NCBI GenBank assembly: GCA_027492935.1 | Contig: JAPUDU010000313.1 | Location: 1-36,953, forward strand | Direction of reading: 5' to 3' | Source: Fimbriimonadaceae bacterium | GTDB lineage: Bacteria; Armatimonadota; Fimbriimonadia; Fimbriimonadales; Fimbriimonadaceae | Length of the DNA: 36,953 bases | Shown: positions 1 to 36,953 of the stretch, one piece after another | How positions within the stretch are numbered: position 1 is the first letter of the stretch | How the letters are laid out: the number at the start of each line of letters is the position of its first letter | Notes under the pieces: model-generated | Databases searched by the model: none | Seen by the model: only the letters and a program-made list of their open reading frames with translations | Told to the model about the DNA's origin: nothing | Translations under genes and position numbers: made by a program

Positions 1-30
1 GGCGGCGATTCGTTTTTAACTTAAGACAAT

Positions 31-1320
31 TTAACCGCCGGTCATTTTTCCTTGGATGTTGGAGATATCGTAGCCTTCGTTTCGGTGGGCGGGGGCGGTG
101 AGGCCGTCTTCGTCGCTGAGCTGGGAGATGGCTTGTTGTGCCCACTCTTCTTTAGCTTCAAGTTCGAGAGCCATTGTTTCGAGAGCGAGCTCGGCGTTTT
201 TAGCCGCCATATCGACAAGGCGGAGACCTTCGCCGCCTTGGGGGACTTCAATGGTGACGGCTGATCCTCTTTTCTGTCGAAGCCAAGTCTGGACGATGGC
301 TCGTTCTTCGATTTCTAGGGGGAGGAGGACTTCTCGGGGAATTTCAGGGGCAGTTGCGTAGTACTGCTTAACGAACTCTTGGACGGCTTCGGTGGGGGAT
401 GCTTCTTTACTCCCATCCATCATGTAGTTTGATTGACCGATGAGGCGTCCACCGCGGATATAGAGCATTTGAATAGCGGCTCCACGCTCATCTTTGACGA
501 CAGCGATGATGTCGCGGTCTGACTCTTCGGAAGTGAGAACTTTTTGCTTTTCGAGGATGGATTGGAGGGCAACGATGCGGTCGCGGATGGCAGCGGCTTT
601 TTCGAAGTCGAGGTTTTCGGCACTGGCTTCCATTTGGGCTTGAAGATTTGGGAGGAGATCGGAGTTTTTGCCTTCAAGAAATTTGCTGACATCGTCGAGG
701 ACGGTTTTGTATTCAGTTTTTGATGCTAATCCAGCGCAGGGAGCGAGGCACTGGTGCATGTGGTAGTAGAGGCATGGACGTTGTTCTTCGCGTCCAGACC
801 ATGATTTTCCGCAGGGGATCAGGGGGAATATTTTGTGGAGGGTTTGAAGGGTTTCGCGGACGGAATAGGCACTGGTGTAGGGGCCGAACGTTTTTCCGAG
901 TGAACGTTTTGGATTACGTGTGAAGATGACACGGGGAAATGCTTCTTTGGTGATGGCGATGTAAGGATAACTTTTGTCATCGCGCATCCGGACGTTGTAA
1001 GGGGGGCGGTGTTCTTTAATGAGATTGCACTCAAGAACGAGGGCTTCGAGTTCGCTATCGACAATGATGGTTTCGATGTCGCGTATTTTTCGAACGAGGC
1101 GTTCGATACGGGCGCCGTGCTGGGTGGATTGGCGGAAGTAGGAGCGGACTCGGGAGCGGAGATTAATTGCTTTGCCGACATAGAGAATGCTGCCGGATTC
1201 ATCGCGGTAGATGTAACAGCCGGGTTTGGTGGGGATATTTTTGAGCTTTTCTTCGACGTGGGGGTTGGTCGAGTTAGATTTTTTAGGTTTGGGCTCTTTT
1301 TCTGGTGCTGTTTCGCTCAC
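31..1320 (-). CDS. uvrC: UvrABC system protein C, truncated (C-terminal nuclease half missing)
   Basis: UvrC makes the dual incisions in nucleotide excision repair after UvrA/UvrB damage recognition. Visible in order: the N-terminal GIY-YIG nuclease (residues about 30-110, KPGCYIYRD then LYVGKAINLRSRV), the cysteine-containing middle region (CLYYHMHQCLAPCAG), and a UVR motif that binds UvrB (about 225-265, LDFEKAAAIRDRI). The RNase H-like endonuclease domain has just begun (DISNIQG, first catalytic Asp at D418) when the frame stops 11 residues later. The family is usually about 600 residues; this one is 429, so the rest of the endonuclease and the helix-hairpin-helix tail are absent. The 30 bases beyond the stop do not continue the domain in any frame. 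Start is GTG with an AGAAG-like site 8 bases upstream. Identity is firm; whether the truncation is real or an assembly-edge artefact is open. Confidence 0.9.
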   Translation of the reverse strand: MSETAPEKEPKPKKSNSTNPHVEEKLKNIPTKPGCYIYRDESGSILYVGKAINLRSRVRSYFRQSTQHGARIERLVRKIRDIETIIVDSELEALVLECNLIKEHRPPYNVRMRDDKSYPYIAITKEAFPRVIFTRNPKRSLGKTFGPYTSAYSVRETLQTLHKIFPLIPCGKSWSGREEQRPCLYYHMHQCLAPCAGLASKTEYKTVLDDVSKFLEGKNSDLLPNLQAQMEASAENLDFEKAAAIRDRIVALQSILEKQKVLTSEESDRDIIAVVKDERGAAIQMLYIRGGRLIGQSNYMMDGSKEASPTEAVQEFVKQYYATAPEIPREVLLPLEIEERAIVQTWLRQKRGSAVTIEVPQGGEGLRLVDMAAKNAELALETMALELEAKEEWAQQAISQLSDEDGLTAPAHRNEGYDISNIQGKMTGG

Positions 1321-1377
1321 TTAATGTCTTCTTATCTTACTACGAACCGTTGCGGTTATCTGTGATATATTTATGTT

Positions 1378-2637
1378 GTGAAGCGGCTGGTGTTAAGTGC
1401 AGTGGGTTGTCTGATTGTATTGTGCGGATGTGTGGAACCTAAGGTACGCGCCGAGAGTTTGGCTCGCAACAACAGTTACATATCGCATCAGGCTAGCGAG
1501 TACATAGCAGAGATTCCTGGCCCGGATATATCGGAGCGATTGAGAGGGGTGGAAGCTGGGGGGCTAGAGAGTGCTGAAATGGACAGCGTACCGAGGGAAA
1601 CAAGGCATGCGGTAATTGATGAAGTCTTGAGCTGGGAGAAGGCGGCAAAGAGAAAAACGCGCGACGATGTTGTTTTGAGAGAGTACGCAGACGCAAAGTT
1701 TTTAGCCGCCAAATGGTTGTATGAAGAGAAAAGGTACATCGAGGCGGAGAAAATGGCAGTGGATGCCCAACTCTGCTACGCATTTAGAGATTTTGCATAT
1801 GATGGGCTAGAGAACCGAGGTTGGATGGAGCTGCAAATACCGTCGATGAAGCTGAAAGGTGAAATGATGCGTGATCCGGAACTCCCAGCAAGTGTTTTCG
1901 AAACTATGTACGAAAATAGTCCAGGGTATTGCATACGAGAAGGCTCTCTTTGCGTCGGATTAGAGTACAAGACGACAGGGCAGGTAAGGCTGGCGCAAAT
2001 GGCAAATGCTAAGGCCACACCGGAGTTTTTAGCCGAGTTAACTGGTCATGGGAAATCGAACGAGGAAGCAGTGAAACTCTTCAAACTTTGGCTTGCAGAT
2101 TCGTCACGGAGTTTTAGTACGAAAGAGACTGTTTTGTTAGTATCAGACGAGATTGGATTATTGTGTGAGACGACATTATTTTCAGGTTTTTATTCGGAAC
2201 AGTTGATGATGTTCAACGATTTTGTGAACAAGTATTGGTCGATAGTGAAAGCTGAGCTAGGGAACGATTTTTTTAACTCAGAGCCGGTGGAGTGGCGATA
2301 CGACTTAATGGGTAAAGGCAAGAATGAATTGGGGGTGATTTACAGTTCGGTGCTCATGCAGGAGTACGTGCATTTTATTGAGTCGTTGTGGGTATTCGAC
2401 TTGAACTCAATAGCGCTTCAGTTAACTTCACGAGTTGAAAAATTTAGACGTGCAAGGGGCCGAAGCCCGAGAAGTCTTGCAGAACTTAAGAGCTTTTTTA
2501 AAGACAAGACGGAGGTTCGCAGCATGACGGGGTTAGATTTTGACTGGTCGAGGCGCTTGGTTAGATTCGATGTTTCTCGGTTCCATCCTTCCTTAAAAAA
2601 ATTGCGTGCAATTGGGTCGTCCGGGTTGAAATTTTAG
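1378..2637 (+). CDS. hypothetical lipoprotein, paralogue of the next gene
   Basis: I do not recognise this 419-residue protein. It starts with GTG and has a short lipoprotein signal: K2/R3, a hydrophobic stretch, then LCGC with the lipidated cysteine at C18 (cysteine at -2 is unusual). The rest is soluble, charged and mostly helical-looking, without an obvious enzyme motif. Near residues 300-400 the pattern EPVEW, GKGKNELGVIY, a helical segment and GLDFDWSRRLVRF parallels the neighbour at 2778 (RPEEW, KGSKNSVGELY, GGNYEIDYKNKMLR), so the two look like divergent tandem duplicates. No Shine-Dalgarno is visible; TATATT at 1366-1371 lies so close to the GTG that a leaderless transcript is possible. 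It diverges from uvrC. Confidence 0.8.
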   Translation: MKRLVLSAVGCLIVLCGCVEPKVRAESLARNNSYISHQASEYIAEIPGPDISERLRGVEAGGLESAEMDSVPRETRHAVIDEVLSWEKAAKRKTRDDVVLREYADAKFLAAKWLYEEKRYIEAEKMAVDAQLCYAFRDFAYDGLENRGWMELQIPSMKLKGEMMRDPELPASVFETMYENSPGYCIREGSLCVGLEYKTTGQVRLAQMANAKATPEFLAELTGHGKSNEEAVKLFKLWLADSSRSFSTKETVLLVSDEIGLLCETTLFSGFYSEQLMMFNDFVNKYWSIVKAELGNDFFNSEPVEWRYDLMGKGKNELGVIYSSVLMQEYVHFIESLWVFDLNSIALQLTSRVEKFRRARGRSPRSLAELKSFFKDKTEVRSMTGLDFDWSRRLVRFDVSRFHPSLKKLRAIGSSGLKF

Positions 2638-2655
2638 TTAGCACTGGAATTGTTT

Positions 2656-2688
2656 CCAGCTGAAGCTGGCTACTGAGGCAATCAGTAG
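2656..2688. other. two adjacent perfect hairpins in the gap between the lipoprotein genes
   Basis: CCAGCTGAAGCTGG (2656-2669) folds on itself and is followed directly by CTACTGA-GGCAA-TCAGTAG (2670-2688), a perfect 7-bp stem with a 5-base loop. No T-run follows, so this is not a classic intrinsic terminator. It may be an mRNA processing or stability element of the two-lipoprotein transcript. The remainder of the 140-base gap shows nothing else recognisable apart from the ribosome site before 2778. Confidence 0.4.
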
Positions 2689-2777
2689 TGTCGGTATGTA
2701 AGGGTTCGAGATAGAAAGCGTTTGCTTCGATGTTTATTAAAGCCATTCTGGAGGGCGTACTTTATTAAGGGTAATTT

Positions 2778-4067
2778 ATGTGTATGAACCGAGTGGTTTT
2801 GGGTTTAGCGGTAGCTTTGGTATTAGTAGGGTGTAGTGCCAAAGGGGGTGGTGGGGCGCAGGCAAAGCGTGAGCCTGTCACTGAGGCGGAATTTATTAAG
2901 ATGATGGGGGTTGAGCCGGTTGCGGCGATGGACTGGTCGGCGCGAGGTTATTTGTCGGCAACGCCACCGATGGACGGGATGCTAATTGATGCGTTGGCTG
3001 ATCCATTTAATGAAGATGCGGGCTGGATGAAGCCAGATAAAAAGGCAGATCGGGAGAAGATGGCAAAGGCCCGGGACAGTTGGTGGGAAAAAACGAAGGG
3101 CACTCGGGAGGATTCGCTAACCAATGAGGCGGTAGTCAGTCAGTTTTCGATCGTAATTGGCGCGAGAGTTTTGCGGTCGAGGTTATCTGCGGCTTCGGGA
3201 GATTTGGTTGGAGCGATAGCCGTTGCTACTGAGACAATGGAGATTGCGCGTGAAGGATTTTTGACTGCGCCGGGCATGGTCGCGGCTGATTTGATGCCAA
3301 CAGTGGTGATTGCATCGGAAGGATTAGCGAAACTGAGTCAGTCGCCAGGCGTAACGGATGCACAGCTTGATAAAGCTTTAGCGGCGATGGATTTTTCAAT
3401 TTTTGATCGGATCAAGAAAGGCGCCCATGATGACTTTATTGCTTTCCAACTTCCTTTGCTTGTGGAGCGGTTGAACCGGGTTGATCAGGCAAAGGCGATT
3501 GTGGAGTTGGTTGATCCTATGGGGGATAGTGAACAACCGATTGATCGAGTGGAAGGAGCGATCAAGGGCCATTCGATTATTGATAATGGAGAGTGCGCCA
3601 AGGCAGCCAAAAAAATGTTGGAACGGTATTCAGAATCGCCACGGGAGATGGCTGAATTGGCCGTAATGAGTACTGAGGCTGAAGGGCATTTGACGAAAAC
3701 GTGGGGGATAAATCTTTTTGATGCTCGTCCTGAGGAGTGGCCGAGCAATCTGGGTGATTCAGTGAAAGGTTCAAAGAACTCGGTGGGTGAGCTTTATCTG
3801 GCGGCGATTGAACGCGAATGGCTAGCAAAGATTGAAAGCAGCACGATGATGCAATTTAGTTTGGATGCCGCTCGGCTTTCGGTGATGATTACTCGCGGGC
3901 ATGGCAAAGAGCCAAGTCAGAGCGAGACGAACGTGCTGGTTGATCCTTTGACCGGGGGTAACTACGAGATTGACTACAAAAATAAGATGCTGAGAACAAA
4001 AATGCAATCGATTGACCCTCAGTTCATTTTTGCCCATCAGCTGGTCGAGAATGGCGTACCTTACTAG
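2778..4067 (+). CDS. hypothetical lipoprotein, paralogue of the previous gene
   Basis: A 429-residue protein with a canonical lipoprotein signal: a hydrophobic stretch ending LVGC, lipidated cysteine C19, then a glycine-rich linker (SAKGGGGAQ). An AAGGG site 6 bases before the ATG supports this start; an in-frame ATG two codons later is also possible. The body is helical-looking and charged with no catalytic motif I recognise. The end (DPLTGGNYEIDYKNKMLR) resembles the short beta stretches often seen at the end of secreted repeat-type proteins. The region from about residue 310 onward parallels the gene at 1378, suggesting tandem duplication and divergence. Likely anchored in the envelope facing the periplasm; function unknown. 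Confidence 0.85.
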   Translation: MCMNRVVLGLAVALVLVGCSAKGGGGAQAKREPVTEAEFIKMMGVEPVAAMDWSARGYLSATPPMDGMLIDALADPFNEDAGWMKPDKKADREKMAKARDSWWEKTKGTREDSLTNEAVVSQFSIVIGARVLRSRLSAASGDLVGAIAVATETMEIAREGFLTAPGMVAADLMPTVVIASEGLAKLSQSPGVTDAQLDKALAAMDFSIFDRIKKGAHDDFIAFQLPLLVERLNRVDQAKAIVELVDPMGDSEQPIDRVEGAIKGHSIIDNGECAKAAKKMLERYSESPREMAELAVMSTEAEGHLTKTWGINLFDARPEEWPSNLGDSVKGSKNSVGELYLAAIEREWLAKIESSTMMQFSLDAARLSVMITRGHGKEPSQSETNVLVDPLTGGNYEIDYKNKMLRTKMQSIDPQFIFAHQLVENGVPY

Positions 4068-4141
4068 CAGTTAGTCCTTTCCCACAAATACATAAAGTGG
4101 CAGGTAACCTTGGGGAACCGAAGATTCCCTTTAGGAGCCTG

Positions 4142-4156
4142 ATGAACCTTGAATAG
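4142..4156 (+). promoter_or_regulatory. acnA ribosome site with an overlapping five-codon frame
   Basis: AGGAG at 4133-4137 is followed 4 bases later by an ATG (4142) that opens a minimal frame reading MNLE-stop. The frame ends at 4156, past the acnA TTG at 4149, which is in a different frame. The SD-to-TTG distance is 11 bases. Ribosomes starting at 4142 would terminate 5 bases downstream of the acnA start, which could dampen or couple acnA translation. Sequence facts are direct; the regulatory role is inference. Confidence 0.35.
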
Positions 4157-6782
4157 CTTTAACACCCAACGCACCGAATCACTTGGCGGGCAGACCGTCA
4201 CTTATCACAACATGAAAGCACTTGAGGCGGCGGGTTTTAATGTCGCTCGTTTGCCTTATGCCCACCGTGTTTTGCTCGAAAATCTTTTGCGAAACGAAGA
4301 TGGGGTGAACGTAAGTAAGGGCGATATTGAAGCCCTTCTGAATTGGGATTCTAAAGCTGAACCGAGCAAGGAAATTGCGTTTACTCCGGCGCGGGTTTTG
4401 CTTCAAGATTTTACTGGTGTTCCTTGTGTCGTTGACTTGGCCAGCATGCGGGATGCCATGTCGGCTTTAGGCGGAGATCCGGAGAAGATCAATCCGCTTC
4501 AACCGGTTGAGTTGGTTATCGATCACTCGGTGCAGATTGATAGTTATGGAACAGAAGGATCTCTGCAGATCAACTTAGATTTGGAATTTGAGCGAAATAA
4601 TGAGCGATATGAGTTCTTGAAATGGGGTCAGGATGCGCTCGAGAACTTTAAAGTGGTTCCGCCGAATACGGGTATTTGCCATCAGGTCAACCTTGAGTAT
4701 CTGGCTCGGGGAGTGATTATGAAGGGCGACGTTGCTGGTTTGGACACCCTCGTTGGTACTGATAGCCACACTACGATGATCAACGGTCTTGGTGTTTTAG
4801 GATGGGGCGTTGGTGGGATCGAGGCAGAAGCAGCAATGCTTGGCCAACCCGTCAGTATGTTGATTCCTCAGGTTATTGGGTTTAAATTGACGGGCAAATT
4901 GCCTGAAGGTACGACAGCAACCGACTTAGTTTTGACGGTTACAGAAATGCTCCGCAAGCATGGGGTTGTTGGGAAATTTGTTGAGTTCTTTGGCTCAGGG
5001 ATTCCCAATATGCCGTTGGCAGATCGGGCGACGATTGCGAATATGGCACCGGAGTACGGTGCGACATGTGGGTTGTTCCCAGTTGACGAAGAGACTTTGC
5101 GTTACATGATGGTGAGTGGTCGGCCGGAAGCTCAGGTTGCTTTGGTTCGCGATTACTTTGCAGCACAAGGCTTGCTTCACAATGCGGAAACTCCTGAAGC
5201 GGAATATTCGGCGACACTTGAGCTTGATATGAGCACGGTTCAACCGAGTGTTGCTGGCCCCAAGCGACCTCAGGATCGAGCACTTTTAACCAAGGCGAAA
5301 GAAACCTTTTTTGCGGCATTCCCTGATGTGAAGAACGATGCAAAGAAACTCTCGCATGGCAGCATCGTGATAGCTTCGATTACGAGTTGTACGAATACGA
5401 GTAATCCGAGTGTCATGGTCGCAGCGGGATTGGTTGCACGTAAAGCGCGTGCACTTGGCATGATGCCGAAAAGTTGGGTGAAGACCTCTTTGGCACCCGG
5501 AAGCCGAGTTGTTCAACGATATTTGGAATCAGCTGGGTTGTTGGATGATTTGGATTCGGTTGGGTTCAACATTGTTGGTTACGGTTGTACGACATGCATC
5601 GGTAACTCGGGCCCTCTCCGTGATGATATTTCAGCGATAGTTCGGGAAGAAGATCTATCGGTCGTGAGCGTGTTGAGTGGTAATCGCAACTTTGAGGGTC
5701 GGGTTAGCCCCGATGTGAAGGCAAATTATTTGATGTCACCGCCGTTGGTTGTGGCATATAGTTTTGCCGGAACGATCGACATTGACCTTGTGAATGATGC
5801 GCTTGGTCAGGATGCGAATGGCAATGACGTCTTTTTGAAAGACATTTGGCCGAGTCAGCAAGAGATTGCGGACATGGTGGAAAAGAACATCACTCGTGAG
5901 ATGTTTACAAAGAGTTACGCGAGTGTTTTTGAAGGCGACGAAAAGTGGCAGTCGATTGAAGTTGCAGGTGGAAAGCGCTATCAATGGAACGACGAATCGA
6001 CTTACGTTAAAAAAGCACCATTCTTTGAAGGGATGTTGCGCGAAGCGCCTGAGACGGTCGAAGACTTGAACGGTCTGAAATGTTTAGCGATGTTGGGAGA
6101 TTCGGTTACTACTGACCACATTTCCCCGGCAGGCTCAATCAAAGCAGCTTCGCCAGCGGGCGAATACTTGATCAATAAAGGTGTTTCACCGCATTTGTTC
6201 AATAGTTATGGTGCACGCCGTGGGAATGATGAAGTAATGGTTCGCGGTACGTTTGGAAATATTCGATTGCGCAACCAACTTGCTCCTGGCACGGAGGGCG
6301 GCTATACGACGAACTTCTTGACTGGTGAAGTGACTTCGATCTATGAAGCTTCGATGGATTATCAAAACAAGGGCATTGGTTTGATGATCTTGGCCGGCAA
6401 GGAATATGGAACTGGTTCGAGTCGGGACTGGGCGGCTAAAGGTACGCGGCTTTTAGGGGTCAAAGCAGTTTTTGCGGAGAGCTTTGAACGGATTCACCGA
6501 TCCAACTTGATTGGCATGGGTGTGTTGCCGATGCAATTCTTGGATGGTCAAAATGCGAAATCACTTGGATTGACGGGCTTGGAAGAGTTCAGCATTATTG
6601 GTCTGGAGAATGGCATTGCAACGAAGTTTGCCAATGGTAAGAAGCTGCATGTTCGGGCGACGACGGAACGCGGTGACGTGATCAGTTTTGATGCGATTTG
6701 CCGAATTGATACTCCAACTGAGATGGATTATTACCGTCACGGTGGAGTTCTGCAGTACGTGTTGCGTGGCTTGTTGAGCTAG
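4149..6782 (+). CDS. acnA: aconitate hydratase (AcnA/IRP type)
   Basis: Interconverts citrate and isocitrate in the TCA cycle using a [4Fe-4S] cluster; cytoplasmic. The 877 residues match the usual AcnA length (about 890). Cluster cysteines are C414 ([11 protein letters not shown]), C480 and C483 ([10 protein letters not shown]), with the same 66- and 3-residue spacings as in E. coli AcnA. Other family signatures are [25 protein letters not shown] and, in the C-terminal swivel domain, [12 protein letters not shown]. The start is TTG, because the ATG at 4142 is out of frame and stops at once; this start gives the usual N-terminus leading to [19 protein letters not shown]554 gene follows 12-36 bases downstream, depending on its start, possibly cotranscribed. 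Confidence 0.97.
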
Positions 6783-6818
6783 ACTGGCTTTGCAGTGAAG
6801 TTGCCTCAATTTACGGGC

Positions 6819-7541
6819 ATGGGGACGGTGATCAATACGATCACCGTCCTTTTGGGTTCAGCTATCGGGCTGGCGGTGGGTCAATCACTTCCGAGCCGCG
6901 TCCAGGAGGTTGCCGTCTTTGGGATTGGGCTCATTACGATTTGTTTAGGGGTTCAGATGTTTTTACGGACGAAGAATCCTTTGGTTGTGGTGGGGGCGAT
7001 CTGTTTAGGTGGGATTTTTGGAGCGGTTGTTGGGTTAGATATTGGGCTGGATCGGCTGGCGGAGTGGATGCGGGGGCAGATTGGGGGAGATGGCCGTTTT
7101 AATCAGGGGTTTGTTTCGGCGAGTGTTCTGTTTTGCATTGGTCCGATGACATTGATGGGGTGCTTGCAGGATGCTTTGGAGAAAAAGATTGATTTGCTCT
7201 CTTTGAAATCTTTGTTAGATGGGATTAGTGCCATTTTCTTGGCGGCGACTTTAGGATTTGGGGTTTTGGTATCTGCACTGTTTGTTTTAGTGTTTCAAGG
7301 CCTGCTGACTCTGTTGGCGCATAGCTTGGCTCGGTTTGCTCAGGACGAGGATTTGATCGGCGAGACAGTTGCATGTGGGGGGATTATTATGGTGGCGATT
7401 GGGCTTGGGATTACAGGGATAAAAAGCTTTTCGAGCGTTCTGTTTTTGCCGGCTTTGATCTTAGCGCCTCTTTTCGGATCGCTATCTCGGCGATTACTTA
7501 ATCGTTCAGAAAAGGAACTGAAAGAAGACGATTTATCGTAG
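6819..7541 (+). CDS. DUF554-family integral membrane protein
   Basis: A hydrophobic protein with about six membrane segments, glycine-rich and beginning MGTVINTITVLLGSAIGL, the usual opening of DUF554 proteins (YdfK-like). SASVLFCIGPMTLMGCLQDAL in the middle and the late GIIMVAIGLGITGI segment also fit the family. Function is unknown for the family; transport or membrane stress roles have been suggested but not shown. I chose the ATG at 6819 because family members begin at this point; an in-frame GTG at 6795 would add eight residues. It sits closely after acnA and 10 bases before the S9 peptidase gene, so the three may form one transcript, although no functional link is evident. Confidence 0.85.
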   Translation: MGTVINTITVLLGSAIGLAVGQSLPSRVQEVAVFGIGLITICLGVQMFLRTKNPLVVVGAICLGGIFGAVVGLDIGLDRLAEWMRGQIGGDGRFNQGFVSASVLFCIGPMTLMGCLQDALEKKIDLLSLKSLLDGISAIFLAATLGFGVLVSALFVLVFQGLLTLLAHSLARFAQDEDLIGETVACGGIIMVAIGLGITGIKSFSSVLFLPALILAPLFGSLSRRLLNRSEKELKEDDLS

Positions 7542-7551
7542 AATCGGACTC

Positions 7552-9627
7552 ATGAGTTTGAGTCGTAGCCGCTTGCTGTTGATCGCCGGTTTGGTTGGAT
7601 TAAGTGCTTGGAGTTGTGCGCAGGATCGCTGGCCGAACATGCCGGGTTATAAGGAGATGCAAGCGGGGAACGCGAGTAGTAAGGATTGGAAGCTTTCTCC
7701 GTTGCGGGGTAGTTGGGTCAGCCCGACAAAGTATCAGTTTGAGGATTTGACGGGCAAAAAAGAGTTTGATGTTAAGACCGGAAAAACGACTGCTGTTCCG
7801 GCCGGGCCAGTTGCGCCGAACCCAGTACCTCAGCGGCAACCAGAACGAGGTCGGCAGTGGGAGATGGTGAAATCAGCAGACGGAAAAAAAACTGCGATTT
7901 ACCGGGAAGGAAATGTTTATCTTGAAGTTGATGGAAAAGAGATTGCGATTACAACTCTCGGGAATGTAGACCGAAAGATCAAATTTGGGACTGGGAGTTG
8001 GGTTTATGGGGAAGAGCTTAATCAGACGGACGCAATGGGATTTTCGCCGGATGGTCGATGGCTTTGGTATTACGGTTTTGACGACAATGAAGTGCCACTT
8101 TATTATTTAACTTTGGGTCAGCGGAGTCAGTATACGACCCTGGATATTGAGGCTTTTCCTAAGCCGGGTACAGGAAATCCGAAGGTTGATTTGTATATGT
8201 ACGATACTCAGACTAATCAGTCAAAAAAGATAAAAGTTCGGGATGGTGATTATAGCCATGCGATTGGTCATTATGTTTATGGGATTTCTTGGTTGACGGA
8301 TTCAAGCGAATTGCTTTTCCATCGTATGGATCGTCGGCAAAAGGAACGGGAGATTTGTGCTTACGATCCATCGAAGGACTCGATTCGCCAAGTGGATCGT
8401 GAGGAGAATGCTGCTGGATGGGTCGAGTTTGGGCCGGTTGAGGATTTACAAGGAACTCGTACGCGACAGAACCGAGAGTACAAGTCGAGTTTTCTTTATT
8501 TGAGTGAGGACGATGGGTTTTTAAACATTTGGCGCATGGATGTGAAAGCAGGTAAGCGGACGCAAATAACCAAGCATAAAGCCGACGTGGTGAGCTTTTT
8601 GGGCGTGGTGGGAGATGGCTTGTTCTATTCTATCGCTGATGGCAAAACCGCTTATCATCAACAGATTTACCGATCAAAGCTTGATGGTTCGCAACCTAAA
8701 AGATTGACCGATCCAAATTATATGTCATCGGGGTCAATTAGTCCGGATGGAAAGTATGTGGCTTTGACCTATCAAACAGATTCAGAATCACCATTTTTGA
8801 AGGTTGTTGATAATACGGGCAAAGTTGTTGGATCTCCGGAATCGAAATCATTTGAAGCGCCGGCTGGTGATCATCGATCAATGCGTTGGTTTAGCTTCCC
8901 GAGTTTGGACGGCACAACAACAATTTGGGGCAAGGTTCATTTACCGAGTACTTATCAGTCCGGACAGAAATTGCCCGTGCTGTTTAGCGTTTACGGTGGC
9001 CCGACAGGTTGGGGGGCAAGCGGTATGCGCTTTGAACGGCCGAGCTCAATGAGCGAGGCAGGTTTTGCGATTGTGGAGGTGTTTCAGCGAGGCGGGAGTG
9101 GTCGTGGACGAGATTTTCGGCAGGCAATTTATAGGAAACTCGGCATTGTTGAGATAGATGACTTTGCGGCAGCAGCCACAGCATTGAAATCTCAGCCGTG
9201 GGCTGATCCAACTAAGGTTGGGATTTTCGGCACTTCCTATGGTGGCTATTCTTCGGCGATGTGTTTGTTACGTTATCCGGATCTATTCCAAGCTGCTTCG
9301 GCAAGCAGTGCCGTGACGGATTGGCGACTTTATGACTCCACTTATACTGAGCGTTACATGGATTTGCTCGAGAACAATGTGGCGGGATATGATGCGGGAA
9401 GTTGCATGACTTATGCGAAAGATCTAAAGGGCTGGCTGATGATTTATTTCGGTACGGCGGACAATAATGTTCAACCTTCTCACGCCTATCAACTGAGTGA
9501 TGCTTTGAATAAAGCACGCAAATACCACGAGATTCAGATTGGCGTTGATCAGGGGCACACGGGATTAGGAAACGCTCGAATGATGGAGTTCTTTACAGAA
9601 CGGCTGGTCTTGAACCCGAATAAATAA
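7552..9627 (+). CDS. secreted S9 family peptidase (prolyl oligopeptidase / DPP IV type)
   Basis: A 691-residue serine peptidase with an N-terminal signal (arginines, then LLLIAGLVGLSAW, then SCAQD), probably exported to the periplasm. Residues about 110-430 form the beta-propeller typical of dipeptidyl peptidase IV-like enzymes, with repeated blade motifs (FSPDGRWLWYYG, ISPDGKYVALTY). The C-terminal alpha/beta-hydrolase domain carries the triad: S562 in GTSYGGYSS, D637 in GTADNNVQPSHA and H669 in DQGHTG. Family members cleave dipeptides or short peptides, often after proline; the exact specificity cannot be read here. The last residue of the signal region (SC) leaves a lipoprotein possible but not clear. 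Confidence 0.93.
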   Translation: MSLSRSRLLLIAGLVGLSAWSCAQDRWPNMPGYKEMQAGNASSKDWKLSPLRGSWVSPTKYQFEDLTGKKEFDVKTGKTTAVPAGPVAPNPVPQRQPERGRQWEMVKSADGKKTAIYREGNVYLEVDGKEIAITTLGNVDRKIKFGTGSWVYGEELNQTDAMGFSPDGRWLWYYGFDDNEVPLYYLTLGQRSQYTTLDIEAFPKPGTGNPKVDLYMYDTQTNQSKKIKVRDGDYSHAIGHYVYGISWLTDSSELLFHRMDRRQKEREICAYDPSKDSIRQVDREENAAGWVEFGPVEDLQGTRTRQNREYKSSFLYLSEDDGFLNIWRMDVKAGKRTQITKHKADVVSFLGVVGDGLFYSIADGKTAYHQQIYRSKLDGSQPKRLTDPNYMSSGSISPDGKYVALTYQTDSESPFLKVVDNTGKVVGSPESKSFEAPAGDHRSMRWFSFPSLDGTTTIWGKVHLPSTYQSGQKLPVLFSVYGGPTGWGASGMRFERPSSMSEAGFAIVEVFQRGGSGRGRDFRQAIYRKLGIVEIDDFAAAATALKSQPWADPTKVGIFGTSYGGYSSAMCLLRYPDLFQAASASSAVTDWRLYDSTYTERYMDLLENNVAGYDAGSCMTYAKDLKGWLMIYFGTADNNVQPSHAYQLSDALNKARKYHEIQIGVDQGHTGLGNARMMEFFTERLVLNPNK

Positions 9628-9643
9628 GACACTCTCTACCAAG

Positions 9644-10906
9644 CTACACTTTGAGGGGTGATGTTTGGTTTAAGAGGAGGTCGCGAAACCTGATGAGAGC
9701 AAAAGAGACTGCACGGTCTCTTATCATTTGGCGATTGCCTCGAATATTGAGAGTGTGGACTTCGATGGCTTTTGGACTGGCTATTCCAATATAGATGAGG
9801 CCACTCGGTTTGGGTTCTGGTGCTTCAATGATGGGATCCGCCCCGGCAACTCCGGTGATGCTGATTGCATAGTGTGAACTGCTTCGTCCACGGGCTCCGA
9901 CCGCCATTTCGCGAGCGGTTTCTTCGCTGACTGTTCCATGGTGTATAAGAGTCCACTCTTGTACACCGAGGTGTTCGTGTTTGCTCTCGGCGGAGTAGGT
10001 GACATACCCAGTGTTAAATACTTTTGAGCTCCCGTCTACGCTGGTAAGGCGACCAGCGAGCAAACCGCCGGTACAGCTTTCAGCCGTGGCGATTGTTTGC
10101 TTTGCTTCGGTGAGGGTTTTAATGACCCATGCTTCGAGGGTTTCTTCCCCTTCTGCGTAGACAGCATTTCCGAGTCGTTCTCGGACGAGGTCGCATATGT
10201 ATTCAAGTTTTGCGTCGGCGACCCGTTGGGTTTCGGCGCGCGTCGAGGCGCGAAGATGGACTTCACCAGTTTTTGCGTATGGGGCAAGGGTAGGGTCTTC
10301 GCTGGCCATGAGGTCGGCGAGTTGTTCGCCGATACTGGCTTCTGAGACACCACAAACTCTGAGGGTGCGCGAGTAGATTGGGAGTCCAGGGCGAAGAGAT
10401 TCGATGATCGTTTGAACTGCACCGTTAACCATCGGATTGAATTCATTTTTGGGGCCAGGGAGGGCAATAATGTGTTTGCCATCTTTTGTGCAGTGTAAGC
10501 CTGGAGCGGTACCGTTAGGGTTTTCAATTGGAGCTCCGCAAGTGGGGCGATCGGCTTGTTGGAATTGGGACTCGGTCATTTTTAGACCGCGCTTTCCATA
10601 TTGGTCGTGGAGAAACGCAACGACTGTTTCGTCACGGATGAGAGTGTCTTCTAGTGCGTCTGCGATTGCCTGGCGGGTGAGGTCATCGGGCGTGGGGCCG
10701 AGCCCGCCGATCGTGAAAACAACATCGCTTCGGGAAAGGGCAAGTTTGATTGCTTCTACTGCGCGAGGAAGATTGTCACCTACGGTTTGGCGATGAGTGT
10801 GATCCACGCCTGAGTTGGCGAGAAACACACCCAAATCTGCGGCGTTCGTGTCGGTGATTTGGCCAAGCAGAAGCTCGGTGCCGATGGAGATGATTTCAGC
10901 CCGCAT
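9644..10906 (-). CDS. cinA: CinA-like protein (nicotinamide-nucleotide amidohydrolase)
   Basis: Two-domain CinA of 420 residues. Residues 1-170 are a molybdopterin-binding-like (MoCF/COG1058) domain, opening MRAEIISIGTELLLGQITDTN with the GGLGPTPDDLT signature. Residues about 260-415 are the PncC/CinA C-terminal domain (TIATAESCTGGLLAGRLT, then SITGVAGAD), which deamidates nicotinamide mononucleotide in NAD recycling. CinA is also associated with competence and DNA damage in some bacteria, and dprA lies elsewhere in the window, but not adjacent. The ATG follows the stop of the PrcB_C-domain gene by 11 bases, implying cotranscription. It converges with the S9 peptidase gene, with no clear terminator in the 16-base gap. 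Confidence 0.93.
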   Translation of the reverse strand: MRAEIISIGTELLLGQITDTNAADLGVFLANSGVDHTHRQTVGDNLPRAVEAIKLALSRSDVVFTIGGLGPTPDDLTRQAIADALEDTLIRDETVVAFLHDQYGKRGLKMTESQFQQADRPTCGAPIENPNGTAPGLHCTKDGKHIIALPGPKNEFNPMVNGAVQTIIESLRPGLPIYSRTLRVCGVSEASIGEQLADLMASEDPTLAPYAKTGEVHLRASTRAETQRVADAKLEYICDLVRERLGNAVYAEGEETLEAWVIKTLTEAKQTIATAESCTGGLLAGRLTSVDGSSKVFNTGYVTYSAESKHEHLGVQEWTLIHHGTVSEETAREMAVGARGRSSSHYAISITGVAGADPIIEAPEPKPSGLIYIGIASPKAIEVHTLNIRGNRQMIRDRAVSFALIRFRDLLLNQTSPLKV

Positions 10907-10917
10907 GGAGGGCTAGT

Positions 10918-11646
10918 TTAGTCTCCGTTGTTGCGACCGCGTTGAACGGGAGGACAAATGTCACCACCGAATGGATTTCCGTTGTTCTGACGTTGGTTAC
11001 CACCATAGTAATTGTTGCCGCGTCCGCCGGCACAGTGCGGGCATCCGCAAGTGCATCCACATTGGGCTCCCCCGACGTTGCTTGTGTTTGTGTAGCTGAA
11101 TGTGCTTCTGAAGGTGTAGGGAACATTTTGTTTGTCCACAACAACGACAACATACGGATTGTTGATCATTTGTGTGACTTGCGAATTGGGGCCAGGTTGA
11201 TTGATCACCAGGTCAACTGTGACTTCGCTGCCTTTTTCCCGGCGAATCATGTTTGCGTAAACGCTGAAACCGGAAGTCCGTTGTTGGCCCAGGTGGACGA
11301 TGAGAAGATCGTAACGGTTGAAATCGCAAAGCACTGGGGCAGGGGTAAAGCCTTGCTTGTTGTCACCCGCCATCTGTGAGTAAAACTGTTGCCAGGCTTG
11401 GCTGTTTTGCACGACATCTGTTCGGGCGGTCGAAATTCGGGAATTGGTGCCTTGAGCAATGTTTTTGTATTCAATTGCTTTATAGGGGCTGGCGAGTTGT
11501 CCGGTTGTTCCGGGAGCGCCAAGGCCAACTGGAGTTCCGCCCAAACCAACAGGGGTTCCGCCTCCTAGTCCGACGGGCGTTCCTCCGAGTTGGGCTCCCG
11601 CAGCGGAGCAGATAATGCAGAGGGCGATGACATGTCCAGCTTTCAT
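10918..11646 (-). CDS. secreted PrcB_C-domain protein with Gly repeats and a Cys cluster
   Basis: A 242-residue protein with signal peptide MKAGHVIALCIICSAAGAQ. It has three parts: a low-complexity segment with three copies of GTPVGLG (about 20-45), a domain resembling PrcB_C (about 70-175: LLIVHLGQQRTSGFSVYA, then VVVVVDKQNVPYTFR), and a Gly/Asn-rich tail with CGCTCGCPHC plus one later cysteine. PrcB_C domains were named from a protease-complex accessory protein; their own activity is unknown. The tail cysteines could bind metal or form disulfides. I chose the ATG at 11646 because AGGTG precedes it and the signal peptide starts there; an upstream in-frame ATG at 11697 adds 17 unconvincing residues. 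Likely cotranscribed with cinA. Confidence 0.8.
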   Translation of the reverse strand: MKAGHVIALCIICSAAGAQLGGTPVGLGGGTPVGLGGTPVGLGAPGTTGQLASPYKAIEYKNIAQGTNSRISTARTDVVQNSQAWQQFYSQMAGDNKQGFTPAPVLCDFNRYDLLIVHLGQQRTSGFSVYANMIRREKGSEVTVDLVINQPGPNSQVTQMINNPYVVVVVDKQNVPYTFRSTFSYTNTSNVGGAQCGCTCGCPHCAGGRGNNYYGGNQRQNNGNPFGGDICPPVQRGRNNGD

Positions 11647-11722
11647 AAATTCACCTAGGTATGAGTTAGACGCACAATAATTATATTGATTACTCAATTT
11701 TGGGAGGGAGATTTTTGGTTGT

Positions 11723-11776
11723 GAACCGGGGGGCGGAGGAGCGGAGCGACGAGGGCTTGGCTTCGGGCCCCGGTTC
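11723..11776. repeat. GC-rich hairpin repeat element, copy A
   Basis: Perfect 9-bp arms GAACCGGGG (11723-11731) and CCCCGGTTC (11768-11776) enclose a 36-base GC-rich loop. The 24 bases at 11746-11769 match 21 of 24 positions in copy B (19520-19543). It lies in the gap between tRNA-Leu and the PrcB_C gene, outside any gene. This looks like a REP-like dispersed palindromic element; nature and mobility are inferred. Confidence 0.5.
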
Positions 11777-11811
11777 GCGGAATTTGGTGAGAATTAAATA
11801 GTAAATAAAGT

Positions 11812-11897
11812 TGGTGCCGGGGGAGGGACTCGAACCCTCATGAGTTTAACCTCAACGGTGTTTGAGACCGCCGCGTCTACCATTCCGCCACCCCGGC
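11812..11897 (-). tRNA. tRNA-Leu (anticodon CAA), CCA encoded
   Basis: On the minus strand the gene opens GCCGGGG, which pairs with CCCCGGC before discriminator A (11815) and an encoded CCA (11812-11814). The anticodon stem GCGGT/ACCGT encloses loop CTCAAAC, giving anticodon CAA for UUG codons. A long variable arm is present, as expected for class II tRNA-Leu, followed by a T arm with GGTTCGAGTCC. It stands between the PfkB-type kinase gene and the hairpin repeat copy A. UUG is frequent in the plus-strand genes here. Confidence 0.95.
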
Positions 11898-11957
11898 AAA
11901 TGGATAGGAGCAAATAATACCTCGGTTGTGGGGGATGTGGGTTGGAGGGGCTTGGGG

Positions 11958-12899
11958 CTATTTGATTTCGTGGACTGATGTTTTTTCAAAGAGATCGAGA
12001 ATATCTTGCTTTTGGCCGATGTGCGTGCCATCGCTCGTTGCAGTTGCGGCTCCAGCTGCGTTGCCGTAACGGAGTGCGGTTGGGAGGTCATTGCCTTCCA
12101 AAATGGCATGAAGCATCCCACCAATCATGGAGTCGCCACTGCCAATTGTTGATCGTGGGTGAATTGGTAAAGCAGTTGTTTCGAACGTGCCTTGTGCGCA
12201 GCACATGATAGCCCCTTCTGCTCCTCGGGATATTACGACGATCGGTTCTGAAGCGTTGGCTTGAGCAAAGAGGTCACGGGCAGCTTGGATGATCGCGTCG
12301 CGGCTACTGAATAGTTGTCGATTGAGGAGACGTTCGGCTTCGCGCACATTGGGTTTGATAAAATCAGGGTTTGCAGTGAGACCGGCTTGCATAGGTGCTC
12401 CATCGGCGTCGAGGACTAGCTTCGCTCCAGCGTGTTTAGCGATTTGACCCAGAATGCCAAAGGCGTCTTCGGGCAAGCCCGGAGGCAGAGAACCACCCAA
12501 TGCAATCCACTTGGCTGAACTGGCAAGTTCTGTGACCTTGGCAACGAGTTGAAGCCATTCTCGTTCGGTTACTGCGTTTCCTTTGGCGTTGAATGTTGTT
12601 GGCGGGCCGTCGCCTGACTCGACATTAAAATTAGTACGCGTTTCGGAGGAAGTTTCGATGCACTCGTCAATAATTCCTTGTTTCTTCATGACATGACGGA
12701 TAAAGCCGCCTGTGCCTCCACCGAGAAATCCGGTCGCAGTTGTTTGGGTGCCGAGTTCGGCGGCGATTCTGGAGAGATTGATGCCCTTTCCACCAGCATC
12801 GGTTTGGACTTCTTGTATCCGGTTTGTGTCGTGAGGCTTGAGCCCTGTTACAAGGAGAGTTTGGTCGAGGGCGGGATTAAGGGTGATGGTGAGGATCAT
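11958..12899 (-). CDS. fruK: PfkB-family sugar kinase, probably 1-phosphofructokinase
   Basis: A ribokinase/PfkB-fold kinase of 313 residues beginning ILTITLNPALDQT, the hallmark of the 1-phosphofructokinase / tagatose-6-phosphate kinase / PfkB branch. The substrate-binding GGKGINLSR motif lies near residue 37, and the ATP-site motif TIGSGDSMIGG contains the catalytic base D256. Family members phosphorylate fructose-1-phosphate, fructose-6-phosphate or tagatose-6-phosphate; sequence alone does not settle which. The ATG comes 6 bases after the pfkA stop, so the pair is almost surely one operon and probably translationally coupled. No PTS or fructose transporter is nearby, which leaves fructose-6-phosphate as a real alternative substrate. 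Confidence 0.85.
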   Translation of the reverse strand: MILTITLNPALDQTLLVTGLKPHDTNRIQEVQTDAGGKGINLSRIAAELGTQTTATGFLGGGTGGFIRHVMKKQGIIDECIETSSETRTNFNVESGDGPPTTFNAKGNAVTEREWLQLVAKVTELASSAKWIALGGSLPPGLPEDAFGILGQIAKHAGAKLVLDADGAPMQAGLTANPDFIKPNVREAERLLNRQLFSSRDAIIQAARDLFAQANASEPIVVISRGAEGAIMCCAQGTFETTALPIHPRSTIGSGDSMIGGMLHAILEGNDLPTALRYGNAAGAATATSDGTHIGQKQDILDLFEKTSVHEIK

Positions 12900-12905
12900 A
12901 GAGAT

Positions 12906-13868
12906 TTAGTTGGCCATCATGTCGACTAGGAGGAGCTTTTCGGGATCAATGTTGCGTTCAGTGCTGAGAACATAGCTGAGAGGGTGATGAACAAGCTTAG
13001 TGCCATCTACACCGACCATTTCTCCGCTGAATCCACTGATAAGCCTGTTCGCTGCGTGAGCACCAAGCCGAAGAGCCAGAACTCGGTCGAATGATGTTGG
13101 TGAGCCTCCCCGCTGCATATGGCCAAGAACTGACTCGCGGGCCTCGAATCCTGTGTTTTTATGGACAAAAGCTTTTACATCGCCAGCACGTGCTGCCCCT
13201 TCGGCAACAACAATAATTGAACTACGCTTGCCACGGCTCCTGGCTTTGCGAAGATTGTCACAGATTTCGAGGAGGGAGAAGGGGATTTCGGGGATGATAA
13301 CGGCTTCAGCGCCGCCAGAGAGGGCGACTTCAAGGGCTATGAATCCGTTGGCTCGGCCCATTACTTCAACGACGAAGACTCGTTCGTGGGAGTAAGCGGT
13401 ATCGCGGATTTTGTCGATTGCTTGGAGAGCAGTGTTGACAGCGGTATCAAAACCAATGCTGAAGTCGGTGCCGGCAATATCGTTGTCAATACTGCCAGGA
13501 ACACCCATGACAGGGAATTCAAATTCTTCGTGGAGGGCTCTGGCGCCGGTGAGTGACCCGTCTCCACCGATTACGACAAGACCTTCTACACCGTTATCTT
13601 TGAGGACATCGATAGCTTGTTCGCGCCCGACTTTCTCTCGAAACTCGGGGCATCGGGCAGTACGGAGGGTTGTCCCACCTTGACTGATGATTCCTCCGAC
13701 TGAAGTTGATGCGAGGGGAAGAATTTCTTCGGAAATGATCCCTCGATAACCGTGAAGGAAGCCGAGGACTTCAACTCCTCGGCTTAATGCGGTTCGAACA
13801 ACGCCACGCACGGCAGCGTTCATTCCGGGGGCATCTCCCCCGCTGGTAATGACGGCGATTTTTTTCAA
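12906..13868 (-). CDS. pfkA: ATP-dependent 6-phosphofructokinase
   Basis: Commits fructose-6-phosphate to glycolysis by ATP-dependent phosphorylation to fructose-1,6-bisphosphate. The 320 residues match bacterial PfkA. Motifs are ITSGGDAPGMNAAVRG at the N-terminus (ATP loop), GGDGS at 101-105 (the glycine typical of ATP-using rather than PPi-using enzymes), and PGSIDNDIAGTD with catalytic D128. VMGRANGFIAL contributes to the substrate site. The start is TTG (MKKIAVITSGGD), since no ATG is available before the first motif. First gene of a two-gene operon with the PfkB-type kinase. Confidence 0.96.
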   Translation of the reverse strand: MKKIAVITSGGDAPGMNAAVRGVVRTALSRGVEVLGFLHGYRGIISEEILPLASTSVGGIISQGGTTLRTARCPEFREKVGREQAIDVLKDNGVEGLVVIGGDGSLTGARALHEEFEFPVMGVPGSIDNDIAGTDFSIGFDTAVNTALQAIDKIRDTAYSHERVFVVEVMGRANGFIALEVALSGGAEAVIIPEIPFSLLEICDNLRKARSRGKRSSIIVVAEGAARAGDVKAFVHKNTGFEARESVLGHMQRGGSPTSFDRVLALRLGAHAANRLISGFSGEMVGVDGTKLVHHPLSYVLSTERNIDPEKLLLVDMMAN

Positions 13869-13951
13869 GCAGACTCTCTTTTTAGACCGTTTGGTTCCAA
13901 ATTTGGCCCTCTATTTTCATCTGCGCCGTTGCAAGGTGAAGATTGGGTTAT

Positions 13952-14284
13952 TTAACTGACGGTTTGTCCGGTTGCATAGTCGGCACTTTTTCTTACCCAC
14001 GATTCAAAAGTATCGTAGTTGTCGAGTACCTGCTTAGGCATTCGGACGTATTCTTTCATCGGTTCCGCTTGTGGGTTAGCTCGGAACGGCTCTGAGCCGT
14101 CGATATCCATAGCTTCTACGATGTCGTTTGGGGAGAGTTTGAGGCCAATATCATCCTCGACGAGGAAGGCGAACATTTTTTCGCCGGAATAGATTGCCAT
14201 GCCTTCAAACATTCTCCGCGCACGGACATCAAGTCCTTCAGCGGCTTTCATCATTTGTTCGTAGCGAAGGGGCCGGTACACCAT
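13952..14284 (-). CDS. TfoX N-terminal-domain protein
   Basis: A small protein of 110 residues (from the chosen start) resembling the TfoX N-terminal domain: RRMFEGMAIYSGEKMFAFLVEDDIGLKL, then EPFRANPQAEPMKEYVRMP, then a closing helical segment ending in the DTFESWVRKSADYA region. In gamma-proteobacteria TfoX/Sxy regulates competence, but stand-alone N-domain proteins are widespread and their role is mostly unknown. An upstream in-frame ATG at 14365 would add 27 arginine-rich residues that do not fit the family. I prefer 14284, with AGGA about 11 bases upstream. Next downstream gene is pfkA, about 80 bases away on the same strand. Confidence 0.8.
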   Translation of the reverse strand: MVYRPLRYEQMMKAAEGLDVRARRMFEGMAIYSGEKMFAFLVEDDIGLKLSPNDIVEAMDIDGSEPFRANPQAEPMKEYVRMPKQVLDNYDTFESWVRKSADYATGQTVS

Positions 14285-14473
14285 TGTGAATTTAGTCCTG
14301 ATCCAATCACGAATCATCCGGCGGAGCCGGAGACGACTCGGAAAAAGAAGGGGCATGAAGCCCAACCTCTATGATACCTGTAACCAAATGGGACATTCTG
14401 CAGTTGCCGATTTTTATTTAATGGTGCGGAACAAAAGCAGATCGGCGATAGGTAGGGTTTTGTGGGAAGAAAG

Positions 14474-16447
14474 ATGAATAGAGGGATGCGGGCTTTGACA
14501 GCAATGGTGCTGGGAATTGTTATGTGCGGCGTGGCACTTGGGTCGGGAGAGACGTTTCCTGCACCAAGCTTAACCAAAGCACCTAGTTTAGATGGTGTGA
14601 TTGAGCCTGGCGAATGGGATGGCGCACTACATTTATCGGGTTTTACAGAGCAGCAATCGGGCAATAAGAATATTGATGATACTGATGCATGGGTAGGTGT
14701 GACGGAAGCGGGAATCTTTGTGGCGATTCATGCGCATGATTCACAGCCAGACAAGATTGTTGCGCGGACGATTCAGAAAGGGGCAACTTTGGAGAACGAC
14801 GACTTTATTGGGTTGATTATTGACCCGATGAATCGGAAGCGTGTTGTTGGTAACAGTCAGTTTTATGTGAATCCAATTGGTACGCAGGATGAAAACATTG
14901 CGGGCGGTCGGATTTCGAAGAAGGAATGGCGTGGAACTTGGATTTCGGCGGCAAAGCGGGTGGCTGATGGTTACATTGTTGAGATGATGGTGCCGTGGCG
15001 TTTACTTTCTTTTCCTGCAGGCAACAAAGGGGATGTGTTGTTTAATGTTGCACGGATTCAAGCGAGGACGAAGAATGGTTCGTATGCGATTGATCCGGGT
15101 CGACCGTTTCGGGTTGAGAATCATGGGACTTTGCTCGGCGTGCAGTTTCCGAAGCGCGATGTTGCGGATCAGTTAGATTTGCTTGGATATGTTTCACCTG
15201 AGTACGACGAGGATGAGAGCCCATCAAGCACACTCCGGGGCGGGTTTGACATACGTTATCGGCCAACGGAAACACTTAATACAGTATTGAGTGTAAGTCC
15301 TGACTTTAAAAACATTGAAGGGCAAGTTGAAGGGATTGGATTCACCCGGTCGGAGCGGTTTTTGAATGACACGCGGCCATTTTTTACGGAAGGAGCCCGC
15401 TATTTTGAGTTGACGGGAGGATTTGGGTTTGGCAATGCTTTTTACTCGAATCGGATTGATGATTTTGACCAGGGGTTCAAGTTTTTTGGTGATTTAAACA
15501 ACGCTCAGAGGCTTGGATTTTTGGTCAGTCGCGAGGATGGGAATAGACTCGATTCGGTTCTGCGATTTGGGCAGAACCTTGGGACGCGCAGTTCTTTTTC
15601 AATGTTCAGCACTTATCGAGATGAACCGGGCCGGAAGAGTTCGGTGGTTGGTGGAACGGCAGTTTATGGGACAGGTAACTATGAGTTTGGCCTTGAAACG
15701 GCTCATTCGGATGATGATGGGCAGCCCGGCTCTGCAAATCGAGTTTATGTTGACTACGACGCCCCCAATTATTTTCTAACAGGTACTGCTTACACGGTAC
15801 AGCCGGAGTTCCGAGCACGCTTGGGCTTTATCCCATTTGTTGATAAGCGCGGAGGATATATCTATCATGAGTACAACCGTAAGCTCAACGGATTTATCCG
15901 TGATTTTCATATGGATAACTCAATTGAAGACTTTGAGCACTTTAACGGAACCAATTTCAGTCGAGTGTTTAACATTGGAGCACGTATTGAAACGACCGAT
16001 GACTGGGCCTATGGGTTTAATTACGATAGGAATACGTTTGACAACGAAGTCTCTGAGCAGTGGACAGTTGGTGCAGGGTGGAACGTTTCTAATCCTTATA
16101 AGCAGATCAGTGTGAATTACAGTTGGGGGGATCAAGGCGGATATTACACCAGCTTTCTCTCACTAGCATCGCAGTTCCGGATTGGTAAAGGGATTGATCT
16201 TGGATTTCGCCAGTCGATTTTTAAGCTTGCGGGTAATCGAGAGCAATCGGTTGTGAGCTTGGGTTGGGAAATTGATCCTGAGCAGAGCTTGACGGGTCGG
16301 TATGTGAAGACAGGTCGCGATTCGAACTGGTATGTGGCTTACCGTAAATCGGGTGGCTTGGGGCTGGAATATTTCTTGATTTTTGGCGACCCAAATGCAA
16401 GGGAGTTTCGTAATCGGGCGGCGTTCAAGGTGGTTTGGGCGCGCTAA
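14474..16447 (+). CDS. outer-membrane protein with CBM9-like and DUF5916-like domains
   Basis: A 657-residue exported protein; signal peptide MNRGMRALTAMVLGIVMCGVALG. Residues about 35-210 look like the carbohydrate-binding family 9-like domain (APSLDGVIEPGEW opening; VEMMVPWRLLSFP; DVLFNVARIQ). The remainder resembles the DUF5916 beta-barrel, with the typical FLNDTRPFFTEGARYF motif and many alternating aromatic strands. The last residues (NRAAFKVVWAR) fit a barrel closing strand. Such proteins are common in Bacteroidota and related bacteria next to hydrolases; their substrate is unknown. I chose the ATG at 14474, preceded by GGGAAGAAAG; a GTG at 14462 is also in frame. Confidence 0.82.
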   Translation: MNRGMRALTAMVLGIVMCGVALGSGETFPAPSLTKAPSLDGVIEPGEWDGALHLSGFTEQQSGNKNIDDTDAWVGVTEAGIFVAIHAHDSQPDKIVARTIQKGATLENDDFIGLIIDPMNRKRVVGNSQFYVNPIGTQDENIAGGRISKKEWRGTWISAAKRVADGYIVEMMVPWRLLSFPAGNKGDVLFNVARIQARTKNGSYAIDPGRPFRVENHGTLLGVQFPKRDVADQLDLLGYVSPEYDEDESPSSTLRGGFDIRYRPTETLNTVLSVSPDFKNIEGQVEGIGFTRSERFLNDTRPFFTEGARYFELTGGFGFGNAFYSNRIDDFDQGFKFFGDLNNAQRLGFLVSREDGNRLDSVLRFGQNLGTRSSFSMFSTYRDEPGRKSSVVGGTAVYGTGNYEFGLETAHSDDDGQPGSANRVYVDYDAPNYFLTGTAYTVQPEFRARLGFIPFVDKRGGYIYHEYNRKLNGFIRDFHMDNSIEDFEHFNGTNFSRVFNIGARIETTDDWAYGFNYDRNTFDNEVSEQWTVGAGWNVSNPYKQISVNYSWGDQGGYYTSFLSLASQFRIGKGIDLGFRQSIFKLAGNREQSVVSLGWEIDPEQSLTGRYVKTGRDSNWYVAYRKSGGLGLEYFLIFGDPNAREFRNRAAFKVVWAR

Positions 16448-16457
16448 TGGTTTGGCG

Positions 16458-17999
16458 TCACAGTCCTAGTTTTGGCCAGAGGGAGTCGATTTTCGCGACG
16501 ACATCGGGAGCCATTGAGATAAGTTTGGGGTAGTCGCGGGAGAAGCCGTTCTCGCCGGGCCATTTGTGGGTGCAGTCGAATCCGATTTTGCCGCCAAACC
16601 CCTCGGCTACGCTGGCGTGGTCGAGTTGATCGACGGGGCCACGGGAGTGGAGGGTATCGCGGCCGGGATCACAGTTGGCACCGATGCGGAACAGCATTTC
16701 GCCTAAGTCGTGAACGTTGGCGTCTTCATCGACGATGAAGACGAACTTGGTAAAACTGAGACCACCTAATCCCCAGATGGCATTCATGACTTTGTAGGCG
16801 TGACCGGGATATTTTTTCTTGATTTTTACAAACGCCATGTTGTGGAAGGTGGCTTCGACCGGGAGGTTCATATCGACTATTTCCGGTACCGTGAGTTGAA
16901 TCATGGGGAGGAAGATTCGTTCGACAGCTTTACCCATCCATCCGTCTTCCATGGGTGGTTGCCCGACGATGGTGGCGGGGTACACGGGTTTTTGGCGCAT
17001 GGTTACGGCCGTGACATGGAGTACAGGGAACTGTCCAGCAAGGCTGTAGTAGCCGGTGTGATCGCCGAAGGGGCCTTCGAGTTGACGTTCGCTAGGATCG
17101 ACGTAGCCTTCGATGACAAATTCGCAATCGGCAGGGACTTTGAGGTCGACGGTTTTGCATTTGACCATTTCGACTCTTTCGCGGCGGAGGAATCCAGCGA
17201 AAAGGATTTCATCGATTCCGGGAGGGAGGGGAGAGATTGCGGCGAAGTTGTAGACGGGATCTCCGCCGAGGCAGACGGCGACTTCGATACGTTTCTTTTG
17301 AGCACCGGCTTCTTCCATGTGGCGCATGCCGGTTTTGTGCATTTGCCAGTGCATGCCGCAGGTGTTTTTGTTGTGGAGTTGAACGCGGTACATACCGACG
17401 TTGCGTTTGCCGGTGTTGGGGTCGTGGGTGAAAACGAGGGGGAGAGTGATAAAGGGGCCGCCATCTTCGGGCCAGCAGGTGAGGATTGGGAGTTTGGTGA
17501 GGTCGATGTCGTCACCCATGAGGACAACTTCTTGGCACAGCGCGTTGGAGACGGATTTGGGGGGCGCGTTTTTTAGCTCTAGGAGTTGAGGGAGGAGAGC
17601 AAGGGCTTCTTTTGGGCCTTTGGGAATTTCTGGTTTGAGGAGGGCGGCGATGCGCTCGGCGTGTTCTTCAAAGTCGTCGCAACTCAGGGCCATGGACATG
17701 CGTTTACGGGTGCCCATCGTGTTAATGGCGACGGGGTAGGCGTAGTTGTGCGTGCCGCCCGGACGGGATTGGGGGTCGATGCTCGGGTTGTTGAGCACGG
17801 CTGACATTGGGTTAGGGGTGCCGAGGCGGTGGGGAGAGCCGACGGGATTTTGGAATAGGAGAGCGGGGCCACCGGCTTTCATCACACGGTCGGCGACTTC
17901 GGTGATTTCAAGGTAAGGGGAGAGGGGTTCGGTGATGACCTTGAGTTCGTTTTGGGCTTTGAGGGTATCCAGAAAGTGTTGATAATCGCGGTAGGCCAT
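16458..17999 (-). CDS. ubiD: UbiD-family decarboxylase
   Basis: A prenylated-FMN-dependent (UbiD) decarboxylase of 513 residues, close to E. coli UbiD (497). Family signatures are the N-terminal DYQHFLDTLKAQNEL and EITEVADRVMK, and the active-site region SERQLEGPFGDHTGYYSLAGQ, which carries conserved acidic residues. A later segment, VVDMNLPVEATFHNMAFVKIKKKYPGHA, is also typical. In quinone synthesis it would decarboxylate a polyprenyl-hydroxybenzoate or, in bacteria without ubiquinone, an analogous menaquinone precursor. No UbiX partner (prFMN synthase) is in the window. The coding strand is very C-rich, as for other minus-strand genes here. Confidence 0.92.
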   Translation of the reverse strand: MAYRDYQHFLDTLKAQNELKVITEPLSPYLEITEVADRVMKAGGPALLFQNPVGSPHRLGTPNPMSAVLNNPSIDPQSRPGGTHNYAYPVAINTMGTRKRMSMALSCDDFEEHAERIAALLKPEIPKGPKEALALLPQLLELKNAPPKSVSNALCQEVVLMGDDIDLTKLPILTCWPEDGGPFITLPLVFTHDPNTGKRNVGMYRVQLHNKNTCGMHWQMHKTGMRHMEEAGAQKKRIEVAVCLGGDPVYNFAAISPLPPGIDEILFAGFLRRERVEMVKCKTVDLKVPADCEFVIEGYVDPSERQLEGPFGDHTGYYSLAGQFPVLHVTAVTMRQKPVYPATIVGQPPMEDGWMGKAVERIFLPMIQLTVPEIVDMNLPVEATFHNMAFVKIKKKYPGHAYKVMNAIWGLGGLSFTKFVFIVDEDANVHDLGEMLFRIGANCDPGRDTLHSRGPVDQLDHASVAEGFGGKIGFDCTHKWPGENGFSRDYPKLISMAPDVVAKIDSLWPKLGL

Positions 18000-18035
18000 G
18001 CGTGTTATATAGATTCTACGCGGTTAGTGGTTGCG

Positions 18036-18794
18036 CTACTGGGATTCAGGAGGAGAGTATCGCCATTCGGTGGGGAATGTTTTGTGGAGGAAAGAGGCCA
18101 TTTCGGGGTGGTATTTGGTGAGTTGTTCGCGCGTGCCGATTTCATTGTGGATGCCATTAGGGGGTGAGGCCGTGCGGTTACAATCGAAATACGATTGGCA
18201 GTTTTCGGCCCAGAACTCATGGATGTTTGTTAGGGCGTAAGTGTTTTCCCAGAGGTGACGTTCTTTGGCTTGGGCAAAGAGCTTTTTGAGTTCGGGAAGG
18301 AATGTGGGATCGGATTGCGTGAGCCCTGTATCCATGATGGCGTGGCAGAATTCGTGGACAAGGATGCTTTCGCCGATGTAGCGATCGTTGGGGTAGTGGA
18401 GGATGTTTTCTTCGGCGCAAGAGACAACGGGAACTTCTAGGGTTGCGCCGAGTCCGCGGGCGCGTTTGTCCCAGTCGGTGTTGGGATCAGATTTGAGGAA
18501 AGCGTATTCGGGGATTTGGGTGGTGAGTTCTTTTTCACCCATGACAACGAGTCTGACTTTGTTTTTGACCATTTGGTCTTTAGCTTTTGGAACGCAGTCG
18601 AGGAGGGGTTTGATGACTTCGCGGGCACGGATAAGGGCTTTATCGGGGACTTCTTTGGAGGCGAGAATGGGGAAGCCGTTGCAGTCGGTGTATTTGGTGT
18701 AGAAGGGGTCGAGTTTGAGGGTTTTAATCAGTTCTTTGGGCGGAGAACTAACTTGTGATGGAAAAAAGAAGGCTATTACAAGAGGCAAAAGCAT
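18036..18794 (-). CDS. secreted HExxH putative metallopeptidase
   Basis: A 252-residue protein with signal sequence MLLPLVIAFFFPSQVSS. It contains a zinc-peptidase motif HEFCH (H147, E148, H151) and, 46 residues after the second His, EFWAENCQSYFD, where E197 could be the third zinc ligand. Together they suggest a gluzincin-like metallopeptidase, in line with small secreted proteins that share an HEFCHA ... WAE ... QSYFD arrangement, but I cannot name the family. The substrate is unknown. Start is uncertain: ATG at 18794, or TTG at 18803 adding three residues; neither has a clear ribosome site. A 9-bp inverted repeat overlaps the start region. Confidence 0.75.
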   Translation of the reverse strand: MLLPLVIAFFFPSQVSSPPKELIKTLKLDPFYTKYTDCNGFPILASKEVPDKALIRAREVIKPLLDCVPKAKDQMVKNKVRLVVMGEKELTTQIPEYAFLKSDPNTDWDKRARGLGATLEVPVVSCAEENILHYPNDRYIGESILVHEFCHAIMDTGLTQSDPTFLPELKKLFAQAKERHLWENTYALTNIHEFWAENCQSYFDCNRTASPPNGIHNEIGTREQLTKYHPEMASFLHKTFPTEWRYSPPESQ

Positions 18795-18801
18795 GATGTT
18801 C

Positions 18802-18825
18802 AAATAGTTTAACGTAAAACTATTT
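18802..18825. promoter_or_regulatory. 9-bp inverted repeat at the start of the HExxH gene
   Basis: AAATAGTTT (18802-18810) and AAACTATTT (18817-18825) are perfect inverted arms with a 6-base spacer, just upstream of the ATG at 18794 on the minus strand. AT-rich and suitably placed for an operator or mRNA hairpin affecting translation. Confidence 0.3.
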
Positions 18826-18854
18826 CGTTTGTTTTCATGTTTTTAGAGTGAGCA

Positions 18855-19427
18855 TTATCGTCGTCGTTGCATTCTCTCAAGGGACATGAGGCGTTCAGTT
18901 TCGTTGATAGCCCAGATGACTGCCCCGTTGGCGATGAGGTCAAAGAGAGTCATAAACACCATAAGCAGTCCGAGGATGGAGTTGAGGATGATTAAGCCCA
19001 TCGCTCCTACAAGACTGAGTAATCCAAATAATATTCGAATACAGCACAGCCCAGTAACAAATTTTCTAATTCCTTCCCATCTCGCAAGCAGCCCAGCTCC
19101 GAATAAAATTTGGACCAAACAGAATAACAATCCAACAACGTGAAAAATGGTGAACTCGAAATCTTTCCCAGAAACAAGGGGGGATATGAGAAGATCAAAC
19201 AAGATTTCCCAAATTGCAGAAACTATCCAGAACCAGGCTAAGAACGTGTATATCTTCCAGACTTTTTCGGGTGGTAATCCTGAGCCGGCATCTAGGCTAT
19301 CGTCGTGGTGTTGGTAGTTTGGTTTGGCTACGGGGCCACGCATATTCGCAGGAATTGCATTTTGGCAAAACTGGCAGATGGCGTTAGAGGCGGGTATTGT
19401 TTGTCCGCAGTTCGGGCACTTGATCAT
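18855..19427 (-). CDS. zinc-ribbon membrane protein
   Basis: A 190-residue protein with an N-terminal zinc ribbon (C4, C7, C18, C21: CPNCGQ then CQFC), a hydrophilic linker with histidines (YQHHDDS), and then about four hydrophobic segments between residues 55 and 175. The end is basic (MSLERMQRRR). This layout is common for small zinc-ribbon membrane proteins of unknown function. No catalytic motif is seen. It lies between the HExxH gene and the hairpin repeat copy B, with no obvious partner. Confidence 0.75.
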   Translation of the reverse strand: MIKCPNCGQTIPASNAICQFCQNAIPANMRGPVAKPNYQHHDDSLDAGSGLPPEKVWKIYTFLAWFWIVSAIWEILFDLLISPLVSGKDFEFTIFHVVGLLFCLVQILFGAGLLARWEGIRKFVTGLCCIRILFGLLSLVGAMGLIILNSILGLLMVFMTLFDLIANGAVIWAINETERLMSLERMQRRR

Positions 19428-19488
19428 AGATAGATTGCTATTTTTTACCTTGTTTAGTGTGTAAAGGATGCAATTTTAACTGAAGTTT

Positions 19489-19550
19489 ATGGTTCGGGGC
19501 AGACGACGCCGCTTTGCGGGCGAGGAGGGCGTGGCTTTGGGCCGAACCAT
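19489..19550. repeat. GC-rich hairpin repeat element, copy B
   Basis: Perfect 9-bp arms ATGGTTCGG (19489-19497) and CCGAACCAT (19542-19550) surround a GC-rich interior. The segment 19520-19543 matches copy A (11746-11769) at 21 of 24 positions. It lies in the 180-base gap between the zinc-ribbon gene and the TPR gene, directly beside the TPR gene terminator. Confidence 0.5.
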
Positions 19551-19588
19551 TAAAAAAAGAGGTGCTCAGTTCAATGAACTGAGCACCT
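19551..19588 (-). terminator. intrinsic terminator of the TPR gene
   Basis: GGTGCTCAGTTCA and TGAACTGAGCACC form a 13-bp perfect stem at 19561-19587. Read on the minus strand it is followed by TCTTTTTTTA (19551-19560), a proper T-run, about 20 bases after the TPR gene stop. Confidence 0.85.
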
Positions 19589-19609
19589 TCCTTGCCTTTA
19601 TAACGTTGA

Positions 19610-21466
19610 TTAAGCGTTGTCGATGTGATCCAAAGCAGCCATCAGATCCCTTGTTTGTTCAGGATCGGGATTTTGAGCTTTGATTGCCTCACGGATTTGC
19701 CCGGTTACTCGGCGTGACTCATCTGGGTTGCCAGCGTTTTTCGCGGCGGTTGCGTAGCTTACTGCGATAGGGAGGCTTTGATTCATGTTGCCGAAAGCGA
19801 CCTGCATGATTGCGAACGCTTCGTCGAATTTATCTTGTCCACCGAGTGCGTTGTTCAGCTCAACATAAGCTGGTTCACATGCGGGGAAAATTTCGAGCGT
19901 TCTGCGTGCTGCTTCTTCGGCTTCAACAAACTGTTCGAGTTGGTTGTGGCAACTTGCCAGGAGCATCCAGAGCTTCCAGTAGTCACCTAACCATTGCTTG
20001 AGCGGCTTGAGATCTTTGATTGCGGATTCAAAATCACCCGCTTCGGCTTTTTGTGATGCTTCCTTGACGACTTCAACGCGTTTAGGCTGTTCAATTTCAA
20101 GCATCCATGACATTGCATTGGCGGCAAGGTTTGGATCAGGGTTGCTACTCAGAATTGTTCTGAGGGTTTCGGGGACTTCAAATTCGCGGTTAGCTTTCGC
20201 TAGAGTTTGAGCATATTCCCAGAGGAGAGCATGATCTGTCGGAGCGACATCGATGCAGTCTTCGTAGAAGTCCATTGCGCGATCAATTTCTTCAGGGTCT
20301 TCGGCGAGTACCGGTGCATAGTAACGCTTGACATAAGTGTTATCTTCGAGCGTTTCGAGTGCAGTATCGAATGCTTTGATAGCTTCGTCGCGGCGGTTGT
20401 TTGCCATCAAGCTCATTGCATAGCGCGCGCGGGCTTTTGCGTTCTGAGGATCTTGGCGGATGATGTCGTTCCAGAGTTCAGGAACTTCGTGGACGCGTCC
20501 GGTTTGGGCGAGAACATCGCTGAGAAGATCAAGTGATGGCTTTTCGCCATCTTCCATATCAATTGCTTTTCGGAGGTTGCGCTCGGCGTTAACGGGCATA
20601 CCGAGGAAGAGTTGCATTCGCGCTAAGCGGTGGATGATTGCGGGCTCTTCTGGATCGAGTTGGCTGGCTTTTTCGTAGTTATCGGATGCGCCTTGAAGAT
20701 TGCCAATGGTTTCATAGAATTCGGCCAAAGTGAACCAACCGCGTGAGTCTTCGGGTTCAAGCTCGACCAGCTTCTTGAGAGTGCTTTCAACGAGTTGAGC
20801 ATCACCGATGCGCATTTGGAGGCAGTTTCGGCTAAGTTGAAGAAGAACCATAAATGGTGCTTCCCAGTCTCGATCTGCTTCGACGGCTTGGAGAAGGTAA
20901 TCGAAGTAGGGGCGAACATCCCACGTGCTTACGGTGTTGCCTTGTGATTGTTCAATGTAGCGAACGGCGTCGTAACCTTGAACGAACTTCATGAACGCTT
21001 CTGAATTATTGGTGCCGAATAACTCTTCGTCGCTGGGAAGTTCGGCTTCTTTGCCGTTTGCAGCTTTGATGAGGAATTGGATTGCACCTCGGAGGGCTTC
21101 AAAGACTCCGCCAGGGAGAAATGTGAATTCTTCGGTTTGGTATGGAGCGTCGGCATTTTCTCGCCAGGAACGGATGATGATGGTTCCGCCGCCGGATTTT
21201 TCGGTGAAAAGACCTTCGATGAGTGTGTCGATTTCAGCTTGACCTTTGAACTGCGCGATCATTTCGGCTTCGTTCAGGGTTTCGGCGGGGTTGATTAAAG
21301 CGACTTTGGGGACACCGTTCTCGTTGACCTGCGCCATGTAATTGGCAGCATTGATTTCGGCCTCTGTATGTTGGGCGGCGATTTCGACAATAAAATTGGA
21401 AAATTGTCGGGCGAGTTCGTGTCGGGTATCTGGCCCAGCGTTAAACGGCAGAACAGCGATTTGCAT
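19610..21466 (-). CDS. large TPR-repeat protein
   Basis: A 618-residue protein. The first 170 residues (MQIAVLPFNAGPDTRHELARQF opening) resemble a compact domain that senses or modulates, not a known enzyme. The rest is tetratricopeptide repeats, e.g. GWFTLAEFYETIGNLQGASDNYEKA and RARYAMSLMANNRRDEAIKAF, continuing to about residue 590. TPR arrays are protein-protein interaction scaffolds. No signal peptide is seen, so it is probably cytoplasmic. A strong terminator follows. The neighbours do not indicate a partner. Confidence 0.8.
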   Translation of the reverse strand: MQIAVLPFNAGPDTRHELARQFSNFIVEIAAQHTEAEINAANYMAQVNENGVPKVALINPAETLNEAEMIAQFKGQAEIDTLIEGLFTEKSGGGTIIIRSWRENADAPYQTEEFTFLPGGVFEALRGAIQFLIKAANGKEAELPSDEELFGTNNSEAFMKFVQGYDAVRYIEQSQGNTVSTWDVRPYFDYLLQAVEADRDWEAPFMVLLQLSRNCLQMRIGDAQLVESTLKKLVELEPEDSRGWFTLAEFYETIGNLQGASDNYEKASQLDPEEPAIIHRLARMQLFLGMPVNAERNLRKAIDMEDGEKPSLDLLSDVLAQTGRVHEVPELWNDIIRQDPQNAKARARYAMSLMANNRRDEAIKAFDTALETLEDNTYVKRYYAPVLAEDPEEIDRAMDFYEDCIDVAPTDHALLWEYAQTLAKANREFEVPETLRTILSSNPDPNLAANAMSWMLEIEQPKRVEVVKEASQKAEAGDFESAIKDLKPLKQWLGDYWKLWMLLASCHNQLEQFVEAEEAARRTLEIFPACEPAYVELNNALGGQDKFDEAFAIMQVAFGNMNQSLPIAVSYATAAKNAGNPDESRRVTGQIREAIKAQNPDPEQTRDLMAALDHIDNA

Positions 21467-21664
21467 GGGTCGGAGTGTACCGCTGGGGTCCGGAAGGGTT
21501 GGGAATTGGTCTTGAGGCAGGAGATGGCATTACAACATTTCAACGAGATGCTTTTAAGCTGGTCGATTAAGTGAATTTCATGAATGAATAGCATCAGTAT
21601 CAACTGATCCAGTGTTTGCGAGCTATTTCACGGAATTTTCACGGCGTACCAGTAGTGTCGAGGC

Positions 21665-23512
21665 ATGATTGATCGCAAAGCAAGACTTTTTTTGATATTG
21701 AGTTTTGTACTCATTTCATTTGGTGTGTGGGGGTGTGGCGGCGGTTCGGGTGGAGATTTGCAACTGCCTCCCTCTCTTCCTTATTCCGTTCAAGAAGCAG
21801 CAATGCAGACGGTTCGTGATGAGTTGTCGACGTCTGGCATTACAGTTGAGAATTTCGCTGACAAAGTAGATGGTTTTGTTGCGGCGATGAGGGCAACAGG
21901 AAAATTCAGTGAAGTTGGATTTGAGAAAATAGAAGGCCAGTTGATTTGGATGACATTATCTGATGGCGTTCAGTTTGTTATTCCGTTTGACCGCAATGCG
22001 GCAGGCTCCGCGCCACCTGATTCGCGTTTTGAGAATTTGTCGGGGCGGGCAGCGAGTGGATTTCCGGGAGCGAGCAAGTCGGCATTACTGTATACGTTTG
22101 TTGATTCGAGTTATCTCAATGCTACGGGCTCAGTACGTCCTTTCTTGGAAGAGCCTGGTTATACACCTGTTACTGAGGGCGCGCAGTATTTAGATGGCTC
22201 TTTGGATGATTTTGAGAAGTTACAGGATGTCGGACTGCTTTATATTGATGGTCATGGCGTGGAGCTTTTCCCAACGACGCCTTTGAATCCGGGTCGGAAG
22301 CTATGGCTTTATTTAGCGACTTCGACAGAACCAACTGAAGAATTGAAGGAAGCTCGCCTCGAAGACTTTCAGACTAAGCGATTAATCATTGGTTTTGAAC
22401 CTAGAAATGGGAAAGCACTTGTTTTGATGTCGCATTTGTACGTAAAGGATCACGTGAAGTTAGGAAGTAAGAGTCTTGTTTTTATTAACACTTGTTACAA
22501 CGGAAAGACTAGCTTAATGGCAGATGCGTTGATTGCAAATGGGGCAGGAACGGTTTTGGGATGGAGTCGGCGTGTTGAGGACGACGATGCTTATGCTTCA
22601 GGGTTGTTTTTCTTTGACAAATTGATTGGGCTCCGTGAGTTAATTCCCAGTGCTCATGGATCGACCGATCCGAGTTGGCCCAATTTGATTTCTGAGACTT
22701 ATACGGCGATGCAGACGACGAAACGGCCGGGGCTGAATTATGAGTTTGATACAGACAAGTTCGGGGCGAAGTTGAGGATGTTTTCGGCGAGTGATTCGCC
22801 GGCGATGATTCGGCCTTCGATTCGTACTGTGACTTACGATTCGGATCAGGCAACGATTACGCTATTTGGGAGATTTGGATCAACTCCGGGCGTTGTGATT
22901 GGGAATCCAGATTCTACGGCGGTGAATTTGCCGATCAAGCTTTGGACGGACAGTGAGATTCGGCTTGATTATGTGAGTGGGGTTACGGAAGTGGTTGTTG
23001 ATAACAGTTCATTTATGAGTAATCGGGCGATGTTACCGACTGGAGAATTTACATTTGCTGAGGAGTCGATTCCGAACGGCCAGTATCAGATGTTGATTTC
23101 GCATATCGATATTCCAAAACATGCATTAGCGAGGGGCGTTATAGGAGTGACGTTGATCGTCGATGGTGCGGATAAGTTCAAATACGCCGTTGGTTTCCCC
23201 GTTGCATCGGCTCCGCTGCCGCTCACGACCACTTTAAGTCAGAACTATTTGATACCGAGTTCGTATATTGTCACGAGCCTTGACAGCGGCACATACAATT
23301 TCCCGAGTCTTTATCAAGGTTATCCTTTGGTTTACGATTGTGGAGATCGGTTGGTTGTTGTTATTAAGCGGGCGTCTTATGGCGGGAACTCAGGTGCGAC
23401 ATTGGCTGATGCACAGAATTCGTTACACGCCTTCACTGATCGGGTGAAGCTCAGGATTACGAAGAGTTTGTTCAGCCCGGTGAATTCAAGTACGACCTTT
23501 TTGGCCCCGTAA
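21665..23512 (+). CDS. lipoprotein with caspase/CHAT-like (clan CD) signature
   Basis: A 615-residue predicted lipoprotein (VWGC, lipidated cysteine C24). Residues about 180-310 show a hydrophobic strand ending in a histidine (LLYIDGHG, H197). Eighty residues later comes a strand ending in a cysteine (SLVFINTCYNG, C277), followed by LIANGAGTVLGWSR. This His/Cys pair after strands is the signature of clan CD cysteine peptidases (caspase, gingipain, CHAT). A later segment (about 380-465, ITLFGRFGSTPGVVIGN, LWTDSEIRLDY) resembles an IPT/TIG immunoglobulin-like fold. The combination suggests an envelope-anchored protease or a degenerate relative; substrate and activity are unknown. A strong hairpin terminator follows. 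Confidence 0.75.
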   Translation: MIDRKARLFLILSFVLISFGVWGCGGGSGGDLQLPPSLPYSVQEAAMQTVRDELSTSGITVENFADKVDGFVAAMRATGKFSEVGFEKIEGQLIWMTLSDGVQFVIPFDRNAAGSAPPDSRFENLSGRAASGFPGASKSALLYTFVDSSYLNATGSVRPFLEEPGYTPVTEGAQYLDGSLDDFEKLQDVGLLYIDGHGVELFPTTPLNPGRKLWLYLATSTEPTEELKEARLEDFQTKRLIIGFEPRNGKALVLMSHLYVKDHVKLGSKSLVFINTCYNGKTSLMADALIANGAGTVLGWSRRVEDDDAYASGLFFFDKLIGLRELIPSAHGSTDPSWPNLISETYTAMQTTKRPGLNYEFDTDKFGAKLRMFSASDSPAMIRPSIRTVTYDSDQATITLFGRFGSTPGVVIGNPDSTAVNLPIKLWTDSEIRLDYVSGVTEVVVDNSSFMSNRAMLPTGEFTFAEESIPNGQYQMLISHIDIPKHALARGVIGVTLIVDGADKFKYAVGFPVASAPLPLTTTLSQNYLIPSSYIVTSLDSGTYNFPSLYQGYPLVYDCGDRLVVVIKRASYGGNSGATLADAQNSLHAFTDRVKLRITKSLFSPVNSSTTFLAP

Positions 23513-23525
23513 CAGTGAGTGAAAG

Positions 23526-23559
23526 AGCCGAGCGGGAGGGGAGCGCTCGGCTTTGTTTT
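23526..23559 (+). terminator. intrinsic terminator after the caspase-like gene
   Basis: AGCCGAGCG (23526-23534) and CGCTCGGCT (23544-23552) form a 9-bp perfect stem with a 9-base loop, followed by TTGTTTT. It ends at the 3' end of the converging DinB gene and may also serve that strand. Confidence 0.75.
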
Positions 23560-24025
23560 ACGAGTTTTGTGGCTTGACGAGGAGAAAGAGTTGGCGAATC
23601 GCGCCGAGGTGGTAAGCAATGTGACCAACATTGGCTATCGCTCCGAATATATTTTCTTGCTCTCCCAAATCTTTGTCATCCAGGAGCATGCAGAATAGTT
23701 CGACTTGGGAAATGAGCTTGGCTTGTTCTTCTTGAAACTCCTCTTCTGTAACGGTTTGTTTCGCCCAACTTTGAGCCCAATCGGCGGTTGGCGTGCGGCC
23801 ATGCATGTATTCGAGGCTGAACCAGAGATAGTAGTTGGTGTGGATGAGATGGGCAGCGATGGAGTTGACGTTGGGAGCAATTTGACAGGATGCTTCTTCA
23901 GCGGTGAGATTTTTGAGGGTTGACCGGAGGGCTTCGCCGCCTTGAACAAAGTAAGTACCGGATTCACCGGGCGCGCATCCTTCGAGCACTTCGGTGATCA
24001 TGAATTTGATTGCTTCTTTAGTCAT
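23558..24025 (-). CDS. DinB-superfamily protein, second of a tandem pair
   Basis: A 155-residue four-helix-bundle protein of the DinB/YfiT-like superfamily. The segment SIAAHLIHTNYYLWFSLEYM near residue 50 and the C-terminal VGHIAYHLGAIRQL (about 130-143) contain the histidines that form the metal site in this family. Some members are metal-dependent thiol S-transferases; most are uncharacterised. Its ATG overlaps the stop of the upstream DinB gene by 8 bases (ATGACTAA shared), so they are translationally coupled. The two proteins share several motifs, indicating a tandem duplication. Confidence 0.85.
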   Translation of the reverse strand: MTKEAIKFMITEVLEGCAPGESGTYFVQGGEALRSTLKNLTAEEASCQIAPNVNSIAAHLIHTNYYLWFSLEYMHGRTPTADWAQSWAKQTVTEEEFQEEQAKLISQVELFCMLLDDKDLGEQENIFGAIANVGHIAYHLGAIRQLFLLVKPQNS

Positions 24026-24476
24026 GCTTAACTATACGCGCAAGTTGTCGGATTGCGCCGAGATGATATGAGAGGTGGCAGAGATTGGCGATGGTTTCGA
24101 CGAGAGGCCATTTTTGTTCGAGAGGAACGTGGTTGAGGAGGTTTGTGAACTGCTCGGCTTGGGTTTGGAGTTTTTGAATTTCGGCATTGTATTCGTCTTC
24201 GGAGATTATTTGTTTTGCCCAAGTGCCGGGCCAATCGTAGGCGGGTTCTTGTTGTTTGAATGTTGCGATGGTGTAACCGAGATAGGCGTTGAGGTGGATG
24301 AGGTTGGCGGCGATGGAATCGAGGTTTTGGGGTTGTTGGGAAGCTTGTTCGGGGGTGAGGGATTGGAGGGTGGCAATGAGGGCTTGATCGCCTTCGAGGA
24401 ATGTGGTTCCTTCGTTGCTGGTGGTGGTTCCGTAGAGGATTTCGGTGAGGAGGAACGCGATGGCTTCGCTGGTCAT
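24018..24476 (-). CDS. DinB-superfamily protein, first of a tandem pair
   Basis: A 152-residue paralogue of its downstream neighbour. Matching segments are SIAANLIHLNAYLGYTIATF and LCHLSYHLGAIRQL, with the family's metal-binding histidines. Length and helical periodicity fit the DinB fold. The start has no clear Shine-Dalgarno. Upstream lies a cluster of GATCACTT/AAGTGATC octamers (24523-24581) that could be its operator. Function is unknown; the coupled pair might form a heterodimer, since many DinB proteins are dimeric. Confidence 0.83.
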   Translation of the reverse strand: MTSEAIAFLLTEILYGTTTSNEGTTFLEGDQALIATLQSLTPEQASQQPQNLDSIAANLIHLNAYLGYTIATFKQQEPAYDWPGTWAKQIISEDEYNAEIQKLQTQAEQFTNLLNHVPLEQKWPLVETIANLCHLSYHLGAIRQLARIVKHD

Positions 24477-24522
24477 TGTGGGAGTTTACGGGATTAGTAC
24501 GCGGCGAAGCGATTGGGTGTGA

Positions 24523-24581
24523 AAGTGATCCATTAGATTCGTTGCTCTAATTGATCACTTAAATTGATCACTTAAGGTGAT
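24523..24581. promoter_or_regulatory. repeated AAGTGATC/GATCACTT octamers with hairpin potential
   Basis: The octamer occurs as AAGTGATC at 24523-24530 and in the opposite orientation at 24553-24560 and 24566-24573, followed by the near-match AAGGTGAT at 24574-24581. The direct copies are TTGATCACTTAA at 24551 and 24564, 13 bases apart. The outer pair also has matched TTAGA/TCTAA, giving a long hairpin. It lies downstream of tdh and upstream of the DinB pair; it may be an operator for the DinB genes or a tdh terminator lacking a T-run. Confidence 0.4.
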
Positions 24582-24595
24582 GAATTGTGTCCGTG

Positions 24596-25624
24596 CTAAT
24601 CAAAATTTAGTACGACTTTGCCGGCTTCGCCTTTTTTCATGGCTTGGATGGCGTTTTCGAAGTCGGTGAAGTGCATTTGGTGGGTGACTACGGCGGAAAC
24701 GTCGAGGCCTTTTTGGTCGAGAAGCCAGATCATTTGATCCCAGGTTTCCCAGAGTTTGCGACCGATGATGCCGTGGATTGAGAGGCCTTTGAAGATGGCT
24801 TTGTTGATATCGATAGTTTGGTGATTTTGGGCGTACAGGCCGAGGAGGGAGATGCGTCCGCCGGGGTTGCAGTGTTCGATCGCGAGCTCGAGTGAGCTGG
24901 GGTGTCCGGACATCTCGAGAACGCCATCAAAACCTTCGGGGGCGTGTTCGGCGAAGAGGGCTTTGATGTCATCTTTGAGGGGGTTGAAGATGAGATCGGC
25001 CCCCGCGTTGATGCCGAGTTGGGTGCGGTAGGGTGAGATTTCGGTGGCGAAGACGTTTTTGGCGCCGAGGCACTTGCAGATGGCTACAGCGAAGAGACCG
25101 ATGGGGCCGAGTCCGGTGATGAGAATGTTTTTGCCTTCTACAGGGCCATCCATGACGGTGTGTACAGCGTTGCCGAGGGCGTCTAACATGCTGGCGACAT
25201 CTTTTGGGACACTGTTGGGCACGGGACGGGCGTTCATCGCGGGGATGACGGCATAGGGGGCAAATCCGCCATCGATATCGACACCGAGGAGTTGGGTGGT
25301 GCGGTCGATGTGGCCTAATCCGGCGAGATAATCGGGGGAAGTGGGATCGACAACGTGGGATTCAGATGCGACAAAGTCGCCGACTTGGCGGTCTTGGACA
25401 TCATCGGCAACTTCGATAATGGTGCCGCAGAATTCGTGACCAATGATGCGGGTGGGTTTAACGCGATTACTAGACCAGTCGTCCCAGTCATAGATATGGA
25501 GATCTGTACCGCAGAGGCTGGCCCTTTCGACTCGGATTTTAACGGTTCCGGGTCGGATAGTTGGCTCAGGGACTTCGATGATTTCGAGTCCGACTGCAGG
25601 CTGCGTCTTTGCAATCGCTTTCAC
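24596..25624 (-). CDS. tdh: L-threonine 3-dehydrogenase, lacking structural-zinc cysteines
   Basis: Zinc- and NAD-dependent medium-chain dehydrogenase that oxidises L-threonine to 2-amino-3-oxobutyrate. The 342 residues match Tdh length. Catalytic-zinc residues C38 (LCGTDLHIYDWD), H63 and E64 (GHEF) sit at the same positions as in E. coli Tdh. The Rossmann motif is ITGLGPIGLFAVAICK, and RKLWETWDQM near the end is typical of Tdh. Unusually, the loop that normally carries four cysteines for a structural zinc has none between residues 88 and 115 (HVVDPTSPDYLAGLGH instead). Start is GTG with AAGGG upstream. The next gene of the pathway (2-amino-3-ketobutyrate ligase) is not nearby. Confidence 0.9.
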   Translation of the reverse strand: MKAIAKTQPAVGLEIIEVPEPTIRPGTVKIRVERASLCGTDLHIYDWDDWSSNRVKPTRIIGHEFCGTIIEVADDVQDRQVGDFVASESHVVDPTSPDYLAGLGHIDRTTQLLGVDIDGGFAPYAVIPAMNARPVPNSVPKDVASMLDALGNAVHTVMDGPVEGKNILITGLGPIGLFAVAICKCLGAKNVFATEISPYRTQLGINAGADLIFNPLKDDIKALFAEHAPEGFDGVLEMSGHPSSLELAIEHCNPGGRISLLGLYAQNHQTIDINKAIFKGLSIHGIIGRKLWETWDQMIWLLDQKGLDVSAVVTHQMHFTDFENAIQAMKKGEAGKVVLNFD

Positions 25625-25671
25625 GGGTCGGTTTTACCCTTGAGCGGGATGAATTACTAGGTTCAGGGTCC

Positions 25672-25709
25672 TTAACAATTCATTAATCAGGCACCCACAG
25701 AATTGTTAA
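25672..25709. promoter_or_regulatory. 10-bp inverted repeat in the divergent tdh / 25813 promoter region
   Basis: TTAACAATTC (25672-25681) and GAATTGTTAA (25700-25709) are perfect inverted arms with an 18-base spacer. AACCCCTCGGGGTT (25710-25723) follows at once and folds into its own small stem. The arms lie between two divergent genes, where an operator would be expected. The remainder of the 188-base gap shows a weak TTGAAA (25733) and TAAACT (25758) pair, too poorly spaced to call a promoter. Confidence 0.4.
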
Positions 25710-25812
25710 AACCCCTCGGGGTTGCTTGTAAATTGAAAACTCGTTCTCCAGCCATGCTAAACTTTCTGATTGACGGGCACTTTGCGCGTCTCAGAGAAGG
25801 TTTAGAAAAGAA

Positions 25813-26937
25813 ATGGGCAGTGCGTATACACCTGGTTTGACGGTTAGTGCCGATACGGTAGTTGATCGACTTCGTCGTCTTCCGATCAAGGGCGAGGTTC
25901 TTGTGAAGGTCGGCGACCCGGTGGAACACGACACAATTGTTGCTCGGGCATTGCTCCCTGGCCCCCTCCAAACGATTCGTTTGTCAGAAAAGATGGGAAT
26001 TGATGCCAAGGAATCAACTCAGGAATGTCGTTTCCAAGTTGGTGAGCATGTCAATGCGGGAGATATTATCGGGGAGACAAAGGGTCTCTTTGGTAAATAT
26101 TTTAAGCAGACCGTGATTAGTGAATTTACGGGTGAAGTTGAATCGATTTCGGAAATTACCGGAAACGTTTTGATCCGTGAAGCCGCGATTCCAGTCGATA
26201 TGATTGCCTACGTTAAAGGAAAGGTTCTTGAAGTTCTTCCGGAAGAAGGGGCAATTATCCAGACTCGCGGGGCGATGGTTCAGGGCATTTTTGGTATCGG
26301 CGGCGAGCGCAACGGAGTGATCCGGATAGCGGTTGCGGATGCCAGTGAGGTGCTTGATGCGCAACACATACAGGAAACCGATGCAGGAAAGATTTTGGTC
26401 GGTGGGGCCGGGATCACGGCAGAAGCTTTGAAGAAAGTGAATGAAATTGGGGTCTTCGGGGTTGTTGTTGGTGCCGTAAAAGATGTTGATTTGATTGAAT
26501 TACTTGGTTATGACATTGGGGTTGCCATTACCGGGCAAGAAGATGTAGCGACGACTTTGGTCGTTACTGAAGGTTTTGGAAAGTTAAGCATGGCGGGGAG
26601 GACATTCAAGTTGTTGCAGGGTCTGGAAGGGCACTCAGCAAGTTTGAATGGGGCAACACAGATCCGCGCGGGCGTTATTCGTCCGGAAGTGATTTCACCG
26701 AGTGATACGGTCGGGGACGTGGCTCCGGTTCATAGTGGCAACGAATTAAAAGTTGGCACTCCGATCCGGGTGATCCGCGAACCTTACTTTGGTCAATTAG
26801 CTACGGTTACGGGCCTGCCAGCTCAACTCCAGGTTGTTGAATCTGGGGCTGAAGTGCGGGTTTTGGAGGCGAAGCTTGACGGTGGCGAAGTGGTCTGTGT
26901 GCCCCGAGCCAACGTCGAGATCATCGCCACATCATGA
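25813..26937 (+). CDS. conserved uncharacterised protein, lipoyl-like and KOW-like ends
   Basis: A 374-residue soluble protein. The N-terminal 130 residues (KGEVLVKVGDPVEHDTIVA, then VGEHVNAGDIIGET, then SEFTGEVESISEITG) look like a biotin/lipoyl-type barrel-sandwich fold, but no lysine stands in an MKM-type modification site. The middle (about 150-270) has GGAGITAEALKKVNEIGVFGVVVGAV and NGATQIRAGVIRPEVI, recurrent in a conserved family of unknown function from Chloroflexota, Armatimonadota and others, as I recall it. The end (GTPIRVIREPYFGQLATVTGLP and PRANVEIIA) resembles a KOW/NusG-like barrel. Its stop overlaps the next gene's ATG (ATGA, 4 bases), so it is coupled to the response regulator. 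Function unknown. Confidence 0.85.
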   Translation: MGSAYTPGLTVSADTVVDRLRRLPIKGEVLVKVGDPVEHDTIVARALLPGPLQTIRLSEKMGIDAKESTQECRFQVGEHVNAGDIIGETKGLFGKYFKQTVISEFTGEVESISEITGNVLIREAAIPVDMIAYVKGKVLEVLPEEGAIIQTRGAMVQGIFGIGGERNGVIRIAVADASEVLDAQHIQETDAGKILVGGAGITAEALKKVNEIGVFGVVVGAVKDVDLIELLGYDIGVAITGQEDVATTLVVTEGFGKLSMAGRTFKLLQGLEGHSASLNGATQIRAGVIRPEVISPSDTVGDVAPVHSGNELKVGTPIRVIREPYFGQLATVTGLPAQLQVVESGAEVRVLEAKLDGGEVVCVPRANVEIIATS

Positions 26938-27602
26938 AACTTATCGTAGTAGACGACGAAGAAACGATTGTTGAGACAGTCGAAAATAAACTCCGCAAGG
27001 AGGGGTACACGGTTTTTACAGCTGGTACAGCCGAAGAGGGGATGCGTCTTTATCGCTTGGTAAAGCCGGATCTCCTTTTGCTTGACATTATGCTTCCGCA
27101 GCGCAGTGGAGTGGATTTGGCCCGTGCGATCCGCAAGGACAGTACTGTTCCGATCATCTTTTTGACGGCCAAAGCGAGCGAGGACGACCGAGTAAAAGGA
27201 CTTGAAATTGCGGATGACTACATTGTTAAGCCGTTTAGTCTTGCTGAAGTTGCAGCCCGAGTGAAATCGGTTTTACGGCGTTCGAGTGGGGACACTCCGA
27301 ACGAGGCTTTGGAATCGGGAAACTTGCGCATCGATCCGAAAACTCACCAGGCCTGGCGTGATGATGAGCTTATGTCACTTTCACCGAAGGAGTTTGCTTT
27401 GCTTTACTTCTTGGTTCGGAACAAGGGGCAGGTGTTTAGCCGTGAGATTTTGCTTGATCGCGTTTGGGGTCAGGACGCTTATGTGAGTGCGCGGACGGTT
27501 GACGTTCATGTGCGCTGGTTGAGAGAGCGCGTTGAAGTAGAGCCGAGTAGCCCCGAGCGTTTGATGACGGTTCGAGGCGTTGGCTACAAGTTCTTGGGCT
27601 AG
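26934..27602 (+). CDS. OmpR/PhoB-family response regulator, no adjacent kinase
   Basis: A receiver plus winged-helix DNA-binding protein of 222 residues. The receiver has D7/D8 (VVDDEE), the phosphorylatable D51 (LLLLDIM), T78 (LTAK) and K99 (VKPF). The glycine usual between GLE and ADDY is missing (GLEIADDYIVKPF), a one-residue deletion near the alpha4 start. Residues about 125-222 are the OmpR-type effector (SPKEFALLYFL, YVSARTVDVHVRWLRERV, TVRGVGYKF). It starts inside the stop of the preceding gene, so the two are coupled. No histidine kinase is adjacent. Confidence 0.92.
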   Translation: MKLIVVDDEETIVETVENKLRKEGYTVFTAGTAEEGMRLYRLVKPDLLLLDIMLPQRSGVDLARAIRKDSTVPIIFLTAKASEDDRVKGLEIADDYIVKPFSLAEVAARVKSVLRRSSGDTPNEALESGNLRIDPKTHQAWRDDELMSLSPKEFALLYFLVRNKGQVFSREILLDRVWGQDAYVSARTVDVHVRWLRERVEVEPSSPERLMTVRGVGYKFLG

Positions 27603-27608
27603 TAAAAC

Positions 27609-27917
27609 CTAATCGGTTTTGTGCTTGCTTCGCTGACCAATTAGGCCTTGATTCTCTCGGCGGCGCCTGCGGAGCAGGAGTGCTTCGCGAGCCAGATCCA
27701 GATGGTACAGGGCAGTTGCGTTTTCTTCACATGAAAGATCGCGGCCTTGGAAATCGAGAAGTTTTTCGACAACGGTGTCGATTAAATCTTCAATTCGGCA
27801 ACCATTAATGCCTTCGACGGCGGGATCGCCATGTTGAAAGGTTATTTTGATAAATTCTGATTCTACGACCGCTGGATTTCCGTCCAGATGTCGAAATTTT
27901 TCCATGTTCTCGCTCAT
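27609..27917 (-). CDS. Acb2/Tad1-like small helical protein
   Basis: A 102-residue protein with the pattern I associate with the phage Acb2/Tad1-type family: ITFQHGDPAVEGINGCRIEDLIDTVV, then LLDFQGRDLSCEENATALYHL, then an arginine-rich helix ending RRRRRENQGLIG. Known members are small hairpins that bind cyclic di- or trinucleotides and block CBASS defence; homologues of unknown role occur outside phages. The first 20 residues differ and may be disordered. It sits between a response regulator and a mannosidase with no phage genes nearby. This assignment is from remembered motif pattern, not alignment. Confidence 0.6.
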   Translation of the reverse strand: MSENMEKFRHLDGNPAVVESEFIKITFQHGDPAVEGINGCRIEDLIDTVVEKLLDFQGRDLSCEENATALYHLDLAREALLLRRRRRENQGLIGQRSKHKTD

Positions 27918-27977
27918 CTCTTTTCTCTACTCATCAATTGTATTTCTGGTTCCGGTTGAATTGCTGGCTAGACAGGG

Positions 27978-30900
27978 CTAATGCTCAAGTGCAATGGTAA
28001 GAATTTCGAATGGAAGGTATCCGAAGTTAACAACCCCATCGGTGACTTCGAGTTCTTGGAGCGGTGTTTCTTCAAGATCGCATAGCCAAGCTCGCTTGAT
28101 GGGCAGCGCAGTGTGGAGACTGGCATGACCACGGGTGTTGTGGGCTTCATAAATGCGTGCGATTCTGTGGCTCGATTTTTCCGCTTTTTTGACGGCTTCG
28201 ATTACGAGGTTCCTTGAGCTCAATTGAATGATTGGATTGGGATTTGCTTCTGTACCTTTTTGCTTGGGGAGCGGAAGGACGTGGCATTGGGCATTAATGG
28301 CGTATGCGGCTTCGACAACGTCGCTTTGAGGGACTTGGTCGAAGTGAGGGAGGAATACATAGGTGAACTCATGAATGCCTCGGTCGCAGGTTGGATCAGG
28401 GGCTTTGGGGGAGCGCAGAAGAGATAGGCGTAAATTGGAGTTGTGGATATCGTGACCGTATTTGCCGGTATTGATAATTGCGGCTCCGTGTCCGCCTTCG
28501 CTGAGGTCAACCCATTTTTGGGCACAGACTTCGAACTTGGCCAAATCCCACGATGTGTTACGGTGAGTGGGTCGCTCAACGTTGCCAAATTGGATTTCGC
28601 AGGTTGACTTTGTGGTGTTGACATTGACGGGGAAGAGCACTTTGAGGAATTTATGGTCTTCTTGCCAATCCACCCAAGTATCGAATCGGATTCCGGGAGT
28701 TGGGCCGAGGCTGATTCGTTGCTTGATGGTGGACTTGCCGAAATGTTTGGTGATTTCGACGGCCACTCGGACAGGGCCTCGCTCGACGATTTCAAATGAT
28801 GTGCTTTTGACGAGATCAACTGCAGTTTCTTGGGCGAAGAGTTCGGTATCCCAGGCATCCCAGAAAGGTGGTCGGTCGTCGAGGAGTTGGAAAAGGTTGG
28901 CGAGTTTGCCGGGAATGATAAATTCCAGAGGCTCATCATCTTGACTCGTAATGCTGGTTATGTTTCCGTTTTGATCGAATCGGACGACCCACTCTTCATT
29001 TTCGAGCTTGCGATTGCTGACTTTGAGTCGTCGGAGATTATTAGACTCTTTAGTCGAAAAATCGGCGGCCGTGATGCGATTGCGCGCGGAAACTGGCGTG
29101 GCGAAGATTAGTTTTTTCTTGTCCCAGAGTTCAATTTCTTGGACGGGATGGGATTCTTCTCCGGTAATAATGGACTGAATTTCCTTGCCGACTAAGGATT
29201 CGGTTTCCCCTTGCGACTCTACGTTAGCCAGGTGGAATATGGCGGTTGGATTTTCGTAAGATTCCGTTTTGAGGTCGGCAGAAGAATTCTGGATTGCTTG
29301 GTCTATAGCTTTTGTAATAATGCTAATTGCTTCGGCATAGTCCCTTGCGGCTTCGTCGTAGACCTCTTTAACGGATGATCCGGGAATGATGTCGTGGAAC
29401 TGGTTGAGGAGGACGATCTTCCAGGCTTTTTCCAGTTCGGCTTGGGGGTACGACTTAGGATAAGTTGGATCGTAGGCGCAAAGAAGCTCGGCGTCACGGA
29501 GTAGGAATTCGCACTTACGGTTATTGGTTTTGCAGGCGGCTTGGCTGGTGTAAGTTCCTCGGTGGAATTCGAGATACAGTTCTCCTGTCCAAGTGAGCAG
29601 GTCGCGCGATTCTTCGATTGCGGTTTTGTAGAAATTTCGTGCGCTTGATTTTGACTCAATCATGGGAAGGCCGGGGGCGAGTCGGGCTCGGTTGAGTCGT
29701 TCGATATGCCATTCAGTTGGGCCGCCGCCGCCATCGCCAAAACCGAAGAGGTAGAGGCTGTGGTCGGAACGACCGTGATCGCGGTGGTTTTTGACTGATT
29801 GGGCGATCTGTTTCGGGGTGCAGTCGGCGACGTAGGTATCGGCGGGGGGGAAGTGAGTGAAAATTTTGCTCCCGTCAATGCCTTGCCAGTAGAACGTGTT
29901 GTGGGGGATTTTATTGGTGGCGTTCCAGCTCATTTTTTGAGTGAGGAAGGCTTCAATGTTGAACTTTTTCAGGATCTGGGGCAACGCAGCGGAATAGCCG
30001 AAAACGTCGGGCAGGAACATATCCACACAATTGACGCCGAATTTATCTTTGAAATAATTACGACCGTAAAGGAACTGACGCACAAGACTTTCGCCGCCGG
30101 TGAGGTTGCAATCGGCCTCTACCCACATCGAACCGACGGCCTCCCAATTGTTGGCTTTGATGGCGGACTTGACGCGGTCGAAGAGCTTGGGGTGTTCGAG
30201 TTCAAGCCATTCGTACTGGCTGGCTTGGGAGTGAACATAGAGGTGGCCTGGGTAACGCTCGGCGAGGCCGAGTTGAATACTGGTGGTGTGAGCCATTTTG
30301 AGGTGGGTCACGGAAAGGGGCCAGAGCCAAGCAGTGTCGAGATGGGCGTGGCCCATTGCATGGACGGTGTGGGCGGTTTCGCAGGTGATGCCACCGAGAA
30401 CGTTCTTAATGATTCGCCGGCACTCACGCCAAGATTTGCGATTGTTTTCTTGGAAAGTGTTGCAGACATCGTTCAGAGCGCGGAGGATGGCGGCGTAACC
30501 AGGATCATCTTCGGGGAACGACTCCATTAGGTCATAGGCGAATTCGGCATCATAGAAGAGTGGGAGTCGCTCTTCGTCAAGGAATGCGACTTTAAATCCG
30601 TTGTACGTTTCGGGTTGAGGGGTGCGGGGTTTTTCGGGTCGGAATACAGTGGTTTCTTTGTTATGGGCAAAAGTTTGCACGAGGAAGTCGATTTTTGTAG
30701 CGGTAGCTTCGAGGCGGAAAAATTCGTGGGCGAAATCGAGACCACCGACTTGGGTGTTGTTTTGCCAGAGGGTGCCTTCGACGTTCGGTGAGTACTCCCA
30801 GGCGAATTGGGGGTTAAGTCCGTAGGTAAGGATGGGAGCAAATCCTTCGGGCGGGGTTGGGATCTTGCCGGTGACGTGGTACCAACCTTCTTGGTAGGCG

Positions 30901-31088
30901 GGGCCCCAGGTTTGGCCTAGTTCGACTTTTTGCCAATCACTAGATTTTCGAGCGGCTTTTTCATCCGGAAAAGCCCCGATACAGAGTTTGCAGTCTAGAA
31001 GCGACGGCTGGACGATGAGAGCCTCTTTCAGTTGGAAATCGATGAATTGTCGGATACGTCGCTTGGTGTGACTGAGATGTTTTTCCAT
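27978..31088 (-). CDS. alpha-mannosidase, glycoside hydrolase family 38
   Basis: A 1036-residue retaining alpha-mannosidase. Zinc ligands H249 and D251 are in GHAHLDTAWLWP, and the nucleophile D361 is in MFLPDVFGYSAALPQIL. The helical bundle (about 540-600) and long beta C-terminal half (about 640-1036) fit the length of the Mns2C1/MngB-like branch. No signal peptide is visible, so the enzyme is probably cytoplasmic, acting on imported manno-oligosaccharides or host/algal N-glycan fragments. No sugar transporter is in the window. It diverges from the DprA-like gene over 37 bases. Confidence 0.93.
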   Translation of the reverse strand: MEKHLSHTKRRIRQFIDFQLKEALIVQPSLLDCKLCIGAFPDEKAARKSSDWQKVELGQTWGPAYQEGWYHVTGKIPTPPEGFAPILTYGLNPQFAWEYSPNVEGTLWQNNTQVGGLDFAHEFFRLEATATKIDFLVQTFAHNKETTVFRPEKPRTPQPETYNGFKVAFLDEERLPLFYDAEFAYDLMESFPEDDPGYAAILRALNDVCNTFQENNRKSWRECRRIIKNVLGGITCETAHTVHAMGHAHLDTAWLWPLSVTHLKMAHTTSIQLGLAERYPGHLYVHSQASQYEWLELEHPKLFDRVKSAIKANNWEAVGSMWVEADCNLTGGESLVRQFLYGRNYFKDKFGVNCVDMFLPDVFGYSAALPQILKKFNIEAFLTQKMSWNATNKIPHNTFYWQGIDGSKIFTHFPPADTYVADCTPKQIAQSVKNHRDHGRSDHSLYLFGFGDGGGGPTEWHIERLNRARLAPGLPMIESKSSARNFYKTAIEESRDLLTWTGELYLEFHRGTYTSQAACKTNNRKCEFLLRDAELLCAYDPTYPKSYPQAELEKAWKIVLLNQFHDIIPGSSVKEVYDEAARDYAEAISIITKAIDQAIQNSSADLKTESYENPTAIFHLANVESQGETESLVGKEIQSIITGEESHPVQEIELWDKKKLIFATPVSARNRITAADFSTKESNNLRRLKVSNRKLENEEWVVRFDQNGNITSITSQDDEPLEFIIPGKLANLFQLLDDRPPFWDAWDTELFAQETAVDLVKSTSFEIVERGPVRVAVEITKHFGKSTIKQRISLGPTPGIRFDTWVDWQEDHKFLKVLFPVNVNTTKSTCEIQFGNVERPTHRNTSWDLAKFEVCAQKWVDLSEGGHGAAIINTGKYGHDIHNSNLRLSLLRSPKAPDPTCDRGIHEFTYVFLPHFDQVPQSDVVEAAYAINAQCHVLPLPKQKGTEANPNPIIQLSSRNLVIEAVKKAEKSSHRIARIYEAHNTRGHASLHTALPIKRAWLCDLEETPLQELEVTDGVVNFGYLPFEILTIALEH

Positions 31089-31125
31089 GAGAGGCGAATG
31101 GGAGTATACAGGGTAAAGTCGAGGA

Positions 31126-32154
31126 ATGCTAAGGGGAGATTGGCATGTTGGGGCTTGTATATTTACTGGCCTTTATCTTGCATTTGAAGAGTGGCGTTCT
31201 GCGCCTGTTCGTCGATGGCCACTCGTGGCGGACAGTTTGTTAGCGAGTGGATTAGAGGGTGCCCTGGGGGCGCTGCGTTCATCGGGCCTTTGGGAAGAAG
31301 CTTCGCTCTTGAATGAGCCTGGGCGACTATGCTTGGCCGAGGATTTTGTTAATCGGGGCCAGGTTTTGACGGTATTTGACTCGCGGTATCCGGCGGGGTG
31401 GCTTGATGCGCTGGGCTCGGGGGCTCCACCAGTGGTTTGGTGTGAAGGAGAGGTTCCTTCGGCTCCTTTGGTAGGGGTGGTTGGATCGCGTGATTTACCC
31501 GAGCCAGCTAAGAAATTTGCTCATCAAGTAGGAGGACATCTCGTTGCCTCGGGACGGGGTGTTGTCTCAGGGGGAGCGTGGGGGGCAGATCAACTCGGTG
31601 TGATTGGGGCAAGATCGCAGAGTGAGGCAGCGGGGATTGTTCAGATTTTGCCGTGCGGTTTGAATTCTCATGGTTATGGTCGACCAGGTTCTGGCTCTGT
31701 TAGGGTTGGAGGCTTTGGGGTTGATGGTGGTTGGAGAGAAGGGTGTTTGATCTCACCGTTTGATCCTCAGGCCCCGTTTACCGGGTCACAGGCAATGATC
31801 CGGAACCGCTTAATTTATGCTTGGTCACGGTGTTCGGTGATTGTGCACTCACGGTTTAAAGTTGGGGGTACGTGGGGCGGCGCAACCGATGCATTGCGGC
31901 GTCAGTTGGGCCGGGTGATTGTGGCGGATTGGCACGATGAAGCCACTGACGGCTTAGTTGCTTTGGGGGGCGATCGATTAAGTTTGGGCCGCGAGTGGCG
32001 ATCAGAGTTGGACTATCGATTGCGCTTGCCACTGTCCGTTGCGCAACCGGATCTGTTTGGTTTTAGTGGCGTGCGGGAATCCTTGAGTGGCTATCGCTTT
32101 GAGCGCGATTACGGCTTCGGCGCACCGGTTGATAGTGCGGTTGCTTTAGCCTGA
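31126..32154 (+). CDS. dprA: DprA-like DNA-processing protein, divergent
   Basis: DprA (Smf) loads RecA on incoming single-stranded DNA during transformation. The Rossmann-fold signature is present: LVGVVGSRDLPEPAKKFA, SGGAWGAD (usually SGGARGID) and SQAMIRNRLIYAWS (usually FPxRNRIIA). The segment between these, with GSGSVRVGGFGVDGG, is longer and more glycine-rich than usual, and the protein lacks the typical winged-helix tail. The start is uncertain: GAGGA lies directly against the ATG, with too little spacing. Its last 46 bases overlap the 3' end of ruvC on the other strand. Confidence 0.78.
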   Translation: MLRGDWHVGACIFTGLYLAFEEWRSAPVRRWPLVADSLLASGLEGALGALRSSGLWEEASLLNEPGRLCLAEDFVNRGQVLTVFDSRYPAGWLDALGSGAPPVVWCEGEVPSAPLVGVVGSRDLPEPAKKFAHQVGGHLVASGRGVVSGGAWGADQLGVIGARSQSEAAGIVQILPCGLNSHGYGRPGSGSVRVGGFGVDGGWREGCLISPFDPQAPFTGSQAMIRNRLIYAWSRCSVIVHSRFKVGGTWGGATDALRRQLGRVIVADWHDEATDGLVALGGDRLSLGREWRSELDYRLRLPLSVAQPDLFGFSGVRESLSGYRFERDYGFGAPVDSAVALA

Positions 32155-32624
32155 GCGGGCAAGACACGCATCGCGTGAGTGATTGCGATCGCGAGGGCAT
32201 CGGCAATGTCGTCGGGTTTTGGGGTTTCTTTAAGCCCGAGCAACCGTGTGACCATGAATTGCACTTGCTTTTTATCGGCATTGCCCGTGCCGGTGACTGA
32301 TTGTTTAACCTCGGGGGGTGAATATTCGATGTGGGCAAGATTTGCTTCGGCAGCGGCGAGGAGAATGCACCCTACGGCCTTAGCAACATCCATCGCGGTG
32401 GTTTGGTTTTTGGTGAAAAGGATGCGTTCAGTCGCCAGGCAATCGGGGTTATGGGTAGCGATCAGGTCGGTGACTTGGGTGTGAATGAGCTTGAGGCGTT
32501 CGGGGACAGTGATTTGCGGAGTTTCTATTAGGCCGTATGTGATTGGTATGAGTTGTGAGCCTTGTTTGCGGACGATGCCGTAGCCAACCCGTCCGATGCC
32601 GGGATCGATACCGAGAATGATCAT
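32109..32624 (-). CDS. ruvC: crossover junction endodeoxyribonuclease RuvC
   Basis: Resolves Holliday junctions in homologous recombination, together with RuvAB. The four catalytic carboxylates are visible: D7 (GIDPG), E66 (ATERIL), D139 and D142 (DDIADALAIAI). Length of 171 residues fits the family. The ATG overlaps the mutL stop by 4 bases (ATGA), so it is translated after mutL. At its 3' end it overlaps the DprA-like gene on the opposite strand by 46 bases. RuvA and RuvB are not in the window. Confidence 0.95.
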   Translation of the reverse strand: MIILGIDPGIGRVGYGIVRKQGSQLIPITYGLIETPQITVPERLKLIHTQVTDLIATHNPDCLATERILFTKNQTTAMDVAKAVGCILLAAAEANLAHIEYSPPEVKQSVTGTGNADKKQVQFMVTRLLGLKETPKPDDIADALAIAITHAMRVLPAQAKATALSTGAPKP

Positions 32625-34405
32625 CGTTTGAATCTCCGGCGCAGGTCGCCTTTTGGCCAGGTGATTGTGATGGGGCGGCCATGGGGGCAGAGATAGGGGT
32701 TTTCTGTGAGCGCGAGATCTTCGATCAGTTTTTGCATTTCTGCGTGACCGAGGGGATCCCCGGCTTTGATCGCCATTTTACAGGAGCACATGATGTAGAC
32801 GTCGTCGCGTGTAGGTGTCCAGTTGGGCTGGGTGGAGCCTTCGGAGATTTCGTCGAGCATGTCACGCAGGACTTCGAGAGCGGCTTTGCCACGCCCGAGA
32901 GCGGGGACGGTGCGGACGAGGATGGAATCAGGGCCGAACGGTTCAATCTCGAAACCCATAGCCGCAAATTCATCTTGATGTTCGGCGATCAGGGATGCGA
33001 CCCGGCGTTCTACGGTGAGCGTAGCGGGTTCGAGGAGGCGTTGGCGTTCGATGGGGGCAGCACCACGGGTGTTGCAGAGCATTTCGTACAGAATGCGCTC
33101 GTGGGCAACATGTTGGTCAATGACAAGGAGACTGTCACGATTTTCGGCGATGATGAAAGTGCTATCGACTTGGCCAAGGATGCGGAGGCCATCGAGGAGG
33201 CTCGGTAGGCTGGAATTGGAACGCTGAGGTTCACCGGATTCTTGAATGGAATGGGGCTGGGGGTTGAAACCGATTGGGGCTTGGGCGGCGATTGCGAAGC
33301 TGGATAAAGGAAACGGGATAGAGGACTGTTGGTGCTCGGCGAGGGCTTCGTTGACGGCGTGCAGATCGGCCATTGAGGGCACCATGCCGTGACTGAGCAA
33401 AGCATCTTTGATACCACGACGGACGGCATCGAACACGCCTCCTTCGCGGTGGAACTTGACCTCGGATTTGGTGGGAGAGACATTGACATCGAGTTCAGCG
33501 GGGTTGAGATCGATGCTGAGAACAACGATGGGGTAGCGGCGGTCGGGGGTAAGACTACGATAGGCTTGGTCAATGGCGGCCATTAAGGTGCGGGATTTGA
33601 CTGGACGTCCGTTGACGAATAGCCACTGCATAGCACGGGTGGGCTTGGTGAGATGTGGCGGACTCACAAAACCGGAGACGGTCGCATAGCCGTTACTTGT
33701 GGAAAGTGGGACAAGGGCTCGTGCAAGCTCGGGTGACCAGACTTCAGCGAGGGCGGTAAGGGGATCTCCGGAGCCCGAGGTACGGAGAAGAGTGCTTCCG
33801 TGGTGGTCAAGGCGGAATGCAACATCAGGGCGAAGAACGGCAAATTTGTTGATGACTTCGACGCACTGATTGAGTTCAGTAGCGTCGGTTTTTAGAAATT
33901 TGAGTCGGGCAGGGACGGCACCGAAGAGGGAATCGACTCGGATTGTGGTGCCCTGGGGGCCAGGCTCGTGGCTGGCAGGGGCAAGGGTGCCTTGTTCGAC
34001 AACTATTCGGGCACGGGTACCCCAGTCATTAGCAGAGGTGGAGAGGGTGAGGGTGCTAACACTCGCGATGCTGGGCAACGCCTCGCCTCGGAAACCGTAG
34101 CTAATGATTTGGTTGAGGTCTTCGGCGGTAACAATTTTGGAAGTAGCGTGACGGAGAAGAGCGAGTTGGGCGGCGGCTTCGATCATACCGTGACCGTTAT
34201 CGGCAACTTCAATGAGGGTGCGGCCGGCATCTTCAAGGCGGATTGTGATTTGGGTGGCTTGGGCGTCGAGAGAGTTTTCGACCAATTCTTTGACGGCCGA
34301 GGCGGGTCTTTCAACGACTTCTCCGGCGGCGATTTGGTTGATTGTGTGGTTATCGAGGAGGCGAATTTCACGCGACGACTGGTCTGTGGGGATGGTGGCG
34401 CTCAT
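32621..34405 (-). CDS. mutL: DNA mismatch repair protein MutL (endonuclease type)
   Basis: Mismatch-repair ATPase/endonuclease that links MutS recognition to strand nicking. The N-terminal GHKL ATPase has IAAGEVVERPASAVKELVENSLDA, DNGHGM, LRHATSKI and GFRGEAL. The C-terminal domain has the nickase motif DQHVAHERILYE (D441 to E452), then MCSCKMAIKAGD and CPHGRPITI near the end, the metal-binding set of endonuclease-type MutL, so methyl-directed MutH is not expected. I chose ATG 34405, with AAGGA 7 bases upstream; a TTG at 34438 would add 11 residues. First gene of a coupled mutL-ruvC pair, divergent from motA. Confidence 0.96.
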   Translation of the reverse strand: MSATIPTDQSSREIRLLDNHTINQIAAGEVVERPASAVKELVENSLDAQATQITIRLEDAGRTLIEVADNGHGMIEAAAQLALLRHATSKIVTAEDLNQIISYGFRGEALPSIASVSTLTLSTSANDWGTRARIVVEQGTLAPASHEPGPQGTTIRVDSLFGAVPARLKFLKTDATELNQCVEVINKFAVLRPDVAFRLDHHGSTLLRTSGSGDPLTALAEVWSPELARALVPLSTSNGYATVSGFVSPPHLTKPTRAMQWLFVNGRPVKSRTLMAAIDQAYRSLTPDRRYPIVVLSIDLNPAELDVNVSPTKSEVKFHREGGVFDAVRRGIKDALLSHGMVPSMADLHAVNEALAEHQQSSIPFPLSSFAIAAQAPIGFNPQPHSIQESGEPQRSNSSLPSLLDGLRILGQVDSTFIIAENRDSLLVIDQHVAHERILYEMLCNTRGAAPIERQRLLEPATLTVERRVASLIAEHQDEFAAMGFEIEPFGPDSILVRTVPALGRGKAALEVLRDMLDEISEGSTQPNWTPTRDDVYIMCSCKMAIKAGDPLGHAEMQKLIEDLALTENPYLCPHGRPITITWPKGDLRRRFKR

Positions 34406-34487
34406 GCCTTGTCCTTCCATACGTTCAAAACTTGACAAAGAGAGCTAAGGTTTTGCACTAGGGGTGCCGAGAATCGAACTGTAGATT

Positions 34488-34503
34488 CCAGCAATGTTGC
34501 TGG
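34488..34503. promoter_or_regulatory. 16-bp near-perfect palindrome in the mutL/motA divergent region
   Basis: CCAGCAATGTTGCTGG has 7-bp perfect arms around a TG centre and sits 28 bases before the motA start. Suitably placed for an operator or a 5' leader hairpin of motA-motB. No obvious -10/-35 pair stands out in the rest of this gap. Confidence 0.3.
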
Positions 34504-34531
34504 GGTCTGCACACTTTCAGGCCAGAAACAT

Positions 34532-35380
34532 ATGTTCGCATTCATTGGAATCATCGTTGGGATTGTCTGTACCTTGCTCGGGTATGTGATGCACCACGGT
34601 AATATTGGCGTCCTCATCCAACCTACGGAATTCATCATTATTTTTGGTGCCGCTATCGGGATATTTTTAGGTTCCTTTGGGATGAAAACGTTTCAAGCCA
34701 CGATTAAGGCGGTTATTGGTCTGTTAAAGCCACCACCTTCTAAAGAACATTATGTCGAGCTTTTGAAGATGATGTATGAGTTGTTTAATGTTGCGCGAAA
34801 GGAAGGGCTTTTGGGATTGGAACAACATGTGGAAAACCCGAAAGAGAGCGCGATTATTAGTAAGTATCCGAGCTTTTTGAACAATCATCACGCCGAGCAT
34901 TTTTTCTGCGATACGTTGAAAGTGATTTTGACGGGCGCGGTGGGCCCTCATGACTTGAGTGAGATGATGGAAATGGATTTGGAGATTGCTCATGAAGAGG
35001 AGCATCGCCCGGTTGAAGCGCTACAGACAGTTGGTGATGGGATGCCGGCGGTTGGTATTGTTGCTTGTGTTTTAGGGATTGTTATTACGATGGGCAAAAT
35101 TAACGAAGGCCCAGAAGTTATTGGTGCCTCCGTTGCTGCGGCTCTGGTTGGAACATTCATTGGAATTTTTATTGGATACGTCGTTTGTGCGCCTTTGAGC
35201 AAATCGATTGGAAACAAGGTTGCGGCGGAAGGAATGTATATGAATTGCATTCGACATGCTTTATTCAGTTTTGCCCGAGGCGAATCGCCAATCACTTGTG
35301 TGGAATTTGCGCGGCGTCAGATTGAGCCGAGCATGCGCCCAGGATTTACTGAGCTTGAAGAAGCGGTGAAAGCGGCCTAA
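34532..35380 (+). CDS. motA: flagellar motor stator protein MotA
   Basis: Membrane stator subunit that conducts ions with MotB to drive the flagellar rotor. The 282 residues match MotA. Four membrane segments are visible: about 1-22 and 28-50, then two C-terminal ones starting in DGMPAVGIVACVLGIVITMG (the conserved proline region) and SVAAALVGTFIGIFIGYVV. The cytoplasmic loop between holds charged residues typical of rotor contact. The motB ATG follows the stop after a 12-base gap with AGGAG. The ion used (H+ or Na+) cannot be read. Confidence 0.95.
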   Translation: MFAFIGIIVGIVCTLLGYVMHHGNIGVLIQPTEFIIIFGAAIGIFLGSFGMKTFQATIKAVIGLLKPPPSKEHYVELLKMMYELFNVARKEGLLGLEQHVENPKESAIISKYPSFLNNHHAEHFFCDTLKVILTGAVGPHDLSEMMEMDLEIAHEEEHRPVEALQTVGDGMPAVGIVACVLGIVITMGKINEGPEVIGASVAAALVGTFIGIFIGYVVCAPLSKSIGNKVAAEGMYMNCIRHALFSFARGESPITCVEFARRQIEPSMRPGFTELEEAVKAA

Positions 35381-35392
35381 CAGGAGACGGTG

Positions 35393-36307
35393 ATGCAAGA
35401 AGGCACCCCGATAATCATTAAAAAAATAAAGAAGGGCGGTCATGGTCACCATGGCGGGGCCTGGAAGGTTGCGTATGCCGACTTTGTTACGGCTATGATG
35501 GCGTTCTTTATGGTTTTGTGGATTATGGGGATGTCTCAGCCCGAGAAAGAAGCGATTGCGGCTTACTTTAAGGATCCGACGGGCTTTACTAAGAAGATTC
35601 CTACTTATGATGTTTCGGTTGGTCCGATGGGTGAGCCGAAGTCGATGCAGAAATCGGATTCGAGCGGTGACGACGGTGTGATGCGCGAGAAGGCGCAGAT
35701 GGATCAGGTTGAGCGACAGCTTGAAGAGGCGGTGGCGGAAGATCCGGCGTTGAAGAAACTTGCCGACAATGGGGATTTGAATGTTTCTCAAACTTCTGAG
35801 GGGTTAGTGCTTGAGTTGATCGAAAACGAAGCTAACGGCGAAGTGTTCTTTACGGTGGGTAGTTCTAGTGTTCGTGAGCAAGCCCGGGCGGTTTTTGAGA
35901 AGTTAGCTCCAATATTGGGGTCGACTAAGCGACTTTTGAAGATTGAAGGACATACCGATGCACGGCCTTATCCGGGCAACGGTTATGATAACTTTGATTT
36001 GAGTAGTGAACGGGCGAATGAAGTGCGGCGCTTGATGATGACGCACGGTGTTAACCGGAATCAGATTTTGGGCGCAGAAGGGAAAGCAGATACAGACTTG
36101 CGAAAGCCAAGCGACCCTTATCACTTTAGCAACCGCCGGGTGACGGTGCTATTGCCATACAAATACATGAAATCTTCAACAATGAAGTTGCCGACTGATG
36201 TGAACGACCCCGGTGTTCAGGGTGTGTTCGTTCGTCCAAAAGGACCAGGCGATGTTGTGAAAGAGAAGATAAATGAGTCAAAGATGAAGGCTGAAGAGGG
36301 TCACTAG
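35393..36307 (+). CDS. motB: flagellar motor stator protein MotB
   Basis: Stator partner of MotA that anchors the complex to peptidoglycan. The N-terminus is basic (KKIKKGGHGHHGGAWKVAYADFV), followed by the single membrane segment containing the ion-binding D30 (YADFVTAMMAFF). The C-terminal OmpA-like domain (about 150-270) has GHTDARPYPGN, DLSSERANEVRRLMM and FSNRRVTVLLP. An AGGAG site at 35382-35386 with 6-base spacing supports this ATG; an adjacent GTG at 35390 is also in frame. Two-gene operon with motA; no other flagellar gene is in the window. Confidence 0.95.
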   Translation: MQEGTPIIIKKIKKGGHGHHGGAWKVAYADFVTAMMAFFMVLWIMGMSQPEKEAIAAYFKDPTGFTKKIPTYDVSVGPMGEPKSMQKSDSSGDDGVMREKAQMDQVERQLEEAVAEDPALKKLADNGDLNVSQTSEGLVLELIENEANGEVFFTVGSSSVREQARAVFEKLAPILGSTKRLLKIEGHTDARPYPGNGYDNFDLSSERANEVRRLMMTHGVNRNQILGAEGKADTDLRKPSDPYHFSNRRVTVLLPYKYMKSSTMKLPTDVNDPGVQGVFVRPKGPGDVVKEKINESKMKAEEGH

Positions 36308-36331
36308 ACTGCTTGGTCTAGTCAAATTTTC
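36303..36331 (+). terminator. possible weak terminator after motB
   Basis: ACTAGAC and GTCTAGT (36303-36309, 36316-36322) form a 7-bp stem with a 6-base loop that includes the motB stop codon, followed by CAAATTTTC. The stem is AT-rich and the T-run short, so termination is doubtful. Confidence 0.35.
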
Positions 36332-36401
36332 AATTTAGGAATGATTGGTGCAAAACTTCTTGCGCCGTTGCAACGATTTCCTGCGTCTGGACCGTTAGCT
36401 T

Positions 36402-36680
36402 ATGGCGGTGATCGACGGCAACCTGTGGGAATATAACTTAGCGCGCGTGGTCGTGGTTGATGTAACCGATGATTATCGTGTCATGCGACCGCCACTACCG
36501 AGCGACTGTTATCCCGTTTTAGCGGAAATCATGGTTCCACGGGCTATGTTGAGCGGGAAGATTTCTAATCTGAATTTGGTAGATGGATATTTGTATGACT
36601 GGCACGAAACACCAAAGGGTGATAAGGGTGTTTGGTATGTTGCCGTGGTTGACCAAGTAATGTTAGTTACAAATATTTAG
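36402..36680 (+). CDS. hypothetical protein, 92 residues
   Basis: I do not recognise it. It has no signal peptide or membrane segment and reads like a compact mixed alpha/beta protein (ARVVVVDVTDDYRVM, then VWYVAVVDQVMLVTN), with two tryptophans and several aromatic residues. The ribosome site is weak. It ends 4 bases inside the converging partial gene (36677), which supports neither gene strongly. Coding bias (G/T-rich) fits other plus-strand genes here. Confidence 0.5.
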   Translation: MAVIDGNLWEYNLARVVVVDVTDDYRVMRPPLPSDCYPVLAEIMVPRAMLSGKISNLNLVDGYLYDWHETPKGDKGVWYVAVVDQVMLVTNI

Positions 36681-36953
36681 CGACTGGCTTCTAGGATTGG
36701 CTTGATAAAGCTATCCATGGTTTGAGGTTTGCCCGTAGCTTTGGCGGCGTCAGTTTTTTGTTCGCGGACTTCGGGGTCTAGGTAGCCGAACTCGGCATTG
36801 GGATCAGCTCGTTTGTTGATATTGCGAGCGAAGAGATTGACTTTGGTGAGTTGGGGGTATGTGCCTCGGCTACAAGAATCGAGGAAAGACAGGAGCTCTT
36901 CTTTACGTGAGTAGGGTGCACCCACTTCGCAGATTTGGAAGGGCGTTTCGGGG
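36677..36953 (-). CDS. hypothetical protein, C-terminal part, cut by the window edge
   Basis: Open to the window end with no upstream stop, so this is the C-terminal 91 residues of a larger protein. Visible are ICEVGAPYSRKEELLSFLDSC, then YPQLTKVNLFARNINKRADP, then a lysine/alanine-rich tail ending ILEASR. No motif I recognise. An internal GTG at 36925 is in frame, but the frame continues before it, so it is not clearly the start. C-rich coding strand fits the minus-strand genes here. Confidence 0.55.
   Translation of the reverse strand, partial: PETPFQICEVGAPYSRKEELLSFLDSCSRGTYPQLTKVNLFARNINKRADPNAEFGYLDPEVREQKTDAAKATGKPQTMDSFIKPILEASR

Follow-up and report, generated by a model that had tools for sequence, protein, structure and literature searches.

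The open reading frame at positions 21665-23512 of the window (the whole 36,953-nucleotide stretch of DNA analysed here; + strand, 615 aa, start codon ATG) quite likely encodes a lipid-anchored envelope protein, in which a His-Cys peptidase core of the caspase-like type (clan CD) is followed by an IPT/TIG-like domain and a C-terminal region, as judged from sequence comparison. The family has no Pfam match, and its combination of a C14-like core with a lipid anchor, a long insert between His and Cys and a TIG-like domain is new as far as our searches reach. Among the matches listed for the open-access literature, judged by title and the start of the abstract, there was no such Armatimonadota family of lipid-anchored caspases or metacaspases.

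Distribution, selection and gene neighbourhood

The host genome is armatimonadote. Relatives were found in 26 of 291 Armatimonadota genomes by single-protein search, its own genome counted, and in 37 of the 291 (53 matches) by searching with a profile of the core. Neither the viral contigs, scanned with three relatives, nor the plasmids, searched by tblastn, contained a relative. Full-length orthologs with 74-75% identity are encoded in CP021423 (Armatimonadetes bacterium Uphvl-Ar1) and PNMZ01000007, and 13 of the 16 window genes compared, this ORF counted, were present in both ortholog loci. The ORF is under purifying selection, with dN/dS values of about 0.08-0.15 among the window gene and the two orthologs (L001 and L002); since synonymous sites are near saturation in the comparisons with the window, the value for L001 and L002 (0.147) deserves more trust. 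Between the window gene and the orthologs, the core and the next 30 residues changed least (dN of the core 0.10-0.12) and the C-terminal region (residues 466-615, positions 23060-23509, + strand) diverged most (dN 0.40-0.41); between L001 and L002, by contrast, the C-terminal region had the lowest dN (0.024).

A divergent gene encoding a TPR protein (19610-21466) lies upstream, and the other flank is occupied by two small adjacent DinB-like genes (23558-24476), of whose DinB_2 matches one was above and one under the Pfam cut-off. This pair, as well as a 661-aa ORF further upstream (14462-16447), was found in neither of the syntenic ortholog loci. The remaining window genes with a Pfam match are mainly metabolic, DNA-repair, regulatory and motility genes, and 5 of the 28 other window proteins scanned had no Pfam match at E 0.01. 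Across 22 family loci we found one recurrent neighbour, present at four of them. This protein of 456-468 aa is encoded divergently and upstream at L181, L184 and L191 and downstream at L178; its Trans_reg_C match was above the cut-off in one of the first three and below it in two, and there was no match at L178. It was not adopted as a functional link for the window gene, whose own divergent neighbour is the TPR protein.

Predicted lipid anchor, His-Cys core and TIG-like domain

Residues 1-24 (MIDRKARLFLILSFVLISFGVWG followed by C) resemble a lipoprotein signal, with a basic N-terminus, a hydrophobic stretch and a lipobox Cys. The predicted Sec-type signal peptide with its lipobox (residues 1-23, positions 21665-21733; + strand, as for all features below) ends in V-W-G before Cys24 (21734-21736), the predicted lipidation site, which has Gly at +2. 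In an alignment of 27 family sequences, G23 and C24 each reach a conservation of 90% or more. Trp at -2 is unusual in a lipobox and was weighed against our preferred reading. A simple lipoprotein rule was passed by 19 of 28 family sequences without Trp at -2 and by 21 of 28 with Trp allowed, but this rule is crude, and some of the members that it misses (e.g., L020 and L021) show a lipobox by eye. Two members, L030 and L032, carry twin-arginine-like signals (RR-x-F-L), one with and one without a lipobox. From these features, the protein is probably membrane-anchored. Lipoproteins are processed by Lgt and LspA, and Gly after the Cys goes along with sorting to the outer membrane. An outer membrane is likely here, since the genome contains an Omp85 gene and diderm gene families are reported for Fimbriimonas in a passage of PMC4072686.

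An N-terminal region with a conserved 'DG' stretch in the family alignment and no Pfam match (residues 40-127, 21782-22045) leads into the putative caspase-like core (residues 128-350, 22046-22714). Here, the order of elements is that of clan CD, His then Cys, with a hydrophobic, strand-like stretch before each of them (GLLYIDG before H197, KSLVFINT before C277) and a Gly following the His. His197-Gly198 (22253-22258) contains the predicted catalytic His, Cys277 (22493-22495) is the predicted nucleophile, and Gly299-Trp300 (22559-22564) forms a GW downstream of the Cys strand. These residues belong to the 13 columns with at least 90% conservation in the 27-sequence alignment (G23, C24, H197, G198, C277, G299, W300, G322, P384, I386, G402, G405 and S452). 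The Gly after the His is not universal, as it is replaced by Ala in L012 and by Ser in L065. AlphaFold, given three closely related sequences as input, returned a mean pLDDT of 33.3 for the whole protein and of 30.1 for residues 125-350.

Both His and Cys are kept in 48 of the 51 family genes that cover the core. For this, every one of the 53 matches of the core profile was read. The number is made up of 37 loci, 34 of them with H and C, which correspond to 32 of 35 genes because two locus pairs share an identical protein, and of 17 further places, 16 of which have H and C, while L242 is a fragment that lacks the core. Together with the 74-75% identical orthologs and the low dN/dS, this conservation takes the observation beyond chance. 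The three exceptions have each lost both residues. L014 (G007:C1:1763754-1765070) and L015 (G006:C3:185120-186433) are paralogs with an uninterrupted frame in which the His is replaced by Leu and the Cys by Met, and their genomes, G007 and G006, each encode one H/C copy and one L/M copy. In L064 (G136:C1:88243-89175), Tyr and Ser replace the catalytic His and Cys, the swap known from pseudo-orthocaspases, where it is the commonest substitution according to a passage of PMC6426788.

Asn275 (22487-22489), two residues before the Cys, is the predicted S1-pocket position. Among the 27 members, this position is held by N (18), Q (3), D (2), S (2) or E (2), the two E cases being the L/M copies. The analogy is to a caspase with Gln184 and Cys186, which we take to be caspase-7. 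There, as stated in a passage of PMC4357240, P1 is in contact with the residue at the same position, two before the Cys of the active site, and C11 enzymes, with the motif His-Gly-(X)n-Ala-Cys, are described as Arg-specific in a section of PMC12445089. The Asn therefore suggests a neutral-polar P1 pocket in the query, unlike that of the Arg-specific C11 enzymes. His and Cys are separated by 78-103 residues in the family, compared with 42 in the caspase just mentioned, 46 in PmC11 and 49 in MARTX-CPD (from the residue numbering in PMC4357240), which points to an insert between the His and Cys elements. This long spacing, too, was weighed against the preferred reading.

The core is followed by the IPT/TIG-like domain (residues 381-465, 22805-23059), which contains the conserved P384, I386, G402, G405 and S452. 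Compared with the PDB, the family profile matched amylase/CGTase entries, best 1qho with E 1.4e-7 over profile positions 383-454, a region that presumably corresponds to their IPT/TIG-type domain. An 'IPT/TIG domain-containing protein' (8co1) matched more weakly (E 0.084). Pfam TIG (PF01833) was the commonest weak match, found in 6 of 27 members with a best E of 4e-4, the query itself being without one. A first-pass annotation of this DNA had proposed a lipidated N-terminus, a His-197/Cys-277 pair placed after hydrophobic strands and an IPT/TIG-like domain, and all three agree with the family-wide evidence.

Relationship to C14 and other clan CD families

The query had no match at E up to 10 in Pfam-A and NCBIfam and no relevant match in a sequence search of the PDB. 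None of the 27 family members was matched by a clan CD Pfam family at E up to 1, and this included PF00656 (Peptidase_C14), PF12770 (CHAT), PF01364 (C25) and PF03415 (C11), each with 0 of 27. The family lies outside the coverage of the reference library searched and shows what appears to be a caspase-type active-site pattern.

Profiles were built from Armatimonadota sequences of C14 (26 sequences), CHAT (28), C25 (27) and C11 (28), with response regulators (15) as control. After broken, partial and some weak sequences had been dropped, 28 of 30 loci were used for CHAT, 27 of 30 for C25, 28 of 30 for C11 and 15 of 19 for response regulators; the C14 profile came from 24 of 29 new loci and two of three places in the query's own genome (G000). 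The latter are located at C253:5392-6213, C253:1761-2468 and C172:9117-9764, i.e., two of them share one contig, and the gene studied here is not among them. The same genome has one C11 gene (C206:4323-5444).

By hhalign, the family profile aligned to C14 with a probability of 86.5% (P 4.6e-6, score 47.6), and the scores were 22.7 for CHAT, 24.5 for C25, 20.7 for C11 and 23.8 for the response-regulator control. Only in the His region (profile columns 110-159) is the C14 alignment confident; in the extended alignment, the family His falls on the HG of C14 and the family NaC on the C14 DaC. The observed scores were never reached by column-permuted profiles (100 each for C14, CHAT and C25; permuted maximum for C14 19.1), a null that is easy to beat. 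A stricter null consisted of 267 translations of neighbouring non-family ORFs, some of which may not be real genes and among which orthologs recur; it gave a median score of 13.5 and a maximum of 25.7. Against this, C14 domains taken as single sequences reached a median of 23.5, with 7 of 26 above the null maximum, 20 of 26 above the 95th percentile and an AUC of 0.95. The AUC was 0.71-0.74 for CHAT, C25 and C11 domains (1, 0 and 0 above the null maximum, respectively) and 0.66 for response regulators. Because the CHAT, C25 and C11 profiles scored about like the control, we used only C14 as positive evidence. The first-pass annotation, which had called the protein caspase/CHAT-like and suggested HMM searches against C14, C25 and CHAT, is supported as far as C14 is concerned, by profile alignment and register, and not for CHAT and C25; the clan CD Pfam models themselves found none of the 27 members, and it was hhalign that recovered C14.

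The family thus shares with C14 the strand-HG and strand-xxC elements, in register by profile alignment, and with the orthocaspases a Y/S pseudo-variant, as covered in a passage of PMC6426788. It differs from C14 in being without a PF00656 match, in its longer His-Cys spacing, in having mostly N or Q two before the Cys, and in the predicted lipid anchor and the IPT/TIG-like domain; of the Armatimonadota C14 proteins, 0 of 26 looked lipidated (3 of them with a cut start). The best alignment to CHAT pairs its ATHG and LSAC with the family HG and C and has a GA stretch afterwards, yet it scored below the control. For C25, which was found in 44 of 201 genomes of the phylum, the local alignment takes in the Cys strand and the GA..G stretch after it, but its score is close to the control and the His region lies outside it. 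The alignment to C11 is out of register, and Asn-Thr precedes the Cys where C11 has Ala.

The closest parallel for the anchor is nevertheless found in C11. The Bacteroidales C11 proteases fragipain and DpnB are surface lipoproteins according to a passage of PMC11169675, so that clan CD-type proteins made as lipoproteins are on record, with surface exposure known for C11; a passage of PMC3501461 also mentions prokaryotic metacaspases that have extracellular domains or a helix at the N-terminus. Within Armatimonadota, where C11 genes occurred in 110 of the 151 genomes searched, the simple rule recognized a lipoprotein-like N-terminus in 19 of 28 C11 sequences (among loci L196-L225), 0 of 26 C14 sequences and 1 of 27 C25 sequences, the ORF start being cut in 1, 3 and 5 of these, respectively. 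The corresponding count for CHAT, 0 of 28, carries no information, as 27 of these sequences had a cut start. With Bacteroidales C11 surface lipoproteins described in the cited passage and most phylum C11 proteins tested by the rule looking lipidated, the earlier view of a membrane-tethered caspase-type protease as something unusual is too strong.

Alternative readings and a possible role in the envelope

Not every protein with a caspase-like fold need be a protease. The family could consist of lipid-anchored binding or scaffold proteins, with a structural or sensing role for His and Cys, and the same may be true of pseudo-orthocaspases. L014 and L015, which are without both residues while their frames are uninterrupted and their genomes also contain an H/C copy, would fit this, and so would the Y/S pair of L064 and the TIG-like domain, as TIG is a binding-type domain. 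However, we consider it unlikely, given that both residues are retained in nearly all genes covering the core, and that the exceptions lose the two together, as expected for a catalytic pair. Distinctly less probable still is an unrelated alpha/beta secreted lipoprotein whose likeness to clan CD in HG and C is due to convergence or chance. The C14 score, far above the permuted profiles and above real proteins, the register of both residues in the extended C14 alignment and the existence of a Y/S variant all argue against it, even though the core is without a Pfam or PDB sequence match and the AlphaFold pLDDT values of 33 and 30 would be compatible with such a protein.

The first-pass annotation had further considered programmed death or prey attack. 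Surface or fratricidal roles have been raised for prokaryotic metacaspases with N-terminal helices (in a passage of PMC3501461), and an executioner that acts in the envelope, in programmed death or against neighbouring cells, could be seen along these lines. The genomic context lends this no support: the Pfam matches of the 28 other window proteins, five of them without a match at E 0.01, include no toxin, immunity or defence gene, the matched genes serve mainly metabolism, DNA repair, regulation and motility, and across the 22 loci nothing recurs save the one protein found at four. We regard this role as highly improbable.

As a lipid-anchored His-Cys peptidase, the reading that we prefer, the protein would be processed by Lgt and LspA at Cys24 and displayed on the outer membrane, as the conserved lipobox, the Omp85 gene and the Gly at +2 suggest. 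His197 would activate Cys277 as a thiol nucleophile, and a neutral-polar P1 pocket is more likely than a basic-specific one of the kind seen in C11 and orthocaspases. The substrate may be held or presented by the TIG and C-terminal regions, and the long His-Cys insert may gate access or be self-cleaved. Fragipain activates secreted protoxins, as described in a passage of PMC8406203, and we argue from this enzyme that the substrates could be exported or surface proteins that are processed in a similar way.

A broader proposal is tentative and may well prove wrong in this form: that these proteins constitute a separate Armatimonadota clan CD family of lipid-anchored envelope caspase homologs for which the library searched has no Pfam model, characterized by a neutral P1 pocket, a His-Cys insert that gates or is cleaved for activation, and a TIG domain; that some members have turned into pseudo-enzymes, with at least one change to L/M and one to Y/S; and that in G006 and G007 the active copy may be under the control of the L/M copy.

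If the preferred reading is right, this little-studied phylum would have a caspase-like peptidase family on the envelope side of its membrane, and the conversion into a lipoprotein would have affected a C14-type core and not C11 alone. C277, N275 and the His-Cys insert would then provide a sharp test case for changes in clan CD specificity, and the pairs of active and inactive copies within one genome would offer a way into the roles of caspase pseudo-enzymes.

Follow-up and report, generated by a model that had tools for sequence, protein, structure and literature searches.

Analysis of the window (the whole stretch of 36,953 nucleotides studied here, from a Fimbriimonadaceae bacterium) reveals a chromosomal gene whose product is, judging by sequence matches far beyond chance, a homologue of Tad1 (Thoeris anti-defence 1), a small phage protein that soaks up bacterial alarm signals. 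The homology, predicted fold, residue conservation, chromosomal fixation, and purifying selection are established by the comparisons below, and, on balance, we favor the explanation that the protein belongs to the Tad1 superfamily as a cellular member passed on vertically, and that it would form a nucleotide-binding ring buffering or sensing an endogenous cyclic nucleotide. In particular, since the gene is conserved, inherited, chromosomal, and without phage around it, the same signal-binding fold has probably been put to the bacteria's own purpose in the Fimbriimonadaceae and their sister family.

The open reading frame lies where an earlier note on this DNA had placed it (27609-27917, - strand, ATG start, 102 aa), and the motifs that the note had read in the protein are present: GINGCRIEDL (residues 36-45), FQGRDLSCEENATAL (residues 56-70), and LLLRRRRRENQGLIG (residues 80-94). 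The neighbors that it had named are recovered by Pfam as an OmpR-type response regulator and a GH38 alpha-mannosidase, and its remark that no phage surrounds the gene agrees with the window, in which zero phage-like genes are visible. The gene, its segments, and its immediate flanks are as follows:

26934-27602, + strand: response regulator (Response_reg and Trans_reg_C; Pfam), converging on the tad1-like gene with a 6 bp gap
27609-27917, - strand: chromosomal Tad1 homologue, 102 aa, apparently a single-gene unit (PHROG, phmmer, profile, Foldseek)
27657-27671, - strand: RRRRR (residues 83-87), which holds R83 and R87 (alignment)
27708-27752, - strand: FQGRDLSCEENATAL (residues 56-70), with Q57, C63, E65, N66, and A69 common to phage Tad1 (alignment)
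27801-27836, - strand: QHGDPAVEGING (residues 28-39), with Q28, G30, G36, N38, and G39 common to phage Tad1 (alignment)
27858-27917, - strand: N-terminal 20 residues, MSENMEKFRHLDGNPAVVES (alignment)
27978-31088, - strand: GH38 alpha-mannosidase (Pfam), on the same strand as the tad1-like gene, with a 60 bp gap

Farther out, the window encodes a zinc-binding dehydrogenase, a conserved 374-aa protein, and a DprA-family protein. An Rfam search of the window, in which a riboswitch near the tad1-like gene was sought, yields tRNA only.

The protein is assigned to Tad1 because profile, sequence, and fold comparisons lead to the same family. Specifically, PHROG_2428 matches it with E=3e-15; a single-sequence phmmer search of PDB sequences returns CmTad1 (8.6e-6), followed by phiKZ gp184 and CbTad1; a family profile (A1) built from 40 relatives returns CmTad1 (2.9e-14), phiKZ gp184 (2.3e-10), and CbTad1 (1.6e-9); and tblastn returns proteins annotated as Tad1 in Bacillus phages SBSphiJ7 and SPG24, with ~39-40% identity. 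The AlphaFold2 model (pLDDT 83) has short strands at residues 17-19 and 24-27 and helices at residues 42-57 and 64-89, and in a Foldseek search with this model Tad1 entries fill the first 20 places among the PDB matches (probability 1.00, TMq 0.55-0.73), the first unrelated entry after them having E=2; among the top BFVD matches are named Acb2/Tad1 hairpin proteins. The helical hairpin that the earlier note had expected is thus found, together with N-terminal strands, in the predicted model. Macrodomain matches (AF1521, E 0.08-0.6) are at chance level. Pfam and NCBIfam give zero family matches, and PF24729 (Acb2_Tad1_hairpin; cut-off 27 bits), the Pfam model on which the note's assignment could be checked, misses the protein at E<=10, which rules out Acb2 membership. 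Of the label "Acb2/Tad1-like," therefore, the homology to the sponge family stands, as Tad1, and the Acb2 half falls. Acb2 (the PF24729 hairpin; T4 Vs.4) is a related hairpin family by Pfam's naming, with a 71-aa member on a phage contig of the window's assembly; the fold match of T4 Vs.4 to the window protein is at chance level (Foldseek E 4.9).

Comparison with the phage reference proteins (CmTad1, 8kbb/8kbc/8kbd; CbTad1, 7uav/7uaw/8smd/8kbe/8kbf; SBSphiJ7 Tad1, UPI13470.1) shows homology over residues ~22-97 and the same predicted fold. In an alignment of 59 chromosomal and 19 phage sequences, the residues common to both forms are Q28, G30, N38, G39, E43, D44, Q57, C63, E65, N66, A69, A76, R83, and R87; of these, R83 and R87 are invariant in every chromosomal and phage sequence long enough to cover them. 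The two arginines align to CbTad1 chain residues R110/R114, equivalent to R109/R113 if the chain has a one-residue tag, and R109/R113 are residues that we take to be ligand contacts. They are also kept in the C-terminal domain of phiKZ gp184 and its relatives (8y6v), which is homologous to the window protein (profile E 2.3e-10), although gp184 differs from it in being a 230-aa jumbo-phage protein with a long N-terminal extension.

In the literature searched, Tad1, Tad2, and Acb2 come from phages and prophages (PMC12043709, PMC11722364), whereas a paper on a cellular Tad1 was not found. Unlike its phage counterparts, the window protein is encoded by a chromosomal, vertically inherited gene without phage context; it is shorter (102 aa, versus 121-142 aa in the Bacillus phage Tad1 group), carries A79 at a position that is W in roughly half of the phage forms, and has its own N-terminus. 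The earlier note had seen a departure from phage forms in the first 20 residues and in the arginine run, and SENMEKFRHLDGS, Q90, and H99 do mark the chromosomal clade; R83 and R87, inside the run, are nonetheless shared with phage Tad1. Within the first 20 residues, the SENMEKFRHLDG part is conserved across the chromosomal clade except in genera g20 and g29, and none of the phage Tad1 proteins read has it. The clade-specific N-terminus, Q90, and H99 count against our favored explanation in that they may shift the ligand preference. Together with the RRRRR on the last helix, they could also be read as signs that the ligand pocket was lost and the fold reused for protein or RNA binding, with the arginine-rich helix contacting nucleic acid; we consider such reuse quite improbable, as few positions in the chromosomal clade are conserved more strongly than R83, R87, and the loop residues common to phage Tad1.

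A survey of 291 Armatimonadota genomes with the family profile finds matches in 68. Of these, 63 are among the 85 genomes of the window's family and 5 come from another family (f5) of the same order; the remaining genomes in the phylum give no profile match. All 20 genomes of genus g20 have the gene, including what we take to be the cultured type strain Fimbriimonas ginsengisoli Gsoil 348 (G128, one contig), and 22 of the 85 family genomes are without it, so it is not essential. Most genomes of genera g1 (the window's) and g17 have two copies; the second copy in the window's assembly (G000:C125:2661-2966) is 73% identical to the first. The chromosomal forms are of two divergent types, an SENMEKFR type and a g20 type in which an RTED...DFSATGA tail is conserved at the C-terminus. 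One genome has one of each (G132:C6:909891-910175 and G132:C6:772237-772515), pointing to an old duplication or transfer. The RTED...DFSATGA tail ends the Fimbriimonas-type orthologs (L114, L116-L129), and the window type is without it.

The gene order around the tad1-like gene, for which the earlier note had suggested a look at neighboring genomes, is retained across genera. In g1, g4, g5, g17, g26, and g47, whole or as remnants, the block comprises mannosidase, tad1-like gene, response regulator, 374-aa protein, and dehydrogenase; the response regulator and mannosidase are members of this conserved order, separate from the sponge-like gene itself. In g7 and many g20 genomes, the gene adjoins an M61-type peptidase, a DUF423-like protein, and a copper-amine-oxidase-N-like protein, and in some f5 members it adjoins an M14-type carboxypeptidase (neighbor names in g7, g20, and f5 being read from sequence alone). 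F. ginsengisoli has the M61-type peptidase beside the gene and ORFs reading as ribosomal proteins L27 and L21 two and three genes off. No operon partner is constant across genera, so the gene looks like an independent single gene; this leaves no pointer to a pathway and counts against our favored explanation. The 374-aa protein (window:25813-26937) has no Pfam match and, where the block is of the mannosidase type, stays next to the response regulator. One database record titled "Methanoregulaceae archaeon isolate SJ84" (L059, JADZEW010000008.1) has nearly the gene order of a Fimbriimonadaceae bin (L058) and is probably mislabeled.

Among close pairs of orthologs whose synonymous sites are unsaturated, dN/dS is 0-0.06; in one pair (L036 versus L037), 27% of synonymous sites differ and zero amino acids. 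On the basis of these ratios and the 59 aligned chromosomal homologues, the window ORF is a real gene. The earlier note had offered two readings of it, a domesticated sponge tuning the cell's own cyclic-nucleotide signaling or a prophage relic. As to the first, retention by the cell is borne out by lineage-wide conservation, purifying selection, and conserved gene order, and the tuning is part of the conditional explanation set out below. The second, in which tad1 would be left over from a decayed prophage, is barely credible: the relatives are phage proteins, and a genuine Acb2-type hairpin gene lies on a phage contig of the window's assembly, but against this stand conservation over two families, gene order kept across genera, the low dN/dS, and the absence of adjoining phage genes in the neighborhoods inspected. 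As a recent event, a prophage relic is excluded. A terminase search in F. ginsengisoli, aimed at locating a prophage, found nothing.

Tad1 itself is a hexamer of dimers that binds gcADPR or cyclic di- or trinucleotides and blocks Thoeris or CBASS. On our favored explanation, a protein folded like phage Tad1, with N-terminal strands and a two-helix hairpin according to the model, would have its dimers joined in a ring, with pockets formed where protomers meet. Each pocket would comprise the Q28/G30/N38/G39 loop, the C63-E65-N66 turn (within FQGRDLSCEENATAL, the segment connecting the two predicted helices, 42-57 and 64-89, in the AlphaFold2 model), and R83 and R87 on the last helix, and may bind a cyclic or cyclized nucleotide without degrading it. 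The protein would thereby act as a housekeeping buffer or receptor for an endogenous nucleotide signal. A tentative extension, which we hold somewhat less firmly, is that the Fimbriimonadales use a Tad1-type ring as a core cellular buffer or receptor for a nucleotide signal, possibly c-di-AMP or an undescribed one, and that this ring is possibly the reservoir of the phages' Tad1. The cellular clade makes it testable whether cells use sponges to set the threshold of cyclic-nucleotide signaling.

Candidate ligands were surveyed through their synthases in the 85 family genomes (SMODS, ThsB-TIR, TIR_2, Cas10, GGDEF, and DisA). SMODS (CD-NTase) is present in 13 genomes, all 13 of them carriers of the tad1-like gene, and ThsB-TIR in 16, 13 of them carriers. 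The SMODS distribution (13/63 carriers versus 0/22 non-carriers, Fisher p=0.018; by genus, 9/21 versus 0/11, p=0.013; both raw for phylogeny, sampling, and genome size) would suit a self-protection brake, in which a sponge permanently encoded on the chromosome absorbs stray CBASS (or Thoeris) signal, makes such systems tolerable, and raises the threshold of abortive infection; a ThsA-ThsB pair in the window's own assembly would also suit it. We regard such a brake as deserving weight but unlikely: SMODS and ThsB are both missing in 41 of the 63 carriers, and TIR_2 is also missing in 23 of those 41 (including 17 of the 34 that are >=90% complete), yet the gene is strongly constrained. In these 17 near-complete carriers, SMODS, ThsB-TIR, and TIR_2 go undetected, and a convincing Cas10 is likewise not found. 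ThsB shows no association with the gene (13/63 carriers versus 3/22 non-carriers, p=0.55), which argues against the brake and against a strict Thoeris partnership, and the Thoeris contig is possibly a binning contaminant. Specifically, this contig (C275; L113) has a GC content of 54%, versus 50.5% for the window, and the assembly has an estimated contamination of 2.45%, so the contig may belong to another organism. It encodes ThsB (155 aa) and a SIR2-STALD ThsA (478 aa). Beside this pair is a Gabija-like arrangement, consisting of a gene for a GajA-type protein and the beginning of a helicase-like gene.

A type III CRISPR signal was likewise rejected: the 41 carriers yield only four Cas10-palm matches, which score 21-28 bits, and one of the four coincides with a GGDEF place. 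GGDEF is not detected in four g20 carriers (G129, G130, G137, and G146), which keep the gene, making c-di-GMP unlikely as an obligatory ligand; other g20 members have 4-18 GGDEF domains. Because carriers without each exist, the surveyed immune nucleotide systems and diguanylate cyclase are not needed for retention of the gene. DisA, the c-di-AMP synthase, is present in 83 of the 85 genomes (70/70 good ones) and is the only surveyed synthase in essentially every carrier, which makes c-di-AMP weakly the leading candidate. Non-carriers have DisA equally, so it does not single out c-di-AMP, and that c-di-AMP is the ligand is a guess that we consider rather doubtful. Binding of cAA by Tad1 has been reported as weak (PMC12043709).

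Phylogenetic analysis places 59 chromosomal and 17 phage sequences on either side of a single branch with support of 98/90, in a tree of 80 columns with a midpoint root and inner forks that are often unresolved. Domestication or an ancestral cellular origin is well supported for the chromosomal gene, and an ancient phage origin is possible. The reverse direction, in which phages captured Tad1 from an ancestral cellular family, would concern origin only, as the function could equal that of our favored explanation. The single branch would fit it, as would the depth of the chromosomal clade (it spans two families of the order, and G132 combines two divergent types) and the IMG/VR result: a single-sequence scan for the chromosomal form found nothing, and no IMG/VR virus with it was found (a plasmid search likewise found nothing). 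We judge capture improbable, however, given the midpoint root on 80 columns and the breadth of the phage forms; since these come from phages of many hosts and the cellular form is found only in one Armatimonadota order, one old acquisition fits better. Purifying selection on the cellular clade makes the origin of nucleotide sponges testable. The phage contig of the window's assembly (C288) carries genes for a terminase large subunit and an amidase, together with a small-subunit-like ORF and a holin-like ORF, and its 71-aa Acb2-type hairpin protein (L062:3444-3659, PF24729 58 bits) is encoded between the holin-like ORF and the terminase genes. The only other above-cut-off PF24729 matches within the family are on G129:C14 and G034:C15, and the window's assembly seems to hold both a phage sponge and its cellular relative.
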